Shown here: piece after piece, positions 1 to 64,000 of the stretch
Numbering within the stretch: the first letter of the stretch is position 1
Layout: each line of letters starts with the position of its first letter
Assembly (NCBI RefSeq): GCF_001613545.1
Contig: NZ_BDCO01000002.1
Location: 930,001 to 994,000, forward strand
Reading direction: 5' to 3'
DNA: 64,000 bases
Source: Terrimicrobium sacchariphilum
GTDB taxonomy: Bacteria > Verrucomicrobiota > Verrucomicrobiia > Chthoniobacterales > Terrimicrobiaceae
Notes under the pieces: generated by a model
Seen by the model: only the letters and a program-made list of their open reading frames with translations
What the model was told of the DNA's origin: nothing
Databases searched by the model: none
Translations under genes and position numbers: made by a program

Positions 1-381
1 CGCCCGGTCGTGCTGCCCGCCACGCCCTGGAGCCGGTGCAAGACGGGGGCCGGGGCGATCCCGATCAAGACCGATCGCGGCTGGCTGTGCGTGTACCACG
101 CAACGGCGAAGAACTGCGCGACGGAAAACTACTACCTCGGCGTGGCCCTGCTCGACCTGCGCGACCCGAGCCATGTCATCGCGGCCCCGCGTCAGTTCAT
201 CCTCCAGGCCGAGACGCCTTATGAATGCATGGGACAGGTGCCCAACGTGGTCTTTACCAATGGCGCGGTGCCGATGCCCGATGGCACGCTGAATATCTAC
301 TACGGCGGAGCCGACACCCGCGTGTGCCTCGCCCAGGTGGCGCTCGACGAACTGGTGGACTTTTGCATCTCGGCCGCCTGA
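1..381 (+). CDS. GH130 family glycoside phosphorylase/hydrolase, C-terminal part
   Basis: The gene starts before the window and 126 codons remain. The text reads like the C-terminal third of GH130 enzymes (beta-1,4-mannosyl-glucose or mannooligosaccharide phosphorylases): a KTGAGA.PI turn, GWLCVYHAT, LGVALLDLRDPS, then VPNVVFTNGAV and IYYGGADTRVCLA near the end. These are family hallmarks of the five-bladed propeller that phosphorolyses beta-mannosides in the cytoplasm. Only 17 bp separate its stop from the next gene, an SGNH hydrolase, so a polysaccharide-degradation operon is likely. The catalytic Asp lies upstream of the window, so activity and exact substrate cannot be judged. Confidence 0.85.
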   Translation, partial: RPVVLPATPWSRCKTGAGAIPIKTDRGWLCVYHATAKNCATENYYLGVALLDLRDPSHVIAAPRQFILQAETPYECMGQVPNVVFTNGAVPMPDGTLNIYYGGADTRVCLAQVALDELVDFCISAA

Positions 382-398
382 GCGCCGTGCGCAGCGGC

Positions 399-1094
399 AT
401 GGACATGGCGGAAAGGGCGAGTGGTATTACCCGATCCCTGCGACCGCTGCGGCTGCTGCCGCTGGGCGACTCGATCGCGCAGGGGTCGCCGGATCACCCG
501 GGCGGGTATCGCGGGACATTGCAGCGGCTGCTGCGCGAGGGCGGGTTCCCGGCGGTGGAGTTCGTCGGTTCCCGCACGGAAAACTCGGAGGGTCTCGCGC
601 AGCCGTGGCATGAGGGGCACCCGGGCTTTCGGCTGGAGGAGTTGCGGCGCGGGTTTACGAAGTGCGGCACCACCGCGCAGCCCATCGGCGAGACGCTGGC
701 GCGGCATCGGCCCGATGTCGTCGTGCTCACGGCGGGGACGAATAACATGTACCTCGACGAACCGGCGGCGGTGTGGGCGGAAATGGCGGCGCTGCTGCGC
801 GCGATCCTTCCCGTGCCGGTGATCGTGGGCACGCTGCTGCCCATCGGGGCGGGGCCGAAGCCGTGGGGCATCGTGATTCCGCCCGACATCGAGGAGCGAA
901 TCGCGGCCTATAATGCGCTGCTGCGCCGCGAGGCTCCGCTGCTCGGCGCGATCACGGTGGTGGATTTGTCGCACTGCGTCACCTCGCGCGACGACCTGCT
1001 GCCCGACCGGGTGCATCCCGTGGCGGCGGCGCAGGATCGCATCGCGGCGGCGCTGGCCGGGGCGCTCGGGGCGAGCTTTGTGGGCGGGAAGTGA
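399..1094 (+). CDS. SGNH/GDSL hydrolase
   Basis: This 231-aa protein has all the SGNH blocks. Block I is PLGDSIAQG with nucleophile Ser25, block III is TAGTNN, and block V is DRVHP with Asp203 and His206. It probably removes acetyl or other acyl groups from carbohydrate. No signal peptide is visible, so it is probably cytoplasmic. I chose the ATG at 399, which lies just after the GH130 stop; an ATG at 405 is equally possible, and longer readings would run back over the GH130 gene. The short spacing suggests co-transcription with GH130, fitting an esterase and a phosphorylase acting together on a decorated glycan. Confidence 0.85.
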   Translation: MDMAERASGITRSLRPLRLLPLGDSIAQGSPDHPGGYRGTLQRLLREGGFPAVEFVGSRTENSEGLAQPWHEGHPGFRLEELRRGFTKCGTTAQPIGETLARHRPDVVVLTAGTNNMYLDEPAAVWAEMAALLRAILPVPVIVGTLLPIGAGPKPWGIVIPPDIEERIAAYNALLRREAPLLGAITVVDLSHCVTSRDDLLPDRVHPVAAAQDRIAAALAGALGASFVGGK

Positions 1095-1185
1095 TGGACG
1101 GCAGGTGAACCGGGGTGCGGTAGCGCCGGGAATTTCACTAGTTTGAATACGGAAAGGTTGGCCCTCATCGGACCGGGTGATAGGA

Positions 1186-2742
1186 ATGCGGGCTTCGTAT
1201 TTCCCCGATATGTTGAAGATGATTGCATTGGCCTGCGTGGCGGGCATGGTGACGGCTGATATGGCGAAGGCGCAGGAGGCCGCGGCGGGCGGCGGATTGG
1301 AGGAAAGGCTGGCGCGGTTGCGCGGGCTGAAGGTGGCAAACGGGGTGGTGACCTCGGTGGAGCACTTTGACTCGCCCACGCTGGAGATTCCCGACAAGCC
1401 GGCCATCACGAACCTGCCGCCGCGCGCGGTGATGAAGGTGGAGCTGCGCCCGGCGGAGGGCTCTCACATCCTCGTGGAAATCTGGCTGCCCGATGAGCCG
1501 AAGTGGAACGGTCGCCTGCTCGGCATCGGCAATGGCGGCGCGGCCGGGCACATCAACCCGCAGCAGCTCGCGTGGCCGACCCAGGGCGGATATGCCGCCG
1601 CGACGACCGACATGGGCACCGCGCCGAATCCCGACTCAGGCGTGGGCAATCGCGAGGTATGGCGGGACTTTGGCTACCGCGCGACGCACCTGATGACCGT
1701 GGTGGCAAAGGACGCCGTGCGGGCGTATTACGGGCGCGGGCCGGAGTACTCGTACTTCAATGGCGGCTCGACCGGCGGCCAGCAGGCCATGCAGGAGGCG
1801 CAGCGCTATCCGGAGGATTACGACGGCATCGTGGCCAACATCCCGGCCCACTGTCGCGCCCCGCTGCACGCGTATTTCCTGTGGAACGACCAGATTTTTG
1901 CCAAGTGTCCCTTTACCAAGGAGCAGGAGGCGGCGGTGATCGCGGCGGCGAATGAATACCTGGCCGCGCGCGAGGTGCCGGTGGCGGCGGGCAAGTTTGT
2001 CTCCGATCCGCGCTGGGATGCAAAGGACCAGGAGGCCGTCATCGCGCTGGCGCTGAAGAAGGACGCAACGCTCACGCCCGCCCACGCCGAGGCGCTGAGG
2101 AAGCTCTTCGCCGGACCGGTGCAGGAGGGCACGGGCGCGCGGATCTTTGGCGGGCTGCCGCCGGGGAGCACCTTTGAGGGTTCGCACGGGAACCTGTATT
2201 TGTTCAAGTGGGTCTTTGGCGCAAAGAAGCCGCTCGGCGAGATTAACTTCGGCGCGGACATCGACACGTACTCCGCCGCGCTCGGCCCGTGGCTGAACGC
2301 GGAGAATGACGACCTGAGCGCCTTCGCGAAACGCGGCGGCAAGATGATCATGATGGCGGGATCAGTCGATTCCGTCGTGCCCTGCTGGGCGTCGATCGAC
2401 TACTACGAGCGCGTGGCCACCCGCGAGGGCGGGCTGGAAAAGGCGCAGGAGTTTCTCAAGTTTTACCTCATCCCGGGCATGGCCCATGGTGGCGGCCCCG
2501 GCATGAACAAGCCACCCGACATGCTCGCCGCCGTGCGCGCGTGGCGCGAAAAAGGCGTCGCCCCCGGCGAACTCATCGGCTCCCGGTCGGTGGATGGCAA
2601 GAAGGAGTGGGAAATGCCCGTCTACCCGTACCCGAAGAAAACCGCCTGGGACGCGGCCACCTCGACCTACAAGGCGGTGGACGGCCCGCGCGGCGGCGTG
2701 GAGCCGGTGGCGGAGAAATTCCGCCCGGCGGCGACCGAGTAG
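1186..2742 (+). CDS. Tannase/feruloyl esterase family secreted hydrolase
   Basis: The protein is about 518 aa with an N-terminal signal peptide (hydrophobic stretch MIALACVAGMV, then AKAQ). It matches the tannase/feruloyl esterase alpha/beta-hydrolase family: NGGSTGGQQ with nucleophile Ser195, VDSVVP with Asp395, PGMAHGGGP with His434, and the family phrase IDYYERV. Such enzymes release phenolic acids from plant polymers or cleave gallate esters. The family normally has a Cys next to both the catalytic Ser and His (the CS-D-HC motif); both are Gly here. The start is uncertain: GTG 1177, ATG 1186 and ATG 1210 are all in frame. The last ~60 codons are duplicated as a broken copy near 9650-9838. 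Confidence 0.85.
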   Translation: MRASYFPDMLKMIALACVAGMVTADMAKAQEAAAGGGLEERLARLRGLKVANGVVTSVEHFDSPTLEIPDKPAITNLPPRAVMKVELRPAEGSHILVEIWLPDEPKWNGRLLGIGNGGAAGHINPQQLAWPTQGGYAAATTDMGTAPNPDSGVGNREVWRDFGYRATHLMTVVAKDAVRAYYGRGPEYSYFNGGSTGGQQAMQEAQRYPEDYDGIVANIPAHCRAPLHAYFLWNDQIFAKCPFTKEQEAAVIAAANEYLAAREVPVAAGKFVSDPRWDAKDQEAVIALALKKDATLTPAHAEALRKLFAGPVQEGTGARIFGGLPPGSTFEGSHGNLYLFKWVFGAKKPLGEINFGADIDTYSAALGPWLNAENDDLSAFAKRGGKMIMMAGSVDSVVPCWASIDYYERVATREGGLEKAQEFLKFYLIPGMAHGGGPGMNKPPDMLAAVRAWREKGVAPGELIGSRSVDGKKEWEMPVYPYPKKTAWDAATSTYKAVDGPRGGVEPVAEKFRPAATE

Positions 2743-2743
2743 G

Positions 2744-2761
2744 GCGCGGCGGTTTGCGCCG
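2744..2761 (+). terminator. Possible terminator hairpin after the esterase
   Basis: GGCGC and GCGCC arms lie just after the stop of the tannase-like gene, with a short T run further on (about 2779-2784). The stem is only 5 bp and the T run is not adjacent, so this is a weak call. The position between two convergent genes is suitable. Confidence 0.3.
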
Positions 2762-2797
2762 TCGCTCAAGATCGGCTGCAGTTTTTCCGGGAACGCC

Positions 2798-5700
2798 CTA
2801 GAATTTCCAGTTCAGGCCGGTGCTGATCATGTGGCTGAGGTAGTCCTGGCGGCCGAAGTCGGCGTTGTAATAGACGAAGGCGCCGAGGTTGCGGCCAAAG
2901 GCGGCGCTGAGCCCGGCCCCGGCAAAGACGCTGTCGCGGGCGGGCACGGTGGTGGAGTAGTCAAAGGACGGACCGGCTCCGCCGTCGAGGCTCGCGCCGA
3001 TGGTGGTGGAGTTTTGCAGGTACTCATGCTGCCAGAACATGCGCACCTCGGGGATGAGGGTGAGGCCGGAGGCGATGTTCCAGGTATAGGCAATACGGCC
3101 GCCGAGGTTGGTGCGGAGGCTGCTGGCATTCTGCTGTTCCACCCGCAGGTCGAGGCTGTCCGCGCCGGTCTCGGTGAAGGGCGCGATGCCGGAGTAGGTG
3201 TATTGCGCGCTGACGAGCGGGCCGAAGGTGAAGCCGCCCGCGCGCCAGTCGTGGCCGAGATCGAGGTAGGCGGAAAGCTGGCCGCCATCGGGGGTGGCGC
3301 GGGCGGTGCGGTCGATGGTGCTGAACTGGATGGAGCGCTTGGCGACGTAGCCATTGTACCCGCCGCTGACGATGGCGTCGCTGTAAAATCCGCCGCTCTG
3401 GAAGGAGGCGTACCCGCCGAAGAGGGCGGAGTTTACCGAGGCCATGCTGCCGTTGGCATACTTTGCATAGGCGCCCTGATAGCCGCCGAAGAGGCCGGTG
3501 GTGAGATTTTCGCTCCAGGCATAATCGGCCCCGACGAAGAAGCCGCCATTCTGGAAGCGGTAGCCGGGGAGATCGTTGACGGTGGCGACCTTGGAAAAGA
3601 TGCCGTTGCCGAGCGCCCAGACGCCCCAGCGGTTGTCGGGAGCGGGGGCGAGGAGGTCCTTGCCATCGCGGGCGTCGAGGACGTTTTTTCCATTGCGGTC
3701 ATTCTTCAGCGGAGCCTCCAGGCCCATGGCTTGGAAGCCCCGTGCGCCGAGGCGCACGGCCCCGAGGCGTTGCGCGATCATCTGGGTCTGCGCGACGGCC
3801 TGCTCGATGGTGGTGCCGGTGAGGGTCTGGTAATACGCGGGCGAGATGGCGTCGAAGGCGGCTGGGTATTGACTGGCACTCTGGAGGTCGAGGGCGGTGC
3901 TGACGGTGTCGCGGTCGCCCGTCGCGCCGATGTAGGAATCGAGGGCGCGGGCGACATTGCGCTGGTTTTGCGTCTCCGCGACGAGCGTGTAGCTGGCCGG
4001 GGCGACGAGGAGGATGCCTGTGCCGCCCTCGGCGAGGAAGCGCCCGCGATAGAGCGCCGGGTCGGGCATGGTAATGGTGTCAAACCCGCCGCTGATGCCG
4101 CCCGCCTGGAGGAAGGCGTACTGCTGACCGTACTGGAGCCCGCTGAAGCCGCCGAAGGTCTGCACATCGAGCGTGCCCGCGAGCGACGCCTGGCCGCCGA
4201 CGAGTAGCCGGTCATACACGGTCAGGCTGGCGATTTCGATCTGGAGCGTGCCGGATGGGGTTTGCGTATAGTCGCCCGTGATGGTGAGCGTGCCGGGTGA
4301 ATTGCCGGGCGCGACGCCGCCCTGGTTGAGCACATTGCCGAGGATGGAGCCGACGCCCTGGAGCCATGCGCCGGGCTGCACGATCACATCGGGCGCGGCG
4401 AGGACACCATTGACGGAAAGGACGCCCTGGGCGATGGAGGCGGGGCCGCCGGAGATGAGGGTGGCGAGGAGGTTCAGCAGGCCGGGGCCGAGTTTCGTAA
4501 AGCCGCCGGGCACGGCCACCAGATCGCCCGCGAGCGTGGCCTCGCCTCCTGTGACGGTGAGGTTTCCGCTGGTGACGCCGAGCGTGTTGTGGACCGTGAG
4601 CTGCGAGCCGGGGGCGAAGGTGAGCGAATTGACGGTGTTGCTGTCGGCGGCGGTCGCTGTCTGGACTGCTCCGCTGACGAGGAAGTCGGCGTTCGTCGGC
4701 GTGAAGGGGCCGCCGTTGTTTTGCAGGATGGGGCCGGTCGCCGCCCCCGAGAGGGTGAGCCGGAGCGTCGTGCCATCAAGCGAGAAAACCGCATTGAGTC
4801 CCGTCGCGCCGCCTGCGAGGGAGAAGAGCCCGAGCATGGAGGCGTCGAGATTGGACGCGCTCAGGAGGTCGTAGGTGACATTGGCGGCGAGGCCGGAAAG
4901 GGTGAAGACGCCGCCATTCGCGCCGAGCGTGAGGGTGTTGGCGATGTTGAGGAAATCCGCCCCGGCGGCGAGGGAGATGCGGCCGTCATTCCAGGTGAGC
5001 GACTGGATGTTGAGCGTGCCGGAGGGTGCGAGCGTGCCGCCGGAAAGGGTGACGCTGCCCATGCCGAGGGCGTAGGCGTTGGTGGTGCGGAGCGTGCCGC
5101 TCTCGACCTGGACAGTACCGGAGAACATCCCGATGCTGTTGCTGGTGATCGTGGTGGAACCCGTGCCGCTTTGCGAGACGACGCCGGTGCCGGAGAGGCG
5201 CGTGTTAAAGATGTAGTCCGCCGAGGTGTGCTGAAATCGCAGTGTGGCCCCGGAGGCGAGGTTTACCTGCGGGGCGTTCACCGCGCCTGCCGTGCTGTTG
5301 TCGCCGATATTGAGCTCGCTGCCGGAGCCTACATAGATGCCCTGGAGCGGATTGGTGACATTCAACTCGCCGCCGTCGCGCACGACGACGCGCGACGTGC
5401 CGTTGAAGCCGATGAACATGGCCGCCGTGGTCACCCGCGAGCCGGAGTCGGATATGGTGAGCGTGCCTTGGGACCCTGGGTCGCCGCCGAGAATGATCGC
5501 GCCCGCCTGGATGGCTGCTCCGCTGGCGACGGTGAGATCGGCCACGCCGCGCTGGCCGACGAAGAGGTTGCCGGAGATGGTCCACTGCGTGCCGGAGCCG
5601 GAGATGCTGGCCGTGGCGCTGCCGGTGGCCTGCGCGGCGAGGATGGCATCGCCCCCGGTTGTGATCGTGCTGCCAGCCGTGGCCTGAAAATACGCCCGCC

Positions 5701-7159
5701 CGGCGTCCCCGAGGGTCAGGCTTGTCGTCGTCTCCAGCGAGCCGCCGAACACCCAGGTGCTGCCGCGGGAGCCCGCGTTCTGGCCGAGGAGATAACTGCC
5801 GGAGGTGAGCGAACTCCCACCCCACACGGTGACGAAGGCGCTCGTCGCGCTCTCGCCGACCACGAGCGACCCGGTATTTTCCCAGCTGCCGCCATTCAGG
5901 ACGACGCTGGCATTTGCCCCCGCCCCGGCCCCGACGACCGCCGAGCCGCTCGTCACCGAGCTGCCGGAGGTAGCCTGGAGCAGGGCGTCGCCCAGGCCGC
6001 CCACCACGAGCTCGCCCGCGACATCCCAGCGGCTGCCGGGATCGGTCAATAGCACGGAGCCGGTGGACCCATCCTCCGCGGCGATGACGGCATCCTGGCT
6101 CTGCACGAGTGCGCCCTGGTAGAGGGAGAGGGTGCCGTTGCCGGCCTGGCCGACTACGAGGCGGTCGCCTGTGATCCACTTGCTCCCGGCTCCGATGACC
6201 TGGACGAGGGATGACGCCGTGCCTGCGCCGTAGCCGATGTATGCACTGCCCCCGGCGGCCACCTTGGCGACAGAGCCCGAGGAGACGACGAGAGTGCCTG
6301 CGCCGTCCCGGCCCACGAAGAGGTCGCCGTGGTTGATCCAGGAGGTGGCGTAGCCAATGGCGGAGTTTGATAGAGTGATCTGGCCGCTGGACCCCGTGCC
6401 GTCTCCGATCACGGTGGTGACGGTGTTCAGCGCAGCGCCATTCTGCACCGAGAGCCTGCCGGTGCCCGCCGCGCCGACGGTGAGGGTGTCCTGCACGGTC
6501 CACTCGGCGGCGCTCCCGTTGAGATAGGCGGTGTTGCTCACACCGGCGGCGGTCGCGCCGATGGTGACATCGGCATTGGTGGAGGAGGCGAAGAGCATGG
6601 CGGTCGCGGTGGCTCCCGCGATGGCGTCGACGGTGAAATTTCCCCCGCCCGTGTGCGCCGCGCCGGAGGTGGAAAGGCTGCCCTGCTGCACGAGAGTGTC
6701 GCCCGTGTAGGAGGACCCGCCGGTGAGATACAGGGACCCGGAGCCGGATTTCGTCACGCCTCCGGAGCCGGTGACGGGGGCATTGACCAGCAACATGCTC
6801 GTGTCGTTGATCTGCATGGTCATGGTGGCATCCGCAGTCGCCAGCGTCGCGCCGCCCGAGGGATAGAGGACAAAGTAGTCCGAGCCGTTGGTGGTGATGT
6901 CATTCGCCGAGACAGTCCCCGACAGGATCAACGTGGCGGGGTACGGAGGAGTGACGGAGCTGGCGGTGAAGTACGCGCTCGCGCCGTCGTGCCATGCCTG
7001 GGCCGGGCCCATGCCGCCGATATCATCCGCCCACGCCGCCGTCCCCGTGCTCCACGTCGTGGAGGGGCCTGTCCAATAAAGCGTTTCCCCGCGAAGGAGA
7101 GAGGAGCATAATGCCGAATATGCCAGGACCTGAAAAACACCGCGCCGCCACGTTTTCAT
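2798..7159 (-). CDS. Giant autotransporter with PEP-CTERM-associated passenger repeats
   Basis: 1453 aa, type Va secretion. The signal peptide covers residues ~1-25 (hydrophobic FQVLAYSALCSSLLRG). The passenger (~25-1150) is a long beta-helix built of repeats such as VGQAGNGTLSLYQGALV and VGGLGDALLQATSGSSV, which resemble the repeat type shared by type V secretion and PEP-CTERM proteins. It also has autotransporter-associated beta-strand repeats (KSGSGSLYLTGGSSYTGDT). The last ~280 residues, from about NRWGVWALGNG, are the 12-strand outer-membrane barrel, ending in the aromatic LNWKF expected for Bam insertion. It probably displays an adhesin or surface helix. It diverges from the response regulator at 7267 across a 107-bp gap and converges on the esterase. 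No protease or lipase catalytic domain is visible in the passenger. Confidence 0.9.
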   Translation of the reverse strand: MKTWRRGVFQVLAYSALCSSLLRGETLYWTGPSTTWSTGTAAWADDIGGMGPAQAWHDGASAYFTASSVTPPYPATLILSGTVSANDITTNGSDYFVLYPSGGATLATADATMTMQINDTSMLLVNAPVTGSGGVTKSGSGSLYLTGGSSYTGDTLVQQGSLSTSGAAHTGGGNFTVDAIAGATATAMLFASSTNADVTIGATAAGVSNTAYLNGSAAEWTVQDTLTVGAAGTGRLSVQNGAALNTVTTVIGDGTGSSGQITLSNSAIGYATSWINHGDLFVGRDGAGTLVVSSGSVAKVAAGGSAYIGYGAGTASSLVQVIGAGSKWITGDRLVVGQAGNGTLSLYQGALVQSQDAVIAAEDGSTGSVLLTDPGSRWDVAGELVVGGLGDALLQATSGSSVTSGSAVVGAGAGANASVVLNGGSWENTGSLVVGESATSAFVTVWGGSSLTSGSYLLGQNAGSRGSTWVFGGSLETTTSLTLGDAGRAYFQATAGSTITTGGDAILAAQATGSATASISGSGTQWTISGNLFVGQRGVADLTVASGAAIQAGAIILGGDPGSQGTLTISDSGSRVTTAAMFIGFNGTSRVVVRDGGELNVTNPLQGIYVGSGSELNIGDNSTAGAVNAPQVNLASGATLRFQHTSADYIFNTRLSGTGVVSQSGTGSTTITSNSIGMFSGTVQVESGTLRTTNAYALGMGSVTLSGGTLAPSGTLNIQSLTWNDGRISLAAGADFLNIANTLTLGANGGVFTLSGLAANVTYDLLSASNLDASMLGLFSLAGGATGLNAVFSLDGTTLRLTLSGAATGPILQNNGGPFTPTNADFLVSGAVQTATAADSNTVNSLTFAPGSQLTVHNTLGVTSGNLTVTGGEATLAGDLVAVPGGFTKLGPGLLNLLATLISGGPASIAQGVLSVNGVLAAPDVIVQPGAWLQGVGSILGNVLNQGGVAPGNSPGTLTITGDYTQTPSGTLQIEIASLTVYDRLLVGGQASLAGTLDVQTFGGFSGLQYGQQYAFLQAGGISGGFDTITMPDPALYRGRFLAEGGTGILLVAPASYTLVAETQNQRNVARALDSYIGATGDRDTVSTALDLQSASQYPAAFDAISPAYYQTLTGTTIEQAVAQTQMIAQRLGAVRLGARGFQAMGLEAPLKNDRNGKNVLDARDGKDLLAPAPDNRWGVWALGNGIFSKVATVNDLPGYRFQNGGFFVGADYAWSENLTTGLFGGYQGAYAKYANGSMASVNSALFGGYASFQSGGFYSDAIVSGGYNGYVAKRSIQFSTIDRTARATPDGGQLSAYLDLGHDWRAGGFTFGPLVSAQYTYSGIAPFTETGADSLDLRVEQQNASSLRTNLGGRIAYTWNIASGLTLIPEVRMFWQHEYLQNSTTIGASLDGGAGPSFDYSTTVPARDSVFAGAGLSAAFGRNLGAFVYYNADFGRQDYLSHMISTGLNWKF

Positions 7160-7266
7160 GGGCGCGTTTTCCCCGCTCCGCCGCCCGGCGTCGAATGGCG
7201 TTTTCAGGTAGAACTACGTGGATTTCTGGCGTGCGACAGGTCGATGAACTGCCATCCTGACCGGCC

Positions 7267-7926
7267 ATGAGGGACGAGTCACCCGCCCGCCGCGCTCCGC
7301 TCCGCCTCGTCGTCATCGAGGACCAGGCGCTCTTTCGCCAGCTCACGGTTGAGGTGGTGCGATCGGACTCGCGCTTCACCGTGGTGGGCGAGGCCGCCGA
7401 TGGACGCGACGGCTGGGAGCTGTGCCAGCGCACGCGGCCCGACCTCGTCATCCTCGACCTGAACATCCCCGAACCCGACGGCCTCGCGCTCTGCGGGCGG
7501 CTGCGGGAGGAGCTCTCCGCTACTCGCGTGCTCGCCGTCACGTCGTACACCGATGCCCTCACCCTCACGCGGTTGCAGGACCTCGGCGTGGCCGGGTACG
7601 TGGAAAAGGACCAGCCGCTCGAGACCCTGCGCCAGGCGCTGGACGCCCTCGCCGGGGGAGGGACGTTTTACACCCGCATCGTGGCCGAGACCCGGCGGCG
7701 GCAGCAGGGCGACCCGCACTCCTTTGCCAAGGTGCTCAGCAGCCGGGAGCAGGAAATACTCGCCCTCGTCGCGAGCGGGCTGCGCAGCCGCGAGATCGCG
7801 GACCGGCTCGGGCTGAGCGTGCGCACGGTCGAGGGGCATCGCGCCGCGATCATGCAAAAGCTCGGGGTGAAAAACCTCGCCGGGCTCCTCCGCTTTGCCC
7901 AGGCCCTGGGCGTGAAGCCTCACTGA
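7267..7926 (+). CDS. NarL/FixJ-type response regulator
   Basis: 219 aa. The N-terminal receiver domain has acidic residues E18/D19, phosphoacceptor Asp64 in VILDLNIPEPDG, switch Thr92 and Lys114. The C-terminal LuxR-type HTH (about 150-212) begins SSREQEILALVASGLRSREIA and continues RTVEGHRAAIMQKLGV. It should bind DNA when phosphorylated. The gene converges on and overlaps by 7 bp the MASE1-like kinase at 7920-9518, the obvious candidate partner although the two cannot share a transcript. It starts 107 bp from the divergent autotransporter, making that gene a plausible target; this is inferred only from position. Confidence 0.93.
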   Translation: MRDESPARRAPLRLVVIEDQALFRQLTVEVVRSDSRFTVVGEAADGRDGWELCQRTRPDLVILDLNIPEPDGLALCGRLREELSATRVLAVTSYTDALTLTRLQDLGVAGYVEKDQPLETLRQALDALAGGGTFYTRIVAETRRRQQGDPHSFAKVLSSREQEILALVASGLRSREIADRLGLSVRTVEGHRAAIMQKLGVKNLAGLLRFAQALGVKPH

Positions 7927-9518
7927 GCCAGCGGCAGGCGGAAGGAAACGCGCGTGCCGCGCCCCGGTGCGCTCTCGACCCGCAGCCGGGCGCCCTGCAC
8001 GGCGCAGAACTCCCGCACCAGCACGAGCCCCAGGCCGCGCGGGGAATCCGCCTCGCCATCGAAGTGTTGGCGTATCTCCTCCTCCGTCAGCCCCAGCCCG
8101 TCGTTGTTCACCGCCACGACGAGATCATCCCCGTCGGCCCGCGCCTCGACGGTCACGCGACCCTGCTCCGGGCAGGCGGGGAGGGCGTTGGAGAGGAGAT
8201 TGCGCACGATGGTGCGGGTCATCTCGGGATCGGCGGAGACGGGGGTGCTTTCCGCCGGGAGGAGGAGGGAGAGCGTGATGCCGCGCAGGTTGGCGCGGAG
8301 GCGGAAGAGATTCACCACCGGGCCGAGCAGGGCGTCGACGGGCAGGGTTTCCGGGCGGTACGCCACCTGGCCCGTGCGCAGGCGCGCCCAGCTCAGGAGA
8401 TTCTCCAGCGCCTCGATCTGGCCCTTGGCCGACTGGTGCATCTCGCCCGCGTAATCCGCCAGGCGGTCCGGCGTGATGCGGGCGGCGGATTCCATGAGGT
8501 ACTCGGAGAGCCGCACGAGGCCGTAGAGCGGGGCGCGCAGGTCGTGCCCGATGATGGAAAGGAGGCGGTCCTTGCCGTCATTCGCGGTGCGCAGTTCGGC
8601 GGTGCGCCCGGCGACGGTTTCCTCCAGCCCCTCGACCGCCCGCCGACGATCGGCCAGCGCACCCGCCACCAGCAGGCCCGTCGCCGAGGCCACGATGAGC
8701 AGGGTCTGGTAAAACAGCATCGCCTCGCGCAGCACCGGAGCCTCTGGGAAGGAGCCGGAAAAGAAGAACCGCTCAAAGCTCGCCACCCCAAAGACCAGCG
8801 AGCTCATGCCCACCCCGAAGATGCCGAACCGCAGCGCAGCCCAGATGAAAAAGGGGAAGACGAGGAACGGCAGCACCGAGAGCGACGCGGCCTGCCGCAC
8901 CGCCGGCACCAGCACGTAGGCCGTGGCGAGCAGCCCCGCCCAGAGCAGCACGGCCTCGCCGTAGCGTGCCGGGCGCACGGAGCGCAGCGCGCCCCGGTGT
9001 TCCACCCCCGCCAGCATCACGGGCGCGACGATCAGGATGCCTGCCGCCACGCTCAGCCAGATCGAGAGCAGGTCGCCGCCAAAGTGGTCCCACGTCGTCC
9101 ACCCAAAAGCCACGCGGAAATACATGCCCAGGGCGACGCGCAGAAACATGCAGCCTCCCAGCGGGATCAGGAAAAACCCCAGCACCGCGCCGAGGCTGTC
9201 CAGCCCCGCGCGATATCCTCCCACCCGCCGCATGAGCCACGCGCTCGCGCCTCCCCACAGCGCCACCTCCCAGGTCGCGACCCACAGGGATTGCCACCAC
9301 GGCGAGCCCACCGCCAGCGACACCAGGAACTCGCCAGCCATCAGCGGAGGGATCGCGCGCGGCCCCCACAGCAGCACGCTCCCGAGCACGAACCCCGCGA
9401 ACGGCCAGATCACATCCGTCAGCGCGCCCGAGGGAATGGAAAGCGTCGCGGGCACCCAGGCCAGCAGAAACGCCGCCGCCGCCAGGGCGAGATTCCAAAG
9501 AGCGCGGCGCAACGTCAT
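7920..9518 (-). CDS. MASE1-like membrane sensor histidine kinase
   Basis: 532 aa. Residues ~1-295 hold about eight hydrophobic helices in the style of MASE1 integral-membrane sensors (LTDVIWPFAGFVLGSVLLWG near the start). A short coiled linker leads to HisKA with the H-box LLSIIGHDLRAPLYGL. The HATPase_c domain has an N-box (NLLSNALPACP), G1 (NNDGLGL) and G2 (PRGLGLVL). It should autophosphorylate on His in response to an unknown membrane signal and pass phosphate to a regulator, most likely the neighbour at 7267. The two stop codons are interleaved in a 7-bp antisense overlap. No periplasmic sensor domain is apparent. Confidence 0.9.
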   Translation of the reverse strand: MTLRRALWNLALAAAAFLLAWVPATLSIPSGALTDVIWPFAGFVLGSVLLWGPRAIPPLMAGEFLVSLAVGSPWWQSLWVATWEVALWGGASAWLMRRVGGYRAGLDSLGAVLGFFLIPLGGCMFLRVALGMYFRVAFGWTTWDHFGGDLLSIWLSVAAGILIVAPVMLAGVEHRGALRSVRPARYGEAVLLWAGLLATAYVLVPAVRQAASLSVLPFLVFPFFIWAALRFGIFGVGMSSLVFGVASFERFFFSGSFPEAPVLREAMLFYQTLLIVASATGLLVAGALADRRRAVEGLEETVAGRTAELRTANDGKDRLLSIIGHDLRAPLYGLVRLSEYLMESAARITPDRLADYAGEMHQSAKGQIEALENLLSWARLRTGQVAYRPETLPVDALLGPVVNLFRLRANLRGITLSLLLPAESTPVSADPEMTRTIVRNLLSNALPACPEQGRVTVEARADGDDLVVAVNNDGLGLTEEEIRQHFDGEADSPRGLGLVLVREFCAVQGARLRVESAPGRGTRVSFRLPLAQ

Positions 9519-9649
9519 GCCCCGTATTAGCTATAACCTACCCGCCCGTTGTCAATCGACCCGCCGCAAGCGACCGGTTGCCCCCGCGGAAAAGTGCCGT
9601 CTCGTGGCGCGGGCAGGCCATCCGGCAGCGCCTCACCGGAGGAGAACCC

Positions 9650-9838
9650 TCCCGGCGAGCTCATCGCGAGCGCATGGCTGGGGGCAGGGAGGAGTGGGAA
9701 ATGCCCGTCTACCCCTACCCGAAGAAAACCGCCTGGGACGCGGCCACATCGAGCTACCATGCGGTGGACGGCCCGCGCGGCGGCGTGGAGCCGGTCGCGG
9801 AGAAGTTCCGCCCGGCGGCGACGGAATAGGGCGCGGCG
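9650..9838 (+). pseudogene. Broken duplicate of the tannase-like esterase 3' end
   Basis: The region repeats the last ~190 bp of the gene at 1186-2742. PGELI is readable in one frame, then after a shift EWEMPVYPYPKKTAWDAATS and DGPRGGVEPVAEKFRPAATE follow in another, ending at the same stop plus the GGCGCGGCG that follows it. The corresponding source segment is about 2560-2750. The nucleotide match is close, with mostly third-position changes. No complete esterase gene precedes it, so it is a truncated, frameshifted remnant of a duplication or of a lost neighbouring paralogue. Confidence 0.85.
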
Positions 9839-9866
9839 ACCTCCCGGCAGCCGGGTGGCGGGAGGT
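9839..9866 (+). terminator. Hairpin after the esterase remnant
   Basis: Inverted arms ACCTCCCG (9839-9846) and CGGGAGGT (9859-9866) make an 8-bp stem with a 12-nt loop, followed by only TTGT. It could be a terminator kept from a lost gene; it is weak without a T run. Confidence 0.35.
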
Positions 9867-9905
9867 TTGTCGTGAGTCTGCCCGGAGCAGCGGGCGTGAC
9901 TGCTG

Positions 9906-10073
9906 AGAGCCTGTCTGAAAAGGATGATGGGTGAATGGCAGGGATAATGGGCGGACGCCACAGCGCGGCGACCTGGTGTATCAGCGGCGATCCGTGAGGG
10001 AGCCGGAACGCAGCCGAACGCCGGTTTCCCGCCGCAAGCCGTGGATCGGTAATTTTAGACAGGTCCTAAGCTA
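9906..10073. mobile_element. MITE-like element with imperfect terminal inverted repeats
   Basis: The left end reads GCCTGTCTGAAAA and the right end TTTTAGACAGGTCC; one is the near-perfect reverse complement of the other. The interior is ~140 bp, GC-rich, and codes for nothing recognisable. Ends of the form GGACCTGTCTAAAA resemble those of IS5-family (IS427-type) elements, so this may be a non-autonomous derivative or IS remnant. No clear target-site duplication is seen, and no transposase lies in the window. Confidence 0.5.
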
Positions 10074-10083
10074 AATGGCTCTC

Positions 10084-10112
10084 TTGACAGGCCCCGTGGC
10101 GAGAGGTGTAGG
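10084..10112 (+). promoter_or_regulatory. Possible sigma-70 promoter for the 10130 gene
   Basis: A perfect TTGACA box at 10084-10089 precedes a weak -10-like TGTAGG about 17 bp downstream. It sits just ahead of the ATG at 10130, so the leader would be very short. It is supported only by the -35 match and position. Confidence 0.3.
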
Positions 10113-10129
10113 CTTTGCATCCTCTCGTT

Positions 10130-10684
10130 ATGAAAGCCCTCCTCGCTTTGCTTAGTCTACTCGCACCGCTCACTCTCCTTGCGAAGGAGGAGATTCAGGT
10201 CAAAGGGGCGGAGTGGGACAGCCTCGCGATCCCGCTGAAGATCATGCCGATCTATGTGGAGATCGAGAATGCCACGCCGGTGCGAAGCGTGGAGATCGAG
10301 ATGGAGGTCTATGTGAAAGGCGAGCTGAAGCGCACCATTGCCCCCGGGAAACTGGGCAAGGAACGCGACCTCCCAACGGCCTTGGTGAAGGCTGCGATTT
10401 ATTTCCGACCCGCAGAGGGCGGCAAGGTCGACGGGACGGTGGTCATGACGTGGCATGGCATGCGCATGGTGGCTCCCTTTACCTCGACGGAAGAGGAGAT
10501 GCCGGTGGGCGGCGGACAGGCCTCCGGGGCGTTTTCCACGAAGCTGGCGGTCCCGGGTCGCTCGCCGATCTTCAAGGCGATGTTCGGCGGGAGGGGCGGC
10601 TTCGTCGGGGCCGATGACCCGCAGGAGGTGATCCGGCTCAACCCGCAGAGTACCGTCATCATCGGCTACCTGAAGACGGAGTAG
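10130..10684 (+). CDS. Secreted protein of unknown function
   Basis: 184 aa. The ATG at 10130 gives a clean signal peptide (MKALLALLSLLAPLTLLAKEE); an upstream in-frame TTG at 10115 is less likely. The mature part alternates beta-strand-like segments (IPLKIMPIYVEIENATPVRS, VEIEMEVYVKGELKR, DGTVVMTWHGMRM), suggesting a beta-sandwich periplasmic or surface protein. I do not recognise the family. It begins just after the MITE-like element, with the next small membrane protein 36 bp downstream on the same strand, so the pair may be co-transcribed. Confidence 0.7.
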   Translation: MKALLALLSLLAPLTLLAKEEIQVKGAEWDSLAIPLKIMPIYVEIENATPVRSVEIEMEVYVKGELKRTIAPGKLGKERDLPTALVKAAIYFRPAEGGKVDGTVVMTWHGMRMVAPFTSTEEEMPVGGGQASGAFSTKLAVPGRSPIFKAMFGGRGGFVGADDPQEVIRLNPQSTVIIGYLKTE

Positions 10685-10720
10685 GCAGGTCGCTCCTTTC
10701 CCGCAGTCGAGTTGCTGGCG

Positions 10721-11113
10721 ATGTTTTCCCCGTTCTTCCCACCCTCGTTCTGGATGCAGGCGCTGTGGGGGCCGGTGTTTCTGGTCGTGTGGTGGCTGGG
10801 ACGCCGCAGGCCGGGCGCGTGGCCTGTGAATCTCGCGCTGCTGCTCGTCGCCGCAGCTCCCAGCGCAATCGCTGGCGGATGGTTCCTTTGGTTCTGCGTG
10901 ACGATGGGCCGCGCCGGATACACCGGCCTCGTAGACCCGCACAGGATCGAACATCTTCACGAGCACTCGATCCTCGGGGCGTTTTTTGTCTCGGGCCTGA
11001 TAGCCTTTCTCTTCGTGTTTCGTGGCATCGCTCTCCTGGCGGAAAGGCTGCTGCTGAGACGCAAGGGGGCCGCCGACACTGCGGGGAACAAGAGGAGCTC
11101 TCGTGGCGCATAA
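10721..11113 (+). CDS. Small integral membrane protein
   Basis: 130 aa from the ATG at 10721. Three hydrophobic segments are visible: WGPVFLVVWWLGRR, NLALLLVAAAPSAIAGGWFLW and SILGAFFVSGLIAFLFVFRG. A His-rich loop (HRIEHLHEHS) lies between the second and third. Function unknown. It follows the secreted protein at 10130 by 36 bp and ends shortly before a 13-bp inverted repeat. Confidence 0.65.
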   Translation: MFSPFFPPSFWMQALWGPVFLVVWWLGRRRPGAWPVNLALLLVAAAPSAIAGGWFLWFCVTMGRAGYTGLVDPHRIEHLHEHSILGAFFVSGLIAFLFVFRGIALLAERLLLRRKGAADTAGNKRSSRGA

Positions 11114-11146
11114 TCGCGATATGCGACATAAAATGAGGCAAATGGC

Positions 11147-11187
11147 GGTTTATGTGCCACGGAACGGGTGGTTTTGGCACATAAACC
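11147..11187. terminator. 13-bp perfect inverted repeat between convergent genes
   Basis: GGTTTATGTGCCA at 11147-11159 and its exact reverse complement at 11175-11187 flank a 15-nt loop. The position between convergent genes (ends at 11113 and 11258) fits a bidirectional terminator, but neither side has a T run. It could also be a protein-binding palindrome or a REP-like element. Confidence 0.45.
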
Positions 11188-11257
11188 CGTCGGACGATTT
11201 TCAGCAACGGCGGGGCCAGCCTCGAAAGATTCCACGGAGTTTCCGAGGGAATTCTGA

Positions 11258-11860
11258 TCAATACATTTCGCCGGGCGAGCCGCCGAGAGTCCAGAGGTAG
11301 GCGAATGCCGCGCTGAGCAGCCCCTCGGCGTAGCTGCGCTCCGGCCCGAGCTTTTTCCAGCCCGGCGCGGTGGCGGCGAATTTTGCGGCGACGAAGGGGT
11401 TGATGCGGGTGACCTTACGGTATTGACCGTCCCGGACGCCCTCGAGCGTCCAGGTGGAGCCGTCGAGGCCGGGTTCCCGCCAGTCGGCGGCGGGGGCTTT
11501 CCAGAATTCGCTCCCGTCGATGAGGGTGCGGAAGGAGGCGACCGCCTGCGGGCTGGCCTTGATGGTGCTGTCCTCGGCGAGGCGCGTGTAGCTCACGGTG
11601 CCTTCCTTTTCGTTGACCTTCCGGTCGGTGCGGCGGATGCGCAGCGTGCCGTCGTCGCCGCAGGAAAGCTCGATGACGACGACGGGGTCGAACGACCGCT
11701 CGACCGTGAGGCGGTAGTATTGCGCGGCGGGCTTTTGCCGCGCAGCCTCGGCGAGGTCGTCGAGCTGGAGGAGACTTTGCCAGGATGGCTCCCCGGCCTG
11801 CGTTTGTCCCGGGAAGCCGAGGGAGATAATGAGCAGGGCAAGCAACGTGGCGCGAATCAT
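11258..11860 (-). CDS. Secreted protein of unknown function
   Basis: 200 aa with a signal peptide (MIRATLLALLIISLGFPGQ, cut near TQAGE). The mature region has strand-rich text (FDPVVVIELSCGDDGTLRIR) and a Trp-rich middle (FWKAPAADWREPGLDGSTWT), and ends in a probable helix (SYAEGLLSAAFAYLWTLGG). No known domain is recognised. It is the last gene of a minus-strand run of four secreted proteins starting at 14077 and lies 86 bp after the one at 11947-12867. Confidence 0.7.
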   Translation of the reverse strand: MIRATLLALLIISLGFPGQTQAGEPSWQSLLQLDDLAEAARQKPAAQYYRLTVERSFDPVVVIELSCGDDGTLRIRRTDRKVNEKEGTVSYTRLAEDSTIKASPQAVASFRTLIDGSEFWKAPAADWREPGLDGSTWTLEGVRDGQYRKVTRINPFVAAKFAATAPGWKKLGPERSYAEGLLSAAFAYLWTLGGSPGEMY

Positions 11861-11946
11861 GGCTCGGAGGGGATGCGCGGAATACTACCCGCCCGTGGTA
11901 TTGCGGCAATGCGATTTGCGGCAGGACGGCGGTTCTCCTCTGTGCA

Positions 11947-12867
11947 TCACTTGGGCAGGAGGGAGTCGCCGAGGTCGCTGTCCTTGGGGTTGACGGCGTT
12001 GCCGTGGGCGTCGACGAGGGAGGCGAGCTGGAGGCCGTCGTTTTCCAGGCGGAAGCAGGCGGTGATAAAGCCGCCCCGGTCGAAGGACATCTGGATTTCC
12101 GAGGGTTTGGCGGGTTCCCGTCCGTCGGTGGCCAGGGCGGAGCGGAAGAAGCAGTTCATCCCCGTGCAAAAGACCCCTGCGAGGGCGAGCGTGCCGTCCT
12201 CGCGAAAGGCATAGTACGACGCGCTGCTGGCGGCTGGTACGGAATACAGCGGGCGCACGAGGAGGACGAGGAAATACATCTTGCCATCGGCGGCGATGAC
12301 ATCGCAGGCCAGCCCGAGGTTGACATTGTCGAGGCCGACAGCGACGCCGGGGGCAACGGCGCATTGCAGGGTTTTCCAGGCGAGGTCGGGCTGGGACGGC
12401 TTGCTGAGCAGGGCGGCGAGGTCTTTGCGCCAGTCGCCCTTGGGGGAGGAGGTAATATCAGACCGGATGGCGGCGAGGAGTTCACGGGCAGATCGCGGGT
12501 CGGTATCGTGCCATGGGTGGTCGAGCGTGATGGTGCCCGTGGCGGGATCAAATGCCCACGTCATGGAGATCTGGTAGCAGAGCATGTTGAGAAACTCCTG
12601 GATGGAAATTCCCTGCACCACGCCATTCCTGCTCACCTCTCCGAGTCCGCCATAGATATTGAGCTTGGCCATGAAATCGGCCACATCCTTGGGGCTTTGC
12701 ACGGTGAAGCCCGTTTTGTTCTCGATCTCGGTGATGACATTGGCAAATGAGCGGATGGCGTAAACACTATCCACCTCCCGATCGAGCGGATCAGCCGCGC
12801 GGAGCGGGATGCTGGCGAGGAGGAGCAGGGAAAACAGGGCGAGCAAGTGGACGAGGCGGCGGGGCAT
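11947..12867 (-). CDS. Secreted protein with STN-like N-terminal segment
   Basis: 306 aa, signal peptide ending LRAAD. Residues ~35-110 (SFANVITEIENKTGFTV, then GVVQGISIQEFLNMLCYQ and ITLDHPW) resemble the short STN/secretin N domain seen in secretins and TonB receptors; this is by eye and tentative. The remainder (about 120-300) is unrecognised and contains several Cys. The gene starts 7 bp after the gene at 12875-13633 ends, so they are certainly in one operon. A periplasmic role is likely. Confidence 0.7.
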   Translation of the reverse strand: MPRRLVHLLALFSLLLLASIPLRAADPLDREVDSVYAIRSFANVITEIENKTGFTVQSPKDVADFMAKLNIYGGLGEVSRNGVVQGISIQEFLNMLCYQISMTWAFDPATGTITLDHPWHDTDPRSARELLAAIRSDITSSPKGDWRKDLAALLSKPSQPDLAWKTLQCAVAPGVAVGLDNVNLGLACDVIAADGKMYFLVLLVRPLYSVPAASSASYYAFREDGTLALAGVFCTGMNCFFRSALATDGREPAKPSEIQMSFDRGGFITACFRLENDGLQLASLVDAHGNAVNPKDSDLGDSLLPK

Positions 12868-12874
12868 GGCGGGA

Positions 12875-13633
12875 TTATTGCGGTTCCTTCACCTCATTGC
12901 CGCTTTCGTCAAAGTGGCGGACGGTGCTTTGCTGGCTGGCGAAGTGGGAGGTTTCGGTGATCGTGCGCAGTTTGCCGGTGGTGGGCCAGTAGGTGTAGAG
13001 GGTTTCGGCGGCGGGGCGTTGGGGGAGGGTGAGCCAGGTGCGAAGCGGCGGACGGAGGAGGCGATTGGCGAGGCTCATCGTCCAGAGGTCCGACATGTGA
13101 CGGGTGTAAAGCTCACAATCCATTTGGGGATCGTCCTGCGATGTCCACGAGGTCCTGCGCGAAAGGCGGTCGGCACTGTCGTATTCGTAACACCAGCGCA
13201 CCACGCCGATCTCGCTGGAAAAAAGCACCTGCCTCGGGCCGATGGCCACGACGTACTCGACCACCTCGGGAGTAACACGATAGACGCCTGTCATCGACGG
13301 CAAGCCGGAGAACTCTGTCTGCCCGTGATCGACGATAAAGTACTCGCGGTCGGAGATGGTGACGACCTCGACATATCCGGTGACGGGCATGGGGCCGTCG
13401 ATAAGCATGAGCTGGTCGATGTAGGCCGCGAAGTCGGGGCGGGTGGTCTTGTAGTCCGGGTCCGGGGCGATCTTGTTCAGGCGTCCGATGGGCGCGTGGT
13501 AATAGGTCCTCGTGGCGTCGGGATTCTTGAGCTGCGGGTAGGTGGAAAGCAAGGTCGGCGGTGGACTGGGAATGCCATCCGAGAGATCGACCAGCGAGAA
13601 AAGAACGAGGAGCGGGAGGAGCAGGAAATGCAT
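12875..13633 (-). CDS. Secreted protein of unknown function
   Basis: 252 aa. It has a short N-terminal hydrophobic leader (MHFLLLPLLVLFSLVDL) and a mature, mostly polar sequence with beta-rich text (YVEVVTISDREYFIVDHG, VEYVVAIGPRQVLFS). The end, TLYTYWPTTGKLRTITETS, recalls YD/Rhs-type turn repeats but is too short to assign. It lies between two other secreted-protein genes with 7- and 9-bp gaps, an operonic arrangement. Confidence 0.7.
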   Translation of the reverse strand: MHFLLLPLLVLFSLVDLSDGIPSPPPTLLSTYPQLKNPDATRTYYHAPIGRLNKIAPDPDYKTTRPDFAAYIDQLMLIDGPMPVTGYVEVVTISDREYFIVDHGQTEFSGLPSMTGVYRVTPEVVEYVVAIGPRQVLFSSEIGVVRWCYEYDSADRLSRRTSWTSQDDPQMDCELYTRHMSDLWTMSLANRLLRPPLRTWLTLPQRPAAETLYTYWPTTGKLRTITETSHFASQQSTVRHFDESGNEVKEPQ

Positions 13634-13642
13634 GGCGGCAGG

Positions 13643-14077
13643 CTATTTCGATTCGTTCGCTTTCGCCTGAGGGCGGATGCCGAGGGCGTAGCGCTCGTCC
13701 TTGCAGACCTCCAGCAGGGTGCCGGTGTAGACGACCTCCTTCTTCACCACGGGCGAGGCGGCGTCGGCCTGGAACGAGACGGCGTAGTGATCGCCTGCGG
13801 CGTCGCTGCCGATGAAATCGAGCTCGGCGGTGGGAAACGGCGGATCGTAGCTCATGTACTGGCCGAAGAAAATCGGCCATGACTTTTTGGAGAAAAAGCT
13901 CGGCGTGGGCCGGGCGAACGCTTCCTGGCCGTTCGAGAGATGCTTGAGGAAAAACTCGGTGACGGGATGCACGGGGAATTGTCCGGGGAACTTCAGCGGG
14001 ACTTTATCGGTGTCGGGCATCCAGAAGTCCGGCAGGCCCGCTGCGAGGAGGGCGCAGAGGAGCAGGAAGGTCTTCAT
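13643..14077 (-). CDS. Small secreted protein of unknown function
   Basis: 144 aa, leader MKTFLLLCALLAAGLPDF. The mature chain is rich in Phe and Pro (FPGQFPVHPVTEFFLKHL, KKSWPIFFGQYMSYDPPFP) and ends polar. No family recognised. It is the first gene of the minus-strand operon 14077-11258, 9 bp from the next gene. The region upstream holds a degraded reading frame. Confidence 0.65.
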   Translation of the reverse strand: MKTFLLLCALLAAGLPDFWMPDTDKVPLKFPGQFPVHPVTEFFLKHLSNGQEAFARPTPSFFSKKSWPIFFGQYMSYDPPFPTAELDFIGSDAAGDHYAVSFQADAASPVVKKEVVYTGTLLEVCKDERYALGIRPQAKANESK

Positions 14078-14089
14078 CGTGTGTGCGGC

Positions 14090-14500
14090 ATGAGTTGGTT
14101 AACCCCGAGCGATGGAGCGGGAATTCTGGCGCGCGGGGCGGGGGGTGTAAAAGGGATTCCCCGGCATGCGACGGATTCGGAGTTGCGCCTCCCACCGGGG
14201 ACGCCTGGGCCGGGGCGGCGAGGGCGTAACCGTGCGCGGCCAGCGAGGCTTTCACCGCGCGGGGCTGGAAGGTCCAAAAGACGACCCAGGGCGGGCACAG
14301 CGGGGTCGGCGTGGAGGAAACGCAGGCCGGACGAAGAGAGGCTGCGAAATGCCTCCACCGCGACGCCCTCGCGGCTGAATACGTAATGAATTCCCGGCCC
14401 GCGCAGGGTTAACTCGTGCGGCCCGATCTCCACGTGGCAAAGGGCCAGGTGAAGTTGACCGCGAGGAGAGGCCGCGCCCGTGGCGGAGGCCGCCGTGGAA
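14090..14500 (-). pseudogene. Possible frameshifted small gene
   Basis: On the minus strand one frame gives protein-like text (HVEIGPHELTLRGPGIHYVF, then SREGVAVEAFRSLSS) that turns into low-quality sequence around 14300. From there a second frame reads PWVVFWTFQPRAVKASLAAH and GYALAAP. Together they look like one ~110-aa protein, perhaps a small PH-like or DUF domain, split by a frameshift. No good start is visible. It could also be a chance reading in GC-rich DNA. Confidence 0.35.
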
Positions 14501-14535
14501 TTTCTCGATGCGCTTTGGCGCCGCACCGGGCGGTT

Positions 14536-15168
14536 TTACTGCTTCAGCTCTTCATCGCACGTCTTCCAGAATGCGTGCCTCTCCTCCTCGGAGCCGAACG
14601 TCTTGAACAATACGACCACCGCGAGATCGGCGGCTTTGATCGAGGCCTCGATGCTTTCGCCATGCGGCGGTTTCTTGAGCGAATAGGCCGCGCCCATCAC
14701 GGACATGCCGTGAAGCTGCGGCGGGTTCGGGCCGCGAAACGCATCGGAGTACCACGTATTGAGGGCCGCCAGCTCGGGCATCTCGCTGAAAGATGGCTCG
14801 AACCCCGTGGCGCCCACCTTGGCCTGGAAGAGATAACCCACCTTCCCATCGCGCGGACCCCAGAGAAACTCGATCTGCGCAGTGGCCGGGGCATAGCCCG
14901 CCTGGGTATTGCCGAGAGCGATGGGCGTCTGGCCAAAGTTCAGGGAGAGCGGCGTGTCGCCGATGCGCTTCCAAAATTTGCCATCCTTGTAGACGAGCAC
15001 CGTGGCAAATCCCGACACCGCCGGGGGCGCGATCGGCACGGACGACCCGACGCTTTGAATCCCGAGGAAGCTGCGCAACGCGGTGTCCCGCACGGCGGCA
15101 TTTACCTGCGCCCGCAGGGGTACGGCGGCGAAACACACAAGCGAGGCGGCAACGAGGAGGGATTTCAT
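14536..15168 (-). CDS. Secreted protein of unknown function
   Basis: 210 aa with a clear signal peptide (MKSLLVAASLVCFAAVPLRA, then QVN). The mature chain is mixed alpha/beta, with VSGFATVLVYKDGKFWKRI and IEFLWGPRDGKVGYLF, and an amphipathic C-terminal end EEERHAFWKTCDEELKQ. Not recognised. It lies 25 bp downstream of a small membrane protein and is probably the last gene of a three-gene minus-strand operon headed by the PEP-CTERM protein at 16177. Confidence 0.65.
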   Translation of the reverse strand: MKSLLVAASLVCFAAVPLRAQVNAAVRDTALRSFLGIQSVGSSVPIAPPAVSGFATVLVYKDGKFWKRIGDTPLSLNFGQTPIALGNTQAGYAPATAQIEFLWGPRDGKVGYLFQAKVGATGFEPSFSEMPELAALNTWYSDAFRGPNPPQLHGMSVMGAAYSLKKPPHGESIEASIKAADLAVVVLFKTFGSEEERHAFWKTCDEELKQ

Positions 15169-15193
15169 AAGGCTAAGATTCTGTCAGAATAAG

Positions 15194-15469
15194 CTACAGC
15201 AGGTCGAGCATCCTCATGCCGGGAAACAGGCGAAGCATGTTCACGACGATGGTCTGCAAGGTCGACAGCGCGAGCACGATCAGGAGCACCTTGAACCAAC
15301 GCGGCCCACGCCGGAAGGCAAACGCAAAACAGCCCAGCGCCCCCGCCAGCGCGCTCGTGAACCTGATAAGCAGCATCTCATAACGCGGCGCACTGACCGA
15401 AGCCAGCAGCGCGCCGATGAAAAGGAGGAGGAAGCCGACAGCGGCGGGGCCGCTCGCCGGGGGGAGCAT
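15194..15469 (-). CDS. Small membrane protein
   Basis: 91 aa with three hydrophobic segments: AAVGFLLLFIGALLASV, FTSALAGALGCFAFAFRR and VLLIVLALSTLQTIVV. Function unknown. It begins 3 bp after the PEP-CTERM gene stop, so translation is likely coupled. Confidence 0.65.
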   Translation of the reverse strand: MLPPASGPAAVGFLLLFIGALLASVSAPRYEMLLIRFTSALAGALGCFAFAFRRGPRWFKVLLIVLALSTLQTIVVNMLRLFPGMRMLDLL

Positions 15470-15472
15470 GTG

Positions 15473-16177
15473 TTAAACCCGCGCCGGTCGCCTCGCGAAG
15501 CGACGCGCGAAGACCGCCGCTGCCGCGAGCGCCAACATCGCGATGGTGGCGGGTTCGGGCACCGCGCTGGCCTGAATGCTCAGCATCGGGGTGCTGGAGT
15601 CGATCTCCGCCCATCCGTAGTGTTCCATCTTGTAACCAGGAGAGAGCGACCATGGCCCCTCGTAGGCAGTGCTGGTGGTGGCCCACCAATAGAAGGTCGA
15701 AGAGGGAACAGTGACGTCCGCGACCACCCAGTAGGAGGAGTTGGCCGCGAGCTGGATCGACGAAGACGTGTAGACGTGAGGGCCGGGTAACCTCGGAGCG
15801 TCCTCGCCCGAGAGAGTCCCCACCAGGCTGCCGGGAATCCCCGCCCCATCATCGTAAATCGAAAGGCGGAATCCGCCCGTGGTGGAGCCGAATCCCATAA
15901 GGATCGTGACGGAATCCAGCCGAAACGCAGACTCCGAGCTATCGGTGGTAAAGCGGGTGGCAATCGTTATGCCCTGAGCCATGGAAATCTGCAGGGACGT
16001 GTCCTCATTCGTGTTGCTCACCATCGCGGCGGAAAAGCCATTGGCGATGGGGGAAAACACAGCAAATGCTCCCGCCAGAATGCACAAAGCGGCTCTCACG
16101 CGACGCGGAGGGTGACCTGGCAAGCCAGCCGGGGCTCCCACGTAGTCTCTTCCCAAGCGTTTCTTGAGTGGATTCAT
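15473..16177 (-). CDS. PEP-CTERM protein with choice-of-anchor-like domain
   Basis: 234 aa from the ATG at 16177 (an in-frame TTG at 16213 is also open). After the signal peptide comes a ~160-aa beta-sandwich of the choice-of-anchor R style: LQISMAQGITIATRFTTDSS, FRLDSVTILMGFG, SIYDDGAGIPGSLVGTLSG. The C-terminus has the sorting signal VPEPATIAMLALAAAAVFA followed by an Arg-rich tail. Such proteins are exported, then cleaved and anchored by an exosortase, usually with exopolysaccharide production. No exosortase gene is in the window. It heads a three-gene operon. Confidence 0.85.
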   Translation of the reverse strand: MNPLKKRLGRDYVGAPAGLPGHPPRRVRAALCILAGAFAVFSPIANGFSAAMVSNTNEDTSLQISMAQGITIATRFTTDSSESAFRLDSVTILMGFGSTTGGFRLSIYDDGAGIPGSLVGTLSGEDAPRLPGPHVYTSSSIQLAANSSYWVVADVTVPSSTFYWWATTSTAYEGPWSLSPGYKMEHYGWAEIDSSTPMLSIQASAVPEPATIAMLALAAAAVFARRFARRPARV

Positions 16178-16425
16178 CGCGCGAAAGCTATTGGTCAGTT
16201 CGTAAGGTTTCAATCCCTAAGAACTGCTCGGAAAATCGCCAGCCTGCGGTGGGAAAATGGTGGCGATGATGCGCCGGGCGGGGTGCTTTTGTCCAGGGGA
16301 GTGGCATTTCCATTCCCTTTGACAAGGGCTTCGCGTCGGGGGCCTCGTCCATGTGCCGGAGTCGAGGGCGGGTGCCGTTTTCTTTCGCCTGTGAGGGTGG
16401 TCAAGGAGGCCGCCGATGTGTTACG

Positions 16426-16749
16426 ATGCGGCTCGCCATGATCACGAGGTCTGCTGTTATCGGACTGATAGCGTTGCTTTTTACGCTATTAACGATTCCC
16501 GCGCAGTTGGGGGTGTTTGCGCACCATGAGACGGGCTGGTATGTGTCCATCGGCTTTGCCGTTGCTGCGGGCGTGCTCTGGAATGTGGCGCTGGGCTGCC
16601 TCTCGGTGGAGCGGGGTTACTCCTTCTGGTGGGGGCTGCTGCTGCTCTTCCCGCCGTTCCTCCTGGTGTACCCCTTGCTGTTTCCCAAGCGAATGCCTTG
16701 CGGCGACTATCGGCGAGCCTCGGGAATCCCGACCGCTTACCGGGACTGA
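16426..16749 (+). CDS. Small membrane protein
   Basis: 107 aa from the ATG at 16426, with AAGGAGG at 16403-16409 (16 nt upstream, rather far). Three hydrophobic helices are visible: SAVIGLIALLFTLLTIPAQL, VSIGFAVAAGVLWNVALGCL and WWGLLLLFPPFLLVYPLLF. Not assigned to a family. It is convergent with the DUF4041 gene that ends at 16820. Confidence 0.6.
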   Translation: MRLAMITRSAVIGLIALLFTLLTIPAQLGVFAHHETGWYVSIGFAVAAGVLWNVALGCLSVERGYSFWWGLLLLFPPFLLVYPLLFPKRMPCGDYRRASGIPTAYRD

Positions 16750-16819
16750 GGAAGGCAATCGTTATTCGCTAAGGGAGATAAGCGGCTGTCGGAGAGCCTT
16801 CCTCCCTGTGGCGTCGAGT

Positions 16820-18577
16820 TTACTCGTCGCTCGCATCGCCCTCTGGCGTGGCGAGTAGGGTGCCGGTGTCGTAGTAGTGTTTCCGCTGTTCGGGAGACAT
16901 GCGCGCGATGGCGACGCTTTCGCGGTATTCGCGGGCCTCGGCGGAGAGGGTGAAGGTTGCCTCGAGCGCTTCGGACACTACGAGATCTCGGATGCGCTCG
17001 AGCGGGATGCGGAAGAACTCTTTGCGGAAATTTACCTTGTTGATGCGGAAGTCCTCAAAGGAGGTGTGGAGCATTCTCTCAAGCGCTGGGGCGTCGTCGC
17101 TGCGGATCATCGCATGGACGTCGAACTCGAACGGAACGGAGGCATCGCCTAGCTCCTTCACGCGGTCGAGAGGTTCGAGGCGTCGTGTCATGCCGATCTT
17201 GAAGACATCTTCGCCGAACGAGCCGACGTTGGAGATGATGTAGACATTGCCGGAGCGGGTTTGCTGCGCCATGGAGAGGGCGCGCAGGTTTTTCTCCTCG
17301 GCTGCGACGAGGCGCTGGTTCAACTCCGCCAGCTCGGCCTCGAGTTTGGCGCGTTCCTGTTCGCTGGCGGCGGCGACTTCCGAGCGGGCCTTTTCCATGG
17401 CGCGGCGAATGGCTTCTTCTTCCCGTGCGGCCTCCTGGATGGCGCGCTCGTATTCGCGGCGGGCCTTTTCCTCCTCGCGGATTTGCTCCTGGATGCGGCG
17501 CTGCTCCTCGCGCTCCTGCCTTTTGAGCTCCAGCACAACGACGGCCCAGCGAAGCTCGGCCAGCCGGGCGTTGGTGTAGGAGGGGAAAATCCGGGCATTG
17601 CGGAAGGCCTGCCCGTTCAGGTTGACGAGACTGGCGGCGTCGCGGATTTCCTGCTCGAGGGTGCCGTAGTTATCATGCTTGCTCCGGGAGAGAATCGCGT
17701 CGACCCGGCCATTAAAGGCATCGATCACAAACCGGATGGCGGTCTCGCGGCGGTTCGGGTCCGCGTAGTCGCAGGCAGCAGCCTCCCCTGCGAGCACCAT
17801 GCGTCTTGATTGCTCGCGGGCGGCCCTCAGAGCCTCCCCGGCGGCGGTATGTCCGAAGTCCGCAGCGAGGTCGTCCAGCAGGCTGTGGGTCGGGACGACA
17901 TAGCGGTCGCCGTAGCCCTCGATAGTATTGTGAATCGCGGTGACGGCAGAGTCGAGGAGCTGCTTGTCGCGCAGGGACTGGTAGGCCTCGCCGCCGATCT
18001 GCTCGGCACGCCTCTCGGCTTCCGCCACGATCACCCCGGCGTCGCGGGTGGCCTGGGTCAGGAGGGCATCGGCTTGTGCTTGTATTTCCCGGGCGCGAGC
18101 CTGGGCGGCGGCCCGCTCCTGGATGCCTCCCTCTCTGGCGCGTTGCAGCAGGGCCTCAGCCTCCTGGCGGAGCGCATCGGCCTCGGAGAGTGCGGCGGAG
18201 AGTTGTGCCGCGGTGTCGGCCTCGGCGTCGCGGAGTGTCGCGTACCCACGCAGGGATTCCAACTCGGCAAAAGCTTGGGCGGCCTCCAGTCTCGCAGCCT
18301 CGATGGCCTGGCGGGTCTCGCTTTCATAATGCTGGCGGACGCGTTCGGCTTCGCCGTCCAACTCGGCGACCTTTTGCTCGTACGCGGCCATGGCCTGGGC
18401 GGTGGCATTTTCATAGGCGATGCGAATGGCATCCACCTCGATGCGCGACCGGGTGTCGTGGGCATCGCTCTCGGCCTTCAGCTCGACGAGGCGTTTCTTC
18501 AACCGACTGTTGAGGAAGGCGAAGACCCCGATGGTGAGGGTAAGCGCGAGGAAGAGGAGGGTGAGAAAGATGGTCAT
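16820..18577 (-). CDS. Coiled-coil DUF4041 / GIY-YIG (T5orf172-type) protein
   Basis: 585 aa. An N-terminal membrane helix (IFLTLLFLALTLTIGVFAFL) is followed by a long Ala/Glu-rich coiled coil (~30-190), a DUF4041-like region (~190-330, with YVVPTHSLLDDLAADFGHT and SKHDNYGTLEQEIRDAASL) and a second coiled coil of R/E repeats (~330-430). A GIY-YIG/T5orf172-like domain (~440-530) follows: GNVYIISN, FKIGMTRR, an Arg in LDRVKEL and the candidate catalytic Glu in ALERMLH. The domain is a nuclease fold, so DNA cleavage is possible but unproven. The start ATG overlaps the upstream gene's stop by 4 bp (ATGA), indicating translational coupling. This order is known from prophages and accessory islands; a defence role is inference. 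Confidence 0.85.
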   Translation of the reverse strand: MTIFLTLLFLALTLTIGVFAFLNSRLKKRLVELKAESDAHDTRSRIEVDAIRIAYENATAQAMAAYEQKVAELDGEAERVRQHYESETRQAIEAARLEAAQAFAELESLRGYATLRDAEADTAAQLSAALSEADALRQEAEALLQRAREGGIQERAAAQARAREIQAQADALLTQATRDAGVIVAEAERRAEQIGGEAYQSLRDKQLLDSAVTAIHNTIEGYGDRYVVPTHSLLDDLAADFGHTAAGEALRAAREQSRRMVLAGEAAACDYADPNRRETAIRFVIDAFNGRVDAILSRSKHDNYGTLEQEIRDAASLVNLNGQAFRNARIFPSYTNARLAELRWAVVVLELKRQEREEQRRIQEQIREEEKARREYERAIQEAAREEEAIRRAMEKARSEVAAASEQERAKLEAELAELNQRLVAAEEKNLRALSMAQQTRSGNVYIISNVGSFGEDVFKIGMTRRLEPLDRVKELGDASVPFEFDVHAMIRSDDAPALERMLHTSFEDFRINKVNFRKEFFRIPLERIRDLVVSEALEATFTLSAEAREYRESVAIARMSPEQRKHYYDTGTLLATPEGDASDE

Positions 18578-19656
18578 GCCGGGGAGACGTTTGGTTCAGA
18601 AATACGGATCTTGGATGAGGCGGTCTTTATCAGTTCCCTCTGCTCCTGGGCGCGGGCTACGAGGAGCAACAGGCCGGATCGCGCCGAAATGGAGCCGAGG
18701 GAAAAATCTTCAGGAGTGAACGGCTGGATACGGGTGAAAGCACCGGAGCGACGTGAGGCGGTCGCGTCGCCTCTTGCTTCAAAAAGGGAGATGGAATCGG
18801 AGGGATCGAGATGGTCGAACTGCAAGGTGTTGAAGGTCGGCTGGTCAAACCGTACGGAGAGGACGGGGATCTCAGCCATGTTGCCGCTGGCCGGATCGGT
18901 ATCATTCACCACGGTTGTGACGAGCACGTGCTCCACCGGCAGCAGCGCGAATATCTCGCGCGCGACCCGCAGGGCGGAACCGCAGACGTAGTCCTGATAG
19001 ATTTCATGGAAACGGCCCTGCGGCATCTTTCTGGTCGACAGTTTGGCCGAGGCGTTCAGCGACTTTATCTCGCTGGGTATGATGTTGAGACCGTTGACGG
19101 TCAGTGTGCACTCCACAAAGGTCGGAGTGTGAATGACAAAGCGCATGGCTGAGCCGAGCTGGGCGATCTCCGCAAATGGCGCGAAGTCATTGATCGCCTG
19201 CGAGTATGCGCCGACATTCTGCTGGAGGATGCTCTGGGCGAGGGTGTGCCAGTAGTGCCATTGCGCGTGCTCGTCGAGGTAGTTTTTTTGAGCGGTCTCC
19301 AGGGAGGCAAAATCCGCCTCGGCTCCGGCGGCGGCCTGGTCTGAACTTCCGAGCGCTGCGGGTTTCTTGAAAATAGCCTCCAGTTCATGCCGAGCCAGCT
19401 TTGAGGGAGGAGCGGGCGGGAGGATGCAAAAGAGGCCCATCCAGTCGATGGGGTCGCGGCATTCCTTGTGAATGGAGAGCAGGACGTCGAGGTCGTTTTC
19501 GTAAGCCTGTACCTCCAGACGGGCCTGCTCCTGCTCGGTGAGCTTGATCAGGGCTTTCCTCTGCCGCTCGATCTCGCGCCGGGCTTTGACGGCCTCGCGC
19601 TCCTGACGTCGCGCGGCTTGCTCGACCATTCTTTGTGCTGTTTGCCAGCTTGCCAT
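18574..19656 (-). CDS. Partner protein of the DUF4041/GIY-YIG gene
   Basis: About 360 aa from the ATG at 19656; an ATG at 19710 and a TTG at 19731 are also in frame and none has a convincing RBS. Residues 1-70 are a charged coiled coil (ARRQEREAVKARREIERQRK). The rest is mixed: a Trp-rich helix (AQWHYWHTLAQSILQQNV), then a strand-rich C-terminal half with VEHVLVTTVVNDTDPASGN and IPVLSVRFDQPTFNTLQFDH. I do not recognise the C-terminal fold; the text resembles a restriction-endonuclease-like core but I cannot confirm catalytic residues. It is the first gene of a tightly coupled two-gene operon and should act with the GIY-YIG protein. Confidence 0.75.
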   Translation of the reverse strand: MASWQTAQRMVEQAARRQEREAVKARREIERQRKALIKLTEQEQARLEVQAYENDLDVLLSIHKECRDPIDWMGLFCILPPAPPSKLARHELEAIFKKPAALGSSDQAAAGAEADFASLETAQKNYLDEHAQWHYWHTLAQSILQQNVGAYSQAINDFAPFAEIAQLGSAMRFVIHTPTFVECTLTVNGLNIIPSEIKSLNASAKLSTRKMPQGRFHEIYQDYVCGSALRVAREIFALLPVEHVLVTTVVNDTDPASGNMAEIPVLSVRFDQPTFNTLQFDHLDPSDSISLFEARGDATASRRSGAFTRIQPFTPEDFSLGSISARSGLLLLVARAQEQRELIKTASSKIRISEPNVSPA

Positions 19657-19801
19657 GAGAAAGGTGAAGTTTCCAAAATGGGGGCTATGCTTGTCTAGTG
19701 CAATAAGCATGCGTTTTTTGGCTTTTGGCAAAAGATCAAGTGGCCGGGCACGGACGAAGATGCGCGGGCAGCCTCTCCCTTACCCAAAAAATCCAGAGTG
19801 G

Positions 19802-19830
19802 ACACTGAGGGTGTATACACTTTAAGGTGT
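19802..19830 (+). promoter_or_regulatory. Paired operator-like inverted repeats before the replication gene
   Basis: ACACT..GGTGT half-sites occur twice in tandem (starting 19802 and 19817) around the perfect palindrome GTGTATACAC (19811-19820), directly ahead of the RBS-like GGTGTGGGG and the ATG at 19837. The arrangement looks like a repressor operator over the start region. The binding protein is unknown. Confidence 0.4.
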
Positions 19831-19836
19831 GGGGAT

Positions 19837-21723
19837 ATGGCTTGGATCGAATCACATCAGGAGATGGCGCGGCATCCGAAGACGCGGCGGGTGGCGTTGC
19901 GGCTGGGGATTTCGAAGGCGGCGGTGATCGGGCATTTGCATCTGCTGTGGTGGTGGACGTTGGATTTCGCGCCGGATGGGGATTTGTCGGGGTTCGATGC
20001 GGAGGAGCTGGCGGCCGTGGCGGAGTGGGAGGGGGATGCGGAGCAGTTCTTGCAGGCCTTGCTGGATACCGGGTGGCTGGATGAGGGGCGGCGGGTGCAT
20101 AACTGGGGGGATTACGCGGGGCGGCTGGTGAACCTGCGCGATGGCATTCGCGAGCGGCAGCGGCGTTTTCGGGAGAAGAAGCGCGATGTTCCCCCGTCGC
20201 GCGGCGACGAGGTCGCGGGTGTGGCGCCATCGCAGGGCGCGAATATCGCGGCGATGTCTCAGGCGGGTCATCGTGATGTCACGGAGATGTCGCAGGCATG
20301 TAACGGGGGTGTAACGGTTACGTCACCGTTACGTAACGCCGATGTAACGGTTATGTCACCGTTACGTAACGCGACACAGAACAGTACAGAACAGAACCAG
20401 ACCGAACAGAACCGGACCCAACCCAACCGCGAGAGAGTTGTGCGTGGGCGCGCTGGCGGGCCTGCGGAGCGGAGCGCCGGGGTGCCCTCGCTCTCTCGCT
20501 CTCGCGAAGTGGTTTCGGAAGGGAAACAATCTGCGCCTGTCGGCGGGGAACGCCAGGGCAGGGGCGGCGATGTCTTGCCTCGGGATGGGAAGCCTGCACC
20601 CTCTGGCGGGGAAGCTCGGCCGGGAGCGGATTCCGGTTTCGCGGAAAGCGCTGCCTCGGTCGAGGGCGGGAGGTTTTCGACGGAGGCGGAGAGGTCGCCG
20701 GGCGGAGCAGGTAATGCCTTACCTCCTGACTCGGAGGCTGGACGGGAAAGGCGGGGGCCGGAGCGCGTCGACGAGCGAGGTGCGCCTCGCGGTGAGGAAC
20801 CGCCTTTGCGCGAAAGTCACGCGCTTCTGCGGGATGGCGGGGAGTCTCGATGTGACGAAGGGCCACTCGGGGCGGATGTGGTATCGTCGCAGCCGGACGT
20901 GGATTCGTTACCGGAGGGTTCGTTCGCTGTCGGCGGGCTTTCGCTGGAGGAAGAATCGCAGCGCGTCGAGGGAGAGGCCTCGCGTGACGGTGCGCAGGCG
21001 CCGCGTGAAAACGGGCGAGCATTGCGCGGAGTCGGTTCTGTGCCACTGGCTGGGGAGCCGCTGAGTGCGGCTCGGAACCTGCCGTCTTTCGCTTCGGATG
21101 GGGCGGACGCTGACGGACGATTTTCAACAGAAGGGGCGGGCATGTTGTCTGCTGGAGTGGATGCTTCGTTTGATCCCGAGAGACTTTCGGCGGAAATGCG
21201 AGAGTCGGTGCTCGTTGGCGCTGCGTCGCTGGAGGGCGGTGGAGAGGATGCTGGCGGAGAAAGTGTCGCGCGGGGACCGCTGGACTACGGACTGCCTCGC
21301 GTGGCCAACGGTGGGAATGCGCCGCCGATGGGGGAGGAGGCGCGGGAGGCGTTGCGGCAGGATGTGGCGTTCCGGGAAGCGTGGCGGGGGTGGCGGCTGC
21401 ATCTGGCGGATCTGGGGCGGCCGCTGATGTCGCGCGGCCAGGAGCGGGCGCTCTTGCGGGAGTGCGCGCGGCGGGGTCCCGAGCGGGCGGTGGAGGTGAT
21501 CTCCTACAGCATCACGAAGGGGGCGAAGAATCTCATCTGGGACGACGCGCCGCGGGCGAGGCGGGCGCAGCAGCCGGCGGCGGCGAAGGGGCGGGTGCCG
21601 AATCCCGAGGGCTGGCCGGAGTGGCTGGCCGAGGAGTACCCGGACCGCGCGGGCATTGACTACGCCGACGCGCCGGAGTCCGTGCAAGGGGAGTTTCGCC
21701 GGGCTTTGCAGAAGACAGGTTGA
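19837..21723 (+). CDS. Phage-type replication (replisome organiser-like) protein
   Basis: 628 aa from the ATG at 19837. Residues 1-100 match the N-terminal winged-helix text of many phage replication proteins: MAWIESHQEMARHPKTRRVA, GHLHLLWWWTLDFAPDGDLS, LLDTGWLDEGRRVHNWGDYA. The C-terminal ~120 residues (FREAWRGWRLHLADLGRPLM, ERAVEVISYSITKGAKNLIW, GWPEWLAEEYPDRAGI) form a second conserved block typical of the same proteins. Between them lie ~350 low-complexity Gly/Glu/Arg/Ser residues, probably a disordered linker. Two 33-bp repeats with nested palindromes sit inside the gene, as in lambda O. No neighbouring phage structural genes are seen, so this is an orphan or prophage remnant. Confidence 0.75.
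   Translation: MAWIESHQEMARHPKTRRVALRLGISKAAVIGHLHLLWWWTLDFAPDGDLSGFDAEELAAVAEWEGDAEQFLQALLDTGWLDEGRRVHNWGDYAGRLVNLRDGIRERQRRFREKKRDVPPSRGDEVAGVAPSQGANIAAMSQAGHRDVTEMSQACNGGVTVTSPLRNADVTVMSPLRNATQNSTEQNQTEQNRTQPNRERVVRGRAGGPAERSAGVPSLSRSREVVSEGKQSAPVGGERQGRGGDVLPRDGKPAPSGGEARPGADSGFAESAASVEGGRFSTEAERSPGGAGNALPPDSEAGRERRGPERVDERGAPRGEEPPLRESHALLRDGGESRCDEGPLGADVVSSQPDVDSLPEGSFAVGGLSLEEESQRVEGEASRDGAQAPRENGRALRGVGSVPLAGEPLSAARNLPSFASDGADADGRFSTEGAGMLSAGVDASFDPERLSAEMRESVLVGAASLEGGGEDAGGESVARGPLDYGLPRVANGGNAPPMGEEAREALRQDVAFREAWRGWRLHLADLGRPLMSRGQERALLRECARRGPERAVEVISYSITKGAKNLIWDDAPRARRAQQPAAAKGRVPNPEGWPEWLAEEYPDRAGIDYADAPESVQGEFRRALQKTG
20311..20376 (+). repeat. Iteron-like tandem 33-bp repeats with nested palindromes
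   Basis: Two in-frame direct repeats (20311-20343 and 20344-20376) each contain GTAACGGT, then 6 bp, then ACCGTTAC, overlapping the perfect palindrome CGTTACGTAACG in the first copy. The second copy differs at a few positions. An additional GTAACGGGG lies just upstream (~20300) and A/C-rich AGAACAGAACC repeats follow to ~20440. Inside a replication gene such units could be initiator-binding sites. Confidence 0.7.
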
Positions 21724-21910
21724 ACAGAAGGGAGCGAAGAAAGCGAAGGAGGACGGAAAGGCATTTTTACAGAAGGTCGCAAAGGACACAAAGAAGAAGG
21801 CAGAAGGAATAAACAGAAGGGAGCGGAGGAAACGAAGGGGAAAAGACAGAAGGCTTTTTACAGGAGGTCGCAAAGGATGAGGCAGGGTTGAACAGAAGGT
21901 CGCGAAAAGG
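21724..21910 (+). repeat. Purine-rich degenerate repeat block (ACAGAAGG family)
   Basis: Several degenerate units of the form ACAGAAGGNNGCNAAGGA occur at about 21724, 21768, 21820, 21862 and 21892, some preceded by TTTTT. The same family appears after the antiporter gene at 30993-31070. The strand is almost purely purine. It immediately follows the replication gene stop and codes for nothing convincing. Confidence 0.7.
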
Positions 21911-21920
21911 AGCAAGTGCT

Positions 21921-21967
21921 GCTGGTTTTCCGTGGTTCAGTTTTCAGACTTTGCGCGACGAGCGGAG
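21921..21967 (-). repeat. Dispersed repeat, copy D
   Basis: Read on the minus strand this contains GCGCAAAGTCTGAAAAC followed by TGAACCACGGAAAACC, matching the copies at 24380, 29558 and 41385 in order and spacing. Confidence 0.65.
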
Positions 21968-22038
21968 CGGCGTGATTGTTCTGGCGGGGGTTTTTGTGTA
22001 TTCATAAGGCACTGAAAACGAGTTAAATACGGTGTTCG

Positions 22039-22099
22039 TATAATGTTTTCCATATAAATTAAATTTATATTGTTTTCCATATATTTTAAGTTTATATGG
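22039..22099 (+). promoter_or_regulatory. hipBA promoter with two palindromic operators
   Basis: A perfect TATAAT (22039-22044) is followed by two 23-bp imperfect palindromes at 22050-22072 and 22077-22099. Each begins CCATATA and ends with the complement TATAT(T/G)G around a TTAA-type centre. They lie 27 bp apart centre to centre, overlapping the likely transcription start and the hipB start. HipB proteins bind such paired operators and repress their own operon. The tract is strongly AT-rich, unlike the surroundings. Confidence 0.65.
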
Positions 22100-22119
22100 T
22101 TTTTAATATATTTTGTGAA

Positions 22120-22371
22120 ATGGGAGACCTGGCTAGAAACACCAAACAGATAGGGGCGGTCATTCGGCGAGCGCGTAAGAAGTTGGGAATTACTCAAAAG
22201 GAGTTGGGTGAGAAAGTCGGGATCTGGCAGGTGACCGTATCGCTGATAGAAAATGGAGAATCTGGAGCGCGTATTGATACCTTGCTATCGATCCTGGCAG
22301 CGCTGGATCTTGAGTTTCAAATTGTGCCTCGGTCTCGCGACCTGCATGCAGATATCGAAAGGAACTTTTAA
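22120..22371 (+). CDS. hipB: HipB-type antitoxin (XRE-family HTH)
   Basis: 83 aa from the ATG at 22120; an upstream in-frame ATG at 22096 would overlap the second operator palindrome. The XRE helix-turn-helix is clear: IGAVIRRARKKLGITQKELG, then VGIWQVTVSLIENGESGARI and the typical TLLSILAALDLEFQI of HipB proteins. It should neutralise the HipA kinase by binding it and repress the operon at the palindromes just upstream. Its TAA stop is directly followed by the GTG start of hipA, with no gap. Confidence 0.9.
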   Translation: MGDLARNTKQIGAVIRRARKKLGITQKELGEKVGIWQVTVSLIENGESGARIDTLLSILAALDLEFQIVPRSRDLHADIERNF

Positions 22372-23670
22372 GTGGCACGCAAACACACTCATTTGCCGCT
22401 GCGAGTGTTGCTCAATAATGCTGAGCTTGGGTTTCTCGTAAAGAAACCTGGCGGCGCCATCGAGTTTCGTTACACGGAAGGTTGGTTGCGGCGGAAAGAT
22501 GCGATTCCCATCTCGCTATCGATGCCATTGCAAGAAGAGCCCTTTCGGGGAGACGCGGTTTCTGCGGTCTTTGAAAATCTGCTGCCGGATTCCGAGCCGC
22601 TCCGGCGGAGGGTCGCGGAGCGTGTGGGTGCGCGGGGCACGGATGCCTGCAGCCTGCTGTCGAAAATCGGGCGGGATTGCGTGGGAGCGCTGCAATTTGT
22701 TTCCGAGGAGGTGGCAGTCGATACGGATACGACGCGCATCGAGGGCGAGCCGGTGACGGCCCGGGAGATCGAGGCGATGCTGCAGAATCTCGCGGAGGCT
22801 CCGCTAGGGATGGATCGGGACCGGGACTTTCGCATTTCCGTGGCAGGGGCGCAGGAAAAGACGGCGCTGCTCTTTCATGAGGGCCGGTGGTGGAGGCCGC
22901 GGGGGACCACACCGACGACGCACATCCTGAAAAAGGCGATGGGAAAGCTGCGAAATGGCATCGACCTTTCGCGGAGCATTGAAAACGAGTTTTACTGCCT
23001 GCGGGTGCTGGCGGCCTACGGGCTGCCGGTGAATGAGGCGAAGATGCAGACCTTTGGGAAGACGCGGGCGCTGGTGGTGACGCGGTTTGACCGGCGCTGG
23101 ACGTCGGACGGGCGTCTGCTCCGGCTGCCGCAGGAGGATATGTGCCAGGCGCTCTCCGTCCCTCCGACGCTCAAGTACCAGAGCGAAGGCGGGCCGGGCA
23201 TGGTGGACATCCTCAAGCTCCTGAAGGCGAGCAATACGCCGGAGCAGGACATACGGCTCTTTCTCAAGGCGCAGGTGCTTTTCTGGCTGCTGGGGGCGAC
23301 GGATGGACATGCGAAGAACTTCAGCATTTTCCTCGGAGCCGGTGGGCAGTTTCAGCTCACGCCTTTCTACGACGTGCTCTCGGCGCAGCCTGCGCGCGAC
23401 GCCGGGCAGATTTTGAAAAAGGAGATGAAGCTCGCGATGGCGGTCGGTCGTCAACACTATGCGATGGGCTACATCGAGGGGCGGCATTTTGTGCAGACGG
23501 CGGAAAAGGCGGGCGTGCCCGCTTCGCTGGCTCGCGATGTGCTGGACGACGTGGCCGCGAGAGCGGGGCAGGCGGGTGAAGCGGTGGCGGGCGATCTGCC
23601 GCGAGGGTTCCCTGGCGACATTCACGAGTCCGTGCAGCGCGGCATACGGGACCGGCTCGGGAAGATTTAG
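22372..23670 (+). CDS. hipA: HipA-type serine/threonine kinase toxin
   Basis: 432 aa, full length for HipA, starting at the GTG abutting hipB. It has an N-terminal Couple_hipA region (PISLSMPLQEEPF, FENLLPDS), the P-loop-like SVAGAQEKTALL (~157), a catalytic loop GATDGHAKNFS with Asp311, and the Mg-binding FYDVLSAQ (Asp334). All expected kinase residues are present, so it is probably active. HipA phosphorylates glutamyl-tRNA synthetase and causes persistence in Escherichia coli; related toxins use other targets, so the target here is open. The C-terminus extends ~30 residues past the kinase core (GDLPRGFPGDIHESVQRGI). Confidence 0.92.
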   Translation: MARKHTHLPLRVLLNNAELGFLVKKPGGAIEFRYTEGWLRRKDAIPISLSMPLQEEPFRGDAVSAVFENLLPDSEPLRRRVAERVGARGTDACSLLSKIGRDCVGALQFVSEEVAVDTDTTRIEGEPVTAREIEAMLQNLAEAPLGMDRDRDFRISVAGAQEKTALLFHEGRWWRPRGTTPTTHILKKAMGKLRNGIDLSRSIENEFYCLRVLAAYGLPVNEAKMQTFGKTRALVVTRFDRRWTSDGRLLRLPQEDMCQALSVPPTLKYQSEGGPGMVDILKLLKASNTPEQDIRLFLKAQVLFWLLGATDGHAKNFSIFLGAGGQFQLTPFYDVLSAQPARDAGQILKKEMKLAMAVGRQHYAMGYIEGRHFVQTAEKAGVPASLARDVLDDVAARAGQAGEAVAGDLPRGFPGDIHESVQRGIRDRLGKI

Positions 23671-23730
23671 GAGAGACGGCGAGTTTTCAGACGGGGCGCG
23701 ATGATTTCGCGGATGCGGCCTTTAAGCATT

Positions 23731-24162
23731 TCATTGGCGTATCTCCGATCGGGCCCTTTCCCAGTACAAAACCGCAGACCGATAGTCTTCTTCGCACATC
23801 TTGATGAACTCGTAATCAGCCACCGCACTCAGCCACTCCGAAATGACCGATCTCTGTTCTTTTGTGAATGACTGAAAGGTCCGGTCTGCCAGCTTCTGAC
23901 GAAATCTTCGCTCTTCCGGATTCGCTTCATCCAATTTCAGGCCATCCAGGAAATAAATCACGAAGTCGTCGTCACGGGAGCCTCCCGACTGAGACACAGT
24001 GAGAATATCAACGAGCAAGGCAGGAAGAATCTTCTTCACCGAGGCGTCATCCAGACGGGAAATAGCATGTCGTAATTCTCCGCAGTCTTCTTCGTCGATA
24101 TGCTTCTCTCGACCAGGAAAGGCCAGGTCGATTCGTTTTTCCAACGTGGCGATGTCACTCAT
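23731..24162 (-). CDS. Small acidic hypothetical protein (DUF6714-like)
   Basis: 143 aa, cytoplasmic and acidic, helical. It starts MSDIATLEKRIDLAFPGREK and ends in SAVLYWERARSEIRQ, with a middle LPALLVDILTVSQSG and FTKEQRSVISEWLSAV. The pattern (start helix, LPALL, Q..VI..WL, final YW) resembles the DUF6714 family of unknown function; this is by eye only. It lies alone on the minus strand, convergent with hipA. Confidence 0.65.
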   Translation of the reverse strand: MSDIATLEKRIDLAFPGREKHIDEEDCGELRHAISRLDDASVKKILPALLVDILTVSQSGGSRDDDFVIYFLDGLKLDEANPEERRFRQKLADRTFQSFTKEQRSVISEWLSAVADYEFIKMCEEDYRSAVLYWERARSEIRQ

Positions 24163-24515
24163 GGCGCTGCGGCATTTGCTGGTATTGTCTGACAGAGCGG
24201 GGGCCGAAAGTGATGAAAAAGGAGCCAGTATGCGTGTGTGTTTTCATTTCAACGAACTACTCAAGTCGCCTGTTTTCCTCGCCATACGTTTCTCCTGCCA
24301 TCTGTTATTTCCTCGGTCAACTCATCCATGAGAGATCTGGCGCGCTGAATCCTGTTTTCTCGCCCGGGGTGGGGACGTGGGCGGCCCTTCCTTTGCGCAA
24401 AGTCTGAAAACGGAACCACGGAAACCTCGCCGTCCCCCGCTCCCTTTGCCGTGGGAGGGCGGTGGGATTTCTCGACTTCCGGGCGGGGATGGCTTAGAAA
24501 TCGCGCTCTGTTTAT
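24163..24515. other. Non-coding gap with dispersed repeat copy A
   Basis: No convincing gene. At 24380-24436 is a copy of the dispersed repeat (GGCCCTTCCTTTGCGC, AAGTCTGAAAACGGAACC, ACGGAAACC). The rest, leading to the gene at 24516, holds no clear promoter that I can see. Confidence 0.55.
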
Positions 24516-25946
24516 ATGAAAGCCTTATTCCCCTGGGCGCTGGTGGCGGCGCTGGCTGTTTCTGCTGTCCCGGTCGCGCGGGCGGCTGATGAAAAGACGA
24601 CCGATGCGGCGGCGACCGAGACGACGGACGATCTGGTGTCGCAGCTCGACGCGGCCGTGAGAGCTGCGGTGAAGGAGCAGCAAAAGGACGCGGGCACGGG
24701 TGCCGCGGCGGATCGTTCGCGCGAGATGCAATACTACGTCACGCAGGCCGCTGCGACGGTGCGGCGGGCGTTGAGCTCGGGCGGCGGGGTGAGCAATTTG
24801 CAGGATGCGCTCAACCAGGTGCAGGCGGTGGCGCCCTCGGAGAATGTGCAAAAGCTCTGCGCGAAAATCCTCGCCACGGCGCAGGCGCAGGCGGAGGCGC
24901 GGGACAAGGCCGTGATCGACCAGACGACGGCGCAGGTCGACGCGGCGATGAAGACGACCTTTGCGGCAAAGACGCCGAAGGATCTCGACGATGCCATCAT
25001 CCAGCTGAGCAACCTGAGCCTCGGGCGGAACTACAACTCCTCCGAGGCCGTGCAGCGCAAGGTCGAGCAGGCCCGCGCGGCGGTGACATTCATGTGCCGG
25101 TGGCAGGATTACCTCGCAAACAAGAACAACGAGAACATCGACGCCGCGCGCACGGTATTGCAAAAGCTCGCGCAGGATACCTCGTCGTACCCCTTTGTGC
25201 CGCGCTCGGAGATCCTCCAGCGGATCGATGAGCTGGGCGTGGACAAGTCGCGCGTCGGCGATCCCCTCCCGAGCCTGCAGGGCAAAAAGCTCGCCGATCT
25301 CGACGCGCTCTACCGCCAGACGGCGGAGCTGAAGGACAAGAACATGTCCAACCCGCAGATCGAGGGGCGGCTGCGCGCGCTGCGCCAGGTCATCGACGCC
25401 AAGCAGCAGGCGGAGGCCGGGCTGTATGGGCAGGCCTTCTCGTATTGCACGAATCGCTACGCGGGGCAGGAGGGGCAGGATGTGCTGCCGCTCACGCTCG
25501 AGCTGCTGATGACATTCCTGCCAAAATACCTCGAGATCGAGGCGGCGTACCCGGCCAAGGCGGACGACACCCCGGTGGTCTATCTCCAGCGGGTGAATGA
25601 CGCATCGCGTGCCAAGGGGGACTGGAAGACGACGGCCCGTGTGCTCGAGGCCTACCGGCAGGTGGCCTTTGCCAACGGCCAGACGCCAAACTGGATCACC
25701 GGCGATTCCCAGGCCATCACGGCCTTCATCCAGGGGCAGAACTACGAGTCGGCGGGCATGTACCGCGAGGCCATCCAGGCCTACAAGCGGGTGATCTCGC
25801 AGACGGGCGACAACATTCCGATCGAGCAGACGAAGGCCCGCCTGGAGGCGATCCGCAAGGAGCACCCCCAGGATGCCGAGGCGGCGGAAAAGGCTCCGGA
25901 GGTGAGGCCATACCCGGTCTCCGTGCCGTACCCGGTGGGTCGCTAA
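24516..25946 (+). CDS. Periplasmic helical-repeat protein, paralogue 1
   Basis: 476 aa with signal peptide (ALVAALAVSAVPVARA, then ADE). The mature protein is almost all helical and charged, with TPR-like or coiled arrays (QAVAPSENVQKLCAKILATA, YESAGMYREAIQAYKRVI) and a Pro-rich C-terminus (YPVSVPYPVGR). The central part (TPKDLDDAIIQL, FMCRWQDYLANKNNENIDAA, PFVPRSEILQRIDEL) matches the next gene segment by segment, so the two are tandem paralogues. Function unknown; a scaffolding role in the periplasm is plausible. Confidence 0.75.
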   Translation: MKALFPWALVAALAVSAVPVARAADEKTTDAAATETTDDLVSQLDAAVRAAVKEQQKDAGTGAAADRSREMQYYVTQAAATVRRALSSGGGVSNLQDALNQVQAVAPSENVQKLCAKILATAQAQAEARDKAVIDQTTAQVDAAMKTTFAAKTPKDLDDAIIQLSNLSLGRNYNSSEAVQRKVEQARAAVTFMCRWQDYLANKNNENIDAARTVLQKLAQDTSSYPFVPRSEILQRIDELGVDKSRVGDPLPSLQGKKLADLDALYRQTAELKDKNMSNPQIEGRLRALRQVIDAKQQAEAGLYGQAFSYCTNRYAGQEGQDVLPLTLELLMTFLPKYLEIEAAYPAKADDTPVVYLQRVNDASRAKGDWKTTARVLEAYRQVAFANGQTPNWITGDSQAITAFIQGQNYESAGMYREAIQAYKRVISQTGDNIPIEQTKARLEAIRKEHPQDAEAAEKAPEVRPYPVSVPYPVGR

Positions 25947-25958
25947 CGAGGGAGGCGA

Positions 25959-27143
25959 GTGCGCTCTTCCCGCATGTTTCGGAGTGTCTTCCCTGGCGCG
26001 GCCTGGCTGCTCGTGGCGGCATCGGCCTGGGCTGCCGATGGCGCGGCGCCCGACAACGCCCGCGCCATGCTGCTGGCCGGCGTCGGGCGGGCCTGCCTCG
26101 CGGCAAAGACCCCCGCCGATCTCGAGACGCTGGCGGTGAAGCTCGACCGGCTGCCCGCCTCGGGGGACCCGGCCTCGATGGAGCGCCAGCGCGGCGCGGT
26201 CCTCCTCGTCTCAAAATGGCGCGACTATCTCACGGCGGTCCGCGCGGAGGATAACGACGCGGCGGTGAAGGCGCTGGACGGCCTCATCGAGAGCACGGAG
26301 TGGGTTTCGCTCATGCCGCGCTCGCCCGTGCTCGAGCGTTACGCCGAGGCGACGAAAGTGCGCTGGGTGAATTATTCGCTGAAGTCGCTCGAGGACGTCG
26401 ATACGGCCATCCGGAGGCTGAGGGATTTTGATGCAAAGTACGGCCTGTGGAGGGACGGCCGCGCGGCGTTAAAGGAATTTGAGAGGTTGCAGGAAATACG
26501 GCGGCAGGTCGGCCAGGTGCCCGCCGCGACGGTGGAGGCGGCGTGCCGTCCGCGGGCGGACGAGGACCCGGAGGTGTCGACGTACAAGATGCTGCTCCTG
26601 CCGCTCGTCGTCGCGAGCTACCTCGATCTGCCGGAGGATTTTCGCCTCCCGCCGCAGAAGGGCGAGATGACCTTTGACTACCTGCAACGCATCCTCGAGC
26701 TGGCGGAGAAGAAGGGCGAGCTGGTGGTGTATTGGCGCGTCCTGGCCTATCGCGCTGGGCTGCTGGGGGACTGTCCGGCCTGGACGACATCGCGGCTCAC
26801 GGCGCTGGACAAGACGCTCTCGGGATTGAAGAAGGAGGGCGAGTCGCAGACGGGCGCGGCCCTGGGCGATTACCTCGAGGCGCTGACAAAGGCGGGCATC
26901 CCGCCGCAGGTGATCGTGTGCGGGGAGCATGCCCGGCAGATCATCGAGACCAACCCGGAGGTCGTGCAGCAGCTCGCGGCCACGCGGCAGCAGGAGATGG
27001 TGCGGGCGAGGCTGGGCATGGGCAACCGCCCGGGAATGCCCCAGGACATGCCGGGCTTTCCCGGCGCGCCTGCTGCGACCCCGGGCATCGGAACCCCGAG
27101 GTATCCCGGCGAGCGGGACTATGATCTCTGGAGGAGGTATTAG
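25959..27143 (+). CDS. Periplasmic helical protein, paralogue 2
   Basis: 394 aa from GTG 25959 (ATG 25974 also possible), 12 bp after paralogue 1, so in one operon. Signal peptide MFRSVFPGAAWLLVAASAW then AAD. The segments TPADLETLAVKLDRLPAS, LVSKWRDYLTAVRAEDNDAA and SLMPRSPVLERYAEATKV line up with paralogue 1. The last ~50 residues become Met/Pro/Gly-rich (GNRPGMPQDMPGFPGAPAAT). No catalytic motif is seen. Function unknown. Confidence 0.75.
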   Translation: MRSSRMFRSVFPGAAWLLVAASAWAADGAAPDNARAMLLAGVGRACLAAKTPADLETLAVKLDRLPASGDPASMERQRGAVLLVSKWRDYLTAVRAEDNDAAVKALDGLIESTEWVSLMPRSPVLERYAEATKVRWVNYSLKSLEDVDTAIRRLRDFDAKYGLWRDGRAALKEFERLQEIRRQVGQVPAATVEAACRPRADEDPEVSTYKMLLLPLVVASYLDLPEDFRLPPQKGEMTFDYLQRILELAEKKGELVVYWRVLAYRAGLLGDCPAWTTSRLTALDKTLSGLKKEGESQTGAALGDYLEALTKAGIPPQVIVCGEHARQIIETNPEVVQQLAATRQQEMVRARLGMGNRPGMPQDMPGFPGAPAATPGIGTPRYPGERDYDLWRRY

Positions 27144-27592
27144 GGAAAGACCGCGCGTTGTCAGGCGGGCGGGCGAAGGGCTGGGCGGGCCGATTTTGTG
27201 GACGCTTCCTGCACCGGGAGGCGGTGAAAGGTTTGGCCAGATGGCTGCGAGGGAGACGCCGGGGGCAGCGCGTGGAATGCCGATGGTCAATGGGTGACGC
27301 CTCTGCCGTTCTTGGCTGATCCCGACATGGGAATGACCGGCCATGGCTTCCTCCATGGCGTCGCAGATTCACGCGGCGATCTTGTCCGGAGCATTCATCG
27401 GCGCTGTTCATTCGCTCCAGAGCGCTCCAATGGGGTCGACAGCGATTACCCCGAGGGCGGCGAGAGGGGCCGCCGATGGCGTGGGAGCAGGAGATACATG
27501 CAATGCTCCTGCTCCACGGGGCGCTTATGTCTGGCAGCCGGCGGGGCGGCCTGTTCCTCGATTCACCTCGCAGGGTGAATGTCGAAATCTGC
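27144..27592. other. Intergenic region without recognised gene
   Basis: About 450 bp. Several short open frames exist on the plus strand but none has protein-like composition, a good start or a recognisable motif. I see no RNA gene, repeat family member or clear terminator. Confidence 0.45.
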
Positions 27593-28270
27593 CTAGGGCA
27601 TCATGGAATCATCCTCTCGACGGGGAGGGTAGTCTCCTCCTTCGACGCAGATAATGAATCCCAGGGTCAGATAGGGGGGGAGCATCTTGAAGGTCGAGGT
27701 CACATCCACCGCCGCCTTCGCATTGGGTATTCCTTCTTTGCTTACGGTAACGGTGCCGCTTTTGATTCCTCCGCCCGTACCTCCGGAGACACCGGCGAGC
27801 GTGGCCGGGGGATTGGCGGTCGGCTTGGCGCCGTAGACCTTGGGATTTCCACTTCCCGAGGCTACCGCCAGATAATTGCCGCCCGGGCTTGCCGAGGAGT
27901 TGGCCGCATTGTTAACCACGACTTGAACCGGGTCCGAAGGGGCGTTTTCCCAGGTAAACTCCGCCTTGTGGGTATGTTCGGGGAGCGGGACGTCGAAGGT
28001 GACATGATTAACGACGCTCTGCGTCTCTTGACTGACCCTTGTGCCCATTAAATAGCGCGTGCCGCTCGAACCTGTCCCGGACCCGATCGGAAAGACCCCG
28101 CGCAGATCGGGCAGGGCAAAGTCCTTTCGGCCATCGCCTCCATACGTGTTTTCGATGATGCTGAAAAGCGCCTGATGTTCCTGAACTTTCAACAGTCTTC
28201 CGTCGCAGGGGAGCCAGTTTTCAGGGACAAATCGCACTGGCCATATTTTGATCTCACCGAGATAAGGCAT
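27593..28270 (-). CDS. Phage tail collar / microcystin-dependent-protein-like
   Basis: 225 aa from ATG 28270. The N-terminus is the tail-collar signature: MPYLGEIKIWPVRFVPENWL, CDGRLLKVQEHQALFSII, NTYGGDGRKDFALPDLRGVF. A central His (PLPEHTHKAEF) follows, and the end LPPYLTLGFIICVEG is typical of MdpB-like tail proteins. Proteins of this family occur in phage tail tips and as stand-alone bacterial genes. No tail or baseplate genes are near, so it is probably stand-alone. The open frame continues upstream of 28270 but without protein-like text. Confidence 0.88.
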   Translation of the reverse strand: MPYLGEIKIWPVRFVPENWLPCDGRLLKVQEHQALFSIIENTYGGDGRKDFALPDLRGVFPIGSGTGSSGTRYLMGTRVSQETQSVVNHVTFDVPLPEHTHKAEFTWENAPSDPVQVVVNNAANSSASPGGNYLAVASGSGNPKVYGAKPTANPPATLAGVSGGTGGGIKSGTVTVSKEGIPNAKAAVDVTSTFKMLPPYLTLGFIICVEGGDYPPRREDDSMMP

Positions 28271-28375
28271 ATCTTTAGGTCTTTCTGCTGGTTGTTTGTT
28301 ATTAACGAAAACCCTGCGGGGGCTTCTAGGAAATGCAATAAGCCATGTCAACCGGGAATCCGCTAATACAGCAGG

Positions 28376-28420
28376 CGACTCCATGAATCCGGAGGAAAAC
28401 TCCATGAATCCGGCGCGGTG
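28376..28420 (+). repeat. Short direct repeat ACTCCATGAATCCGG (two copies)
   Basis: The motif ACTCCATGAATCCGG occurs twice, at about 28378 and 28400, and again at 40189 in front of the LytTR regulator gene. Three copies of 15 identical bases in 64 kb are not expected by chance. The role is unknown. Confidence 0.55.
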
Positions 28421-28650
28421 CGATGTCTAAGTCTCCGCCTTGCGGCGCTGGAGCATCCGGGAAGTCGCGGCGGCCTTAGGTTGGAGTGCTGCTCGATAGA
28501 GTGATGCGGGCGGGTGTCGGTAAAACCAATCGCCGGATGCGCCCGCGCATGCCTGGTGAAGATCGCAAAGTGGCGAATATTCTGAATCTGGGAATCCTGA
28601 GGAAAATATAAGCAAAGAATTCCTGAAACTTCTTGTTTTCGAAAAAAATC

Positions 28651-29346
28651 ATGCTTAGCGTGCGCGGCATGAATCGTCTCTGCATGATCGGACTTGCGGT
28701 GCTCGTGATGTCCGTCGCGTCGGCCCGCTCAGCCGTGCTTTTCACCATCAACGCAGTTTCCGATGTCGCGCAGCTGGGCTACACGTCCGGGCAGTCGCTG
28801 ACGTTTCAGTTCCTGGTCAGCGAGGATTATTCCAGCGCGGAATCTTACTTCAGCAGTACGGCGAATAATTGGGTGGACGAGGTTGCTTCCGCTCATTCGC
28901 TTTTCACATCCATCACGAGCCCCGGCCTCGCGGGGACCTACGTGGCGACTCTGGACCCTTATGCCTGGGTGGCAAATGATGATACCGGGTTCCTGAATCT
29001 CTACGTCGATACCGAGGTGCCGAGTGCTTCGATCGGCGTCACGACTCCCGATGATACGGCGATCAAGAAGATCGATATCGGAATTGACCAGGCCGCGTCC
29101 TGGACGTTTCCCAATGCGGCAGTCACTCCCGGCACGTACTTTGCCCTTTTTCAGGGCAGCCTCAATATCGGTGCCAATACCTACTTCTCCATGTACTCGG
29201 TCGGGGGCGACTCCTATGATTTCCGGGTGACGTCTGCCAGCGTCGGAGTGGTTCCCGAGCCGTCGGCCTGGGCGCTGTTCGGCTTCGGTGTGCTCGGTTT
29301 GATGGGGTGGCGTTCCCTCCGCCGCAGGTCCCTCATATCGAGGTAG
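28651..29346 (+). CDS. PEP-CTERM secreted protein
   Basis: 231 aa from ATG 28651 (ATG 28669 also plausible). Signal peptide MNRLCMIGLAVLVMSVASAR. The mature region is beta-rich and Ser/Thr/Asp-rich (SGQSLTFQFLVSEDYSSAES, TPDDTAIKKIDIGIDQAASW), without a named domain. The C-terminal sorting signal is VVPEPSAWALFGFGVLGLMG followed by RSLRRRS. An exosortase elsewhere in the genome should process it. The leader DNA upstream is AT-richer than average. Confidence 0.85.
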   Translation: MLSVRGMNRLCMIGLAVLVMSVASARSAVLFTINAVSDVAQLGYTSGQSLTFQFLVSEDYSSAESYFSSTANNWVDEVASAHSLFTSITSPGLAGTYVATLDPYAWVANDDTGFLNLYVDTEVPSASIGVTTPDDTAIKKIDIGIDQAASWTFPNAAVTPGTYFALFQGSLNIGANTYFSMYSVGGDSYDFRVTSASVGVVPEPSAWALFGFGVLGLMGWRSLRRRSLISR

Positions 29347-29734
29347 GAACTCGACTCGCCGCCAGCGCGGAGAGAGACCCCTGGGCTTCCGGCGCTGACT
29401 TCCTTGCGGCCCAGTCTTTGCCGCGTCCATGCAGTCGCGCGCGCGAGGGCAACGGTGGGGCGGGAGCGGAGTGATGCGGTGCGGATCATTGCGACCTCCT
29501 GTAAAGATGCCTTCAGCCTTTCCGTGTCCGTTCCTCCGGCGTGGGGGGGAGTTCACGGCGGGCCGTCCTTTGCGCGAAGTCTGAAAGCGGAACCGCGGAA
29601 AACTCCCCTTTGTTCGTGAGATGCGGCTTGACGCGGGCGGGGGGATGGAGGCTTGTGGGCGGGGTGCGGGAGTGGTCCGTGCAGGCCTGGAGTATTCCCG
29701 TGGAATCCTTATCACCAGATTTCCTTAACCTTCC
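29347..29734. other. Non-coding gap with dispersed repeat copy B
   Basis: About 390 bp between the PEP-CTERM and antiporter genes. Positions 29558-29612 carry a dispersed-repeat copy (GGCGGGCCGTCCTTTGCGCG, AAGTCTGAAAGCGGAACC, GCGGAAAAC). The remainder shows no gene; no clear promoter boxes precede the antiporter start at 29735. Confidence 0.55.
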
Positions 29735-30985
29735 ATGACTCCCGAGCTTTTGTTGCAACTGCTGCTGGCTATTAGCGTCATCCTGGGGCTGGCGCGGATC
29801 GTAGGGGCGCTCTTTGTGCGGTGCGGGCAGCCGGCGGTGGTGGGGGAAATGGTGGCGGGTATCCTGCTCGGGCCGTCCTTCCTTGGCTGGGTGGCCCCGC
29901 AGGTGGCGGCGGGGGTGATTCCCGCGGCGGTGAAGCCGTTTCTCTATGTGCTGGCCGAGATCGGACTGATCTACTTCATGTTCCTCGTCGGGCTGGATGT
30001 GAATCTCAAGGTGCTGCGCGGGAAGATGTCGCGGGCGCTGGGGATTTCGCTCTCGGGCGTGGTCGTGCCGTTTTTGCTTAGCTTTGCGTTGTGCCTGGTG
30101 GTGATGCCGTTCAATGCCGAGCGCGGGGTGAGCTATGTTTCGCTGGCGGTCTTCATCGGAGCGGCGCTGTCGGTCACGGCGTTTCCCGTGCTGGCGCGGA
30201 TGCTGTCGGACCTCGGGATCGCGCGGACGCGGCTGGGGAGCATGGCGATCGCGTGTGCGTCGGTGGATGACATTTGCGCGTGGTCGCTGCTGGCGGTGGC
30301 GATCGCGGTGGTGAAGCTGCATAATATTGACTCCGCCATCCCGACCTTTGTGGGCATCGTGCTCTTTGCGGCGGCGATGCTAACGATCGGGCGCTGGCTG
30401 GCGGGGTGGCTGATGCGGAGATTCGCAGGCTCGTCGGGCAGCGTGACGCCGGGGGTCTTCACGGCGGTGTTTGTGACCGTGCTGCTCTCGGCTTATGCGA
30501 CGCAGCGCATCGGCATCGACGTGATCTTTGGCGGGTTCCTGGTGGGCGTGATCGTGCCGCGCGACAACGAGGCGGTGACGGCGAGCCTGCGCGAGAAGAC
30601 GCACGACTTTGTCTCGCTCTTCCTGCTCCCGATTTTCTTCGCCTACAGCGGGCTGAATACGAATATCGGCCTGCTCGGGAGTTGGCAGGCGGCGGGTGTG
30701 TGCGTGCTGGTGATCCTGGTGGCGACGCTGGGCAAGTACGGCGGCGTCCTCGTGGCGGCGCGGACTCTGGGCGGCATGCCGCCGCGCGAGGCCTCGGCGC
30801 TGGGCTGGCTGATGAATACGCGCGGCCTCACGGAGCTGGTGATCCTCAACGTGGGCCTGCAACTCGGCGTGATCTCCCCGGCGGTCTTCACGATGTTTGT
30901 CCTCATGGCGCTGGCCACGACCTTCTTCAGCCCGATCATCCTCGAGCGCGTCTACCCGACCCGGCTGATCCGGGCGGAGGACTAA
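29735..30985 (+). CDS. Cation:proton antiporter (CPA2 family)
   Basis: 416 aa of about twelve hydrophobic helices. CPA2/Kef-type features are clear: GQPAVVGEMVAGILLGPSFL at the start, LYVLAEIGLIYFMFLVGLD, then the paired acidic residues in ACASVDDICAWSLLAV that bind the ion, and LMNTRGLTELVILNVGLQLG near the end. It exchanges Na+ or K+ for H+ across the inner membrane. It lacks the TrkA-N/RCK tail of Kef channels and so resembles short antiporters. It ends at a purine-rich repeat tract. Confidence 0.92.
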   Translation: MTPELLLQLLLAISVILGLARIVGALFVRCGQPAVVGEMVAGILLGPSFLGWVAPQVAAGVIPAAVKPFLYVLAEIGLIYFMFLVGLDVNLKVLRGKMSRALGISLSGVVVPFLLSFALCLVVMPFNAERGVSYVSLAVFIGAALSVTAFPVLARMLSDLGIARTRLGSMAIACASVDDICAWSLLAVAIAVVKLHNIDSAIPTFVGIVLFAAAMLTIGRWLAGWLMRRFAGSSGSVTPGVFTAVFVTVLLSAYATQRIGIDVIFGGFLVGVIVPRDNEAVTASLREKTHDFVSLFLLPIFFAYSGLNTNIGLLGSWQAAGVCVLVILVATLGKYGGVLVAARTLGGMPPREASALGWLMNTRGLTELVILNVGLQLGVISPAVFTMFVLMALATTFFSPIILERVYPTRLIRAED

Positions 30986-30992
30986 GACAGAT

Positions 30993-31053
30993 TTTTACAG
31001 AAGGTCGCAAAGGACACAAAGGGGAAGGCCGCCAAGGCAGGGTTGAACAGAAG
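30993..31053 (+). repeat. Purine-rich ACAGAAGG-family repeat
   Basis: TTTTTACAGAAGGTCGCAAA is followed by GGACACAAAG and, further on, GGTTGAACAGAAGGAAGCAA. The units match those at 21724-21910, including the leading T run. It leads directly into the 9-bp array that begins at 31054. Confidence 0.7.
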
Positions 31054-31188
31054 GAAGCAAAGGAAGCAAAGGAAGCTAAGGAAGCTAAGGAAGCTAAGGA
31101 AGCTAAGGAAGCTAAGGAAGCTAAGGAAGCTAAGGAAGCTAAGGAAGCTAAGGAAGCTAAGGAAGCTAAGGAAGCTAAGGAAGCTAAG
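31054..31188 (+). repeat. 9-bp tandem array (VNTR): 2 x GAAGCAAAG + 13 x GAAGCTAAG
   Basis: Fifteen uninterrupted 9-bp units, the last thirteen identical. It appears to have grown from the purine-rich repeat unit just before it. The frames remain open on both strands (KEA or FLS repeats) only because the period is 9; no gene is implied. The copy number is probably variable between strains. Confidence 0.95.
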
Positions 31189-31406
31189 GGCTGGCTGGCG
31201 CGAGATGAAAGCGTAGAGCGGTGGATGGCTTGGCGGAGGGCTGCCGTGATTTCGTGATCCTGACGCTATAGCGGGAACTGGGTGATCTTTCACTGTGCCC
31301 GAGTCCGTGAGAGAGGCGAAGCGTCCGAACCTAAGGTCACGATGAGGACGAGCAGTGGGGCATTTATCAGAAAAGAGCGCTGCCAGATTGCGAGGGTCGG
31401 CGGGAT

Positions 31407-32102
31407 TTACTCCGCGACGCGCGTATGCCAGGCGTGGATGAGGCTGGTTTGGAGGAAGGGGATGGGGGGCTCGAATCCGGCGCGGGTGAGGAGGGTGGCG
31501 ATTTCGGCGGCGGGGAGGATCGCTACGTGGGTCTGGTAGGCGGTGCGGAGGTTGGCGATTTGCTCGGGGGTCTGGTCGGCCAGGAGCATGAGGCGCATCC
31601 AGTCGTCGATGAGAGCCTCGCCCACTGCGCCGCCGGGGCCGGTGGAGAGGTCGGAGACGATGAGGGTGCCGCCGGGACGGAGGTGCGCGGCGATGGTGCG
31701 GAAGTAGTCAATTCGCTCCGCCGGGTCGGTGAGGAATTGCGAGACGAGGATGGAGGTGGCGGCGTGGTATTCCCGCGCGGCGGGCAGGGTGGCGAGGTAG
31801 CCGTGGTGGTAGGTGCAGCGGTCTGCGAAGGCGGCGGTGCGGGTGCGGCAGACGTCGAGCATGGGGCCGGAGGGGTCGACGGCGGTAAAGGTCCAGCCCG
31901 GGAAGCGCGCGGCGAGGGGCAGGATCTCGGCCCCGGTGCCCGCGCCGACGCAGAGAATGCGGGCATCGGCGGGGAGGTCGGAGAGCGTGGCGGCGATGAG
32001 GAGGTGCGCGGCGTCGCGCATCGCGGCGAGCTTGGCAAAGCGCTGGTCGTATTGCTCGGCCTGGGCTTGGGTGGAGAACGGTGCGGGGTTTTTTCCGGCC
32101 AT
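31407..32102 (-). CDS. Class I SAM-dependent methyltransferase
   Basis: 231 aa from the ATG at 32102. Motif I is ILCVGAGTGAEILPLAARFP, followed by FTAVDPSGPMLD (acidic residue for the SAM ribose), a motif IV region TSILVSQFLTDP, and LRPGGTLIVSDLS. It resembles the UbiE/small-molecule methyltransferase group. Substrate unknown. It begins just before the first copies of the 29-bp repeat family and has no operon partner. Confidence 0.87.
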   Translation of the reverse strand: MAGKNPAPFSTQAQAEQYDQRFAKLAAMRDAAHLLIAATLSDLPADARILCVGAGTGAEILPLAARFPGWTFTAVDPSGPMLDVCRTRTAAFADRCTYHHGYLATLPAAREYHAATSILVSQFLTDPAERIDYFRTIAAHLRPGGTLIVSDLSTGPGGAVGEALIDDWMRLMLLADQTPEQIANLRTAYQTHVAILPAAEIATLLTRAGFEPPIPFLQTSLIHAWHTRVAE

Positions 32103-32201
32103 GGGGGACTCTTGCACTGGCGCGGGCGGGAGACAAGCGGGCGCGATGGGGTGTTTCCGGTGCCGCAGTTTTCCCATCGTGCGGGAGGTCGCGGGGGCAG
32201 A

Positions 32202-33999
32202 GTAAGTAAACGCCTGGACGCCCGGTTGCGTGGGGTGTGTCCGAACGGTGAGGAATGATGCGAGGCTCCTGTCACCCGGTGGTAAGTGAATACCTAGGCG
32301 TCAGGTTGCGGTAATGATTAGTGGGCCGGGCAGGTGATCCAGAGACCAGAGCGGAGGGAGCAGTCTGCTGGGACCTTTGGCTTCGCGTTCGCGTGGCTCC
32401 TGAACGCGAGGAACACATGGTCGGCGTAGTCTCGGAAAAGGTAAGTGTTTGCCTAGACATTTGGTTGCGCGGGGTGAGGTAGGGGTTTTCTGGAGGGCAA
32501 GGGACGGACGATAGGGAATTTTTGCCGTGGTGTAAGTGAACGCCTAGGCGCTCGGTTGCGTGGAGGCTGGTGCGGGTGGGTTGGCTGCGGCGCGGCAGGG
32601 TCGGGGTTTGGAAGTGAAGGGGGCGGTTCTGCCAAGGGATCGTTCGGGCGGCTTTGCCCCCTGGGGATGGGCGTGGCGGGATAACGGAACGGCCAGCGCT
32701 GGGAGGTGCGCTGTGTGGGAGGAGGTAAGTGTTTGCCTAGGCGTTTGGTTGCGTGATGGAAGGGAGGGCCTTCCCAGGGTGCGGGGAGCGAGGGCGGAAG
32801 GGATTTTTGTTGGGGTGTAAGTGAACGCCTAGGCGCTTGGTTGCGTGGAAGCTGGTGCGGGTGGGTTGGCTGCGACGCGGCAGAGTCGGGGGTTGGGAAG
32901 GGAAAGGTGCGGTTCTGCCAAGGGATCATTCGGAGCGGCTTTGCTCCCTGGGATGGCGGGATAGCGGAACGGCCAGCGTTGGGAGGTGCGCTGTGTTGGA
33001 GGAGGTAAGTGTTTGCCTAGGCGTTTGGTTGCGTGATGGGAGGGAGGGGCTTTCCCTGGGGGCGGAGAGCGCGGACGATAGGGTTTTCGTTGCGGTGTAA
33101 GTGAACGCCTAGTCGCTTGGTTGCGTGGAAGATGGTGCGGATGGGTTGGCTGCGGCGCGGCAGAGTCGGGGATTGGGAAGGGAAAGGTGCGGTTTTGCCA
33201 AGGGATCGTTCGGGGCGGCTTTGCTCCCTGGGATGGGCGTGGCGGGATAGCGGAACGGCCAGCGCTGGGAGGTGCGCTGTGTTGGAGGAGGTAAGTGTTT
33301 GCCTAGGCGTTTGGTTGCGTGATTGGAGGGAGGGGCTTTCCCAGGTGCGGAGAGCGCGGACGATAGGGTTTTCGTTGCGGTGTAAGTGAACGCCTAGTCG
33401 CTTGGTTGCGTGGAAGCTGGTGCGGATGGGTTGGCTGCGACGAGGGAGAGTTGGGGTTTGGAAGTGAAGGGGGCGGTTCTGCCGAGGGATCATTCGGAGC
33501 GGCTTCGCTCCCTGGGATGGGCGTGGCGGGATAACGGAACGGCTAGCGCTGGGAGGTGCGCTGTGTTGGAGGAGGTAAGTGTTTGCCTAGGCGTTTGGTT
33601 GCGTGATGGAAGGGAGGGCCTTCCCAGGGTGCGGGGAGCGAGGGCGGAAGGGATTTTTGTTGGGGTGTAAGTGAACGCCTAGGCGCTTGGTTGCGTGGAA
33701 GCTGGTGCGGATGGGTTGGCGGCGTGCGGGGGGCTTTCGAAGAGTGAGGGGAGCGGGGCGACAGGCGGATTCCCGATGCGGTGTAAGTGAATACCTAGGC
33801 GTCAGGTTGCGTGAGAGGGCGCGGCTTCGCAGGGTGGCGATAGCGGCGATGGGCGCAGAGGGGAGGTATCTCGCCCTGCAAGGACGGCGGTAAGTAAACG
33901 CCTGGGCGTCGGGTTGTGAGGAGGTGTTCCCGAGGGGGGAGTGGCCGCAGGGGCGAGAACTGACTTCGCGGCTAGTAAATACTTAGGCGACAGGTTGTG
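32202..33999 (+). repeat. 29-bp repeat family, cluster 1 (15 copies)
   Basis: The consensus is GTAAGTG, two A or T, a pyrimidine-type pair, CCTAGGCG, three variable bases, GGTTGCG. Copies start at 32202, 32282, 32441, 32532, 32725, 32817, 33005, 33097, 33291, 33382, 33575, 33667, 33783, 33890 and (truncated) 33975, all in the same orientation. Two subtypes alternate: one with GTGTTTGCCTAGGCGTTTGG and one with GTGAACGCCTAGGCGCTTGG. The core CGCCTAGGCG is a perfect palindrome, but the arms are not symmetrical. There is no gene with credible coding text from 32103 to 34346, and no cas genes or constant-length spacers. Confidence 0.95.
32532..33695 (+). repeat. Tandem ~285-bp higher-order units within cluster 1
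   Basis: Successive units start at 32532, 32817, 33097 and 33382, with a fifth beginning at 33667 (periods 285, 280, 285, 285). Each contains one repeat of each subtype plus two spacers (~63 and ~160 bp) that are themselves conserved. The segments 32725-32816 and 33575-33666 look identical base for base, showing recent duplication or gene conversion. Confidence 0.9.
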
Positions 34000-34346
34000 C
34001 TGGAGGAAGAAAGGGGGTTCGGCGGGGACGGGGCGAGCTTCAGCGGGACCGCTCGGCGGGGTGTCGGGAGCGTCGCGGGTGGCGCTTGGGTGGCGCGGGG
34101 TTTGTGTCGCGACCGGCGGGGGAGGGAGGATTTCCGAGGGGGGAGCTTTCTTTGTCGGCTCGATGGTAGCCGGGGGGTGGCGTTCCGTTTGAGCGTGCCT
34201 TGCCGTCTGGTGCCGGGGGGGGAGTCAATGCATTGCGGGACCGGGATTACGGCGGAGCGCGATTAGCATGGGCGCCGGGCGGGTGTCACCCGGCGCTGGC
34301 GGAGTGTGGGACAGGGTTCCGCACCTCGCCCGCGTGGAGCGGAGGA
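34000..34346. other. GC-rich intergenic remainder
   Basis: After the last cluster-1 repeat about 350 bp of G-rich sequence leads to the end of the PEP-CTERM gene. No repeat copy, RNA gene or credible coding frame is visible. Confidence 0.4.
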
Positions 34347-36725
34347 CTAGGCGTCCTGGCGGCGCGAGCGGCGGCGGATGTGCAGGACGAGGAAGGCGGC
34401 GACGCCGAGGCCGATGAGGACCCAGGTGGAGGGCTCGGGCACGGCGGTGGCCTGGAGGAGGTAGGCGCCGTAGCCGAGGTTGTTTGTCTGGGCCGCGCCG
34501 AGGAGCAGACCGCTCTGGCTGAGGGCAAAGGCGGTGCCGAGGTTCTGCCAGTTGAGCGAGGCGAGGTTCACGTCGACGCTTTCATCGAGGATGAAGGTGC
34601 CGATGCCGATGAGGTAGGCAAAGGAGCGCTGCCCGAGGTCGGTGTCGCCGTTGAAGAGGTTGAACGTGCCGAGAGCGGAGCCGTCGTCGAGCAGGCGCAC
34701 GATGGAGGAGACGCCGTAGCCGTCGCTGGCGCGCACGCTCATGTCAAAGCCGACGGTCTCGTTGGTCGAGGAGTTGTAGAGCCAGGCGGTCTGGCCGTAC
34801 TGGTCGGACTCGCCATTGTAGCGGTACGACGTGCCGGTGATGAAGCCGTTGTCGTTGTACTGGCCGATGTAGGAATACTGGTAGCCGGTGTCGCTGGTGT
34901 AGGTATTGCCTCCAGCCTGGTCGTAAAGGCCGATGCGGGTGGATGTGCCGGTCGGGCTGGCGGCCCAGGTGGCGGTGCCGCTGTCGGAGCTGCCACCGTG
35001 AAAGATGAGGGCGGTGCCAAAGGCGGTGCCGTTGTTGAGCACGCCGGAGACGTCGCTGTACTGCTGGCCGGAGCTGGAGGTGAAGGTATTGCCTCCGCCC
35101 TGATCATAGAGGCCCACACGGGTGAGGGCGGTGGGGTTGCTGGTGTGGCCGACCCAGGCGTCGCGGGAGATCTGGTTCGTGCCGGAGTAGCGGGCGGACA
35201 TGCCGGCCATGTAGCCGCTCGTCGAGATACGGGCCAGGCCGCTGAGCTGCGCGCCGTTGTCGGCCGTGTAGGCTCCGTCGGTGAAGCCGACGCGGGTGGT
35301 GACGCCGTCGGGATTGGTGAACCACGCGGCGGAGCCGAGCTGGGTGCTGCCGCCGTTGTAGATGTTGGACGAGCCGGAGGCGTAGCCGGTGGCATTCATC
35401 GAACCGAGGAAGCTGAACTGGTAGCCGGTGTCGCTGGTGAAGGTATTGCCTCCGCCCTGGTCGTAGAATCCGACGCGGGTGTTGAGGCCCGTGTTGACAT
35501 TGGCGATCCAGGCGGCATAGCCGAGCTGGGTGCTGGTGCCATTGTACCGGTAGGTGTAGCCGCCGACGACGCCTGCGGCGCTCCAGAGGTTGGTCTGGCT
35601 CTGCTGGCTGCCGGTGCTGGAGGTGAACTCATTGCCGCCGCCCTGGTCGTAGAGGCCGGTGCGGAGGGTCTCGCCGGTGGCGTGGTTGACGGCCCAGGTG
35701 GCGTAGCCGTAGCTGGTCCAGGTGCTCGCCGAGTTGTTGAACCGCTGGGTGATGCCGGTGACGGGGCCGACGCCGGTGCTGTTGCCGCTGTCGTAGAAGG
35801 AATACTGGTAGTCGTTGGAGGTGTGAAACTCGGAACCCTGGTAGAGGCCGATGCGGGTGGTCGCGCCGGTGGCGGCATTGGCGATCCAGAGGGCCTGGCC
35901 GTAGCCGTCGAAGGTGGACCCCTTGTAGCGCAGCGACGTGCCGGCGATGTAGCCGTCGGCGGTGACCTGGCTCACCTCGCTGCGCTGGATGCCGCTGCCA
36001 TTGGTGAATTCGTTGCCTCCGCCCTGGTCGTAAAATCCGATGCGGGTGGTGGTGCCGGTGGAGTCGGCCACCCAGGCGGCGAGACCGGTGTTGGTCGCGC
36101 CGTTGTAGCGGATGGAGGTGCCTGCGGCGTAGCCGGTGGAGGTGATGCCGACGACCTCGCTGGTCTGCTGGTTGGTGCTGCTGGTGAATTCCGCACCCTG
36201 GTAAAGGCCGACGCGGGTGGTTTCACCCGTGAGGCCATTGGCGATCCAGGCGGCCTTGCCGTTGTTGTTGGAGTTGTCGTCGTACCGGTAGGAGGTGCCG
36301 GCGACGTAGCCGTTGGCGGAGAGGCCCTTGATCTCGGAGACCTGGAGATTTGAGTAGGTGGAAAACTCCCGCGTGCTGTAGAGTCCGATGCGGCGCGATA
36401 CGCCGTCGGCCGTGGCGGCCCAGGCGGCGTTGCCGTTGTTGGACCCGTAGTTGAAGCGATCGGACGTGCCGGTATAGACAAATCCGTCGATGTAGTGGCT
36501 CACGTAGGTCGTGCTGCCGCCCCAGGGGTTGTTGTACTCCTGGGTGCCGTAAAAGCCGAGGCGCGCGAGGTAGTGAAAGGCCGCGTCGGCATGGGCGGGA
36601 GCAGGTAATGCCGAGAGAGCGGCGGCCGCCGCGCCTGCAAGCAGGAGGCGGGAGCGGGTGCCGGGGGTCCGGCGACGGAGGGTTTCAGTGCGCGATGACG
36701 GCGTGAATGGCAGCAGGCTTTTCAT
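34347..36725 (-). CDS. PEP-CTERM protein of ten ~65-aa propeller-like repeats
   Basis: 792 aa from ATG 36725. After a signal peptide (LLLAGAAAAALSALPAPAHA) come ten units of ~65 residues with the pattern TTRIGLYDQGGGNEFTS, then S.V..IT..GY.AGTSYRYNG and AAW.AN..TG. The register recalls HAF-type or other beta-propeller repeats (in..Gy.aGts) but carries a distinct R(I/V)G(L/F)Y motif. A non-repeat C-terminal part leads to AVPEPSTWVLIGLGVAAFLV and an Arg-rich tail for exosortase sorting. A paralogue lies at 61701. The gene is bracketed by the two large 29-bp-repeat clusters. Surface binding or adhesion is a guess. Confidence 0.88.
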   Translation of the reverse strand: MKSLLPFTPSSRTETLRRRTPGTRSRLLLAGAAAAALSALPAPAHADAAFHYLARLGFYGTQEYNNPWGGSTTYVSHYIDGFVYTGTSDRFNYGSNNGNAAWAATADGVSRRIGLYSTREFSTYSNLQVSEIKGLSANGYVAGTSYRYDDNSNNNGKAAWIANGLTGETTRVGLYQGAEFTSSTNQQTSEVVGITSTGYAAGTSIRYNGATNTGLAAWVADSTGTTTRIGFYDQGGGNEFTNGSGIQRSEVSQVTADGYIAGTSLRYKGSTFDGYGQALWIANAATGATTRIGLYQGSEFHTSNDYQYSFYDSGNSTGVGPVTGITQRFNNSASTWTSYGYATWAVNHATGETLRTGLYDQGGGNEFTSSTGSQQSQTNLWSAAGVVGGYTYRYNGTSTQLGYAAWIANVNTGLNTRVGFYDQGGGNTFTSDTGYQFSFLGSMNATGYASGSSNIYNGGSTQLGSAAWFTNPDGVTTRVGFTDGAYTADNGAQLSGLARISTSGYMAGMSARYSGTNQISRDAWVGHTSNPTALTRVGLYDQGGGNTFTSSSGQQYSDVSGVLNNGTAFGTALIFHGGSSDSGTATWAASPTGTSTRIGLYDQAGGNTYTSDTGYQYSYIGQYNDNGFITGTSYRYNGESDQYGQTAWLYNSSTNETVGFDMSVRASDGYGVSSIVRLLDDGSALGTFNLFNGDTDLGQRSFAYLIGIGTFILDESVDVNLASLNWQNLGTAFALSQSGLLLGAAQTNNLGYGAYLLQATAVPEPSTWVLIGLGVAAFLVLHIRRRSRRQDA

Positions 36726-37436
36726 AGGTGACGTGAGCGGGCGGCTGTCGGGTTTGGCAGGACAGTCCGGTGGCGGAAGGAGCAGGAAATACGCCAGATC
36801 CTGATCGCCTCCGCGGCGGTGTCTTTCGGCAGCCGAGGCTTCGGGGTTTACCATCGTGAGACCGAATCGCAACAGAAAAAGGCCCGAAAATCCTCATTCT
36901 TTTCATGCAATTGGTTGGGTTCGTATTTTTACGACGATATATTACCATGTCCCTGGTTGCAGGGCGTTGCGGAGGCTCGGATTTCCAGCCGCCGGGGCGA
37001 CGTTGTGCAACCAGCGAAGGCGGTATTGACTCGATATGCCGCGATATTTTCCGGTGCGGGCCGGAGCCTGCCGGATTTTTCCTGAGGCCGCGCGGGTGTT
37101 GCCTGATCCCGGAGGAACGAACTCGTACGAGAACGGAGACACCCGGGCGGAGAAGGGTGTCGTGGGAATTTTTTCCCTCCTCCCCCGATGAACCGGGGTT
37201 GATTCCGGTGGCTCCCGGCACGGGCCCCGGGGGCGCGGGGTTTTCCCTGGCGTCTGGCGAAATGACGTTGCGCGGCACTCCGACCCCGACCTGGCCGCCC
37301 TGCGGGGAGAGAGGAACTCCTGGCGGCGGCTTGCGCAAGAGAGGGGGCGATCCCCTCGCGACCCGCGGATGAGAGAGGCGGGGCGCGGGCGGCGAAGGAG
37401 CGGGTGGCCCGGTGCGTATCTTTCGCGGGCAGGGAA
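36726..37436. other. Intergenic, upstream of the propeller gene
   Basis: About 700 bp between the propeller gene start and cluster 2. The stretch around 36890-36950 is AT-richer (TTCGTATTTTTACGACGATA) and may hold the promoter of the minus-strand gene. Long open frames exist but with poor protein-like text. No RNA gene recognised. Confidence 0.4.
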
Positions 37437-38392
37437 GTAAGTATTTGCCTGGGCGCTTGGTTGCGTGGGCGGCGGTCGGGCCGTCTGGAGGGACGCCGGG
37501 CACGCGGCCTCCCTCGGTAAGTGAACACCTAGTCAGTCGGTTGTGTGGCGAATCGCGGGCGGCGGGTGGTATTCCGAAAAGGCGCGGTCTTCCATCGATG
37601 AGGGAAGCGGTGGAGGGTCGCGATGCCTGGGGGGAGGGCGCGGTGTAAGTAAACGCCTGGGCAGTGGGTTGCAGCCCGTGGCGCGGCATGGTTTCAGGCC
37701 TTGGGGCGAGGTGCGTCGCCGGAGTAAGTGAATGCCTAGTCAACAGGTGGCGTAAATCTTCGGGACGGTGGGCGAGGCGGCGGGCCTCGGACGGAAGGCA
37801 AGGGGGCGGCTTAGGGTGGCGGGCGACGAGGGATGAGAGCCGGCCGGGGTAAGTGAATACCTGGACGTCTGGTTGTCTGAAGGGACTATCCGGCGGGCGG
37901 GGAGCCGGGGGCGTGGGAGTAAGTGAATACTTGGGCGACAGGTTGGCGAAAGGGGCTTTGCCCGGCGGGAATCTCGCGGGACGGGCGGTGAGTGGTGCGC
38001 GGGGATGGCGGGTAAGTGTTTGCCTAGGCGTCTGGTTGCTCAGGCCGTCATGGTGGCTCGTCGCTGGGGCGGGCCGCAGACCCTCCGCTTCGGACAGGCT
38101 GGGGGTAAGTGAATACCTGGACGTCTGGTTGCCTGGAGGGACTATCCGGCGGGCGGGAGCCGGAGGCGCGGGAGTAAGTGAATACTTGGGCGACAGGTTG
38201 CCGAAAGGAGCCTTGCCCGGCGGGAATCTCGCGGGACGGTCGGGGTGGTGAGTGGTGCGCGGGGATGGCGGGTAAGTGTTTGCCTAGGCGTCTGGTTGCT
38301 CAGGCCGTCATGATGGCTCGTCGCAGGGGCGGGCCGCAGACCCTCTGCTTCGGACAGGCCGGGGTAAGTGAATACCTAGTCAATAGGTCGCG
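37437..38392 (+). repeat. 29-bp repeat family, cluster 2 (11 copies)
   Basis: Copies start at 37437, 37517, 37645, 37724, 37849, 37919, 38012, 38105, 38174, 38272 and 38364, all on the plus strand. They are more diverged than cluster 1: CCTGGACG, CCTAGTCA and CTTGGGCGA versions of the core are present. All keep GTAAGT at the start and GGTTG or GGTNG near the end. Spacers are 40-100 bp and non-coding. Confidence 0.95.
37849..38363 (+). repeat. Tandem ~256-bp duplication within cluster 2
   Basis: Two near-identical units (37849-38104 and 38105-38363) each carry three 29-bp repeats in the same order plus the same spacers, for example GGGACTATCCGGCGGGCG and GCCTAGGCGTCTGGTTGCTC. They differ by a few substitutions and short indels. 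The unit is unrelated in spacer sequence to the 285-bp unit of cluster 1, so amplification happened independently. Confidence 0.9.
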
Positions 38393-38571
38393 TGCAGGAG
38401 CTGAGGAACGTCTTTCGCGCTCAGAGCCAGGGGCGATTTTTTTGCCCGGGGGCAGTGACTGAGTTTTCACGCGCCCTCGCGGCTGCGGTGAGGCGGGGGC
38501 GTGGTGGAGCCAGGACCTATGGCGGAGGGAGGGCGTATGCCGCCCGGGGGCCTTTTGGGAAACCCCGCCCG

Positions 38572-39273
38572 CTAGAGGATGGGGAGGGAGCCGAGGCGCT
38601 TCGGGCGCATGGGCCTGGTGGGGAGATTGTAGCCCATGGCGGTGAGCTTCTCGGAGATGGTGGCGGTGATCATGCGGGCGGACCGCTTGGCGTCAAAGGA
38701 CAGTCCGGTGGAGGAGGCCGTGAGCACGAGCGTGGGGCCGCCGGTGTACGGGCCGCTGGGGATCGCGCCGGGGGCTGCGCCGGAGCCGCCGACGGTGATG
38801 ATGCCGCCGATGATGACGGGCTGGCCGCCGGGGCCGATCTGCCAGATGCGCGTGATGGTTTCCATCTTCGTGCCGCCAAACCCGAGGCCGACGAGGCCGC
38901 GGAGGGCGCGGCTGCCCTGGTTCATGCGGACAAATTCCCCGGTGATGACCCAGGTGCCGGGTGCGGGCTGGGGCGGCGGCGGGCCAGCCTGGGAGGGGGC
39001 GACGTTTTTATTCAGGCGCTCGGCGAGGGCGGCGGCGAAATCCTGCGCGAACTGCTGGCGAAACTCGTAGAGATCCAGCCCCTGCCGGTCGACGCGCATG
39101 CCGTCATCGCGAATGGTAAAGGGGGCGACATAGATGCGGCTGGGCAGGCGCGGAGGCTCCATGACCCAGTTGGACTCCTTCACGCTCACGGAGGCGCACC
39201 CGGCTCCGAGGAGCAGGGCGAGGCCGAGCGCGGCAGCGGCGAGGGAGGTCTTCAGGAAGCGGGCGGTGGTCAC
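38572..39273 (-). CDS. DUF4410-like lipoprotein
   Basis: 233 aa starting at GTG 39273. A lipoprotein signal peptide has the lipobox LGAGC, so the mature protein is anchored through Cys. The body (PSRIYVAPFTIRDDGMRVDR, FAAALAERLNKNV, WVITGEFVRMNQGSRALRGL, then ARMITATISEKLTAMGY) fits DUF4410 outer-membrane-type lipoproteins. Function unknown in the family. It lies between repeat clusters 2 and 3 without an operon partner. Confidence 0.8.
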   Translation of the reverse strand: MTTARFLKTSLAAAALGLALLLGAGCASVSVKESNWVMEPPRLPSRIYVAPFTIRDDGMRVDRQGLDLYEFRQQFAQDFAAALAERLNKNVAPSQAGPPPPQPAPGTWVITGEFVRMNQGSRALRGLVGLGFGGTKMETITRIWQIGPGGQPVIIGGIITVGGSGAAPGAIPSGPYTGGPTLVLTASSTGLSFDAKRSARMITATISEKLTAMGYNLPTRPMRPKRLGSLPIL

Positions 39274-39459
39274 GGGTACAAAAATGCGGCCTGCTAATAG
39301 GGGCGAGCCGGGCGGGTTTTGCCAGCGTTATTTTTCCAGTGGAGGAGAAGTGGGGGGCGGGGAGTGGGCTTCGCCCCCGCTCGGCGGGGAGAGCGGAGGG
39401 AGATTTTTCGGTCGAGGGACAGGCTGGCGAGGGCTACCAGGAGCAGGGAGGAGAGGGGG

Positions 39460-39580
39460 GTAAGTGTTTGCCTGCGCGTCGGGTTGCGCAACGCGGCGGC
39501 GGGAGATTTCCGAGGGAAGGGCGTGCGGGAGAGGGCGCAATTTTTCGGCGGGTAAGTGAATGCCTAGGCGCTCGGTTGCG
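39460..39580 (+). repeat. 29-bp repeat family, cluster 3 (2 copies)
   Basis: Copies start at 39460 (GTAAGTGTTTGCCTGCGCG, then GGGTTGCG) and 39552 (GTAAGTGAATGCCTAGGCG, then TCGGTTGCG). Their spacing of 92 bp equals the short spacing in cluster 1, and they are again one of each subtype in the same order. Confidence 0.93.
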
Positions 39581-39701
39581 CGAAACGGCAGGTTCATCGC
39601 TGGCACCATGCGGCGATGGCTCGAGCGTGGCTCGCCCCGTCGTCGGGTTTGCGGGCCAGGCTTGTCAGGAAGTAGCGGGAGACTGCGGGGTGCGGCGGGG
39701 C

Positions 39702-39938
39702 TTATTGTCGGTTAAGTTTTTCCTTGAGTTCCGCTTCGCTCAGGACGCGCTGGTCTCCCGGGGGGGCGAGGAAAAAGTAGAGGATGACGCCGAGGAAATT
39801 CAGGGTGCAGAGCACGATGGTCCACACGATCTTGTCGGTGTCGGAGTAATCGGTCCTGCGCAGGTGTGAGACCAGGGCGATGATCCAGATCAGGAAGCCG
39901 GCGGCGGAGGCGATGCAGAGCAGGGCGGGTAGGGACAT
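39702..39938 (-). CDS. Small PLDc_N-type membrane protein
   Basis: 78 aa with two hydrophobic helices. The C-terminal one (DKIVWTIVLCTLNFLGVILY, then FFLAPPG) is the pattern of the phospholipase D nuclease N-terminal domain (PLDc_N), which occurs alone in many small bacterial proteins. Such proteins sit in the inner membrane; their function is unknown. No neighbours suggest a pathway. Confidence 0.8.
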   Translation of the reverse strand: MSLPALLCIASAAGFLIWIIALVSHLRRTDYSDTDKIVWTIVLCTLNFLGVILYFFLAPPGDQRVLSEAELKEKLNRQ

Positions 39939-40348
39939 GCGGTTTGGGGAGCGACGGGTGATTGCTTATTCCGAAGGTAGGGAATGAGGCTTGGAAAAGC
40001 CAGTTCAGCCTGAGGCGGGCCGCTGGCAATGCCAGAAGGAGACGAAATCGCTACTCCGGGCAGGCAGCGGCTAATCTTCGGACGGAATGGCGGAGAAATT
40101 TTCCGCGTGTCCGGCTGGATGGTGAATTTTTTTCAGCCGCGACCGGAACACTGGAGGACGCGTAGTTGGCGCGATTGGAGACAAGCGGAACTCCATGAAT
40201 CCGGCGGATGGTGGGAGTTGCGGAAATAGGGAATGCACGCGAAATTTCGCCCGGGTTGGGGCGGTGCTGCGACCGGTTGCTGGCGGGGTGCGTATTGACT
40301 TGCCATGACAAGCGCAAGGGGGCTAGTCGTCTCGAAATTATTGAGAAC

Positions 40349-40355
40349 AAGGAGG
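40349..40355 (+). promoter_or_regulatory. Strong ribosome binding site for the LytTR regulator
   Basis: AAGGAGG lies 10 nt before the ATG at 40366. This is one of the few clear Shine-Dalgarno sequences in the window and fixes the start. Confidence 0.75.
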
Positions 40356-40365
40356 CGCACGAGCA

Positions 40366-41079
40366 ATGAGCATCCGGGTGATGGTGATCGATGACGTGGA
40401 GGTCGAGCGGCGGTTGCTGCGCGGCTGGATCGGCGCACACCGGGACCTGGAGCTGGTGGGCGAGGCGTCGAGCGTCGACATGGCGCGGGAGGAGATCGGG
40501 CGGCTGCGGCCGGATGTGATCTTCCTCGACGTGCAGATCGGCGAGTCGGATGGCTTCCGGCTGTTGCGCGGGCTGAGCTGGCGGCCCACGGTGGTGTTTG
40601 TGAGCGCATGGCCGCACTACGCGATCGATGCGTTTGCGGTGGAGGCGGCGGATTACTTGTTGAAGCCGGTGACGGCGGCGCGCTTTGCGACGACGGTGCA
40701 GCGGCTGGTGCGGCTGCAGGAGGGTGGCGGGGCGGGTCCCCTGGACTCGGGCGACCAGATTTGCCTGAACTCGACGACGTCGTCGCAGGTGGTGCCCGTG
40801 GGGGCGATGCGCGTGCTGGTGGCGGACGGGGATTTCACCCGCGTGCTGGTGGCGGGAAAGCCCGAGGTGCTGGTGTGCCGGAGGCTGGGGGCCTTTGAGG
40901 AGACGCTGCCGATGCCGCCCTTTGCGCGGCTGGACAGGTCGCTCATCGTGAATGTGCCGTACATCGACCGCCTGGAGCGGCTGGGTCGCAACGACGCCCG
41001 GCTGTGGATGCAGGGCCTGCGCGTGCCGCTCGAGATCGGGCGCACCGCGATGGAGCGTCTGCGCAGCCTCATGCCCTGA
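40366..41079 (+). CDS. LytTR-family response regulator
   Basis: 237 aa. The receiver domain (1-120) has D9/D10, phosphoacceptor Asp55 in VIFLDVQIGESDG, and the K of LLKPVTAARF. The C-terminal LytTR DNA-binding domain (~135-235) includes VADGDFTRVLVAG, the LPMPPFARLDRSLIVNVPYI core and a final strand region. It should regulate genes from direct-repeat sites. The gene faces the sensor kinase at 41500-43326 across 420 bp, so the two are probably a convergent pair. A copy of the ACTCCATGAATCCGG repeat lies ~160 bp upstream. Confidence 0.92.
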   Translation: MSIRVMVIDDVEVERRLLRGWIGAHRDLELVGEASSVDMAREEIGRLRPDVIFLDVQIGESDGFRLLRGLSWRPTVVFVSAWPHYAIDAFAVEAADYLLKPVTAARFATTVQRLVRLQEGGGAGPLDSGDQICLNSTTSSQVVPVGAMRVLVADGDFTRVLVAGKPEVLVCRRLGAFEETLPMPPFARLDRSLIVNVPYIDRLERLGRNDARLWMQGLRVPLEIGRTAMERLRSLMP

Positions 41080-41499
41080 GGGGCGGTGGCGAAGTCGGAA
41101 GTGGGAACGCGGAAGTCGGAAGTGCCGCGTCGGGTGTGCCAATGGGGAGGCTTTGCGCCATTTCGGGTGTCCGGCAGGCGGGAGGCTGGGGGCACGGTGC
41201 CGGGTCGGCAGGTCGTTTTGCGATAGGCGCGGTTGTTATCCCGTGACGTTCTGGATGGTCCGAGAAAGGGCACCCCATCGGCTGCGATGGAACGAGACGG
41301 ACAATCCCGCGCCGAATGTCTCACCCTGCGAAAAACCTTCCGATTTGCGCGATCCCGCTTCTCACCGAGCGCATACGCTTCTGCGTCGGAGCGTCCTCCC
41401 CCGCACGGTCTGAAAGCTGAACCCTGGAAAACCTCCCGGCTCCTGGCTGCGGGGGGCATGGCCGAACTTCCGACTTCCGCGATCCCGCTTCCGCCTTCG
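41080..41499. other. Intergenic region with GAAGTCGGAAGT repeats and dispersed repeat copy C
   Basis: GAAGTCGGAAGT-type units at about 41094-41131 recur inverted (ACTTCCGACTTCCG) near 41464-41480. Positions 41385-41440 carry a dispersed-repeat copy (ACGGTCTGAAAGCTGAACCC, then TGGAAAACCTCCC). The motif GCGATCCCGCTTC occurs near 41349 and again near 41479. No gene is supported. Confidence 0.55.
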
Positions 41500-43326
41500 T
41501 CAGCCTGCGGCGGCGGTGTTGCCCTGGGGAACGGGGAGGCGGACGGTGAAGGTGGTGCCGGTGCGGCCGTCGCTCTCGACCGAGATGTCGCCGCCGAGGC
41601 GGCGGGCGAGGTCGGAGGAGATGGAGAGCCCGAGGCCGGTGCCGCCGTAGCGGTGGGCGATGGTTTGATCGGCCTGGGTGTAGGGGGTGAAGATGCGCTC
41701 GATCTGTGCAGGGGTGAGGCCGGGGCCGGAGTCGACGACTTCAAGAATGAGCTGGCGATCGCCGCTGGCGGCGGCAGGTTCCAGGGAGGCGTGGAGCCGG
41801 ACAAAGCCCTCGTCGGTGAATTTCAGGGCGTTGGTGATGAGGTTGGAGAGGATCTGGCGGAGCCGCAGGGGATCGAGCGCGAGGGTGTCGGGGACGGCGG
41901 GGTCGATCTCGAGGCCGAGGTCGAGGGACTTCAGCGTGGCGGAGGCGCGGAAGTGGGTGATGATCTCGCCGAGGAAGTCGCGCACTGCGACAGGGCGGAG
42001 CTGGATGGCGATCTCCGCGCCGGACTCGATCTCGGAGTGGTGGAGGATCTCGTCGACGGTCTGTAGCAGCGTGTGGGCGGAGGTCTGCGCGATGGCGGCC
42101 ACCTCCTCGCGCGTGGCGGGGTCCTTTTCCTGCCGCCAGAGGTGGAGCGAGCTGATGATGCCCGAGAGGGGCGAGCGCACCTCGTGGGCGAGCACGGCGA
42201 GGAAGCGCGTCTTGGCCTCGCTGGCGCGGGTGGCGTCGGCTTCCGCCTGCCGCCGCGTGCCGACCTCGCGGTGGAGGACGCGGTTCATGCGCGTGGCGAC
42301 GAGCGCCCAGCCGCCGCCGGCGAGGGCGAGCGCGCCGACGATGCCGATGGGCCAGGCGTAGCGCCGCCAGTCGATGCGCGGGTCGCGTTCGTAGACAAAC
42401 CCGTCGAGCCGCTGATGGTGCGGCATCATGCCGAGGTCTGCATACGTCTCGGCGATGGACTGCCAGCGGCCGGGGTTCACATAGCCGATCTCGATCAGCT
42501 CGGGGTGGAGGAGCCTGGCCGTCTCGGCCGCTTCAAAGAGGAGATGATCGCGGCTCTTGCCTCGCGGGTAGTTGGCCAGGATGTAGTTGACGATTTCCTC
42601 CTGGTGTTTCATGGCGTAGACCCAGCCGCGCACGGAGGCGTCGAGAAAGGCGCGCACACGCTCGGGATGGTCGCGCAGCTCGGACTCGGAGGTGAAGAGA
42701 TTGTCTCCGTAAAAATCAATCCCCGCCGTGCGCGGGCTGAAGGTGAGGTACGGCACGCCCTCGGCCTTGAGCTTGTAGGGTTCGTCCGTCGAGTAGGCCG
42801 ACATGGCGACGGCGTGGCCATTGAGCAGGTCGTGCTCGTCAAAGCTGTGGGGGAGGATCTTCAGCCGCGCGGGGTCCACGCCTTCATTGCGGAAAAAGGC
42901 GAGCAACTCCGCCGCGCCGTTTTCCATCATGATGGGCTTGTCCGCCAGCGACTGCACATCCTCGATGCCCGATCTGGCGGGCGTGAGCAGGACAAAGGGC
43001 GAGTGCTGGTAGATGACGGCGAGGACGACCACAGGCTTCCCCTGCGACCGCGCCAGCACCAGGTCAGAAGTGCCCACGCCGTACTGCGCCCGGCCCGAGA
43101 GGACCTCCTCCACGGTGTCGGTCTCCGGACCCGCCTCGCGCAGTTCCACATCAAAACCCGCCTCGCGGTAATACCCCTGCGTGACCGCGGCATAGTAGCC
43201 GGCAAATTGAAACTGATGCCGCCACTTCAGCTGCAGCACCACATGGTCGAGGGCATGGACGGACGGGCTGGCTGCCACCGCAGCCAGGATCGTCAACACC
43301 CCTATCCGCATGTGCCTTGGAATCAT
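41500..43326 (-). CDS. THI5/NMT1-like binding-protein histidine kinase fusion
   Basis: 608 aa from ATG 43326 (a GTG at 43374 and ATG 43311 also in frame). After a signal peptide (LTILAAVAASPSVHA) residues ~25-310 form an SsuA/THI5-like periplasmic binding domain: LQLKWRHQFQFAGYYAAVTQ, YREAGFDVELREAGPETDTV, GVGTSDLVLARSQGKPVVVL. One membrane helix (YAWPIGIVGALALAGGGWAL) precedes a HisKA (AVLAHEVRSPLSGIISSLH) and a full HATPase_c (NLITNALKFTDEG, DSGPGLT, YGGTGLGLSIS). It should sense a small pyrimidine- or sulfonate-like ligand outside and phosphorylate a regulator, probably the convergent LytTR protein. Confidence 0.9.
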   Translation of the reverse strand: MIPRHMRIGVLTILAAVAASPSVHALDHVVLQLKWRHQFQFAGYYAAVTQGYYREAGFDVELREAGPETDTVEEVLSGRAQYGVGTSDLVLARSQGKPVVVLAVIYQHSPFVLLTPARSGIEDVQSLADKPIMMENGAAELLAFFRNEGVDPARLKILPHSFDEHDLLNGHAVAMSAYSTDEPYKLKAEGVPYLTFSPRTAGIDFYGDNLFTSESELRDHPERVRAFLDASVRGWVYAMKHQEEIVNYILANYPRGKSRDHLLFEAAETARLLHPELIEIGYVNPGRWQSIAETYADLGMMPHHQRLDGFVYERDPRIDWRRYAWPIGIVGALALAGGGWALVATRMNRVLHREVGTRRQAEADATRASEAKTRFLAVLAHEVRSPLSGIISSLHLWRQEKDPATREEVAAIAQTSAHTLLQTVDEILHHSEIESGAEIAIQLRPVAVRDFLGEIITHFRASATLKSLDLGLEIDPAVPDTLALDPLRLRQILSNLITNALKFTDEGFVRLHASLEPAAASGDRQLILEVVDSGPGLTPAQIERIFTPYTQADQTIAHRYGGTGLGLSISSDLARRLGGDISVESDGRTGTTFTVRLPVPQGNTAAAG

Positions 43327-43374
43327 CCGCCGTCTCTCGTCCTCCAACGAAGCGGGGCTATCAGGGCGGAACAC

Positions 43375-44092
43375 TAAGGGGCAAGAAAAATGGGGGACTA
43401 ATGGAAATGCAATGTTGCAGCGCCTGGGCCGGGGGCCCGCGAGAGAGGAAATACCAAAGAGCGACTGCCAGCCGGGCGGCCGGGCTGGCCGGAGGCCCTG
43501 CCGTCCCCCACGGGGCGCGGAGGGAGCTTATCCCCCGCGGCCACTCCTCAGCATGTCGGGCGAACCACTGGCACCCTGGCCCCGGGAAGGTATTTGAGGC
43601 GGGCGGCTGCAATCTCTTACGCAAAGTGATCGAAGGCCGATTGCCCCGCCGGCCTTGCTCAAGCCGTGATCATGACGGCCTCGCTTTTTTCATCTCCTGA
43701 GCATTGGCCTCGGGTTTTCCCATCTGCCGGGCAGGCTTCGGATTCCGCACGGAAGCGGTCCATTTCTCCTTAAGCTAAACCGATGCGACCTCATGCTGAG
43801 GCGTGCGCGTCCCGCGTCTTTGCCAGCCCGGCGCGGCACTCTTTGACTTATGCCTGACCCGCATCGTTTTAAGATAACGGGAGCTTTCCGAGTGAGAGTC
43901 TGCTTCGTCAGCGGCGCTGCCCGGTCCGGTGCAGGTCCGGGAATTTTTCTCCCCGAGGGCATGCATTGCCTGTTACCTGCTGGGGGTGCGGGCTTTGCGT
44001 AAAATGACCGCCTAAGCATGCGCCGGGGAAGCGCTTGACGGCTCTTTGGTTTATGTTATGCGGGGGGCGGGGCTTATTAATGGGATGGGATC
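43375..44092. other. Intergenic region upstream of the LuxR gene
   Basis: About 700 bp without a credible gene. A TTGACG at 44035-44040 followed by TTATGC (44056) could be a weak promoter for the regulator at 44093. No repeat family member recognised. Confidence 0.4.
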
Positions 44093-44857
44093 ATGAACCT
44101 TCACACTCTGAAAAGCAAAGAGGTCCGGCTGGTTTCGGGATTCCTATATGATCTGTATAGTCCCTTGGAGAACAAGACCTTTGCAGATCACATAGTGGAT
44201 ATCTGCTCTCATCACCTTCGGGACTATGCAAGCGGGGTCGCATATGATGAAACGAGCGCCATCGATGGTTCCTACAGGATTTGCAGCGACAGCATAGACA
44301 GGTTGAGGGCCTATTATGAGCCGGTGAGGGATCATATATCCGAGCATCCGGGGTGGAGATATGTGATGAATGGCGGCAAAGAGAGGATACTCAATATCCA
44401 TGATTTCGTCTCGGAAAGAGAGTTTCGCGGGACCGGCCTGTATCAGGAGGCCTTCCGGCACATCGGATCGGAGTATCAGTTTGCGGCTGCGATCATTACG
44501 AATACCCATGTCGGCGGCCTGACGCTGCACAGGGACAGGCCGATACAGGAATCCCTCCGGTCCCTCCTGACGATCTTTGCGCCCCATATCGAGCGGGCTT
44601 GCGAGCTGGCTGCCGCCGCCGCCAAGACTGAAGCGCAGCCCGACCCCGGGCAGCTGACCAGGCACGGGCTGACGATGAGAGAGGCCGAGGTGCTCGTATG
44701 GGTCATTCAGGGAAAGAGGGATGCCGAGATCGCGCTCATCCTGGATATTTCGTCGAGAACCGTCAGCAAGCACATGGAGAGAATCCTCTCCAAGCTGAAT
44801 GTTGAGACGCGTGGAGCTGCCGTTGCAGAAATCATCCGGATGAATCGTCAGGCCTGA
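44093..44857 (+). CDS. LuxR-family transcription regulator
   Basis: 254 aa. The N-terminal ~170 residues form an unrecognised domain (FLYDLYSPLENKTFADHIVD, HPGWRYVMNGGKERILNIHD). The C-terminal LuxR HTH is clear: LTMREAEVLVWVIQGKRDAE, IALILDISSRTVSKHMERIL, SKLNVETRGAAVAE. There is no receiver domain, so it may bind a ligand directly. It lies 268 bp upstream of a PEP-CTERM protein gene in the same orientation, a plausible target by position only. Codon usage and composition look slightly more AT-rich than the neighbours. Confidence 0.87.
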   Translation: MNLHTLKSKEVRLVSGFLYDLYSPLENKTFADHIVDICSHHLRDYASGVAYDETSAIDGSYRICSDSIDRLRAYYEPVRDHISEHPGWRYVMNGGKERILNIHDFVSEREFRGTGLYQEAFRHIGSEYQFAAAIITNTHVGGLTLHRDRPIQESLRSLLTIFAPHIERACELAAAAAKTEAQPDPGQLTRHGLTMREAEVLVWVIQGKRDAEIALILDISSRTVSKHMERILSKLNVETRGAAVAEIIRMNRQA

Positions 44858-45125
44858 GGATTCCATGAAGGGCTCGTGCCCTTGATGTCCGGCGGGAGGA
44901 GTCAAAAAAATCGTCTCTCTCGGATGGTGAGCGTCCCAGGCTGGACGGCACCCTTTTGTACGCATTTCTCCGTATTTACCTGCCTTGCAGAAAGAGGGCA
45001 GAGTCCGAGGCCATGAAAGTCTCCGGCATACAGCATAAGTCGCCCCTCGTGACAGAGCTGTCTGCTTTCCCTGCTCCCCACCGTGTGGGGAGTCGCAAGC
45101 CGTACGCTCAACTCGATTGCAAACC

Positions 45126-47609
45126 ATGAAAAAGACACTTCTCACCAATCGTCTCTCGGCGGCCGTGGCGATCCTGCTCCTTGCCGGTCCCTCGATGGCT
45201 TTCGCCGACTCGTATTTCAACTGGACCGGGGCGGGTGCCAACGACGACTTCAGCACGGCGGAGAACTGGGTTTGGAACCAGGCGCCCAGCGGCGACCCGC
45301 AGGCGTACGAGCGGCTTTTCTTTGCCGGATCATCGGGTTCGGTGAACAACGATCTCCTGGGGGCGGCCTACCAGGAGCTGTTCTTTGAGGATGGCGACTA
45401 CGGGTACTTTGGCAATGCCGCCGATGTCGCGCAATTGACTCTTTCCCTTAGGAACTCCGACTCCTCCAGCCTGTGGGTGGGAGCGGACATCCGGGGGGCG
45501 GATATCTTCTTTGATTACGATGATTTTCGCGTGGACCAAAGCGCTTCCGCCAATCTGCATTTCGGAGTGGGAGGCGAGATTCACCTCACGGGCGAGGCGG
45601 CGAATCGTTTCAGCACCTACGGGTATGGGGCTTTTCAAAGCCGCGTGGTGCTCGCGGGACCCAATGGGCGGATCGTGGCGGACGGCCCGGCGGAGGCCTG
45701 GATCGGAGGGGCGACGCTCGGCCTGAACGGCGGGGATCAGCCCGGTGTATCCGGGCGCATCGGCTCCAATGTCCACGTGTATCTCGACCACGGATCGCAG
45801 TTGAAACTGAACGCCTTCGGGGGCGAGGCGGATACCTTCACCGAGACGATCTCGCAACTCACCGTCGTCGGGTCGGCCATCATCAACGTGGATGGACCGA
45901 GCGGCGCGCACGATACGATCCTTTCGATACCGCCGGATATTTCGCCGGGCGGCCTCGCGCTTTACAATGCCTCCAACGGGGAGCTGGGTGCGGCGGTCGG
46001 GCCTGCGCCGCGCATCATGTTGCAGGGGCAGGGCGACTCCGCCTTTCTGGGCGCCCAGCAGTTCTATCTCAACGGAAACGTGAACTGGGGCGGCGGCTTT
46101 GCTCCCTATGAGTTCGCCGCGTATGACACCACCCGCGGCGTGATCTCGGCGACGACCTTGAGCAACCCCGCAGACCTCAGCACGGCGACCTCCTCCGATG
46201 TCGTGCAGATCGATACGGCCAACCCGGCCGCGCTGGCCGACGACCCCGAGGCGACCAGGGATTACAAGCTCACCGGCAACGCGACGGTCAAGGCGCTGGC
46301 CTTCAACGGGGATCTCCTCTACAGCAAGCTGGAGGGAGAGCCGGGTCCGGTCGCGACCCTCTCACTGGAACACCTCCTCCTGACCCACGATACCGCCGCC
46401 GTGGTGGTCAATCTGGACTTCGGCGCAGCCGCTGGATCGATCACGACCGAAAACTGGTTTCTCAACGGATACCCGGAGGTCGACGTGGTGGCCGACATCG
46501 CGGGAACGAACAGCCTCACTGTCCGCGGCTATGGCGAGCTCAACTATCGGGCGGCTGCCAGCTTCAGCGGGGAGCTGGTCGTGGCGGGCGGATACCTCAA
46601 TCTCGCCGACGCGGGGAGTTTCGCCAATGTCGATACGGTGCGGCTCGGTGTGCCGGGCCAGATATTGAGTTCCCTGGAACTCTACGGCGTGGACAACACG
46701 GGGCCGTCGCCGGTGACGGTGGATCGGTTGAAGGACGACGTCCAGATCGTCGTCCAGGGAAACTCCGAGCTGAGTCTCGAATCCGATGCCGCCGGCGTCA
46801 CGGCGACGACGGAAGTGGTCGGGTCCATCGTCGTGAGCGGTCCGAGATCGTCCTTTTCACTCGTGGTGCAGGCGGGGGATTTGGATACCCACTCCGCCGC
46901 GTCCGCCGCCAGCTGGGAGGTGGGTTCGCTCTCATTTGATGGCTCCGCGTCGGAGGCCAGCGTCGCCCTGGCCGCCTTCGGCGAAGGAAATACCATAAGG
47001 ATCAATGGCGGCCCGATCCTGCTGGAAAATGGCAATGTGCTCACGATCACCCAGATGGATGGCGGACGCGTGATCACGCAGGGGATCGGCATTGCGGAGG
47101 GTTCCACCTCGAGCCTGTACCTGCACGGAGGGATCGAGGGCGACCTGGATTTGCAGGGCGGCCATTTCGGTGTCGGTGAGGGAGGGGGCTCCATTCTGGG
47201 AAATCTCACCTTGGGAGAAGGAGCGCATACCACCCTGTGGCTCCCGGCGCTGGCCGATGAGGATTCGCCGAGTCCGTTCTCCAGCCTGGAAACACCCCTG
47301 CTCTTCATCGACGGCAACCTCGTGCTCGGCGGAGCGATTTATCTCGGCCAGAGCGGGGGGTTCCAGACAGGAAGCTGGCTTGCCTTCCAGTACACCGGCG
47401 ACTTCACCGCCCTCGCCTGGACGATCAACGGGATGGATGGAGAGTATACGCTGACTGTAGACGAAGCCACCCACAGCGTCTACGTGAACGCCGTCCCCGA
47501 ACCGTCGACCTATCTGCTGGTTGCACTCGGCGGTGCGGCGCTGGCGTTTGGATTTTCCAGGCGGCGAATGGCTGCGGCCAGCAGCGGGCAACAGGGGCTG
47601 GTCGCATAG
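45126..47609 (+). CDS. Large PEP-CTERM secreted protein
   Basis: 827 aa from ATG 45126 (MKKTLLTNRLSAAVAILLLA signal peptide). The mature protein starts SYFNWTGAGANDDFSTAENW, the usual opening of PEP-CTERM and autotransporter-associated beta-helix proteins, and continues as beta-rich Gly/Asp/Thr sequence without a catalytic motif. The sorting signal is VPEPSTYLLVALGGAALAFG then SRRR. It should be surface-anchored through an exosortase. The preceding LuxR gene may control it. Confidence 0.88.
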   Translation: MKKTLLTNRLSAAVAILLLAGPSMAFADSYFNWTGAGANDDFSTAENWVWNQAPSGDPQAYERLFFAGSSGSVNNDLLGAAYQELFFEDGDYGYFGNAADVAQLTLSLRNSDSSSLWVGADIRGADIFFDYDDFRVDQSASANLHFGVGGEIHLTGEAANRFSTYGYGAFQSRVVLAGPNGRIVADGPAEAWIGGATLGLNGGDQPGVSGRIGSNVHVYLDHGSQLKLNAFGGEADTFTETISQLTVVGSAIINVDGPSGAHDTILSIPPDISPGGLALYNASNGELGAAVGPAPRIMLQGQGDSAFLGAQQFYLNGNVNWGGGFAPYEFAAYDTTRGVISATTLSNPADLSTATSSDVVQIDTANPAALADDPEATRDYKLTGNATVKALAFNGDLLYSKLEGEPGPVATLSLEHLLLTHDTAAVVVNLDFGAAAGSITTENWFLNGYPEVDVVADIAGTNSLTVRGYGELNYRAAASFSGELVVAGGYLNLADAGSFANVDTVRLGVPGQILSSLELYGVDNTGPSPVTVDRLKDDVQIVVQGNSELSLESDAAGVTATTEVVGSIVVSGPRSSFSLVVQAGDLDTHSAASAASWEVGSLSFDGSASEASVALAAFGEGNTIRINGGPILLENGNVLTITQMDGGRVITQGIGIAEGSTSSLYLHGGIEGDLDLQGGHFGVGEGGGSILGNLTLGEGAHTTLWLPALADEDSPSPFSSLETPLLFIDGNLVLGGAIYLGQSGGFQTGSWLAFQYTGDFTALAWTINGMDGEYTLTVDEATHSVYVNAVPEPSTYLLVALGGAALAFGFSRRRMAAASSGQQGLVA

Positions 47610-47753
47610 ACGAAAGCGCTCCAGAAGGCCCTGCGCCCGCGCTTGGGAGATTGGCATTCGACGGCTGGCCTCTGGCTTTTCTTATAAAAAGCAGAGCCTG
47701 AAGCTGAGGGCCCTTTCTTGAAAACGACATTCAACCCTTCCGGTCATTTCCCT

Positions 47754-48410
47754 TTAGTTGCGGTCGGTCGTTCGCTTTTCGGCTGAGGTCCATCGGTCTC
47801 CGGAAAGCAGATATTTTCCGCAGGAAAACTTGATCCTGGACAACTCGCTCGCGGGTTCAGGTGCGCCATTGTCGGGAGCGCCGATCCCCACAATCATCTG
47901 AGGTACCACGACCTCGACAATCAGCTTCATTCCCCCATTTGATTTCACAAGAGATCGGTATGGGGCGATAAGCTGGTCCATGTCGATCGATGAAGTCATC
48001 TCCTGGTCCGGCGGCAGGGTGACGGCATCTTTGCCTCTGATGGCTTTGCTTAACGAAGCGCGCAACTCGTCAGAGTCGTCTCCGGTATGAACCTGGACCG
48101 GGAGTGTTTTTAAAGTATGGAGTTGGATCTGCCCCGACGCCAGTCGCTGCATGCTCCACACCTCGGAGTGGACGGATTCCGCGGTGACCGGACGCAGGAT
48201 GAGAGGCGAGCGGCCGATATTCCTGACTGTAATCTTCAGGGCGTTTCCCACGATCTCCGAGTGAAGGTCCAGCGGGAGGCGCGCAGGATCATCACTCCTG
48301 GCGGAGTCATTTCCCCTGGCGGAGCTTGAGAAAATGAAGGTGAAGGCAACTATACCCAGGCAGAAGAAAGCCGCTGCCGCTGTTCGATTCATTCCGTTCA
48401 GGTACAGCAT
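47754..48410 (-). CDS. Secreted or membrane-anchored protein of unknown function
   Basis: About 218 aa from ATG 48410 (ATG 48392 is an alternative). An N-terminal hydrophobic segment (AAAAFFCLGIVAFTFIFSSS) acts as signal peptide or anchor. The mature part has an Ig-like, beta-rich beginning (LPLDLHSEIVGNALKITVRN, SPLILRPVT) and an ordinary polar remainder. No family recognised. It diverges from the small secreted protein at 48617. Confidence 0.65.
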   Translation of the reverse strand: MLYLNGMNRTAAAAFFCLGIVAFTFIFSSSARGNDSARSDDPARLPLDLHSEIVGNALKITVRNIGRSPLILRPVTAESVHSEVWSMQRLASGQIQLHTLKTLPVQVHTGDDSDELRASLSKAIRGKDAVTLPPDQEMTSSIDMDQLIAPYRSLVKSNGGMKLIVEVVVPQMIVGIGAPDNGAPEPASELSRIKFSCGKYLLSGDRWTSAEKRTTDRN

Positions 48411-48616
48411 ATTCTTAGGGGATGGCGAGCTTATGCTCGTGTCCATAAGCAAGTGTCGGATTTTTCGATGAGATAGGGCGGGTTCCTCTCTCCTGATGTT
48501 CCGGCGAGCGCATTTGGGCAGCATTGCGTTGGGCGGTGGGGTTACGATTTCTAACGAAATGGTTGAGTGGCAGGTTCGGGTTTTCTAGAATTCGGGGGGA
48601 AAGCTTGGATTTGCGT

Positions 48617-49045
48617 ATGCGCTTTTTTATTTTCGTTGCGGTGGCGGTTTCCCTCTTGGTCCCAAATGTCCGAGCCGGAAACGCATCAAAAAACAACTCC
48701 GGGTGGAAAAGCGGAGCGGTATCCGGGGATGGAGCGTGGTCATGGGTGCTGGAGGTGCCGCAGACGACTTTGGATTCCGCTCCCAGATGGAAACCCGCAG
48801 ATGGCAAGTGTCCCCTTTCCCCGGAGGCAGCCTACAAGAAAGCCGTCGCGGCCTTTCAAAAGCTGGACCTGGGCGCGGCCACTTTCCTGAGACTGACACT
48901 GCGCGTCGATACCCAAGGGCCTTTTGATATTCCGGTCTACGAAATCACCTTTCAGTCCTCGAAGGGCTGCCATGTCGACTTCCTCATTTTCCTCGACGGT
49001 TCCGTAGTGTCCCCAAAGTTCGAGAAACGACCTGATCTCCTTTGA
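48617..49045 (+). CDS. Small secreted protein of unknown function
   Basis: 142 aa from ATG 48617. Signal peptide MRFFIFVAVAVSLLVPNVRA. The mature chain has a helix (PEAAYKKAVAAFQKLDLG), then strands (TFLRLTLRVDTQGPFDIPVY, VDFLIFLDGSVVSP). Function unknown. Overlapping longer frames start earlier but lack a better start. Confidence 0.65.
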   Translation: MRFFIFVAVAVSLLVPNVRAGNASKNNSGWKSGAVSGDGAWSWVLEVPQTTLDSAPRWKPADGKCPLSPEAAYKKAVAAFQKLDLGAATFLRLTLRVDTQGPFDIPVYEITFQSSKGCHVDFLIFLDGSVVSPKFEKRPDLL

Positions 49046-49342
49046 TAAGATACGGAGAAGATTTGGGGCGATGCGCTGGCTCCTTGCGGGCCGGAACTTA
49101 GGACGGCAGGGAAGGCGGAGCCCTGCGGGGTGGGGGCTGCGGTTTTGTTTGGGCTTAATGCTCCTGCCGAGGCTTTGCTAGCATACATCAGAGGAAAGAT
49201 CCGGGTGTTTTCAGCGATCTTCCCTCAGCACGCTCCCCGCCATCATTTTAGCCCCCGCAGCGTCCTCTTGGGTGAGGGAGGCCATTCATTCCGGGTGATT
49301 TCCGGCGCGGAACATGCTACGTACGTGTACGAAACACGACTC

Positions 49343-49963
49343 ATGCGCCGCCGCCTCCTCCTCATTGCCTGCCTCATCGGCCTCCTGAGCGTTTCTGCCG
49401 CCCGGGCCGACATCCTCGTCACCATCGACATCACCAACCCGGCGGCGGTCGTCTTCACCGCCACCAGCGCAGCGCCTCAATCGAGCGGCCCGAATGTCCC
49501 CGGCACCGGCGGGATCGACTTCCTCCATTTCTTCGCCGTCGAGATCAGCGGCTTTGCCTCGGGGCTGGTCTCCCAGTCCACTTTTGCCACCTACCTCGAC
49601 AGCAGCTACCCGTACCAGGACTGGAATACCGACGAATACTCCCGCTCCAATGTGGATCTCCAGTTCTACAGCCAGAAGACCTCCAGCCAGCACTTCAGTA
49701 CCTCCGACCCCGCCTTTGTCGGCACGGGCACGGTGGACTTCTCCGCCTACGCCGCCTATCTCCCCACCGCTGGAGCGACCGGCCAGATCACGGACGGCGC
49801 CTCCGGCAACGCCTCCGGCGACTCGCGGCCGCTCACCGTCCTCGGCTCCTACCAGGTCGTGCCCGAACCCGCGACGTGGGCGCTTCTCGCCCTCGGCCTC
49901 GCCGCTTTGCTGCCCGGCCTGCGCAAGCTCAGGAAGCCGGCGGTCGCCCGGGAGCTCCGCTAG
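49343..49963 (+). CDS. PEP-CTERM secreted protein
   Basis: 206 aa from ATG 49343, with signal peptide MRRRLLLIACLIGLLSVSAA. The mature part is Ser/Thr/Tyr-rich beta sequence (DILVTIDITNPAAVVFTATS, DFLHFFAVEISGFASGLVSQ). The sorting signal is VPEPATWALLALGLAALLPG followed by LRKLRKP. There are no Cys in the mature part and no enzymatic motif. Confidence 0.86.
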   Translation: MRRRLLLIACLIGLLSVSAARADILVTIDITNPAAVVFTATSAAPQSSGPNVPGTGGIDFLHFFAVEISGFASGLVSQSTFATYLDSSYPYQDWNTDEYSRSNVDLQFYSQKTSSQHFSTSDPAFVGTGTVDFSAYAAYLPTAGATGQITDGASGNASGDSRPLTVLGSYQVVPEPATWALLALGLAALLPGLRKLRKPAVARELR

Positions 49964-50021
49964 GAGCGTCCTTCGCAAGAAAAGGTCATGCACGCAGACT
50001 CCTGCCTGCCCGGTCGAGACT

Positions 50022-50273
50022 ATGGCGGGTAGCATTTATTTGTGCGTAGTCGGTGTCTTTGTTCTCGGCCTCGGCTTCCGGGAGCTGTGGATCAACTTCG
50101 CCCTCTTCACCCAGGGGGTGAGAGTGATGGGGACGATCATCTGGTTTGAGACCGCCCCGACGAGACGGCGGCTCTATTGCCCGATTATTGAATACACGGA
50201 CGCAAGCGGCGGGAGGAGGACCTTGCTGGGGAGAGCGAGGAGCGAAAAGGATGAGACGCTGGTAGTGTCCTAA
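50022..50273 (+). CDS. Truncated DUF3592-like membrane protein
   Basis: 83 aa. One N-terminal membrane helix (SIYLCVVGVFVLGLGFRELW) is followed by RVMGTIIWFETAPTRRRLYC, PIIEYTDASGGRRTLLG, the conserved start of DUF3592 proteins. Family members are usually 120-180 aa with a second helix; this one ends early at a stop just before the tRNA terminator. It is therefore probably truncated by rearrangement near the tRNA gene. Confidence 0.6.
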   Translation: MAGSIYLCVVGVFVLGLGFRELWINFALFTQGVRVMGTIIWFETAPTRRRLYCPIIEYTDASGGRRTLLGRARSEKDETLVVS

Positions 50274-50293
50274 TTTGAATCCATAAATAAAAT

Positions 50294-50321
50294 GCCCTAT
50301 GGGGAGCGATTCCCATAGGGC
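50294..50321 (-). terminator. Strong terminator of the class II tRNA gene
   Basis: On the minus strand a perfect 10-bp stem (GCCCTATGGG and CCCATAGGGC, loop of 8) is followed by ATTTTATTTATGG. It lies 2 bp beyond the tRNA 3' end, so the tRNA gene is likely transcribed as a single-gene unit. Confidence 0.8.
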
Positions 50322-50322
50322 G

Positions 50323-50411
50323 AGAAAAGGATGGGATTCGAACCCACGGCAGCATTTTCATACTGCATCCGATTATCAATCGGACCCCTTAAACCGCTCG
50401 GGCACCTTTCT
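50323..50411 (-). tRNA. Class II (serine-like) tRNA with GAU in the anticodon position
   Basis: 89 nt without encoded CCA. The D arm reads CCCGAGCGGTTTAAGGGG. The anticodon arm TCCGA / TTGATAA / TCGGA places GAU at 34-36. A long variable arm has a 6-bp stem (GCAGTA TGAAAA TGCTGC), and the T arm is GTGGG TTCGAAT CCCAT. The acceptor AGAAAGG pairs imperfectly with CCTTTTC (an A-C plus a G-U, or one bulged U). The long arm and D-loop are serine/leucine-like, whereas GAU would read isoleucine codons. A TATAAT directly abuts the 5' end, too close to serve as its -10. Confidence 0.75.
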
Positions 50412-50661
50412 ATTATAGAGTCTACCACGAACGACATTGCTCGCAAGCGAGATTTCGCCGCAATCGCCGCATCAACCGCAGTTGATGGAGAATCAACCGG
50501 CAGGATCTGCAAGACGCACGTTGCCTTGAATTTACCTCGATCCTAAAAACCCCACGCGTAACACTTCTTTGTGATGGGGGTCAGGCGTCATAAATCAAAA
50601 AGCTGCTGAGCGCCCCGGGGTGGTTTTTGCCGGACTGCCGCTTTCCGGCGGAGACCTGTGG
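50412..50661. other. Intergenic region upstream of the tRNA
   Basis: About 250 bp between the 5' end of the tRNA gene and the DUF2254 gene. It contains short frames such as VDAAIAAKSRLRAMSF read across the tRNA, which I take as non-coding. No promoter with both boxes at suitable spacing is visible. Confidence 0.4.
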
Positions 50662-51984
50662 CTAGGCGGCGTAGAGGCGGCAGACGCTGTCGCGATGGGT
50701 CTGCATGTCGGCGGCGTCTCCGGCATTGGGCGAGCGGGCCATGGCGTCCTCAAAGATCGCCTCGGCATGGCGCAGGAGCGTCTGGCGGTCCTCCGGTCGC
50801 GTCACGCGCGGGGCGATCTCGCCGATCACCTGGAGCATGGCGATGGCCACGGCGGGGTTGGAGGCTCCGTATTGACGGATACCATTGAGCGCCGCATCGG
50901 CCAGACCCTGAAAGGAGGAGACCTTGGCGATCACGCGCACGACGCCCTTTTCATCGGCGCGGTGGGGCGCTGGCATTTCACGCTGCGCGGCAAAGCCCAG
51001 CGCGTCGCCGAGCCAGTGGACGCAGGAGATGGCGGTGAACGGGTCGTTGATGCCGGGGGAAAGGGCGCGAAGAGCGATCTCCACGAGCTGGTTGATGCAG
51101 TACTCGGCATCCTGGCGGGGCGTGCGGGATGAGGCGATGAGATGCGCGTCGACGACGGTGGCCTGCGCCTCGTCGTCCACCCTCTGCGGCGGCCAGACCT
51201 CCGCGAGCCGCGCGCCCTCGGGTACAAAGTCTCCCGGCCGCCGCAGCAGATGCACGACCAGCGCCTTTTCCGAGGCAAAGGCGAGCAGGGTATCGCCCTC
51301 GATGGCCTGGATGTACCCGCCCCGGGGCGCGAGGACGGGGGTTCTTTCCTCCGGCTCCGCCTTCCCCGCTTCCCTGGCGGCGGGGGCGCTTTTCGACTCG
51401 CCGATTTGCTCGGGAAACAGCGAGTGCAGCGATTCCCTGAGCTCGGCGGCGACATTGGCCACCAGGGTCTCCGCTCCGATCGACCGGGCGATATGGTGGA
51501 TGTACAGGATCAACATCGCGAGGCTCGCCGTCGTGAGCGCGATCGCCACCGTGACCGAGAGGTAGGGGACAAAGGGCGCCTGCTCGGCCACGCTCTTCAC
51601 CTCGCGCAGGACCAGCAGGCAATACAGGTAGGTGGCGACAAAGGTGCCCATGACCACCTGGTTGATGGAATCGCGGAGAAAATTGCGCAAAAGCCTCGGG
51701 CCGAATTGCGACGAGGCCAGCGTGAGCGCCACGATCGTGATCGAGAAGACCACGCCGGCCACCGTGATCATGGAGCTCGCGATGGTGGAGAGGATGCTCC
51801 TCGCACCGTCCGGGCCGCCCGCCCAGAGCCACCCGATCTCCCGCGCTCCAGTGAGCCCGAGCCGGGCATCGACCTTGAGCGCGCCGATCGACAGGGCGAC
51901 CGCGCCGACACTCATCAGGGTGGGAACGAACCAGTAGCTCGCCCGCAGGGCATCCCAAATGCTGATCAGTCGCGATTTCATCAT
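50662..51984 (-). CDS. DUF2254 membrane protein
   Basis: About 440 aa from ATG 51984. Four N-terminal membrane helices are visible: SYWFVPTLMSVGAVALSIGA, TIASSMITVAGVVFSITIVA, INQVVMGTFVATYLYCLLVL and LSVTVAIALTTASLAMLILY. The first three carry the DUF2254 hallmark with LASSQFGPRLLRNFLRD between. A soluble C-terminal half (PRGGYIQAIEGDTLLAFASE, ALSPGINDPFTAISCVHWLG) is also typical. Family function is unknown. Confidence 0.87.
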   Translation of the reverse strand: MMKSRLISIWDALRASYWFVPTLMSVGAVALSIGALKVDARLGLTGAREIGWLWAGGPDGARSILSTIASSMITVAGVVFSITIVALTLASSQFGPRLLRNFLRDSINQVVMGTFVATYLYCLLVLREVKSVAEQAPFVPYLSVTVAIALTTASLAMLILYIHHIARSIGAETLVANVAAELRESLHSLFPEQIGESKSAPAAREAGKAEPEERTPVLAPRGGYIQAIEGDTLLAFASEKALVVHLLRRPGDFVPEGARLAEVWPPQRVDDEAQATVVDAHLIASSRTPRQDAEYCINQLVEIALRALSPGINDPFTAISCVHWLGDALGFAAQREMPAPHRADEKGVVRVIAKVSSFQGLADAALNGIRQYGASNPAVAIAMLQVIGEIAPRVTRPEDRQTLLRHAEAIFEDAMARSPNAGDAADMQTHRDSVCRLYAA

Positions 51985-52185
51985 CAGAGAATCGCATCCT
52001 CCGCCGCCCACGGTCGCCCGTGAGATTGATGGGAGACGAGGCTGCACCTCAGCACTAGCGGGTCTCCGGCCAGCCCAAAGCGGTCAAGTCATCTGTGCAA
52101 GAACATGCTCACTGACCCGCAGACATGGAAATTAGAGGTGTGACCCCATGCGCTCCCATCCGTAGCGTCTTTCCGAGTGTGGTCC

Positions 52186-52509
52186 TCAGTGCTGCCTGTC
52201 GGCCCGCTTCACCGTCACATCGAGGAAGAGCTTTCCCGCGACCTCATTCCAGTAAATCTCTTCCGTCGCTTTCAGGGGGTAATGGAGAAGGAGAGCGCCG
52301 TAAGCGGGGACAGAAATCACAGGCGCTGCCCTCGCTGAGGTAATGCTGTGTCTCACCCCGTCGCGATACATTCCTGTCGAATGCACGTAGATGTGGGACA
52401 CCCGCAAGACCGCGTAGCTGGCGAGATAGAGAGCGAGCAGAATCCAGACGAGCCTTATCCACCGCCGTCCTCGTGGTTGAGGCTCAGAAAGATGGGAGTC
52501 AGGCGACAT
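52186..52509 (-). CDS. Small membrane-anchored protein
   Basis: 107 aa with one N-terminal helix (LVWILLALYLASYAVLRV) and a soluble tail containing PAYGALLLHYPLKATEEIYW and a strand (GKLFLDVTVKRA). No family assigned. It is 83 bp downstream of the divergent end of the next minus-strand gene and may be part of the 54573-52186 series. Confidence 0.6.
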   Translation of the reverse strand: MSPDSHLSEPQPRGRRWIRLVWILLALYLASYAVLRVSHIYVHSTGMYRDGVRHSITSARAAPVISVPAYGALLLHYPLKATEEIYWNEVAGKLFLDVTVKRADRQH

Positions 52510-52592
52510 GAATCACAAAGCTCCGGGGTGTATGTGGCCTCCGATCTCGGATTGCCGGGGTGCGCCTCGCCCCGCTGCCGGTTTCCCATCCA

Positions 52593-53099
52593 TCACCGGG
52601 CGACAGGTGTTTGCTCGACGATGATTTGGTAAAGCGTCTCGTCCTTGCTGTTTTCATTGTGCGCGGTGAGGGAAAACCTTGGTCCGATCATTGTCGTTTC
52701 GACTTTGGCGGGAACGGTGGAGTTAAAATACAGATAGCCCCCATGGGTGGAGCTCCCTCCGCTAAGCCAATAAAAGATCCGCCTGGGTGAGGGGGCGCCC
52801 TTTTGTTGGATCAGGTAGAGCACCACATTGGCAGCACGATCCGGCAGTTGGGATTCCCCGCGACTCCCGAATCCCTGGGTCTTGATGTTTACCCAGCTCT
52901 TGCTGCCAAATTTGATCACATACTTTTCCGCGGAAAATCTCTCCGGCTCGAGTTTCCCGCCCTGAATGCCCTCCACGAATTCCCGCGCCTTGGAGTCCAG
53001 CTCGGTGAGATCGACGGGCGTCTTTGTAAATTCCCCGGAATACAAGCAACCTGAGCCAAAGGTCGCCAAGGCAAAGAACAGCAGGATGGCTCTTTTCAT
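52593..53099 (-). CDS. Small lipoprotein of unknown function
   Basis: 168 aa from ATG 53099. Lipoprotein signal MKRAILLFFALATFGSGC with lipidated Cys18. The mature protein is mixed (SAEKYVIKFGSKSWVNIKTQ, HGGYLYFNSTVPAKVETTMI). Not recognised. The longer frame upstream to 53351 lacks a good start and signal peptide, so I took the internal ATG. Confidence 0.7.
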   Translation of the reverse strand: MKRAILLFFALATFGSGCLYSGEFTKTPVDLTELDSKAREFVEGIQGGKLEPERFSAEKYVIKFGSKSWVNIKTQGFGSRGESQLPDRAANVVLYLIQQKGAPSPRRIFYWLSGGSSTHGGYLYFNSTVPAKVETTMIGPRFSLTAHNENSKDETLYQIIVEQTPVAR

Positions 53100-53211
53100 G
53101 GAATAGAGATGTCGAAAAGGTCTCCGGCACTCAAGCGTGTTCGGGTGTTGCGGTCGGGCGATGTCGTGCATCTTGCTTTGCGAGGTGATGAGGACTTGGC
53201 TCCCGGCTGGC

Positions 53212-53553
53212 TCACGCGCTCCAGGCGGAGCGCAGGGTATAGGCGACTTGAGCAAAGAGCAGAAAGAGGAGGAAGCAGGTCCAGAGCGGCAGACGCAACG
53301 CCAGGATGACGACGCCGCCGACGAGAGCCAGCAGCAGGAGCAGGTTGGCAAAGGGCGTCACGGCCGCCATGCCCACGGTGGCGACGAGGCCGTACGGGTT
53401 GGCATCATGCCAGCCCGGCGATAACGAATGCCCGTAGACCATCGCTCCGACAAGCGATCCCAGATAAGCCGCGCCCAGCATCAGGAGGATGCGGGCGCCG
53501 CAGGCCTGGAAGAACCCCGGGGTGCTCGGGAATCTCGGGAACGGGATTTCCAT
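53212..53553 (-). CDS. Small integral membrane protein
   Basis: 113 aa with three hydrophobic segments (ILLMLGAAYLGSLVGAMVYG, PFANLLLLLALVGGVVILAL, LWTCFLLFLLFAQVAYTL). Function unknown. It starts 60 bp after the gene at 54573-53614 ends and is likely co-transcribed. Confidence 0.6.
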   Translation of the reverse strand: MEIPFPRFPSTPGFFQACGARILLMLGAAYLGSLVGAMVYGHSLSPGWHDANPYGLVATVGMAAVTPFANLLLLLALVGGVVILALRLPLWTCFLLFLLFAQVAYTLRSAWSA

Positions 53554-53613
53554 GGGTGGGTGAAAGCGAGGGGTCAGGAGACAAAAATCACGGAATGCCG
53601 GGATGTCCCGGGT

Positions 53614-54573
53614 TCATTTTGGAGCGGCTGCGGCTGTCTCCGCCGCCTGATGGTGGATTTTCGTCGCGGTCGCGGGGTCGAAGCGCAGGTCGTTCTCGGG
53701 GAAGGGACGGAAATCGCTGGCGACTTCGCTCCATGTCCAGCTCGCGGCTTGCAGCCGTCTCTTCTCGTCGGGTATGGCCGTCGTGGTCAGGCATACCGCC
53801 GACTTTGGCGTGGGGATCGGGCCGGCGGTTTGCCACTCGGTCACTTTGCCGCTCCAGATGAGCTCTCCTGCCGGGTTGAGAAACCGGACCTCGGACGGCA
53901 TGAGCTGCGTGGCCGAATCCCCGCGAACCGGGCGAAAGGTGACCTCGGCGCTCCCCGCTGTCTTGCGGAAGGTGATCGTGAATCCGCCGTCGGGGGTCTT
54001 TTGCAGGGACTGTAGGTCGGCCTGCTGCTTTGCGGTCTGCCATGCGGCAGGATCGGAAAGGGATGCGAGATCGGCCACGAGGGGACGCTCGCGCGTGAGC
54101 CCGTCGTCGCGTGTGAAGGAAAATATCCAGCCTACGGGATCGTAGGTGGGAATGAAGGATTTCCCGGGATTCTGCCTGGGGTCGAGAATGCTCGCGTCGG
54201 CGTTGACCTGATACACGTTCTCCTGGGGAGTGGAGAGCCAGATCGTGGTATCGACCGCATTGCCTGCGGGATCGAGCTTTCTGACATCGGCGCGGACAGA
54301 GTCTCCCGCCCGCTGGAAGTGTATCTGGCTGCTCTGCGTGTGGTCCGCCCTCCCGAGTAGCTCGAGGTGGGCGACGGTGGTCAGGATACCGCTGGAGGAG
54401 ATGGAAGGAATGCCGGCGAGCTGTTTCGGCAGTTCGTCCAGCCGTTGAAGCAGAGCCGCCGCCTCTGGTGTGGGCGACGCCTGGGCCTTTGCCACGCCTG
54501 GTGGATGCAGCAGGAGTGCCCCGAGGGCTGCCGCCGTCCTGAGGACGCGGGGCCAGCGAGGGTGGGCGTGCAT
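53614..54573 (-). CDS. Secreted protein, possibly LolA-like fold
   Basis: 319 aa with signal peptide (VLRTAAALGALLLHPPGVAK, then AQA). The body is beta-rich (SSQIHFQRAGDSVRADVRKL, NVYQVNADASILDPRQNP, GGFTITFRKTAGSAEVTFRP), a pattern like the LolA/LolB or DUF2092 half-barrels that carry lipid. This fold guess is by eye. No catalytic residues are expected. It is the first of three or four minus-strand genes of secreted or membrane proteins. Confidence 0.65.
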   Translation of the reverse strand: MHAHPRWPRVLRTAAALGALLLHPPGVAKAQASPTPEAAALLQRLDELPKQLAGIPSISSSGILTTVAHLELLGRADHTQSSQIHFQRAGDSVRADVRKLDPAGNAVDTTIWLSTPQENVYQVNADASILDPRQNPGKSFIPTYDPVGWIFSFTRDDGLTRERPLVADLASLSDPAAWQTAKQQADLQSLQKTPDGGFTITFRKTAGSAEVTFRPVRGDSATQLMPSEVRFLNPAGELIWSGKVTEWQTAGPIPTPKSAVCLTTTAIPDEKRRLQAASWTWSEVASDFRPFPENDLRFDPATATKIHHQAAETAAAAPK

Positions 54574-54809
54574 GCGCCTGGGATTTAAGCCATTTTTGCA
54601 ATGGCTTGAAAGGTATTCTTCATCCGGCAGGGACCGGGGAGAGGGCGACCGGGTTTGATTGCCGGGAAAAGGGCGCCGCCCTGTCGCGCCACTACGTAGT
54701 GGACCTTATTTCCCGCTTTCGGCGGGTGCGCCGACCCGCTCTGTATCGGCCTCGGTGAGTTTCCTGTTGTTGGGAAATCCCGGGTTGAGGATGTTCCTTC
54801 ACCTTGTCC

Positions 54810-55058
54810 ATGAGGGAATGCATGAAGAGTCTGTTTGCGAATGTCCTCGGGTTTGCCCGCAGGAGCACGCCCGACTCTGCCCGGCTCCGCGTGGTGACGG
54901 CGGCTCAGATCCCCGGCGCGGAACCTGCCGAGGTGGAGATCACCGAGGTGCGGTGCGGGAATGAAACCGTATCCTGGAGGGCGATGTATCGGTCGAGGTA
55001 CTACCATTGCCACTCGGATGGAGAGTGCGCTGCTGCTATGGTGACGCGGGTGGGGTAG
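54810..55058 (+). CDS. Small hypothetical protein
   Basis: 82 aa from ATG 54810 (ATG 54822 also possible). It is short and basic at the start, with a Cys/His-containing end (YYHCHSDGECAAAM) and a core RLRVVTAAQIPGAEPAEVEI. No family assigned. It is followed after 9 bp by a membrane protein, suggesting an operon of three. Confidence 0.5.
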   Translation: MRECMKSLFANVLGFARRSTPDSARLRVVTAAQIPGAEPAEVEITEVRCGNETVSWRAMYRSRYYHCHSDGECAAAMVTRVG

Positions 55059-55067
55059 GCGCGGCGG

Positions 55068-55400
55068 ATGAAAACTGCCTCGGAAGCCTTCGCTCTGTCG
55101 CGGCGCGCGATGGTGTTTCTCCTGGTGGCGGGTTGCAGTGTTTACCTTGGCTTTCTGGCCTCGGTCCAGTTTCAGCTGGTGTCAGGCTCCGGTTCGTCGC
55201 CGTATCCGCTGGATGTCTCGATCTCGGTGATGCTGTGGGCGGCGTTTCTGGTGATGACGGACATCACGCTGCGGTGGTTTCGGTTTCTTCGCTCCGGCAG
55301 GTTCCCCCGGGCATCGCGGCTCTGGCGCCGGGTCCTGACCTGTCTCCTTGCCGTCTCGGGCTTTGCCGTGCTCGTGTGCCTGTTTTTATCCAACCCATAG
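55068..55400 (+). CDS. Small membrane protein
   Basis: 110 aa with three hydrophobic helices (AMVFLLVAGCSVYLGFLASV, ISVMLWAAFLVMTDITL, LTCLLAVSGFAVLVCLFL). Unknown function. It lies between the small genes at 54810 and 55409 with 9- and 8-bp gaps. Confidence 0.65.
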   Translation: MKTASEAFALSRRAMVFLLVAGCSVYLGFLASVQFQLVSGSGSSPYPLDVSISVMLWAAFLVMTDITLRWFRFLRSGRFPRASRLWRRVLTCLLAVSGFAVLVCLFLSNP

Positions 55401-55408
55401 CTATCCCT

Positions 55409-55912
55409 ATGCATCTCCCTGCCCGCCCTCGCCACATCACCCCGATCCGCACACTGCTGCTCACCCTCCTGCTGGTGGGGCTGGCTTGCGGGACCAGCGT
55501 CTTTGCCGAGGAGAAGAAGGCCGCCGCGCCTGCCGAGGCGGCCCGGGCCGAGGCGAATGGCAATGGGATGAAGCTGAAAATTTACTGCGATCTCTTCTCG
55601 GAGAATCCGCTGAATATCTCGGTCGCGGCGGACGTGGCGGACTTTTCCGTGGAGCTGCCGACGGACAATGAAAAGGAGTTTCAGTGGGTCACGACAAAAT
55701 CGGCGTGGGAGGGATCGACTCTGAAGGTGATTATCACCGTCGAGCGCCAGAAATATTATCAGATCACGAAAGACTCCTGGGAATCCCGGAACATCGGCGT
55801 TCGGGAGTTACCGGTCTCCCTCAAGCCCGGCGAGACCGTGGTGCCGGTGGAGATCAACGGCAAGGCGCTGCGTATTTCCCTCGTCTCCGACGGGAGGCAG
55901 AAGGATCACTAA
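55409..55912 (+). CDS. Small secreted protein of unknown function
   Basis: 167 aa with signal peptide (LLLTLLLVGLACGTSVFAEE). The mature part begins KKAAAPAEAARAEANGN and has strand-rich text (LKIYCDLFSENPLNISVAAD, TLKVIITVERQKYYQI). Not recognised. It is the last of a three-gene plus-strand run. Confidence 0.65.
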   Translation: MHLPARPRHITPIRTLLLTLLLVGLACGTSVFAEEKKAAAPAEAARAEANGNGMKLKIYCDLFSENPLNISVAADVADFSVELPTDNEKEFQWVTTKSAWEGSTLKVIITVERQKYYQITKDSWESRNIGVRELPVSLKPGETVVPVEINGKALRISLVSDGRQKDH

Positions 55913-56144
55913 CGCCGCGGCCCGGAAGCCTCGAGACGGGTTTTCCGCCACCTCACTCTGCTCGTCACGGGCATGGCTCTCTGTCTCCGGCGCGGCCCTT
56001 TCGGATGCCAGGCAGGGGCGCGGTCAATACAGGGCGGCGCGTGAGATTGCACGACTGACCCCGCCGCCGGGGTCTCATCGTTATTCCGCCCGGCGGTCTT
56101 TTCTCTCATTGCCGCCACGGCTCCAGGCTGCGATGGCTTAAGCC

Positions 56145-56444
56145 ATGAAAATGGAATTCCTGGTTTGGGTGTTTGCGCCGATTGGCTTTTCCATTGCCGC
56201 GCTGATTGTGTCTGTAAAGTGTGCCATCCAGGGAAGGGCCTGGGCGCAATGGATTTCGCTCGCTGTCGTTGCCAGTCTCAATATTTACGCAGTTTCCACG
56301 CTCGTTCACATGATGACAACGCCTTCATGGCCGTCGCCGATCCCGCACGGCCTTATCGGTGTTTCTCTGCTGGTCGCGGTCGCCCAGTATCTTGCATTTC
56401 GGCGCACGAAAAAGCGCGGGCCGGGAGGCGGTGGCCGGGTTTGA
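56145..56444 (+). CDS. Small membrane protein
   Basis: 99 aa with three hydrophobic helices (FLVWVFAPIGFSIAALIVSV, WISLAVVASLNIYAVSTLVH, GLIGVSLLVAVAQYLAF) and a basic Gly-rich tail. Function unknown. It converges with the SDR gene ending at 56506. Confidence 0.6.
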   Translation: MKMEFLVWVFAPIGFSIAALIVSVKCAIQGRAWAQWISLAVVASLNIYAVSTLVHMMTTPSWPSPIPHGLIGVSLLVAVAQYLAFRRTKKRGPGGGGRV

Positions 56445-56505
56445 CTGGTTCGGGCGAAACGGCCGCCTGCGGCCATGGCTGGCGGGTTCCCCGGTCAAAA
56501 CTCGA

Positions 56506-57204
56506 TCAGCCGATTCTTTTGTAGAGGCCGGTGGGTAGCAGGCGGAGGAGCCAGCCGATGAGTCTCCAGCGTCCCAGGACGTAGACGAGTTCCTGCCGGG
56601 TGCGGCTGGCGGAGAGGATGGCCCGGGCCGCCTGGTCGGCGGTCGCCACCCAGAAGGGCTTCTCCGCCTTCATCATCGCGGTATCGACAAATCCCGCGCG
56701 GATTTCGGTGACGGTGATCGGCAATCCCAGGCGGGTGAACCGGCAGCGCAGCCCCTCCAGCAGGGAGGACTGATAGGCCTTGGAGGCGTTGTAGGACAGG
56801 GATTGGCTGCCGCCCCGGATGGCTGCCACCGAGGTGACGGCCACGAGACGACCGGCCCCGCGATGTTCCAGGTGCCGGGCCGCCTGATACGCGGCGAGGG
56901 TGAAGCCTGCGCAGTTCAACGCGATGGTTGCGCTCGCTGTTTCGTAGCTGGGGGTGGACTCGATGTCGCCCGTGCCGGAGACGAGGAAGATGGTTTCGAT
57001 CCCCGGGTATTGGGCGAAGGCTTTTTCGAATGCGCCCTGCGCCTGCTGCTCATCGGTGAGGTCCAGGGCAAAGGCGGGGAAGCCTGCGAGGGACGCGGGG
57101 TTTCTGCTCAGTGCGACGCACTCCAGCCCGCTGGCGCGATGGGCCTCCGCCAGCGCGCGTCCGATGCCGGTGGAGGAGCCGATGATTGCCGAGGTCACGC
57201 CCAT
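56506..57204 (-). CDS. Short-chain dehydrogenase/reductase (SDR)
   Basis: 232 aa, classical-SDR layout. The nucleotide-binding motif is IIGSSTGIGRALAEAH, an acidic residue lies in FALDLTD, the NNAG equivalent is LNCAG, and the catalytic residues are the Ser of VTSVAAIRGG and YNASK (Tyr and Lys). It should be an NAD(P)-dependent oxidoreductase; substrate unknown. The C-terminus has a hydrophobic basic stretch (RWRLIGWLLRLLPTGLYKRI) that may attach to the membrane. A single gene, diverging from the deacetylase at 57421. Confidence 0.88.
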   Translation of the reverse strand: MGVTSAIIGSSTGIGRALAEAHRASGLECVALSRNPASLAGFPAFALDLTDEQQAQGAFEKAFAQYPGIETIFLVSGTGDIESTPSYETASATIALNCAGFTLAAYQAARHLEHRGAGRLVAVTSVAAIRGGSQSLSYNASKAYQSSLLEGLRCRFTRLGLPITVTEIRAGFVDTAMMKAEKPFWVATADQAARAILSASRTRQELVYVLGRWRLIGWLLRLLPTGLYKRIG

Positions 57205-57420
57205 GGCTCAGGCTGGCGTAAATCGGGCCGCATGTCATCGATATAGCATGGACTGCACCCGGCGGCGGTCGCCTCAGCCGCCTCTTTCTTGGCCCCGGCT
57301 GGCCTGCCCCTTCTCAGCCAAATTTTTAAATAATTTCATGACGGGTTGGCGCGGCGGGATGGATTGCGATTGTGAGTCGCGGCAGCTTTCCGCAGAGAGT
57401 AGCGCATGCAGCGTCCCCCT

Positions 57421-58422
57421 ATGAAACATCTCTTTGCTCTCCTCGTCGTCCTGGCCTGCGTGGTCCGGCCCGTGGCTGCCGCCCCGCTGGGTGAAACCCG
57501 CGTCGCCAACTGGAAGGACGACAGAACCGGGGTCTTTCTGCTCATGTTTGACGACGGCTGGCCGAGCCAGTGGCAGGTGGCCATTCCCGAGCTGGCGCAG
57601 CGCGGCCTCATCGCGACCTTTTACATCTGCCCCGGCAAGGGGGAGTACAAGGTCTACGCGCAGAAGTGGGAGGGCGACTACGCCGACTCCGGCATGGTGT
57701 ATGGGAACCACACCATGACACACCGGGGCGTGTCGGATCTGGAAAACGCCCGCGAGGAGATCTTTGACTGCTCAAAGACCATTCGCATGGCCCAGCCGGG
57801 CCTGGAAAACCGTCTCGTCTCCTTTGCGCAGCCCGGCGGCGTGGGGGGAAACTGGCACATCACCGATGAGGAGCTGGCGCAGCTCCTCAAGGAGGATCGC
57901 CTGATCAACCGGCCGCCCTTCCAGGGGCATGGCGCGATGTATCACGTGAAAACCTTGCCGGACATGACCGCCATGGTCGACAAGGCCATCGCCAACAAGG
58001 GCATGGAATATCTCATCATCCATGGCGTGGAGCGTCTCAATGCCACCTATCAGGACATGTGGGCGATGAGCCAGGATGAGCTTTTCTTTCCGCTCCTCGA
58101 TTACCTGAAGCAAAAGTCGGATTCCGGTGAACTCTGGGTCACGGATCACATCTCCCAGCACAAGTATGAGACCGAGCGGGGTACGGCGCGGGTGGAGGTG
58201 GTATCTGCCACGCCCGAGGCGATCCGGCTCAAGCTCACCTCCGCCGCTGATCCGGAGCTCTACGATCTGCCTCTCACCCTGCTGACCCAGGTGCCGGCCG
58301 ATTGGAAAAGCGCCGCCATCCGCCAGGGAGAGACCCGCGCCACCGTGACCGTGAAAGACGGGCTGGCCAAGTACGATGCCCGCCCCGGCGCCACCGAGAT
58401 CGAGCTCACCAAGGCGCCGTAG
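57421..58422 (+). CDS. Secreted polysaccharide deacetylase (CE4-like)
   Basis: 333 aa from ATG 57421, signal peptide MKHLFALLVVLACVVRPVAA. The catalytic domain has LLMFDDGWPSQWQ (Asp44 base, Asp45 metal ligand), IATFYICPG and YGNHTMTHRG (His97 and His101 metal ligands), as in NodB-type deacetylases. A C-terminal beta extension (TERGTARVEVVSATPEAIRL) may bind carbohydrate. It should remove N- or O-acetyl groups from a polysaccharide, fitting the polymer-active enzymes in the window. Confidence 0.9.
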   Translation: MKHLFALLVVLACVVRPVAAAPLGETRVANWKDDRTGVFLLMFDDGWPSQWQVAIPELAQRGLIATFYICPGKGEYKVYAQKWEGDYADSGMVYGNHTMTHRGVSDLENAREEIFDCSKTIRMAQPGLENRLVSFAQPGGVGGNWHITDEELAQLLKEDRLINRPPFQGHGAMYHVKTLPDMTAMVDKAIANKGMEYLIIHGVERLNATYQDMWAMSQDELFFPLLDYLKQKSDSGELWVTDHISQHKYETERGTARVEVVSATPEAIRLKLTSAADPELYDLPLTLLTQVPADWKSAAIRQGETRATVTVKDGLAKYDARPGATEIELTKAP

Positions 58423-58635
58423 GTCAGGAAAACTTGCAGCCCCAGCGCGGCGACGGTCGCTCCCGCTCGCTGGCGGAGTGCTCGTGGTCGCTGGGGGTAG
58501 GCGCGGGCTTGCCTTTTACTTCCGATTTTCCGATGCTTAGGATTCATGCAATCCCCCGCATTCTGTCGGCCCTTCCCGGCGTTCTCCGGTGAGCGGCTCT
58601 AATGTTCGGCAAATCGCTCCATAGAAAATCGGCTT

Positions 58636-59184
58636 ATGAAAATTGCCTGTCTCGTCGTGGTTCTCTCCGCGGTCGCATCCTTTGCCTTCGGAGGCGACCG
58701 GGTTCCGGAGCCGACAGCGCCCGATGGCTCCGTTGCCGGGCTGTACTCCATTATCCCGAGGAAATTCCGCGAAGGCGGGGCTGTGTATGCCTTTGATGAA
58801 AGCTACCTGCTGGAAAGGTTGCGTCATTCGCTGGATAGCTATGAGGCGGATAAAAATGGTGCCGAGTATCAAGAAGATACTAAAATAAGAATCGCCTATT
58901 GTATTATTTCGGCAGGGATTTTTGCGCAAAAAAGCGCCGAGTTGCAGGAGCTCTTCGATCGGACGCGGCGACTCCTGGGCGACCAGAAGGTGCCGAACGG
59001 GGTAATGTCTCCGCTTACCGCGGCAGTGGCGTGCGCCTCCCTTTCATTTAAAAAAGAAGACGGGGATATTTTGGATGTCGATCTCGGTCATCTCGCGTCG
59101 GAGGTTTTTGGGGACCTGCTTTTAATCTCCCAATTGCAGCTCGACGCTCGGAGCGCAGCCAAACCCGGCGCCGGGGAGAAGTAA
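58636..59184 (+). CDS. Secreted protein of unknown function
   Basis: 182 aa with signal peptide (MKIACLVVVLSAVASFAFGG). The mature chain is helical (DESYLLERLRHSLDSYEADK, AGIFAQKSAELQELFDRTRR) and ends polar. No family recognised. The stretch around 58850-58920 is AT-richer than the neighbours. Confidence 0.65.
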   Translation: MKIACLVVVLSAVASFAFGGDRVPEPTAPDGSVAGLYSIIPRKFREGGAVYAFDESYLLERLRHSLDSYEADKNGAEYQEDTKIRIAYCIISAGIFAQKSAELQELFDRTRRLLGDQKVPNGVMSPLTAAVACASLSFKKEDGDILDVDLGHLASEVFGDLLLISQLQLDARSAAKPGAGEK

Positions 59185-59324
59185 CGGCGTATCCTCCCCC
59201 CCCCGGTCTCCTCTCCATACCTTGCGAACACGCATTTCGCCGACAGGCTTCATCGGAGAAAAGAATCACACGTTTGATAATTTTCCTTTGCAGCGCCGGG
59301 GAAATTGCGAAAATCATTCTCCCT

Positions 59325-61019
59325 ATGTCGGCGCACAAGTTTCTCCCCGTCCTGCTTTCGATCAGCGTTCTCTTCGTTCCTCAGGCCGTTTTCGCACAGG
59401 CGGAGGGCAGGGAGACGGAGGCCATCGGGCGCAAGCAGGATACAGACGTCGTCCTGCAAAAGTCGTTCCCGCCGGGTTCCACGCATGAGTTTGCGATGGT
59501 GCCCATGCGGGATGGGGTGAAGCTGGCGACGGATATTTTCCTTCCTCCGGGGGATGGGCCGTGGCCGGTGCTCTTCACGCGCGGCTACTATGGGCGGCTG
59601 GCCTGTGCGGTGTATGGGGATCGGGCGGGCACCAAGACGGGCGGGGTCGTGCTGATATGCCAGGATGCGCGCGGGGTCCATGATTCCGAGGGCAAGGGCA
59701 CGGCGCAGCCGACCAAGCCGGATTTTGAGATCAATGATTGCGCGGACAGCCTGCAATGGATTGCCGCGCAGAAGTGGTGCAATGGCAAGATCGGCATGAC
59801 GGGAGCGAGCGGGAACGGCATCGGCCCGACGGTGGCCTTCCTGACGAAGGACCCGCATCTCGTCGTGTCGCAGCCGAGCATCACCGTGGGCTATCCGTTG
59901 TATTATTGGGGCTTCAGCAATGGCGTGGCTCGCTGGATGTACCTGAACTGGTTTCGCAATACCGGGCTGAAGGTGGACCAGTGGCCCAAGCCGCATACCG
60001 AGACCTTTGACCTGCCGCGCTGGAAGGAAATCCTCGCGGAGGGGGCAAAGGACAACCCGACCGACATCAGCCTCACCACGGGCTGGTACGATCTCGGCAG
60101 CGAGGCGGTGCTGGATTACTTCGCGGCCCTTGCGCCCACCAGCAAGATCACGGCGGTGGTGCGTCCGTTCGCGCACAAGGCGAATCCGGATTTCACGTGG
60201 CCGGCCAAGCCAGTTCCCTTTGCGATCACCACTATCCCGCAGGCGCTCGCGGGGGCAAAGACTCAGAAGTCGCAGCTCGCGTATTATTTGATGGGCAATT
60301 TCCGCGATCCGGCCTCGCCGGGGAATTACTACAAGGTCACCGATGTCTGGCCGGTGCCCAATACGCCGACTCCGTATTACCTCCATGCGGATGGCGGGCT
60401 CTCCACGGAGCGTCCGGCGGAGCAGAGTGCGACGCTGAGCTATGCTTACGACCCGAAGGACCCGGCTCCGACGCTCGGGGGCAATGCGACCTATGACAAC
60501 AATGCCGGGCCTTTTGACCAGCGTCCGTTGAAGGATCGCAATGACATCCTGCGTTTTGTCAGCGCCCCGCTGGAGAAGCCGCTGGAGATCACGGGCAAGC
60601 TGTGGGCGGACCTGTATTTCGCGACGGACGTGCCGGACACGGAATTCGTGGTGAAGGTGGTCGACATTCATCCCGATGGCTACGAGATGCTCATCCGGGA
60701 ATCCGCCGGCATGGCGCGGTATGCGGAGGATTTCCAAGGCAAGCCGCAGCCGCTGGAAAAGGGCAGGGTCTATCACCTGAAGATGGATCTCTGGAGCACG
60801 GCGATCGTGCTGGACAAGGGGCATCGGCTCGCGGTCCTCGTGACGAGCAGCAGCAGCACGGCCTACGAGGTGCACCCAAACTCGTTTGAGCCCGTGATGA
60901 GCTATGAAAAGTCGCCCATCGCGAACCAGACGCTTTATTTGTCAAAGGACTACCCCTCTCACATCACCGTGCCCGTGGTCGCCTACGAGGCCGACCCGGC
61001 CAAGGCAGCCAATCCGTAA
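59325..61019 (+). CDS. CocE/NonD family hydrolase (X-Pro dipeptidyl-peptidase-like)
   Basis: 564 aa from ATG 59325, signal peptide MSAHKFLPVLLSISVLFVPQ then AVFA. An S15-type alpha/beta hydrolase: VPMRDGVKLATDIFLPPG, QDARGVHDSEG, nucleophile Ser162 in MTGASGNGIGP, Asp256 in TTGWYDLGSEAVLDYF, His284 in RPFAHKANPDF. The C-terminal jelly-roll (LEITGKLWADLYFATDVPDT, HRLAVLVTSSSSTAYEVHPN) is typical of CocE/GAA cephalosporin acylases and X-prolyl peptidases. It should cleave an ester, amide or N-terminal proline dipeptide outside the cytoplasm; substrate unknown. Confidence 0.9.
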   Translation: MSAHKFLPVLLSISVLFVPQAVFAQAEGRETEAIGRKQDTDVVLQKSFPPGSTHEFAMVPMRDGVKLATDIFLPPGDGPWPVLFTRGYYGRLACAVYGDRAGTKTGGVVLICQDARGVHDSEGKGTAQPTKPDFEINDCADSLQWIAAQKWCNGKIGMTGASGNGIGPTVAFLTKDPHLVVSQPSITVGYPLYYWGFSNGVARWMYLNWFRNTGLKVDQWPKPHTETFDLPRWKEILAEGAKDNPTDISLTTGWYDLGSEAVLDYFAALAPTSKITAVVRPFAHKANPDFTWPAKPVPFAITTIPQALAGAKTQKSQLAYYLMGNFRDPASPGNYYKVTDVWPVPNTPTPYYLHADGGLSTERPAEQSATLSYAYDPKDPAPTLGGNATYDNNAGPFDQRPLKDRNDILRFVSAPLEKPLEITGKLWADLYFATDVPDTEFVVKVVDIHPDGYEMLIRESAGMARYAEDFQGKPQPLEKGRVYHLKMDLWSTAIVLDKGHRLAVLVTSSSSTAYEVHPNSFEPVMSYEKSPIANQTLYLSKDYPSHITVPVVAYEADPAKAANP

Positions 61020-61700
61020 TGCCCGCTTTCCCGGCGTCTGTGCGCTGACGCTCCTGCTGCCTGAGTTGAGTTACAGAAGTCAGGAGAGCCCGCCGGGAAA
61101 ATCGCCGACCGGGCGTGCGGCGGGGAATCGCCTTCCGGCTGCGTGCCGGCTCCCTCATGCATCGCGGCGAATGACGCTCTGTCGACGCGCCGGGCGTCCA
61201 CAATTTTTTCTCGGGTCGCCCGACCGGCGTATTTTTTTCGCGCATAATCTTAGTTTTTTCCGCCTCGTTTTCTAAGGAGTCTGGCCCCCCTCCGTTAAAC
61301 CCCGCCGGCGCCTTGCGCTAATGTCCACGCCTCCGCGCCGAGCCTTTTCCAGCCTTGGTCGGCGGCTGATGCATGTCCTCCAGTCGACACCCGCCCCGCC
61401 AGTCGATAGCCTTGCGCGGCCAGCAGGAAAGGCACTTAGCCAGAGAAGGTCTGGGGCATTAGCCGCCGAAATGGCATTGACACTATATTTAGAAAAAAGG
61501 CTAGCTAGCCTCCAGCCCCCGCGCCCGCCCAAACCCGGCGCAGGCATCGTAGCCGTGGAAATGAAGAGAACCGCCAGAGAAGCCACGCGCAGCCGTCCAT
61601 GGCCGCGCGCAGAGGCCTGTCGCCCCGCGGGTTCCCTCCACGCCCGGAGCAGCCGCCACGGCGCTCCGCAGACTCTAGCCGACCGCCCCCTTGCCGTACC
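61020..61700. other. Intergenic region upstream of the second propeller gene
   Basis: About 680 bp. A hairpin TCGGGTCGCCCGA near 61213-61225, with T-rich sequence on both sides (to ~61260), could terminate the hydrolase gene. A TTGACA at 61477-61482 and the palindrome GGCTAGCTAGCC (61499-61510) lie in the leader of the gene at 61701; no matching -10 box is seen. A weak 127-codon frame (61321-61704) overlaps the next start as ATGA but lacks protein-like text. Confidence 0.4.
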
Positions 61701-64000
61701 ATGACCCTGCACCGCCGCCTCGCCCTGTCCGCCGCCAGTTGCCTCGCCGCCGCCACCCTTTCCCACGCCGATAGCACCACCCTGTACCTCGGGCGCATCG
61801 GGTTTTACGATACCCTAGGGTACACCGCCACCGACGGCACGCAGTCCAGCCAGCTCAGCGCACTCGGCGCCATCTCCGGGCGCTTCGTCGCCGGCACGTC
61901 CACTCGCTACTCTGGCACCACGGCGATCGGCGGCGCCGCCTGGATCTACGACGCCCAGACCAGCGCCACCACCCGCGCCGGGTTTTACACCGGAGATGAA
62001 TACACCAAGGACGACGGCTCCCAGATCACCGACATCAAAGCCGTCCTGAAGGACAACTACGCAGTCTCCACCAGCACCCGCTTCAACCGCGGCACCTCCA
62101 GCCTCGGCGCCGCCGCCTCGCTCACCAATCTCACCACCGGCGTCGCCACCCGCATCGGCTTCTACAGCGACGAATTCACCAGCACCACCAAGCTCCAGGA
62201 CACCTCCATCACCGATAGCCTGGGCAACTACGTCATCGGCACCTCCACCCGCTACTCCGACACCACCAGGCTCGGTGCCGCCGCATGGTACGCCGACGTC
62301 ACCACCGGCGTCACCACCCGCATCGGCCTCTACGACGCCGCCTACACCAGAACCGACGGCACGAAAACCTCCTCCGTCACTTCCCTCACCAGCAGCGGCT
62401 ACGCCACCGGCACATCCCGCATCTACACCAGCGCCACCGAAGGCACCGCCGTCTGGCTCGCCAACCTCACCACCGGCGCCACCACCCGCGTCGGCCTCTA
62501 CAGTACGGAGTTCACCAAATACGACACCTACCAATACAGCAGCCCCAGCCCCACCCTCACCGAAAGCGGCTACCTCACCGGCACCTCCTACCGCTACAAC
62601 GGCACCCTCACCCAGATCGGTCAGGGCGCCTGGATCGCCAACGCCGCCACCGGCGCCACCACCCGCATCGGCCTCTACACCGGCGACGAATTCACCAAGC
62701 TCGACGGCACCCAATATTCGACGACCTCCAACAGCACCGAAAGCGGCTACGCCTACGGTGCCTCGTACCGCTACAACAAGACCACCACCCAGCTCGGGCA
62801 GGCCACCTGGGTCGCCAACGCCGCCACCGGCACCACCACCCGCCTCGGCTTCTACACCGGCGCGGAATACACCAGGCTCGACGGCACACAGTACAGCATC
62901 ACCAACAAGGTCACCGAAAGCGGCTACGCCTACGGCGCCTCGTACCGCTACAACGGCACCGGCGGCCAGCTCGGGCAGGCCGCCTGGGTCGCCAACGCCG
63001 CCACTGGCGTCACCACCCGCCTCGGCTTTTACACCAGCGCGGAATACACCAAGGCCGACGGCACACAGTCCAGCACCGTCAGCGGCATCAGCGATAGCGG
63101 CTACGCCTACGGTACCTCCGATGCCTACTACCTAGGGGTCGCCACTGCCAGCCGCCACGCCTGGGTCGCCACCACCGATGCCAGCAGCATCACCCGCATC
63201 GGCCTCTACGGCACCACCGAGTTCCGCGCCACCGACGGCACCGAAAGTTCCTCCACCAGCGGCTCCCGGAGCGGCTACATCTACGGCACCTCCAACCGCT
63301 ACAGCGGCACCACCCAGCTCGGGCAGGGCGCCTGGGTCGCCAACGCCGCCACCGGCGCCACCACCCGCATCGGCCTTTACACCGGGGAGGAATTCATCAG
63401 AACCGACGGCTACCAGGCCAGCGCCATCAGCACCCTCAACGCCAGCGGCTACCTCTACGGTAGCTCCAACCGCTTCAGCGGCGCGACCGACGCTGGCAAC
63501 GCCGCCTGGGTGGCCAACGCCGCAACCGGCGCCACCACCCGCGTCGGCCTCACCGACGCCCGGCACACCAGCAGCGAGGGCAAGCAATACAGCGTCACCA
63601 CCAGCATCATCAACGGCCTCTACGTCTTCGGCACCTCCACCCGCTACAACGGCGACACCTACGCCACCGGCCAGAACGCCTGGATCTTCAACCTCGCCAC
63701 CGGCTCCCAGATCGCCATCGACCTCTCCACGCGCCCGTCCGACAACTACAGCTACTCCACCATCATAGGCATCACCGACAGCGGCCTCGCCTTCGGCACC
63801 TACAGGCTCTTTGACGGCGAGACCGACAAGGGCAACCGCGCCTTCATCTGGACCGAAGACTGGGGCACCGTCATCCTCGACGAAGCCTTTTCCAACCAGA
63901 TCGCGCAAGACGGCTGGGCCGCCTTCACCTCCGTCGCCAGCATCCTCCCCGAAAAACTCTTCTTCGGTCAGGGTACCCTCGGAAGCACCGCCACCAGCCA
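61701..64000 (+). CDS. Propeller-like repeat protein, paralogue of the 34347 protein (partial)
   Basis: It starts at ATG 61701 and is open at the window edge (766 codons). Signal peptide LHRRLALSAASCLAAATLSH. Eleven ~65-aa units follow with the pattern TTRIGLYTGDEFTKLDGTQ, then SGYAYGASYRYNG and GQAAWVANAATG. After the units comes a tail (SQIAIDLSTRPSDNYSYSTI, FGTYRLFDGETDKGNRAF) that aligns with the tail of the 34347-36725 protein before its PEP-CTERM signal. The missing end is therefore expected to be ~40-60 residues with a PEP-CTERM signal. Codon usage is strikingly C-ending. Function unknown. Confidence 0.88.
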   Translation, partial: MTLHRRLALSAASCLAAATLSHADSTTLYLGRIGFYDTLGYTATDGTQSSQLSALGAISGRFVAGTSTRYSGTTAIGGAAWIYDAQTSATTRAGFYTGDEYTKDDGSQITDIKAVLKDNYAVSTSTRFNRGTSSLGAAASLTNLTTGVATRIGFYSDEFTSTTKLQDTSITDSLGNYVIGTSTRYSDTTRLGAAAWYADVTTGVTTRIGLYDAAYTRTDGTKTSSVTSLTSSGYATGTSRIYTSATEGTAVWLANLTTGATTRVGLYSTEFTKYDTYQYSSPSPTLTESGYLTGTSYRYNGTLTQIGQGAWIANAATGATTRIGLYTGDEFTKLDGTQYSTTSNSTESGYAYGASYRYNKTTTQLGQATWVANAATGTTTRLGFYTGAEYTRLDGTQYSITNKVTESGYAYGASYRYNGTGGQLGQAAWVANAATGVTTRLGFYTSAEYTKADGTQSSTVSGISDSGYAYGTSDAYYLGVATASRHAWVATTDASSITRIGLYGTTEFRATDGTESSSTSGSRSGYIYGTSNRYSGTTQLGQGAWVANAATGATTRIGLYTGEEFIRTDGYQASAISTLNASGYLYGSSNRFSGATDAGNAAWVANAATGATTRVGLTDARHTSSEGKQYSVTTSIINGLYVFGTSTRYNGDTYATGQNAWIFNLATGSQIAIDLSTRPSDNYSYSTIIGITDSGLAFGTYRLFDGETDKGNRAFIWTEDWGTVILDEAFSNQIAQDGWAAFTSVASILPEKLFFGQGTLGSTATS

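Follow-up and report, generated by a model that had tools for sequence, protein, structure and literature searches.

A class II tRNA-like RNA with an isoleucine GAU anticodon in Terrimicrobium sacchariphilum and its sporadic look-alikes in bacteria and phages

Bacterial allo-tRNAs combine a Ser-type class II body and a long variable arm with anticodons that are mostly not those of serine, and UAU (Ile) is described among the frequent anticodons of their 8/4 forms (PMC7609411). The nematode nev-tRNA-Ile(UAU) and nev-tRNA-Gly(CCC) similarly join a V-arm to an Ile or Gly anticodon and are reported to be misacylated with leucine in vitro (PMC4300185). tRNAOther of Bacillus cereus, reported from Bacilli, is a tRNA-shaped RNA with a Trp anticodon, which lies beside a genomic island, is contained within longer transcripts and is thought to have a non-translational role (PMC3399842). 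Phages carry tRNAs that have been linked to anticodon-loop attack and are proposed to counter tRNA-targeting defences as working, cleavage-resistant molecules (PMC10264068). For ordinary bacterial tRNA-Ser, the elements listed are G73, C72, G2-C71, R4-Y69, C11-G24, a large variable region and G30-C40 (PMC9976931).

Here we describe a tRNA-like gene of Terrimicrobium sacchariphilum, located in a stretch of 64,000 nucleotides (hereafter the window), together with look-alikes from other bacteria and phages, collectively termed GAU RNAs. They resemble canonical bacterial tRNA-Ser in the D arm, C11-G24, the variable-arm geometry and the T arm, but have a GAU anticodon and largely miss G1-C72, G2-C71 and G73; in addition, the window RNA has no encoded CCA. 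An allo-tRNA identity was considered for the window RNA and ruled out, given arms of 7/5 in register as opposed to the 8/4 or 9/3 described for that group (PMC7609411). The look-alikes also differ from allo-tRNAs by their 7/5 arms and lost acceptor-end Ser elements, whereas their restriction to GAU is a product of the search design. Unlike the eukaryotic nev-tRNAs, the GAU RNAs are bacterial and Ser-like, with an irregular acceptor tip; unlike tRNAOther, the window gene is stand-alone by its signals and has look-alikes in several phyla; and unlike the defence-countering phage tRNAs, these RNAs present a tRNA-Ile loop on an irregular acceptor end. Among the matches listed, no description of bacterial 7/5 class II GAU tRNAs was found in the open-licence literature.

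The window gene and its setting

ARAGORN called a tRNA-Ile(gat) at 50322-50412 on the minus strand, the sole tRNA call in the window, and Rfam RF00005 matched 50323-50411 with 47.8 bits (E 4e-7, gathering cut-off 29 bits) and GAU inside the anticodon loop, although this is the lowest score among the 47 Rfam tRNA matches of the host genome. The gene (50323..50411, minus strand) specifies a class II tRNA-like RNA of 89 nt with U73 and without an encoded CCA. Its single-strand fold has a z of -2.93, with equal or better stability in 1 of 200 shuffles. The following features were located in and around it:

50405..50411, minus strand: acceptor 5' strand, AGAAAGG
50375..50377, minus strand: anticodon GAU, in the 7-nt loop UUGAUAA (ARAGORN, Rfam)
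50349..50366, minus strand: variable arm, 7-bp stem GCAGTAT/ATGCTGC with one U.G pair and a GAAA loop (fold and sequence)
50324..50330, minus strand: acceptor 3' strand, CCUUUUC; A1.C72 unpaired in register, re-paired with C66 bulged
50419..50446, minus strand: promoter-like site TTGCGA-16-TAGACT, with TG before the second hexamer, ending 7 nt before nucleotide 1
50440..50451, minus strand: inverted repeat CTCGCTTGCGAG, overlapping the -35 hexamer (by eye)
50294..50321, minus strand: intrinsic-terminator-like hairpin of 10 bp, beginning at the second base after U73 and followed by ATTTTATTTA
50662..52047, minus strand: upstream neighbour, a DUF2254 membrane protein (Pfam PF10011, 430 bits)
49942..50570: segment holding the tRNA-like gene, with no counterpart beside the orthologous genes of a same-genus genome (G002)

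The initial annotation had recognized a gene-like class II tRNA with a Ser-type body, GAU at tRNA positions 34-36 in a seven-base loop and a terminator immediately downstream, and had suggested a covariance-model check. The ARAGORN call, the Rfam score above its cut-off, the fold and the hairpin all agree with this description. No Ser anticodon (NGA or GCU) is present according to ARAGORN and Rfam, and shifting the loop by one base to UGA leaves no anticodon stem (by hand). Two details changed: the variable-arm stem, given as 6 bp, has 7, and the acceptor CCTTTTC/AGAAAGG, given as imperfect, is so in the normal register (A1.C72 unpaired, G2.U71, U at position 73) but forms 7 pairs, including one G.U, in the alternative found with RNAfold and a slip test, which bulges C66 (a 1-nt slip).

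Thus, from the tRNA-Ser repertoire the window RNA has the long variable arm and C11-G24, whereas the acceptor set G1-C72, G2-C71 and G73 is replaced by A1.C72, G2.U71 and U73. On the tRNA-Ile side, the loop UUGAUAA contains GAU with A37 and A38, while U73 stands in place of A73, the Ile discriminator, and a 7-bp variable stem in place of the short class I variable loop.

The promoter-like site scores better than shuffled sequence (p = 0.006, one test, uncorrected) and lies under the threshold of a generic promoter scan, which reported no site at the gene. Its start-site score of 9 is not equalled by any of 46 ordinary host tRNA genes, the best of which reaches 7.

The 4.75-Mb host genome (3 contigs) has a class I tRNA-Ile(GAU), beside tRNA-Ala(UGC), serine tRNAs with UGA, GCU, GGA and CGA anticodons, and five leucine tRNAs (ARAGORN). 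Since the canonical Ile(GAU) and Ser tRNAs are all there, the window RNA is an extra copy, apparently unneeded for decoding. Several other host tRNAs also have no encoded CCA.

Close relatives do not appear to share the gene. Two same-genus genomes (94 and 96% complete) gave no match to it, by DNA or by GAU pattern. A DNA search of relatives gave matches in 5 of 57 other genomes, all of them short and limited to the T arm and acceptor. When the D loop was relaxed, the GAU class II pattern occurred, besides the host genome itself, in 1 of 212 other genomes of the order (L220) and 1 of 386 of the phylum (L221), two overlapping sets, and neither hit is an ARAGORN tRNA. Searched by blastn with its flanks against phages and plasmids, the window tRNA had no match.

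PEP-CTERM proteins are encoded near the gene, a feature that in our view points to a Verrucomicrobiota-like host. G002 has orthologues of these and of DUF2254, apparently in a different order by our reading: across window positions 48550-52023, DUF2254, the gene at 48.5 kb and the PEP-CTERM gene seem to have changed order, one breakpoint lying close to the tRNA-like gene. Separately, an 18-nt stretch at the tRNA 3' end (50319-50336) recurs as an imperfect direct repeat (83%) at 50239-50256, 80 nt away, and is possibly an old attachment site, or chance.

Look-alike RNAs in genomes and viral contigs

Genome and viral contigs were scanned with a pattern requiring a Ser-type D loop, YTGATAA and GGTTC, with the acceptor unconstrained. 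The genome contigs yielded 8 loci, six of which ARAGORN calls tRNA-Ile(gat): Campylobacteraceae (L056), Bacteroidetes (L057), Schwartzia (L058), Paludibacteraceae (L059), Cohnella (L060) and Rhizobium (L061). The other two were a degenerate locus from Akkermansiaceae (L054), left out of the alignment, and a chance match (L055), which was dropped. Three loci came from the viral contigs (L062, L063 and L064), L062 having the same sequence as L060. From a looser viral scan, the 80 of 99 stretches that were listed comprised 78 new ones, and two were ARAGORN tRNAs (L163 and L167); these are phage tRNA-Ile(GAU) whose variable arm is class II-like but short, with a perfect acceptor and A73, and they were left out of the alignment. 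Within families, the pattern recovered one further tRNA (L227) among the 188 other genomes of the Schwartzia family (189 in all), none in 393 others for Rhizobium, and 4 in 393 others for Cohnella, none of them an ARAGORN tRNA. Class II RNAs with GAU are therefore sporadic in unrelated bacteria of several phyla, and also occur on phage and prophage contigs. One additional phage sequence (L234:9116-9199) is tRNA-like with an ATATGGT/ACCATAT acceptor, but has an unclear anticodon arm and no ARAGORN call.

In L063, leader, tRNA and terminator make up a cassette of about 165 bp. It is found in 11 of 5,426 E. coli genomes, with 95.7% identity over 163 bp, where RefSeq annotates it as tRNA-Ile, and the L063 and E. 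coli cassettes sit in different flanks. At three of the 11 E. coli loci that were inspected, we read the gene as antisense to early genes of lambdoid prophages. In strain ES8, parts of both flanks (query bases to about 190 and beyond about 927) surround other content, so this prophage spot is variable and moron-like. A 113-aa protein with what we read as a signal-peptide-like start (WP_039022277.1, L216:8532-8873) is encoded beside the cassette in all three inspected loci; it is unrelated to the 564-aa prophage protein next to L063 (L063:501-2195), for which no convincing Pfam, PHROG or PADLOC match was obtained and in which, by our reading, an EVKG stretch might be a nuclease motif.

Elsewhere, the L060 contig is classed as viral in IMG/VR (as L062), and L061 lies near what we read as a ParA-like gene. 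L056 is flanked on one side by a tyrosine integrase and on the other by an ATPase related to the NsnB and AriA models; these three, followed by an unknown 370-aa protein, stand in a row (L056:510-4953) that is a possible defence island. A mobile origin is not general, because the neighbours of the window gene, L057 and L058 look chromosomal. Among the selected neighbours tested there was no common protein partner, and none of the loci was linked to a tRNase. tRNA-dependent lysogeny, as described in PMC10865867, was considered and no such link was seen.

Upstream signals vary as well. L058, L060 and L227 have promoter-like sites placed similarly to that of the window gene and stronger, while 7 of 11 upstream regions have no start-site promoter at p < 0.05 (L056, L057, L059, L061, L063, L064 and the E. 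coli copy); a site upstream of L059 is a candidate Bacteroidota-type promoter. The L063 leader carries CTTGCTTGCAAG, which was compared by eye with the inverted repeat of the window gene; with two cases only, both repeats are possibly due to chance. Pairing between the leader and the 3' end of L063 was also considered and dropped, as the E. coli copies do not preserve it (by eye).

Acceptor ends, covariation and common origin

In an alignment of 11 rows, of which L063 and E. coli are near-duplicates, the 24 cloverleaf pairs are paired at 92.4%, with 61 both-side changes compared with 16.2 in shuffles. The arms thus covary, and the irregularity is concentrated at the acceptor tip: 2:71 is unpaired in 9 of the 11 members and 1:72 in 5, while pairs 3-7 are mostly kept. 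The Ser elements divide in the same manner. G1-C72 is found in no member, G2-C71 in one, G73 in two and the C72 base in three, whereas C11-G24 and the long variable arm are kept in all 11, and, as read off the alignment, R4-Y69 in 9 and G30-C40 in 8.

The changes at the tip are recurrent. Six members (L056, L058, L061, L063, L227 and the E. coli copy) have G.A at 2:71 and G.U at 1:72; U70-A71-U72 together with G.A at 2:71 recurs in the first five of these, and L060 has G.A at both positions. Base 73 is U in seven aligned rows, plus L058, where it falls outside the slice; those with U include L058, L060, L061, L063, L227 and the E. coli copy, and L056 has A. The acceptors of L057, L059, L064 and the window RNA are irregular in other ways, and L064, the only one of 12 rows compared to encode CCA, has G73. 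In relation to the set with an open acceptor tip, defined by GAU on a Ser-type body, an unpaired 1:72 or 2:71 and the absence of G2-C71, the window RNA has A1.C72 in register, yet a 7-pair slip is available and the UAUU end is absent.

We compared these acceptors with those of 34 distinct phage class II non-GAU ARAGORN tRNAs (Asn, Lys, Thr, Met and Gly), taken from 58 stretches that included L062-L064. When a slip of 1 nt was allowed, a break at 1:72 or 2:71 was found in 7 of 10 GAU RNAs and in none of the 34 controls (Fisher p = 3e-6), a comparison that was chosen after the GAU set had been seen and to which host differences could contribute, because the controls all come from phage contigs. 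Adding L163 and L167 gives 7 of 12 (Fisher p = 1.5e-5). The window RNA, L057 and L064 count as unbroken in this test; without slips, all 10 GAU RNAs are broken and so are 5 of the 34 controls, rows that are apparently misanchored by one base. Of the 4 loci obtained in viral scans for class II RNAs of any anticodon that end in UAUU or UAAU, two (L062 and L063, both GAU) are ARAGORN tRNAs. More broadly, IMG/VR contains many phage class II tRNAs (L068-L119) with Asn GUU, Lys UUU or CUU and Thr UGU anticodons and intact acceptors, and 20 of the 34 distinct phage class II odd-anticodon tRNAs encode CCA.

The window RNA and the other GAU RNAs are likely members of a single family. Whole-length identity seemed to unite the set, a result that was set aside as arising partly from the shared loop and the missing CCA. 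Restricted to the body, thus omitting acceptor, loop, most of the variable arm and CCA, identity differs only slightly: 0.756 among GAU RNAs, 0.752 among tRNA-Ser and 0.732 between the two, with 12 host class II tRNAs in the comparison, drawn from hosts other than the Cohnella, Paludibacteraceae and Bacteroidetes genomes. As the body identity of the GAU RNAs is close to that of tRNA-Ser, spread and convergence are both compatible with it. The window tRNA alone, searched against phages with E up to 1, matched 28 records, mostly annotated tRNA-Ser, and the five BLAST neighbours inspected (L228-L232) are tRNA-Ser.

Possible functions

Our best explanation, held tentatively and with somewhat less than even confidence, is that the window gene encodes a self-contained mimic of tRNA-Ile(GAU) outside ordinary translation, most likely a decoy for factors acting on tRNA-Ile. 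Transcription from the promoter-like site would start at the first tRNA base or close to it, and would end at the gene's own terminator. The tRNA-Ser-like body would bear the tRNA-Ile(GAU) anticodon loop, SerRS would charge the acceptor end poorly, and the anticodon arm would be shown to a tRNase toxin, an anticodon nuclease or another tRNA-binding factor. We propose that such a decoy causes no misreading because it is uncharged. An RNA that joins a Ser body to an Ile loop would, if charged, insert serine at the wrong codons, and the altered part of the molecule is the acceptor end, one of the regions that SerRS reads; an altered acceptor on a kept tRNA shape thus fits a molecule kept out of translation. 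tRNA-Ile is a known tRNase target, being cleaved by a CDI toxin (PMC9424206).

Expression and a decoy role of the window RNA are proposed as parts of this reading, and poor charging is something we infer, because E. coli SerRS is described as reading tertiary structure more than bases (PMC9976931); in yeast, the role of 2:71 is reported to be smaller than those of 1:72 and 3:70 (PMC6827378). Several observations also run counter to a mimic. The window acceptor pairs by a slip, keeps C72 and is without UAUU, and C11-G24, R4-Y69 and G30-C40 are mostly kept; moreover, L064 has CCA and G73, the stems of L163 and L167 are intact, and 7 of 11 members have no start-site promoter. For the scattered, often mobile-borne genes as a group, we consider it rather unlikely that they are uncharged tRNA sponges of prophages and islands, with an acceptor selected against charging, that protect their carrier by drawing off factors attacking or binding tRNA-Ile.

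Decay is a serious rival for the window RNA taken alone. Extended to the whole set, the idea that these RNAs, the window RNA included, are decaying tRNA-Ser copies with a mutated GAU anticodon, their similarities reflecting chance or ascertainment, appears to us improbable while retaining real weight. It would account for their sporadic occurrence, single among relatives, for a body identity that does not unite them, for the imperfect acceptor of the window RNA and for the degenerate L054. Against it, the damage lies at the acceptor tip while other helices covary, five members share G.A at 2:71 together with U70-A71-U72, promoter-like and terminator signals flank the window gene, and the E. 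coli and L063 cassettes remain 95.7% identical in different flanks.

Somewhat less probable still, though with decay one of the two main rivals, is a damped mistranslator, charged with serine at a low level and placing some serine at Ile codons, in which the irregular acceptor keeps the effect below a toxic level. Serine identity is described as residing mainly in the variable arm and not in the anticodon (PMC9976931), which fits the retention of the long arm and C11-G24 in all 11 members, and a yeast tRNA-Ser with a Pro anticodon was reported to be lethal unless damped by second-site changes (PMC6827378). On the other side, most of the damping changes in the yeast study either affected single-stranded regions (12 of 22) or created a G:U pair (6 of 22) (PMC6827378); most members have lost G73 and G2-C71, and CCA is encoded in L064 only, though its absence is shared by several host tRNAs. 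The suggestion of the initial annotation that the window RNA could be serylated and place serine at isoleucine codons consequently finds little support, G73 and G2-C71 being missing from it and from most look-alikes.

There is only a slim chance that these RNAs act as regulators built on a tRNA-like fold, the kind of non-translational role proposed for the pseudo-tRNA tRNAOther (PMC3399842), since tRNAOther lies inside larger transcripts whereas the window gene has a promoter-like signal at its start and a terminator signal at its end. The least probable reading, a translating long-arm tRNA-Ile charged by IleRS through its GAU loop, can point to G34, A35, U36, A37 and A38, to the longer-armed phage L163 and L167 with intact acceptors and A73, and to the strength of discriminator and anticodon as Ile determinants (PMC9976931), but is very unlikely for a window RNA with U73 and an imperfect acceptor in a genome that already has tRNA-Ile(GAU); constancy of the loop is no evidence for it, because the loop belonged to the search pattern.

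Because ARAGORN and, in E. coli, RefSeq both label these RNAs tRNA-Ile, they go unnoticed in lists of ordinary tRNA genes. Charged RNAs of this kind would amount to natural elements of mistranslation. Uncharged mimics, the preferred reading, would mean that prophages carry RNA decoys or regulators built from tRNA, and the GAU RNAs would then provide a direct test of tRNA function outside translation and of the arms race over tRNA cleavage.
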